A DNA stretch of 10,408 nucleotides from contig DFIB01000237.1 of the NCBI GenBank assembly GCA_002371375.1, forward strand, positions 1-10,408, written 5' to 3'. The stretch comes from Mageeibacillus sp. UBA3708. GTDB taxonomy: Bacteria > Bacillota > Clostridia > Saccharofermentanales > Saccharofermentanaceae. Below the pieces are notes generated by a model, which saw only the letters and a list, made by a program, of their open reading frames with translations, had not been told where the DNA came from and searched no databases. A program made the translations under genes and the position numbers. Numbering within the stretch: position 1 is the first letter of the stretch; each line of letters begins with the position of its first letter. Positions 1 to 10,408 of this stretch are shown piece after piece.

Positions 1-466
1 GCTGACCGCCTGATAACTGTGTCGGAAACTTCTTCCAGTCCTGCTCCGTGATCTCCACCTTGGCAAAAAGATCCTTGGCCCTCTGAGCCAGTTCCTTGCG
101 GTTTTTGGTCAGGAGGAGTCCGCTTACCATTACATTATCCAGCGCACTCATCGTATCATTCAGGTAATTCTGCTGGAAAACAAATCCGCAGTGATTGCGC
201 CTGAACACAGCAAGTTTGTCATTGCTGTATTTGGAGATATCCTCCGCCCCGTACCTGACCTGTCCCAGTGTCGGTCTGTCCATTCCCGACAGCGAATACA
301 GCAGCGTGCTCTTGCCGGAACCGGAGTTGCCCATAATTACCGTAAAATCTCCCTCATAGATCTTCAGATTGAGATTCTTGATTACATGCTGCTGAACGCT
401 CTCATTCGAATAAGTCTTGCAGAGATCCGTTGCCTCAAGTATTGCTTTCTTTGTCTTGTCAGCCAT
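1..466 (-). CDS. ABC transporter ATP-binding protein (MacB/LolD/BceA-like), 5' part only
   Basis: This is the N-terminal 155 residues of an ABC-type ATPase, cut by the left edge of the window. Visible motifs are Walker A GNSGSGKST (about residues 46-54), a Q-loop in FVFQQNYLND (about 95-104) and the start of the signature LSGGQ (151-155), where the window ends. Walker B and the H-loop lie outside. The sequence around the Q-loop fits the group that pairs with FtsX-type permeases (MacB, LolD, BceA) in efflux or antimicrobial-peptide defence, so a permease gene is expected just to the left. The start is ATG at 464-466, with AAAGGAG at 476-482 nine bases upstream. Its promoter is shared divergently with the membrane protein gene at 599 and carries the TCTTAAC-type repeats. 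Family assignment is firm; substrate is unknown. Confidence 0.92.
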   Translation of the reverse strand, partial: MADKTKKAILEATDLCKTYSNESVQQHVIKNLNLKIYEGDFTVIMGNSGSGKSTLLYSLSGMDRPTLGQVRYGAEDISKYSNDKLAVFRRNHCGFVFQQNYLNDTMSALDNVMVSGLLLTKNRKELAQRAKDLFAKVEITEQDWKKFPTQLSGGQ

Positions 467-511
467 TATCTTAAGCTCCTTTGCCACGGGTTATTCCCTT
501 AATCTGAGCTT

Positions 512-517
512 ATTGTA
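512..517 (-). promoter_or_regulatory. -10 box of the ABC transporter gene
   Basis: Read leftward, TACAAT lies 14 bases after the conserved block GTTAAGACTTCC (543-532). The expected transcript start is near 505, giving a leader of about 39 bases that contains the AAAGGAG ribosome binding site. There is no good TTGACA-like -35; TTAAGA in the repeat block lies 19 bases away, which fits an activator-dependent promoter. The DUF4097 gene has the same 14-base spacing. Confidence 0.5.
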
Positions 518-531
518 TGACATGAGCCTTA

Positions 532-577
532 GGAAGTCTTAACGCAGAGTTTAAGAGATTCTTAACTGATTCTTACA
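532..577. promoter_or_regulatory. Tandem TCTTAAC-like operator A (probable OmpR-family regulator site)
   Basis: Four half-sites lie in a row: TCTTAAC at 537, GTTTAAG at 549, TCTTAAC at 560 and TCTTACA at 571, giving start-to-start spacings of 12, 11 and 11 bp. Direct repeats at one helical turn are typical of OmpR/PhoB-family response regulators. Read on the other strand, the pair at 560-577 has the form TGTAAG-N5-GTTAAG, resembling the CiaR consensus NTTAAG-N5-WTTAAG. The same layout occurs at 3338-3383. The site sits between two divergent -10 boxes, so it could control both directions. The bound regulator is not proven; the OmpR-type regulator at 5262-5951 is the obvious candidate. Confidence 0.65.
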
Positions 578-583
578 TACGTG

Positions 584-592
584 TGATATACT
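584..592 (+). promoter_or_regulatory. Extended -10 promoter for the membrane protein gene at 599
   Basis: TGA followed by TATACT (587-592) forms a TGn-extended -10 box. Its last base lies seven bases before the A of the ATG at 599, which is where transcription normally starts. The mRNA would therefore begin at or very near the start codon. No ribosome binding site is visible upstream, consistent with a leaderless transcript. Confidence 0.55.
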
Positions 593-598
593 CATCGC

Positions 599-1018
599 AT
601 GGTCGGACAATTTGCATCATTGAAGCTATATGTAACAGCCGTTAGTGTAGGGATCATTACAGTGTTCCTGCCGTGTGTCCGGCTGGTCGCGGATGTCAAC
701 GGCGAGAAGCAGACTTTCTATTCATCCGTAATGAAGAGCAACTGGGGCATATTTATCCTCATTCTCTATATCCTGGCATTGGTCCTGACCGCCAAGAATC
801 ATCCGGTCCCGGCAGTGATAGCCGGATTCCTCGGTGCCGGGCTGGAGACCTACTGTGTATTCACAAGAGCCGCCGGGGCAGCCGGCAAACTGACCGTCCG
901 CGGCTATACGGTCGTCAAGACCGGCTATGAGTACGGAATCTACATTATGATGATCGGCCTGATGGGGCTCGTCATGGGAGGATTGTGGGCAATATCAGAG
1001 TATTTGGGGGATGAGTGA
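599..1018 (+). CDS. Small four-helix membrane protein of unknown function
   Basis: A 139-residue integral membrane protein that I do not recognise. Four hydrophobic segments are seen at about residues 9-30, 48-65, 67-90 and 112-133, with short loops and an acidic C-terminus ending in GDE. No catalytic motif is visible. The start at 599 is the first ATG after an extended -10 box and no Shine-Dalgarno sequence precedes it, so translation is probably leaderless. It is transcribed divergently from the ABC ATPase gene, with the TCTTAAC-repeat operator between them. The pairing suggests an accessory part of an envelope-stress or transport response, by context only. The last 13 codons are partly repeated at 1795-1836, after the next gene, which indicates a former second copy. 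Confidence 0.75.
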   Translation: MVGQFASLKLYVTAVSVGIITVFLPCVRLVADVNGEKQTFYSSVMKSNWGIFILILYILALVLTAKNHPVPAVIAGFLGAGLETYCVFTRAAGAAGKLTVRGYTVVKTGYEYGIYIMMIGLMGLVMGGLWAISEYLGDE

Positions 1019-1137
1019 AAAAAGGACATAACTCCCTATATCTGTCCGGGCATCTACTGCAGCATAATCCCACCCACGGATTCCGTGCAGAACCTGTTTA
1101 TTTGAACTAAAAATGGTCATTTTTGAAGGTCCCATAG

Positions 1138-1332
1138 CGGTCAATATCGCCGGGCGCTAACACCTCCAACTGCAAAAAGGATCTCCGGTATTTGTCACCT
1201 CAACAACAGCGAAATAATTGTTATTTTGACAGTAAAAGTGTATCATTATTCTTCGAACTGCTGTTCGCGCTCGGATATGCGATCAGCCTGCCGGCGGCAG
1301 GACTCGCCGGGAACTTAGGAAAGCATGTCTGA
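1138..1332 (+). pseudogene. Possible relic of a membrane protein C-terminus
   Basis: One frame stays open from after a TAG at 1135-1137 to a TGA at 1330-1332 (64 codons) with no ATG or GTG start and no ribosome binding site. The last third reads like a membrane-helix end, SLFFELLFALGYAISLPAAG followed by LAGNLGKHV. This could be the surviving 3' end of a lost gene, in line with the second relic at 1789-1836, or a chance open frame. The family was not recognised. Confidence 0.3.
1226..1252 (+). promoter_or_regulatory. Possible promoter for the DUF3592 gene
   Basis: A consensus -35 TTGACA (1226-1231) is followed after only 15 bases by TATTCT (1247-1252). The spacing is short, so the assignment is weak. 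If used, the transcript would have a leader of roughly 120 bases before the gene at 1383. Confidence 0.3.
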
Positions 1333-1382
1333 TCGAAGCGTTAACTGACAGACAATACATATTCACGAAAGGATGTAACAAA

Positions 1383-1781
1383 ATGAAGAAACTGCTTATC
1401 GTTCTGGTGATCGCCCTTATCGGACTCGGCCTTATAGGCTTCGGAGTCTACTCACAGTTCTTTGCCGGGAAAGGTTACGTAGAGACCACGGCAAAGATAA
1501 CACGGATCGACAAGACATTCACGGGCTACGACAACGACAATATCGAGCAGTACGAGTATGACGTTTACGTAAGCTACACAGTTGACGGCAAGGAATACAA
1601 CGAGAAATCGGATTACTATTCCCCCAACTACACAGAAGGCCAGGAGATCAAAATCTCATATGATCCTGCCAACCCTTCAAAAATGTTGGCAGATTCCGGC
1701 AAATTCGGCTATTTCATCATCGGCGGCGGCGTACTGACACTCATCATCGGAGCTGTAGTGCTGTTAAAGAAGAACGTGTGA
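1383..1781 (+). CDS. DUF3592-type membrane protein
   Basis: A 132-residue protein with a first transmembrane helix at about residues 4-26, a soluble beta-rich region at 30-105 and a second helix at 109-128 followed by a short KKNV tail. The soluble part has the DUF3592 pattern: a TAKITRID strand, a YVSYTVDGKEY strand, and then a G-x-x-I-x-I-S-Y-D-P-x-N-P element (YDPANPSK, about 93-100). Family function is unknown; members are common small membrane proteins. The start is supported by AAAGGATG at 1368-1375, seven bases before the ATG. The neighbourhood includes relics on both sides, so the gene may have been inserted into, or spared within, a duplicated and decayed stretch. Directly after its stop, the relic of the 599-1018 gene begins. 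Confidence 0.82.
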   Translation: MKKLLIVLVIALIGLGLIGFGVYSQFFAGKGYVETTAKITRIDKTFTGYDNDNIEQYEYDVYVSYTVDGKEYNEKSDYYSPNYTEGQEIKISYDPANPSKMLADSGKFGYFIIGGGVLTLIIGAVVLLKKNV

Positions 1782-1788
1782 GTTGTCA

Positions 1789-1836
1789 ATCGTCAGCGGT
1801 TTGCGGGCAATAGCAGAGTATTTTGGAGATGAGTGA
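1789..1836 (+). pseudogene. 3' relic of a second copy of the 599-1018 membrane protein gene
   Basis: Bases 1805-1840 match 987-1022 at 33 of 36 positions. The frame is kept: SGLRAIAEYFGDE-stop here against GGLWAISEYLGDE-stop in the intact gene, with the changes falling as conservative or synonymous codon changes. Similarity fades upstream of about 1789, just after the stop of the DUF3592 gene. The best reading is the tail of a tandem duplicate whose remainder was deleted or replaced. Confidence 0.65.
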
Positions 1837-1870
1837 AAAACGTCCCGGATGGATTGACCATCCGGGACGT
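1836..1870 (-). terminator. Rho-independent terminator of the FxLYD-type gene
   Basis: A perfect 13-bp stem (ACGTCCCGGATGG at 1840-1852, its complement at 1858-1870) has a 5-base loop. Read leftward it is followed by a run of five T (1840-1836) and lies 24 bases after the stop at 1894. On the plus strand the following bases are less T-rich, so any rightward termination after 1781 would be weaker. Confidence 0.85.
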
Positions 1871-1893
1871 CGTTGGTATTTGTTAATTACTAA

Positions 1894-2508
1894 TTACTGT
1901 GACTGCTCCGTCTCTGAAGTCTCAGTAGTCTCAGAGGCAGGTGTCGCCTTTATCTTCTCTCCCAAATTTGATGAGAAACTGAAATTAACATCCGTTGCAC
2001 GTGCGAATATAACAAAATGATCAACATCCTTTTTGTTAACAAATGTATGACTATGGAGATCATTCAATTCAACTCCCTTTGAACCTCCGGGTTCAAGTGT
2101 AACGAGAAGATCCTCTACTCCTCCTATTACTTTCCCTTTCTTATTGAACAACAAACCATAAATATTGAGCGACTGTTCAACTTCCGAGTTGTTTGTCACT
2201 TTAGCAGAAAGATATACATAACCAAGCGAATCCTTTTTGACCTTGGCAGATGAAACATCACAATCATAGTATCCGGCCTTTGAATCATCAACTACGTAAC
2301 AGGCGACACTCTGAGGATCAACATTGACACCATTCTTTATCGAGGTGCCCTCATCGACTGAACCATAAGAAAAGATATAACCCTTCTCGTTTGGACCAAT
2401 GAGATCAGGGGCTGAATAAGTAAACAAACTGTATTCATTTGAGCTCATAAGATAACTCTTATCATTATTCCCAATTTTTGTTAAAAACAAACACTTTTGT
2501 TGAACCAC
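1894..2508 (-). CDS. FxLYD-like protein, probably truncated at the 5' end
   Basis: The frame encodes up to 204 residues. Residues about 98-150 resemble an FxLYD-type beta-sandwich, with a strand SAKVTNNS, then LYGLL-like LNIYGLLFNKKGKVIGG, and a LEPGGSKGVEL strand. The protein ends in a Thr/Glu/Ser-rich tail (191-204). Proteins with this domain are usually secreted or lipid-anchored, but no signal peptide or lipobox is present. The frame is closed by a TAA two codons before the GTG at 2508, and neither GTG 2508 nor the ATG at codon 21 has a ribosome binding site. This suggests loss of the true N-terminus, perhaps at the repeat-rich stretch upstream. The coding sequence is visibly more AT-rich than its neighbours, which hints at acquisition. 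It retains its own terminator. A short intact cytosolic protein remains possible. Confidence 0.55.
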   Translation of the reverse strand: MVQQKCLFLTKIGNNDKSYLMSSNEYSLFTYSAPDLIGPNEKGYIFSYGSVDEGTSIKNGVNVDPQSVACYVVDDSKAGYYDCDVSSAKVKKDSLGYVYLSAKVTNNSEVEQSLNIYGLLFNKKGKVIGGVEDLLVTLEPGGSKGVELNDLHSHTFVNKKDVDHFVIFARATDVNFSFSSNLGEKIKATPASETTETSETEQSQ

Positions 2509-2568
2509 ATGTTAACGTGCAGGTTTTCGGATACCTTCATACATTTAATGTTACAAACAGATTACTGT

Positions 2569-2606
2569 CCGCGAAAACTGCGGAAAACTATGGTGTTTTC
2601 CGCGGA
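2569..2606. repeat. 38-bp palindromic repeat, copy 1
   Basis: The unit is CCGCGAAAACTGCGGAA, ten variable bases, then TTTTCCGCGGA. The inner part GCGGAAAAC pairs perfectly with GTTTTCCGC across a short loop. The left arm CCGCGAAAAC is itself a one-base-shorter version of the complement of the right arm, so alternative foldings are possible. Confidence 0.75.
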
Positions 2607-2629
2607 TTCGCAGATATATAAAAATCTTT

Positions 2630-2667
2630 CCGCGAAAACTGCGGAAGCAATGCCGTTTTTCCGCGGA
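2630..2667. repeat. 38-bp palindromic repeat, copy 2
   Basis: This copy has the same left arm (17 bases) and right arm (11 bases) as copy 1, with identical total length but a different ten-base centre. The copies start 61 bases apart. The conserved arms and variable loop look like a REP/BIME-type or small mobile palindrome rather than a terminator, since no T-run follows on either strand. Confidence 0.75.
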
Positions 2668-2748
2668 AACACCAATATCGTTCGGTCAAGGTAACACCAC
2701 TGACCACTACGACTGACCATGCATCTATAGGCATAGTCCCATGAACAC

Positions 2749-2799
2749 AAAAAAAGGAGTTGCCTCTCTGTGAACTGATCACTTTTGAGGCAACTCCTT
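2749..2799 (-). terminator. Rho-independent terminator of the DUF4097 gene
   Basis: A perfect 13-bp stem (AAGGAGTTGCCTC at 2754-2766 with its complement at 2787-2799) has a 20-base loop. Read leftward, it runs into a stretch of T (2755-2749). It lies about 17 bases after the stop at 2817. The stem contains AGGAG by chance of sequence; no gene starts here. Confidence 0.85.
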
Positions 2800-2816
2800 G
2801 ATCCCGTTATTGTCTC

Positions 2817-3287
2817 TTATTCCCCGATTATCTTCAGCACGCTGTTCTTGCCGTTGAGCTCGATCATGTTGCAAGTATCGGCAGTTGTAACAGTGTTACA
2901 CTCGATATTGTTGTTCTTGCCCTCGCATCTCGTATCGAAAGCAAATCCCTTGGGCACGCGAAGTTCCACATTGCCGCCGATAACGTTGATGTCAACTGCT
3001 CCCTGCGTTCCGTCAAGTGCCAGCTTAAGGTCACTCTTCGTATCGATCTCTATCCTCTCGAAAGCAAGGTTGCTCACATTCAGGACTCCGCCCTTGATAT
3101 CGATCTCGATGTGCTCCGCATTCTTCGGGATACCGACCTTAACCGGGATGTCACCGTCGATATCGATGTCGGCCTGTTCGTGGTCTGTATCGAACTTTAC
3201 CGTTGCCGGCACCACGATCGTGTTGTCCTCTGTTCCGTACAGTGTTACCTCGCTGCTGTTCTTGATCTTGATATCATAATCTTTCAT
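2817..3287 (-). CDS. DUF4097-like beta-helix protein (LiaG/YvlB-like)
   Basis: A 156-residue protein made of short alternating hydrophobic/acidic beta strands (DIDIDGDIPVKV, HIEIDIKGGVLNV, IEIDTKSDLKLAL, AVDINVIGGNVELRV) with Gly/Asn turns. This is the pattern of the DUF4097 putative adhesin fold, a right-handed beta-helix. In Bacillus the family member LiaG belongs to a cell-envelope stress operon, though LiaG is membrane-anchored. No signal peptide or membrane helix is seen here, so it is probably cytosolic or peripheral. An ATG at 3293 is in frame, but GGGAGG at 3296-3301 is only two bases from it and eight bases from the ATG at 3287, so 3287 is chosen. The promoter carries the same TCTTAAC repeats as the ABC gene. 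Single-gene transcript with its own terminator. Confidence 0.75.
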   Translation of the reverse strand: MKDYDIKIKNSSEVTLYGTEDNTIVVPATVKFDTDHEQADIDIDGDIPVKVGIPKNAEHIEIDIKGGVLNVSNLAFERIEIDTKSDLKLALDGTQGAVDINVIGGNVELRVPKGFAFDTRCEGKNNNIECNTVTTADTCNMIELNGKNSVLKIIGE

Positions 3288-3295
3288 TGTCATAT

Positions 3296-3301
3296 CCTCC
3301 C
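3296..3301 (-). promoter_or_regulatory. Ribosome binding site that decides the DUF4097 start
   Basis: GGGAGG read leftward lies eight bases before the ATG at 3287 but only two before the in-frame ATG at 3293. Spacing favours the second ATG. Confidence 0.7.
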
Positions 3302-3317
3302 TTGGTTTGATGGCTTA

Positions 3318-3323
3318 AGTATA
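3318..3323 (-). promoter_or_regulatory. -10 box of the DUF4097 gene
   Basis: Read leftward, TATACT is preceded by TGT, making a TGn-extended -10. It lies 14 bases after the block GTTAAGACTTCC (3349-3338), the same distance as at the ABC gene promoter. The expected start is near 3311, giving a leader of about 24 bases with the ribosome binding site inside it. Confidence 0.6.
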
Positions 3324-3337
3324 ACAAGCCCGGATAC

Positions 3338-3383
3338 GGAAGTCTTAACGTCAAGCTTACCAAATTCTTAACTGTTTCTTAAA
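3338..3383. promoter_or_regulatory. Tandem TCTTAAC-like operator B
   Basis: The four half-sites are TCTTAAC at 3343, GCTTACC at 3355, TCTTAAC at 3366 and TCTTAAA at 3377, with spacings of 12, 11 and 11 bp, exactly as at 537-577. Two blocks are shared with operator A in sequence and separation: GGAAGTCTTAAC, and 26 bases later ATTCTTAACTGnTTCTTA. The bases around and between these blocks differ, so the likeness is unlikely to be a simple recent duplication. On the opposite strand the pair reads TTTAAG-N5-GTTAAG, close to CiaR sites. Confidence 0.7.
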
Positions 3384-3392
3384 TGTGGCGGG

Positions 3393-3401
3393 TGCTATAA
3401 T
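3393..3401 (+). promoter_or_regulatory. Extended -10 promoter for the membrane protein gene at 3408
   Basis: TGC followed by a perfect TATAAT (3396-3401). The last base lies seven bases before the A of the ATG at 3408, the same distance as at 592/599. Expected transcription start and start codon coincide, so the mRNA is probably leaderless. Confidence 0.65.
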
Positions 3402-3407
3402 CAGATC

Positions 3408-4073
3408 ATGAAATACGGCGAATCATCTTTTGATATAATTTACCTTCTGTTTGCCATTATCAGCGGAATAATTATCCTGATCAGGCGCAGAGACACTATC
3501 GGCAAACTCATGGGTTCGGCCGCGCTTATTCTCGGAGCAGGAGATGCTTTCCACCTTATCCCGAGAGTATTGAATTACTTCGTTGACGGTGACTTTACGG
3601 CATGGCTCGGATACGGCAAACTGATAACTTCCATTACGATGACAATATTCTATGTGCTGCTGTTTTTACTCCACACAAAGCTTTTTGTCTGGAACAGCAA
3701 AACAAATAAGAATCGTATTCTGATCTTACTCCTGATTGCCACAGCCTGCAGAGTCATTCTCTGCCTGCTCCCCGGCAACGACTGGGCCGGCGGCGGAAGT
3801 TCTGTCTTTTACGGGACCATCCGCAATATTCCTTTCGTCATGATCGGGGTGTTGATAGCTGTCATTTATTATCAGAGACGTAATGAACGGAAGAATTTCA
3901 AGAGGGTCTGGCTGTATATAACCCTGTCGTTTCTGTTCTATATCCCCGTCGCGGTTGCGGCATCCCTTGTGCCAATGCTCGGCATGCTGATGCTGCCCAA
4001 GACGGTATGTTACATGCTGATGCTGGGTGTTTTTCTCAAGGAAATTGACGGGAACTATCTCACGCTTTCCTGA
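3408..4073 (+). CDS. Seven-helix integral membrane protein of unknown function
   Basis: A 221-residue membrane protein that I do not assign to a named family. Hydrophobic segments lie at about residues 9-25, 33-50, 68-92, 101-120, 137-156, 167-188 and 190-211, giving about seven helices. The loops are positively charged (RRRD after helix 1, YYQRRNERKNFKR after helix 5), suggesting that these loops are cytoplasmic. No enzymatic motif is obvious. The start follows an extended -10 by seven bases and has no ribosome binding site. It is divergent from the DUF4097 gene across operator B. Its 3' end overlaps the 3' end of the histidine kinase gene tail to tail by 14 bases, with no terminator between them, so convergent transcription could interfere. 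Confidence 0.78.
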   Translation: MKYGESSFDIIYLLFAIISGIIILIRRRDTIGKLMGSAALILGAGDAFHLIPRVLNYFVDGDFTAWLGYGKLITSITMTIFYVLLFLLHTKLFVWNSKTNKNRILILLLIATACRVILCLLPGNDWAGGGSSVFYGTIRNIPFVMIGVLIAVIYYQRRNERKNFKRVWLYITLSFLFYIPVAVAASLVPMLGMLMLPKTVCYMLMLGVFLKEIDGNYLTLS

Positions 4074-5265
4074 CAAAGACCTCCGCAACGAATCCGCCGT
4101 CACGTCCGTTGTGGAAATCTATCTCGCCTTCCATCTTCCTCATGAAGTAATCTGCCAGATACAGTCCCAAACCGCTGCCGGGGAGACCTGACGAACCGGT
4201 GCCGCGGTAGAATTTCTGCGTGAGCAAAGACAATTCTTCTTCTGGAACACCGGGGCCCTCATCGCTGATCTTTATGATGATTCCTTTGTCATTCTTGGAA
4301 TATTCAACCGTTACATCAGTCTTCGCGTATTTAAGTGAATTGCCGATGATGTTATCGATCACCTGTTCCATCCTCAGAGCGTCGTAATAAAGCAGGCATT
4401 CAGGAACACTTCCGGTCTCCCTGATATTGCCTGATGTCTTGAGATTATCGATCATGTCACCGATCATGAGTGAAGAGTTATCGGACGGAGCCACCTTAAG
4501 CTCCGATACCTCTTCAAGAGAAGCGCTCATCATGTTGCTTATAAGGCTGTCTATCGTCGCCGCCTTGGCTCTTATGACCTCCGTCTTCGACGTGACATCC
4601 GGAGAAGGATGTTTGACTTCAAGGACCTCGCATGTGGCGCTTATAGTAGCAAGCGGCGTTCTTATGTCGTGGGATAATTCGGCGAGCATCTCCTGCTTGG
4701 CCTTCTGCATCTCCGCCTCCTTGGCCCGTGCGCTCTTAAGCTCCTCACGCATGATATCGAAGCTCTCCGTGAACCCGCCGAAAAAATCGCCGCGTCCTTT
4801 GGCGAGAGGGAAATCCAGATTGCCCCTGGCCACCTCACCCGCGAACTTGCCGAGCTTTCTGAACGGCCTGATGTATTTGACATAGACGAAGATAAGAAGC
4901 GCCGTTCCCGCTGCAGCAAATGCCGCCCATACGACGATCATCCTTACCGTCATCCCGTGCTCTACGGCTGCCACTTCATCATCGACGTCATTCCACACGG
5001 CCTTGCCTGTTACCACGCCGTCGTTCACTATGTCCATTACAAGTGCGCCGGACCTGTAGTAACCGTTAAGACGCGAAGCATAATCGGAATCGGTGACATT
5101 GATCACCACGCAGCCCTCAGGCGCACTGCCGCCCTCCGCTATCTTCTCCACCTGAGAATTGTAATAGACCATGTCGCGCACGGACCGTTCGCTCCTGCGG
5201 AACACCGGGATGAGCCCGGCACATATCAGAACGATCCAGCAGATTACGACATATCTGAACTTCAT
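4060..5265 (-). CDS. Sensor histidine kinase, HAMP type
   Basis: A 401-residue membrane histidine kinase, partner of the regulator just upstream. Order: TM1 (about 5-22), an extracytoplasmic segment of about 85 residues (23-107), TM2 (108-130), HAMP (131-183), then the dimerisation/phosphoacceptor box ELSHDIRTPLATI with His199. The ATPase domain follows: N box DNIIGNSLKY (304-313), G1 DEGPGVP (335-341), and G2 GSGLGLYLA (363-371). All core residues are present, so it should be active. The sensing region is longer than in BceS-type kinases, which have almost none, so it may detect a ligand outside the membrane. Its start ATG overlaps the regulator stop by 4 bp, and GGAG lies eight bases upstream inside the regulator gene. 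It is the last gene of the leftward string. Confidence 0.95.
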   Translation of the reverse strand: MKFRYVVICWIVLICAGLIPVFRRSERSVRDMVYYNSQVEKIAEGGSAPEGCVVINVTDSDYASRLNGYYRSGALVMDIVNDGVVTGKAVWNDVDDEVAAVEHGMTVRMIVVWAAFAAAGTALLIFVYVKYIRPFRKLGKFAGEVARGNLDFPLAKGRGDFFGGFTESFDIMREELKSARAKEAEMQKAKQEMLAELSHDIRTPLATISATCEVLEVKHPSPDVTSKTEVIRAKAATIDSLISNMMSASLEEVSELKVAPSDNSSLMIGDMIDNLKTSGNIRETGSVPECLLYYDALRMEQVIDNIIGNSLKYAKTDVTVEYSKNDKGIIIKISDEGPGVPEEELSLLTQKFYRGTGSSGLPGSGLGLYLADYFMRKMEGEIDFHNGRDGGFVAEVFVRKA

Positions 5266-5951
5266 TCACCGATCTCCAGAATGTACCCCGTGCCCCAGAT
5301 GGTCTTGATGTATTGAGGGTCATTGGGATCCTTCTCTATCTTCTCGCGAAGGCGCCTTATGTGTACGTTCAGCGTGCCGTCACTGTAGAACGAATCGCCC
5401 CATACGGCTTCAAATATCTCATTCTTGGTGACTATCGTATTGCGGTGTTCGTACAGATACTCCATGAGAGCAAACTCACGGGCTTTGAGCTGCACTTTCC
5501 TGCCGTTCAGAGTTACGCTCATCGTGGCACGGTCCATCGGTGAGGACTCCTGCTTTGCAGCCTGTCCGCCCGAAGAAGAAGCGCCCTGATTGCGCCTCAA
5601 TATGACCTTGACCTTGGCGAGCAGAACACTTAAGGCATACGGCTTCTTGACGTAATCATCACCGCCGATATTGAGCGCTATCAGCACATCATCGTCGCTC
5701 TGGCGCGCACTGATGAACAGTATCGGTATATCGGAATCCTCGCGTATCTTTTTGCACAGTTCGAAGCCGCTCCGGTCGCCGAGATTGACATCGAGAAGCA
5801 CAACATCGCAGGTATTTCCTGCAAGGAATCCCAGGCACGAATCCATGTCATTCGCAACGTACGAACTCACGCCGAACATCTCGAAATACTCGGCTGTCAT
5901 CTTCGTAAGTTCAACTTCATCGTCGACGATAAGACAGTTATAGTGTGCCAT
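5262..5951 (-). CDS. OmpR-family response regulator
   Basis: A 229-residue two-domain regulator. The receiver domain (about 1-120) has the acidic pair Asp10/Asp11, phosphoacceptor Asp54 in VLLDVNLGD, Ser81 and Lys103 in KKPY. A Ser/Gly/Gln-rich linker (121-136) leads to a winged-helix DNA-binding domain (about 140-229), with the recognition helix in GTLNVHIRRLREKIE. OmpR-family regulators bind tandem direct repeats about 11 bp apart, the very pattern at 537-577 and 3343-3383. It starts 9 bases after the end of the ligase gene; the nearest good ribosome binding site, GGGAGG inside the end of that gene, is 19 bases away, so translation may be weak or coupled. It overlaps the kinase gene by 4 bp. 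Target genes are inferred, not shown. Confidence 0.95.
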   Translation of the reverse strand: MAHYNCLIVDDEVELTKMTAEYFEMFGVSSYVANDMDSCLGFLAGNTCDVVLLDVNLGDRSGFELCKKIREDSDIPILFISARQSDDDVLIALNIGGDDYVKKPYALSVLLAKVKVILRRNQGASSSGGQAAKQESSPMDRATMSVTLNGRKVQLKAREFALMEYLYEHRNTIVTKNEIFEAVWGDSFYSDGTLNVHIRRLREKIEKDPNDPQYIKTIWGTGYILEIGE

Positions 5952-5960
5952 AAAGGTATC

Positions 5961-7142
5961 TTACAGCTTTCCTCCCTTTGAACCTCCGAGGCTGGCGGAA
6001 TTAAGTATATTCGTATCAAATGAGAACGTGATATCCTCCTCCGTTCTTGCCCTCTTGAGCGCGAGCTTTATCATCCTGTCGAGCAGTTCCTTATAAGGGA
6101 CACCCAGAGGTTCCCACAGATAGAAGGACAGGGATCCCGGGATCGTGTTGATCTCGTTGAAGTAGAGCTTGCCCGTATCCTCATCTATCATGAAGTCGAT
6201 CCTTGCGACTCCGTTGCATCCGAGCGCCTTAAAGGACTTCACGGCCATGCTCCTGACCTCTTCTCTCTTCTCCGGCGTCAGTTCGGCAGGTATCTTGCGT
6301 GATACGCTGGCCATGCCCTTGGAACCGCTTCCCTTGGCATTGGATACATACTTGTCTTCGTAGCTTAATATCTCATCACTGTGGAGAGGTTCCTCACACT
6401 CAGAGGCCTCCGCCTCATTCTCATCTCCAAGTACAGAGCAATTGATCTCACGCAGATTCATTATGGCATGCTCTATCAGTATCTTCGTTGCATATCTGAA
6501 AGCATCATCGACGGAACGTGACAGCTCCGCTCTGTCCTTTGCTACGCTGATGCCGACGCTGGAACCGAGGTTGACCGGCTTGACGATAACAGGGTAGCCG
6601 AACTTCTTCTCTACACTGTCGAGAAGAACATTCATCTCCTGATAGTCCGAGAGCGTATATGTCCTCGCATCGAGAACCGGGATATCGTACTCCTTAAGCA
6701 CCGCCTTCATTATGAACTTGTCCATGCCTATGGCCGATGCCGTAACATCACACCCCACGAAAGGCACTCCCAGTGTCTTCAGGAATCCCTGCAATGTTCC
6801 GTCCTCCACATTCGTTCCGTGAACCGCCGGGAAAACTACATCTACTGCAATCTCCTTGTTCTTGCCGAATTTCTTGAGGGGATACGGCAACAGCACAACC
6901 TTGCCGTCCTCATTCATCATAACGACCCTCTGCGACTTATTAAGAAGCGCGGGAATGTCCTTATATGCCTCTATATCACCTATTGATTCCCCGATATACA
7001 TCTCGTTCTTCTTGGTCATATATACCGGGATCACATCATACTTCTCCGTATCCATTGCAAGGAATGCCTGGATTCCCGTAATAACGGATACCTCGTGTTC
7101 AACGCTCTTACCGCCGAACAGCATGGCTACTGTTGATCTCAC
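5961..7142 (-). CDS. ddl: D-alanine--D-alanine ligase family protein
   Basis: A 393-residue ATP-grasp enzyme of the Ddl/Van ligase family, which joins two D-amino (or hydroxy) acids for the peptidoglycan stem. Visible landmarks: GGKSVEHEVS (10-19), PAVHGTNVEDGTLQG (105-119), the glycine-rich GSSVGI (193-198), the omega-loop region SYEDKYVS (260-267), and the metal/phosphate end EINTIPGSLSFYLWE (330-344). The loop tyrosine-bearing YEDKY resembles D-Ala-D-Ala enzymes (YEAKY in E. coli DdlB). The NTIPG segment is followed by SLSFYLW rather than the usual MTxHSLxP of Ddl or FTxYSRxP of VanA, so substrate choice cannot be fixed. An acidic insertion lies at about 240-256. The start is GTG at 7142 with AGGAGG nine bases upstream; that site overlaps the stop of the MurF-like gene. 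The product probably supplies that ligase. Confidence 0.92.
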   Translation of the reverse strand: MRSTVAMLFGGKSVEHEVSVITGIQAFLAMDTEKYDVIPVYMTKKNEMYIGESIGDIEAYKDIPALLNKSQRVVMMNEDGKVVLLPYPLKKFGKNKEIAVDVVFPAVHGTNVEDGTLQGFLKTLGVPFVGCDVTASAIGMDKFIMKAVLKEYDIPVLDARTYTLSDYQEMNVLLDSVEKKFGYPVIVKPVNLGSSVGISVAKDRAELSRSVDDAFRYATKILIEHAIMNLREINCSVLGDENEAEASECEEPLHSDEILSYEDKYVSNAKGSGSKGMASVSRKIPAELTPEKREEVRSMAVKSFKALGCNGVARIDFMIDEDTGKLYFNEINTIPGSLSFYLWEPLGVPYKELLDRMIKLALKRARTEEDITFSFDTNILNSASLGGSKGGKL

Positions 7143-7155
7143 TTGAAATTACCTC

Positions 7156-8727
7156 CTAATAGTTATCGGGCAGGTCGTTCTCCAAGAGGATGTATTTATG
7201 TCCCTGCTCTTTGATGCCATACGCATATTGTACCGCATCTTCCAATTTATCGTACACAAGACATTTGTCTTCCGGAAAGCCCTTGCTGAGGACACCTTCC
7301 CTGATGGGTTCGGCCCTCTTCCTGCCGACGAGCAGGATGTAATCACAGCAGTCTGCGGCATATGTACCGAACAGGCGGTTATACTCATATTCCTTCTCTC
7401 CCAGCTCAACCATGCCGGGTGTGATGAGAATCCTTATCCCGTCGAACATCTTGAGCGTCTCGACGGCCGCCCTGGAACCGACAGGATTCGAGTTATACGC
7501 ATCATCAATTATCGTTACGGCTCCATGATCCTTGAGTTCCATTCTGTGAGGAACCGGTTCGATCCTTCTTACGGGAATACGCAGATTACGCAGAGGCACT
7601 CCGAGCTTATTTGCTACTGCTATAGCTCCTGCGATGTTAATGACGTTGTGTTTGCCGACGAGCCTTGTACTGAACACTTCGGATTCGCCGTCGGGAGATG
7701 TTACGGTAAACTCCGTTCCGGTCTGTGATACCTTGAGACCGGAAGCGGTATAGCCGTCATTCTCGCTCTCAGTGTAGTAGATTATGTTCCCGTATTTACC
7801 TGAACATTTATCAACCTGCTGCCTTATGTACTCATTGTCGCCGTTGAGGAAAAGCATTCCGCCTTCAGGCAGTGAATCAGCCAGTTCGAACTTTGTCTTC
7901 TTGATGTTGTCAATACTGAAGAAAGTCTCAAGATGCTGGGGACCGACCGATGTTATAACACCATGATGAGGATGGACGATGTCACATATCTCCTTGATCT
8001 CACCGACGCGGCGCGCACCCATCTCACAGACAAAGATCTCGTGTGAAGGCTTCAGCGATCCCCTTATGGTCTTGACGATACCCATGGGGGTGTTATAGCT
8101 TTCGGGCGTAACGAGCGTATTGAAGCTGTCGCGAAGGAGTGTGTAGAGATAGAACTTGACGCTTGTCTTGCCGTAGCTTCCCGTGATGCCTATTATTGTC
8201 AGATCCTTGCATGACTTAAGGATCCTCTTTGCATCGTTGATGTAGTGAAGGTTGACCAGCTGCTCGATTGGGTGGTTGATGATATTCGCGATGATATTGA
8301 AGAACCACTGGGTACCGACTATGATCATCATGGCGCCGGTCAGGGGTTCTATGCCGAAGAACAGCGCCGTCACCGTAAGGATAGCGGCGATCAGCACGAC
8401 TATGGTGACGAGCATACGCTTCACTCTCGCCGTATAGACCAGCTTCTTCTTGGCCTTCATCCGCCTCATCGCGCGGAAAACAACTATGATGAGCCACAGC
8501 CACAGCCATATCACGATATCAACGGCGATGTGGCTGACAAAAAGCCTCAACGTACCGAGAAGGATAGCCGCAACGAGTACCCACTGCATCCGCAGATTCT
8601 TCCTAAGCCAGCTTATCTGCTCGTCGTTCTTGTATCCGTTGAGCTGAAACATATGCATGTTGTAACGCATCGTCAGGAAGATGGCGTATGCCGCAAGAAG
8701 ATCGGTAATTGCAGTTCTTATTATCAT
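7156..8727 (-). CDS. murF: Membrane-anchored MurF-like ligase
   Basis: A 523-residue Mur ligase with an unusual N-terminus. Residues 1-150 hold about five hydrophobic segments (3-21, 49-64, 67-85, 106-126, 130-150), where soluble MurF has its UDP-MurNAc-tripeptide-binding domain. The catalytic part starts with the P-loop GITGSYGKTS (180-189), then YNTPMG (211-216), EMGARRVGEI (235-244), GPQHLETF (262-269), GKHNV (358-362), PHRMEL (393-398) and DDAYNSNP (408-415), all MurF-like. MurF adds the D-Ala-D-Ala dipeptide to the stem peptide. Placement directly before the ddl-type gene fits this reaction. The ATG overlaps the hydrolase stop by 4 bp with GGAG seven bases upstream. It may be the cell's only MurF or a paralogue acting at the membrane; the window cannot tell. 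The family is firm, the exact substrate uncertain. Confidence 0.88.
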   Translation of the reverse strand: MIIRTAITDLLAAYAIFLTMRYNMHMFQLNGYKNDEQISWLRKNLRMQWVLVAAILLGTLRLFVSHIAVDIVIWLWLWLIIVVFRAMRRMKAKKKLVYTARVKRMLVTIVVLIAAILTVTALFFGIEPLTGAMMIIVGTQWFFNIIANIINHPIEQLVNLHYINDAKRILKSCKDLTIIGITGSYGKTSVKFYLYTLLRDSFNTLVTPESYNTPMGIVKTIRGSLKPSHEIFVCEMGARRVGEIKEICDIVHPHHGVITSVGPQHLETFFSIDNIKKTKFELADSLPEGGMLFLNGDNEYIRQQVDKCSGKYGNIIYYTESENDGYTASGLKVSQTGTEFTVTSPDGESEVFSTRLVGKHNVINIAGAIAVANKLGVPLRNLRIPVRRIEPVPHRMELKDHGAVTIIDDAYNSNPVGSRAAVETLKMFDGIRILITPGMVELGEKEYEYNRLFGTYAADCCDYILLVGRKRAEPIREGVLSKGFPEDKCLVYDKLEDAVQYAYGIKEQGHKYILLENDLPDNY

Positions 8728-9506
8728 CCGGCAGCTCCGATTCTGAAGAAAGCCTTCATTATGCCTGTGAATTTCTGCGGCTGCTCAAGGAAACAGTAGT
8801 GGGTTCCACCTTCGAGCACGACGAGCCCCGAGCCTTTGATCTTCTCCTCCATTATCTTCGCATCACCGATCGGTGTTGCCGTATCCTTATCTCCCCATAT
8901 CAGGAGCGTCTCTTTGTCGATCTTCTCCAGGCGGTCCGTCAGATCATCATTGACCGCCATAACAAGACAGTTCCTCATGACCGGAGTTGCATTCCTGTAA
9001 TCCGCAGACCCCTGCCTGCTCCGCCAGTCATCAATGATCTCCGGGAAGAGGAAATATATGAACTTCAGCCCGAAAAGCTTCTTCAAGAACTTATACTTCC
9101 TCACCCCGAACTTCTGCCTGAACGTCTTCTTATGTACGATTCCCGCGCTGCCCATCAGGACTATCTTCTCTATCTCGAAAGGGATACTCTCCCTCGAAGC
9201 GAGCTTGATTATGACTCTTCCGCCATACGAATGACCGATGAGCGCTGCCTTTGTTATTCCGAGCGCCTCCATCAGATGACAGAAAAAGTCCGCATACCTG
9301 TCAACGTTCCACGCCTCCGGCGGCTCCGGACTTGCCCCGAACCCCGGGAAATCGAACTGCAGGACCCTGTATTCGCTGTTGATAGAGTTCGCCACGACAT
9401 CATAAAGACCGAAGTCCGTGCCCCATCCCTGAAGCACGACTGCGGTCTTGTCACCGTCTCCCGTGAACTTATAGCTTATGCTCAATCCGTCGATCTCAAT
9501 ATTCAT
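8724..9506 (-). CDS. Alpha/beta hydrolase
   Basis: A 260-residue alpha/beta-fold hydrolase. The catalytic triad is readable: Ser93 in GHSYGG, Asp208 in WGDKDTATP and His236 in GGTHYCFLE. The early LQGWGTDF (25-32) replaces the common HGxG oxyanion motif with QGWG, as in some esterases and C-C hydrolases. A cap region with many basic and aromatic residues (125-160) could face a membrane or bind substrate. No signal peptide; cytoplasmic. Substrate is unknown. It overlaps the MurF-like gene by 4 bp, which suggests a linked role in cell-wall precursor handling, by context only. No ribosome binding site precedes the ATG at 9506; a promoter ending seven bases before it suggests a nearly leaderless message in addition to read-through from the HAD gene. 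Confidence 0.9.
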   Translation of the reverse strand: MNIEIDGLSISYKFTGDGDKTAVVLQGWGTDFGLYDVVANSINSEYRVLQFDFPGFGASPEPPEAWNVDRYADFFCHLMEALGITKAALIGHSYGGRVIIKLASRESIPFEIEKIVLMGSAGIVHKKTFRQKFGVRKYKFLKKLFGLKFIYFLFPEIIDDWRSRQGSADYRNATPVMRNCLVMAVNDDLTDRLEKIDKETLLIWGDKDTATPIGDAKIMEEKIKGSGLVVLEGGTHYCFLEQPQKFTGIMKAFFRIGAAG

Positions 9507-9513
9507 ACGCTAT

Positions 9514-9542
9514 ATAATAATAAAAAAGATGTGTTTTTACAA
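9514..9542 (-). promoter_or_regulatory. Internal promoter ahead of the hydrolase gene
   Basis: Read leftward: TTGTAA (9542-9537), a 17-base spacer, TATTAT (9519-9514), then seven bases to the ATG at 9506. The -35 overlaps the stop codon of the HAD gene. Transcription would start at or next to the start codon, matching the absence of a ribosome binding site. The very AT-rich sequence could produce such a match by chance. Confidence 0.5.
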
Positions 9543-10175
9543 ATAATCGTAAATATCTTCCACGGCAGGGGCAATCTTCTTAACCCCGCACTCCTCAAGC
9601 TCCTCCCTTGTCCCGAAGCCGTAGAGCACGCCGATACAGTCAATACCCAGATCGATCGCACCCTTCGCGTCAAACCTCGTGTCGCCTACAAGGACGACCC
9701 TGTTCTTTTCCGGATTCCCTGCTCTCCTGAAGAATTCCTCAAGCACATCAGTCTTCGTGATCCTCTTACCGTCTGCCGTCGCCCCGCATATCATATCGAA
9801 ATGACGTGCCAGACCGTTCCTGCTTAGAACCTCCACCGCGGCAGTCTCAAGCTTCGATGTCGCTACAGCAAGCGTCTTGCCGTCCTCATGTATCCTGTCT
9901 AGCAGCTCGTGAAGCCCGTCATACGGCGTATTCTCGAACATTCCGCCGCCCATGTAATAATCCCTGAAAATGCTGATGACATTATCCAGATCCTCACCCT
10001 CAAATCCGTAATACGTGCTGAAAGAATACTGCAGCGGCGGCCCGATAAACTTCCTCAGATTGCTCCTGTCCTCATCTATTCCAAACTCTTTAAGCGCGAT
10101 CTGCACCCCCTTGGTTACGCCCTCACTCGTATCCGAGAGCGTTCCGTCCAGATCAAATAAAATGTAGTCGTACAT
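9537..10175 (-). CDS. HAD-superfamily phosphatase (Gph/PpaX-like)
   Basis: A 212-residue HAD hydrolase of the phosphoglycolate/pyrophosphatase-like group. Motif I is FDLDGTLSDT (7-16) with nucleophile Asp8 and acid Asp10. Motif II is VATSK (104-108), Lys141 in RITKTDVL fits motif III, and motif IV is VGDTRFDAKGA (163-173) with the metal-binding Asp165 and Asp169. The helical cap between about 15 and 85 is the C1 type. Cytoplasmic. Substrate is not predictable; phosphoglycolate or another small phosphate ester is typical. First gene of the leftward string, with AAAGGA seven bases before the ATG at 10175 and a strong promoter upstream. The gap to the hydrolase gene is 30 bases and contains a second promoter, so it may be partly uncoupled from the cell-wall genes. 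Confidence 0.93.
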   Translation of the reverse strand: MYDYILFDLDGTLSDTSEGVTKGVQIALKEFGIDEDRSNLRKFIGPPLQYSFSTYYGFEGEDLDNVISIFRDYYMGGGMFENTPYDGLHELLDRIHEDGKTLAVATSKLETAAVEVLSRNGLARHFDMICGATADGKRITKTDVLEEFFRRAGNPEKNRVVLVGDTRFDAKGAIDLGIDCIGVLYGFGTREELEECGVKKIAPAVEDIYDYL

Positions 10176-10206
10176 GCTTGTGTCCTTTATGTGGATATAC
10201 CGGTTA

Positions 10207-10255
10207 GTGTGCCCGGTCAGTATGACCGTCTGTATGACAGTCGGTCCGGGCGCAC
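10207..10255 (-). other. Large hairpin at the 5' end of the HAD-gene mRNA
   Basis: Read leftward, a 10-bp outer stem GTGCGCCCGG / CCGGGCACAC (one mismatch) encloses an inner hairpin ACCGACTGT-CAT-ACAGACGGT (eight pairs, one A/A mismatch) and an 8-base bulge. The outer stem begins at or within a few bases of the predicted transcript start. No T-run follows on either strand, so it is not a simple terminator. It could protect the 5' end of the message or act in regulation; it does not match a riboswitch class that I know. Confidence 0.6.
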
Positions 10256-10259
10256 GACT

Positions 10260-10288
10260 ATTATAGTCAGTGTGGCGCCTCTTAACAA
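10260..10288 (-). promoter_or_regulatory. Main promoter of the leftward cell-wall operon
   Basis: TTGTTA (10288-10283), a 17-base spacer, then a perfect TATAAT (10265-10260), read leftward. Expected start near 10253, giving a leader of about 78 bases before the HAD ATG. The -35 overlaps a single TCTTAAC (10280-10286), the half-site word of operators A and B, but no 11-bp neighbours are seen. Confidence 0.75.
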
Positions 10289-10348
10289 CAGTTATCAGAT
10301 ATTTGAGATCCTGACTCCGGGACTGACTTGGGATCCGGAATTACGTCT

Positions 10349-10395
10349 GAATTCTCCACAGATGAACGCCAGTGGCGTTATAGGAGAGGAGAATT
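10349..10395 (+). promoter_or_regulatory. Hairpin that could mask a ribosome binding site
   Basis: AATTCTCC (10350-10357) is complementary to GGAGAATT (10388-10395), and between them AACGCC-AGT-GGCGTT (10365-10379) forms a perfect six-pair hairpin. The right arm includes the GGAG of a good ribosome binding site. If transcribed rightward, the fold would hide it. It may serve as a control leader or be coincidental. Confidence 0.4.
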
Positions 10396-10408
10396 TTGGC
10401 AGGATTAC
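10396..10408 (+). CDS. Possible start of a rightward gene, cut by the window edge
   Basis: AGGAGAGGAG (10382-10391) is followed by TTG GCA GGA TTA, which would encode Met-Ala-Gly-Leu from a TTG start at 10396. The ribosome binding site is strong and the spacing is acceptable. Only four codons are visible and nothing can be said of the product. Confidence 0.3.

Follow-up and report, generated by a model that had tools for sequence, protein, structure and literature searches.

Why should two intergenic regions with unrelated flanks, 2.8 kb apart, carry what looks like the same control element, and which protein reads it? The window in which both regions lie, that is, the whole stretch of DNA analysed here, corresponds to the entire contig C187 (10,408 bases); the draft genome to which it belongs measures 2.4 Mb, with an estimated completeness of 86%. 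Judged by the regulator discussed below, the closest named relative found is 'Ruminococcaceae bacterium isolate RUG14124' (93% identity), and the records of further relatives bear the names Saccharofermentans, Mageeibacillus, Eubacterium, Clostridiales and Lachnospiraceae, many of them from ruminant guts; the host is probably a gut bacterium of rumen origin.

Two control regions of the same design

A previous sequence-only reading of this DNA had claimed that both regions (A and B) share a pair of elements at equal separation, and this is what we find, with GGAAGTCTTAAC at positions 532 and 3338 and ATTCTTAACTGnTTCTTA at 558 and 3364. The four half-sites follow each other in steps of 12, 11 and 11 bp in both regions, and the gap of 14 nt between operator and leftward -10 is identical as well (Table 1). 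The claim of identical spacing holds leftward but breaks down on the right, where TTCTTA lies 11 nt (A) and 14 nt (B) from the -10. The surrounding sequence was said to differ, which is correct, since the two regions, alike at 38 of 47 operator positions, share only 3 of 14 across the gap, 22 of 62 beyond it on the left and 30 of 91 on the right side.

For the 18-bp element of the pair, only 0.04 matches are expected at up to three mismatches, and two were reached in 1 of 200 shuffles; the 12-mer alone is weaker (0.64 expected at up to two mismatches, with 29 of 200 shuffles reaching two), both real copies being exact. Moreover, a weight matrix built from other genomes only places B and A at the top of the window (Table 1), far above the third site (-31.6) and the best score among 200 first-order shuffles (-10.7). 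The element statistics, together with the matrix scores against shuffles, rule out a chance repeat. A 38-bp operator pattern modelled on A and B occurs, at up to three mismatches, only at these two places in the 86% of the genome that the draft is estimated to cover.

Table 1. Features of the window discussed in the text.
Feature	Position	Strand	Remarks
ABC ATPase gene, predicted target of A	2..487	-	Pfam ABC_tran; 5' start likely near 466; gene cut by contig end
Leftward -10 TACAAT	512..517	-	14 nt from operator A
Predicted operator A	532..579	+	half-sites at 538, 550, 561, 572; matrix score 53.1, second best in window
Rightward extended -10 TGATATACT	584..592	+	behind operator A; ATG 6 nt later
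139-aa membrane protein (by eye), divergent partner of A	599..1018	+	ORF
158-aa DUF4097-like beta protein, predicted target of B	2817..3293	-	left gene of 8 of 81 sites; fold match
Leftward -10 TATACT	3318..3323	-	14 nt from operator B
Predicted operator B	3338..3385	+	48 bp, four tandem half-sites, CTTAA on +; matrix score 61.1, best in window
Half-site 1 of B, CTTAAC	3344..3349	+	CTT at this column in 80 of 81 sites
Half-site 2 of B, CTTACC	3356..3361	+	CTT in 66 of 81, TT in 76 of 81 sites
Half-site 3 of B, CTTAAC	3367..3372	+	CTT in 80 of 81 sites
Half-site 4 of B, CTTAAA	3378..3383	+	CTT in 80 of 81 sites
Rightward extended -10 TGCTATAAT	3393..3401	+	behind operator B; ATG 6 nt later, leaderless-looking
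221-aa membrane protein, divergent partner of B	3408..4073	+	5193 homologues
Sensor histidine kinase, partner of the regulator	4060..5265	-	HisKA and HATPase_c
OmpR/PhoB-type response regulator, proposed binder	5262..5951	-	Response_reg and Trans_reg_C; co-occurrence

A search for a sigma-70 -35/-10 pair at A and B found none at either, and the leftward genes have no recognisable -35. The gene left of A likely starts at the ATG of MADKTKK behind AAAGGAG; its best NCBIfam scores for LolD and MacB stay below the cut-off, for an ATPase cut by the contig end. The 158-aa protein left of B, which we take to be DUF4097-like, gave only a sub-threshold DUF6801 hit in Pfam; its model (pLDDT 92) matches best the fold of 4qrk, a clostridial 'putative cell adhesion protein' (probability 1.00, TM 0.63). 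Immediately past this gene there is a 13-bp perfect inverted repeat (2754-2799), likely a terminator, and positions 2565-2678 hold two pairs of repeats, spaced by 61 bp, with CCGCGAAAACTGCGGAA and TTTTCCGCGGA as hairpin-like elements. On the rightward side, no Pfam or NCBIfam family was matched by the 139-aa membrane protein; the family of the 221-aa protein is large, and one source names a member 'peptidoglycan/LPS O-acetylase OafA/YrhL'.

A predicted operator family with a fixed leftward promoter

The matrix was derived from a strict core, YCTTAACTGNTTCTTA, gathered from 80 named loci with a related regulator. The core occurred at 46 sites with enough flank, in 45 of the 80 loci, and the 40 sites that were distinct over 48 bp, none of them from the window, served for training. 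A scan of 1.52 Mb (the window plus loci L065-L183) at a cut-off of -5 yielded 96 sites, or 81 once repeats of the same 70 bases were removed. CTT is conserved at the four half-site columns (Table 1), so the 12/11/11 spacing is a feature of the family, and the predicted operator is conserved in Saccharofermentans-like and Lachnospiraceae genomes. A site is present in 66 of the 80 named loci (L112 being the same contig stretch as L065); the other 14 have none above -5, and 13 of them have no ABC gene of 60% in the locus DNA. Core letters vary inside the orthologue group in Lachnospiraceae, and the strict core is altered in several loci with a regulator of 63-65% identity (L142, L153, L158). Among 20 further core-like matches (L084-L103), the full operator was found in six (L084, whose site is that of L070 met again at a different contig end, L086, L087, L088, L092 and L101), and no full operator in the other 14, where the best score was -14.2 or lower and L090 holds the strict core without the remainder. 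Most genus relatives (L066-L081) also conserve an additional TTCTTACACTG by the ABC -10, some 37 nt to the left of half-site 1; it was not seen at A or B.

The leftward -10 stretch lay outside the matrix. A TANNNT stands exactly 14 nt leftward in 78 of the 80 distinct sites with enough flank, the next-commonest gaps being 19 (31 sites) and 27 (14 sites); both exceptions, L134 and L144, have TATATT at a gap of 15. As for the gene on the left, assigned by an ORF rule and not by curated annotation, it is an ABC ATPase at 62 of the 81 sites, DUF4097-like at 8, another gene at 10 and none at 1 (L070, contig end). In the 66 named loci with an ABC gene of at least 60% identity, the operator lies directly before that gene in 57 and before the preceding gene in 8, the latter being DUF4097-like in L111, L112 and L113 and adaptor-like in L130, L146, L170, L171 and L183, and in L162 the contig ends where the ABC gene begins. 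No single family accounts for the left genes: ABC, DUF4097-like, CPBP protease, serine hydrolase and HlyD adaptor genes, unrelated to one another, all occur. The ten that match no window protein include a CPBP protease (L086), a beta-lactamase-fold serine hydrolase (L087) and a HlyD adaptor (L130) by Pfam; by eye only, L088 resembles L086, L092 and L101 are transporter-like, and L146, L170, L171 and L183 adaptor-like.

Two of these families meet in single loci. ABC and DUF4097-like genes diverge in genome G033 (L076) from two back-to-back operators, one facing each gene, and genome G003 (L073) has the same two-operator layout with a second site just under the cut-off (-6.0); L109 and L110 each hold both kinds of site. 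In the two relatives examined, the gene behind the ABC ATPase encodes a permease with two FtsX stretches (782-784 aa), and in L130 the HlyD adaptor precedes the ATPase. We take ATPase, FtsX permease and HlyD adaptor together to be a MacB-like exporter arrangement. Altogether, the operator is asymmetric: read with CTTAA on the + strand, it has its conserved target, the leftward gene of each pair, on the opposite strand, a polarity that rests on promoter geometry.

The rightward genes, unlike the leftward ones, vary across the sites, and so does the distance from the operator core to the rightward -10, which runs from 5 to 40 nt and is mostly 7 or 39. In L110, for instance, a homologue of the 221-aa protein stands to the right of the ABC operator instead. 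In the window an ATG lies exactly 6 nt behind each extended -10 (584-601 and 3393-3410), so that the rightward transcripts are probably leaderless. The same layout, with the ATG 5-7 nt on, is found on the right of 29 of the 81 sites, where it begins the regulator gene in 25 cases and the window's own genes in two, the last two being false (L067 and L109, with an immediate stop). Across the 80 named loci, 880 ORFs reach a length of 150 aa or more, and 23 of them have a leaderless-looking start of this kind; a control with shifted frame gave 1.

The probable regulator and its rivals

The response regulator encoded in the window reaches Pfam scores of 78.6 bits for the receiver domain and 91.8 bits for the winged-helix Trans_reg_C, its best PDB relatives are RegX3, MtrA and BaeR, and the phospho-acceptor aspartate D54 is invariant in 11 of 11 aligned regulators; an identity as VanR was rejected (NCBIfam 169.7 bits against a cut-off of 350). 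Its gene starts 10 bp past ddl (5951-5961), within a murF-ddl-regulator-kinase run. Among the 80 mapped loci only L104 also has ddl directly before the regulator, and the two-component system may therefore have moved next to the cell-wall genes. A matrix scan of the window found no operator at the regulator gene itself; among 18 genus relatives, 13 have the operator directly in the intergenic stretch from which the ABC gene and the regulator-kinase genes diverge.

Co-occurrence was followed in two samples, which overlap and consist of related, not independent, genomes. The first held 59 genomes (the own one, 34 others of the genus and 24 of the order), and its orthologue cut of E <= 5.3e-94, against 8e-78 for paralogues, was set after the gap was seen. 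An orthologue of the regulator was present in 19 of the 59, with 63-73% identity outside the own genome, and the strict core was found in 17 of these 19 and in 0 of the 40 without one (Fisher 6e-13, for related genomes). The two misses, G003 and G033, have an operator with a single core letter changed (scores 42.7 and 43.5). Once one mismatch is allowed the core loses its specificity, appearing in 29 of the 59 genomes, 12 of them without orthologue, with a reversed control pattern in 15 of 59. The second sample drew 291 genomes evenly across the class and shares six with the first (orthologue at E <= 1e-80, at most 10 candidates scored per genome); it gave the core in 5 of 6 genomes with an orthologue and in 1 of 285 without (Fisher 2e-9). 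The orthologue-bearing genome without strict core, G147, has a weaker operator (11.0) before its ABC gene. Genomes with the motif and no such regulator, which the sequence-only reading had named as the case against itself, thus come down to 0 of 40 and 1 of 285, the latter (G337) being discarded as a bare 16-mer lacking the full operator. The local regulon of the kinase/regulator pair suggested there is thus supported, the strict core tracking the regulator orthologues, with the correction that only the leftward genes are conserved targets.

The own genome encodes five further OmpR-type regulators at E <= 1e-30, and one of them belongs to a second regulator-kinase-ABC module on contig C131 (L083), with a regulator of 53% and an ABC protein of 59% identity. 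In this module the operator (score 19.8) keeps both the geometry and the -10 gap, whereas its core reads TTCTTAACAAATTCTTAA, so cross-talk with the C131 system is possible. Paralogue systems in other genomes come in some cases with AAATTCTTAA-type cores and in others with three half-sites, CTTTA/CTTAA/CTTAA, whose distance from the -10 is unchanged. When the orthologue matrix was run on 17 paralogue loci, most gave no convincing site; a geometry search, which left out L187, L191, L195, L196 and L200 for want of an ABC gene to look before and disregarded the rows of L065, L112, L130 and L183, whose operator stands one gene ahead of the ABC gene, recovered three-half-site versions in L185, L186, L189, L192, L194 and L198 and nothing convincing in L188 and L190. 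Across the predicted paralogue operators geometry is kept and letters change.

Such a paralogue might itself be the owner of A and B, alone or together with the local regulator, as the likeness of the C131 operator would suggest. We regard this as rather improbable, since the strict core is found in 0 of the 8 orthologue-free genomes (out of 40) that encode a paralogue at 49-56%, and since the paralogue operators examined lack the TG after CTTAAC, a difference that is itself limited because some orthologue loci at 63-65% lack it too. A global regulator such as WalR/YycF, with the local pair standing nearby by coincidence, could be imagined from the 11-bp tandem design common to WalR, SaeR and PhoP boxes, but its likelihood is very small: the WalR consensus TGTWAH-N5-TGTWAH is absent from A and B even with one mismatch, and every one of the 59 genomes has an OmpR-type regulator at E <= 1e-30, yet none of the 40 without orthologue has the strict core. 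Least credible of all, practically to be dismissed, is a repeat of recent duplicate or mobile origin with no role in regulation, which the near identity of two stretches so close together could recall; their flanks are unrelated, each kind of site is kept before its own gene elsewhere, and both kinds coexist in L109 and L110.

A different objection concerns what the operators do, as both genes of each divergent pair could be activated from the common site. The short distances to the rightward -10s in A and B, and the regulator genes that begin behind a right-hand extended -10 in 25 sites, speak for such an arrangement, which we nevertheless hold to be unlikely because the rightward distance is not kept, the rightward genes are not conserved, and extended -10 promoters need no -35. 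Moreover, in the excerpts of a study on Salmonella PhoP, a box placed 12 nt from the -10 was functional only in direct orientation, and the present operator is reversed toward the rightward genes (PMC3335776). Taken together, A and B are very probably, as far as sequence comparison can tell, operators of the regulator encoded at 5262-5951, which would activate the leftward ABC genes from A and the DUF4097-like gene from B.

Proposed mechanism and comparison with known systems

In the mechanism that we propose, the kinase would sense an envelope or antimicrobial signal and phosphorylate the regulator, probably at D54; the phosphorylated protein would then bind head-to-tail over the missing -35 and recruit RNA polymerase to the leftward ABC transporter operon (A) and the DUF4097-like gene (B). 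The rightward genes would fire from their own extended -10 promoters without a -35, and, as the operator core ends 11-14 nt from these -10s, the bound regulator may block them, hindering rather than helping rightward expression. The presence of murF and ddl beside the regulator and the nature of the targets point to a role in envelope stress or antimicrobial defence. More tentatively, and with clear doubt, the system could be a reciprocal switch, in which binding turns the leftward gene on and blocks a leaderless rightward promoter, in relatives often that of the regulator itself, and whose fixed geometry is reused by several paralogous modules per genome that only a few half-site letters keep apart.

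From sequence alone, a regulator, a predicted operator and targets can be assigned to a two-component system of many gut Clostridia. The 48-bp signature and the 14-nt promoter rule allow regulons to be found in genomes known mostly from metagenomes, and the paralogous modules, with fixed geometry and altered letters, offer a natural set for studying how regulators of the OmpR type avoid one another's sites. Among the matches listed in open PMC papers, none dealt with this regulator or its operator.

Comparison with known systems is possible at the level of both design and letters. According to the excerpts of PMC4832192, regulators of the OmpR/PhoB type attach to direct repeats in the form of tandem dimers, and the PhoP of Mycobacterium was bound more tightly by DNA with three or four tandem motifs than by DNA with two. 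The head-to-tail direct repeats of about 11 bp predicted here are the operator design met in this family. As to the promoter, the excerpted Salmonella study describes an active architecture III, a direct repeat that is directly oriented and lies 21-23 nt ahead of the -10; its activity depends on orientation and phase, and 21 or 22 nt gave about a quarter of the activity at 23 (PMC3335776). Here the last GTTAAG on the target strand ends 20 nt from the -10, a distance not strictly comparable with those, and there is no -35, from which we infer leftward activation; the Salmonella box has two half-sites, whereas four are found here (PMC3335776). In the available parts of PMC10601699, the CprABC-CprK-CprR system of Clostridioides difficile is likewise a two-component system over an ABC transporter operon in a Clostridium-like bacterium, although the relatives studied here encode a permease with two FtsX stretches and a length of roughly 785 aa, to which a HlyD adaptor is added in some.

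Regarding the letters, the WalR/VicR box shares with A and B the 11-bp tandem half-sites and the OmpR-type regulator, according to the portion consulted of PMC4168254. The SaeR box of Staphylococcus, GTTAAN6GTTAA, is also an 11-bp head-to-tail repeat, with other targets and without the four half-sites found here (PMC5083920, in part). No exact match to it occurs at A or B, and SaeR as the binder was set aside; of the one-mismatch matches, three fall within A and B and one elsewhere in the window. The excerpts of PMC6222199 describe for RR_1586, an OmpR-family regulator of C. difficile, a tandem direct repeat RTTAAG with an 11-bp period. On the target-gene strand, B matches this consensus twice with two mismatches, a weak likeness, since two matches at up to three mismatches also turned up in 14 of 200 shuffles; A has no match at three mismatches. 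RR_1586 targets sporulation and germination, against an ABC transporter and a DUF4097-like protein here, and the present operators differ from its repeat in having four half-sites and a first step of 12 bp (PMC6222199). Judged by its letters, the predicted operator is therefore of the common OmpR type, nearest to the repeats of C. difficile RR_1586 and SaeR.
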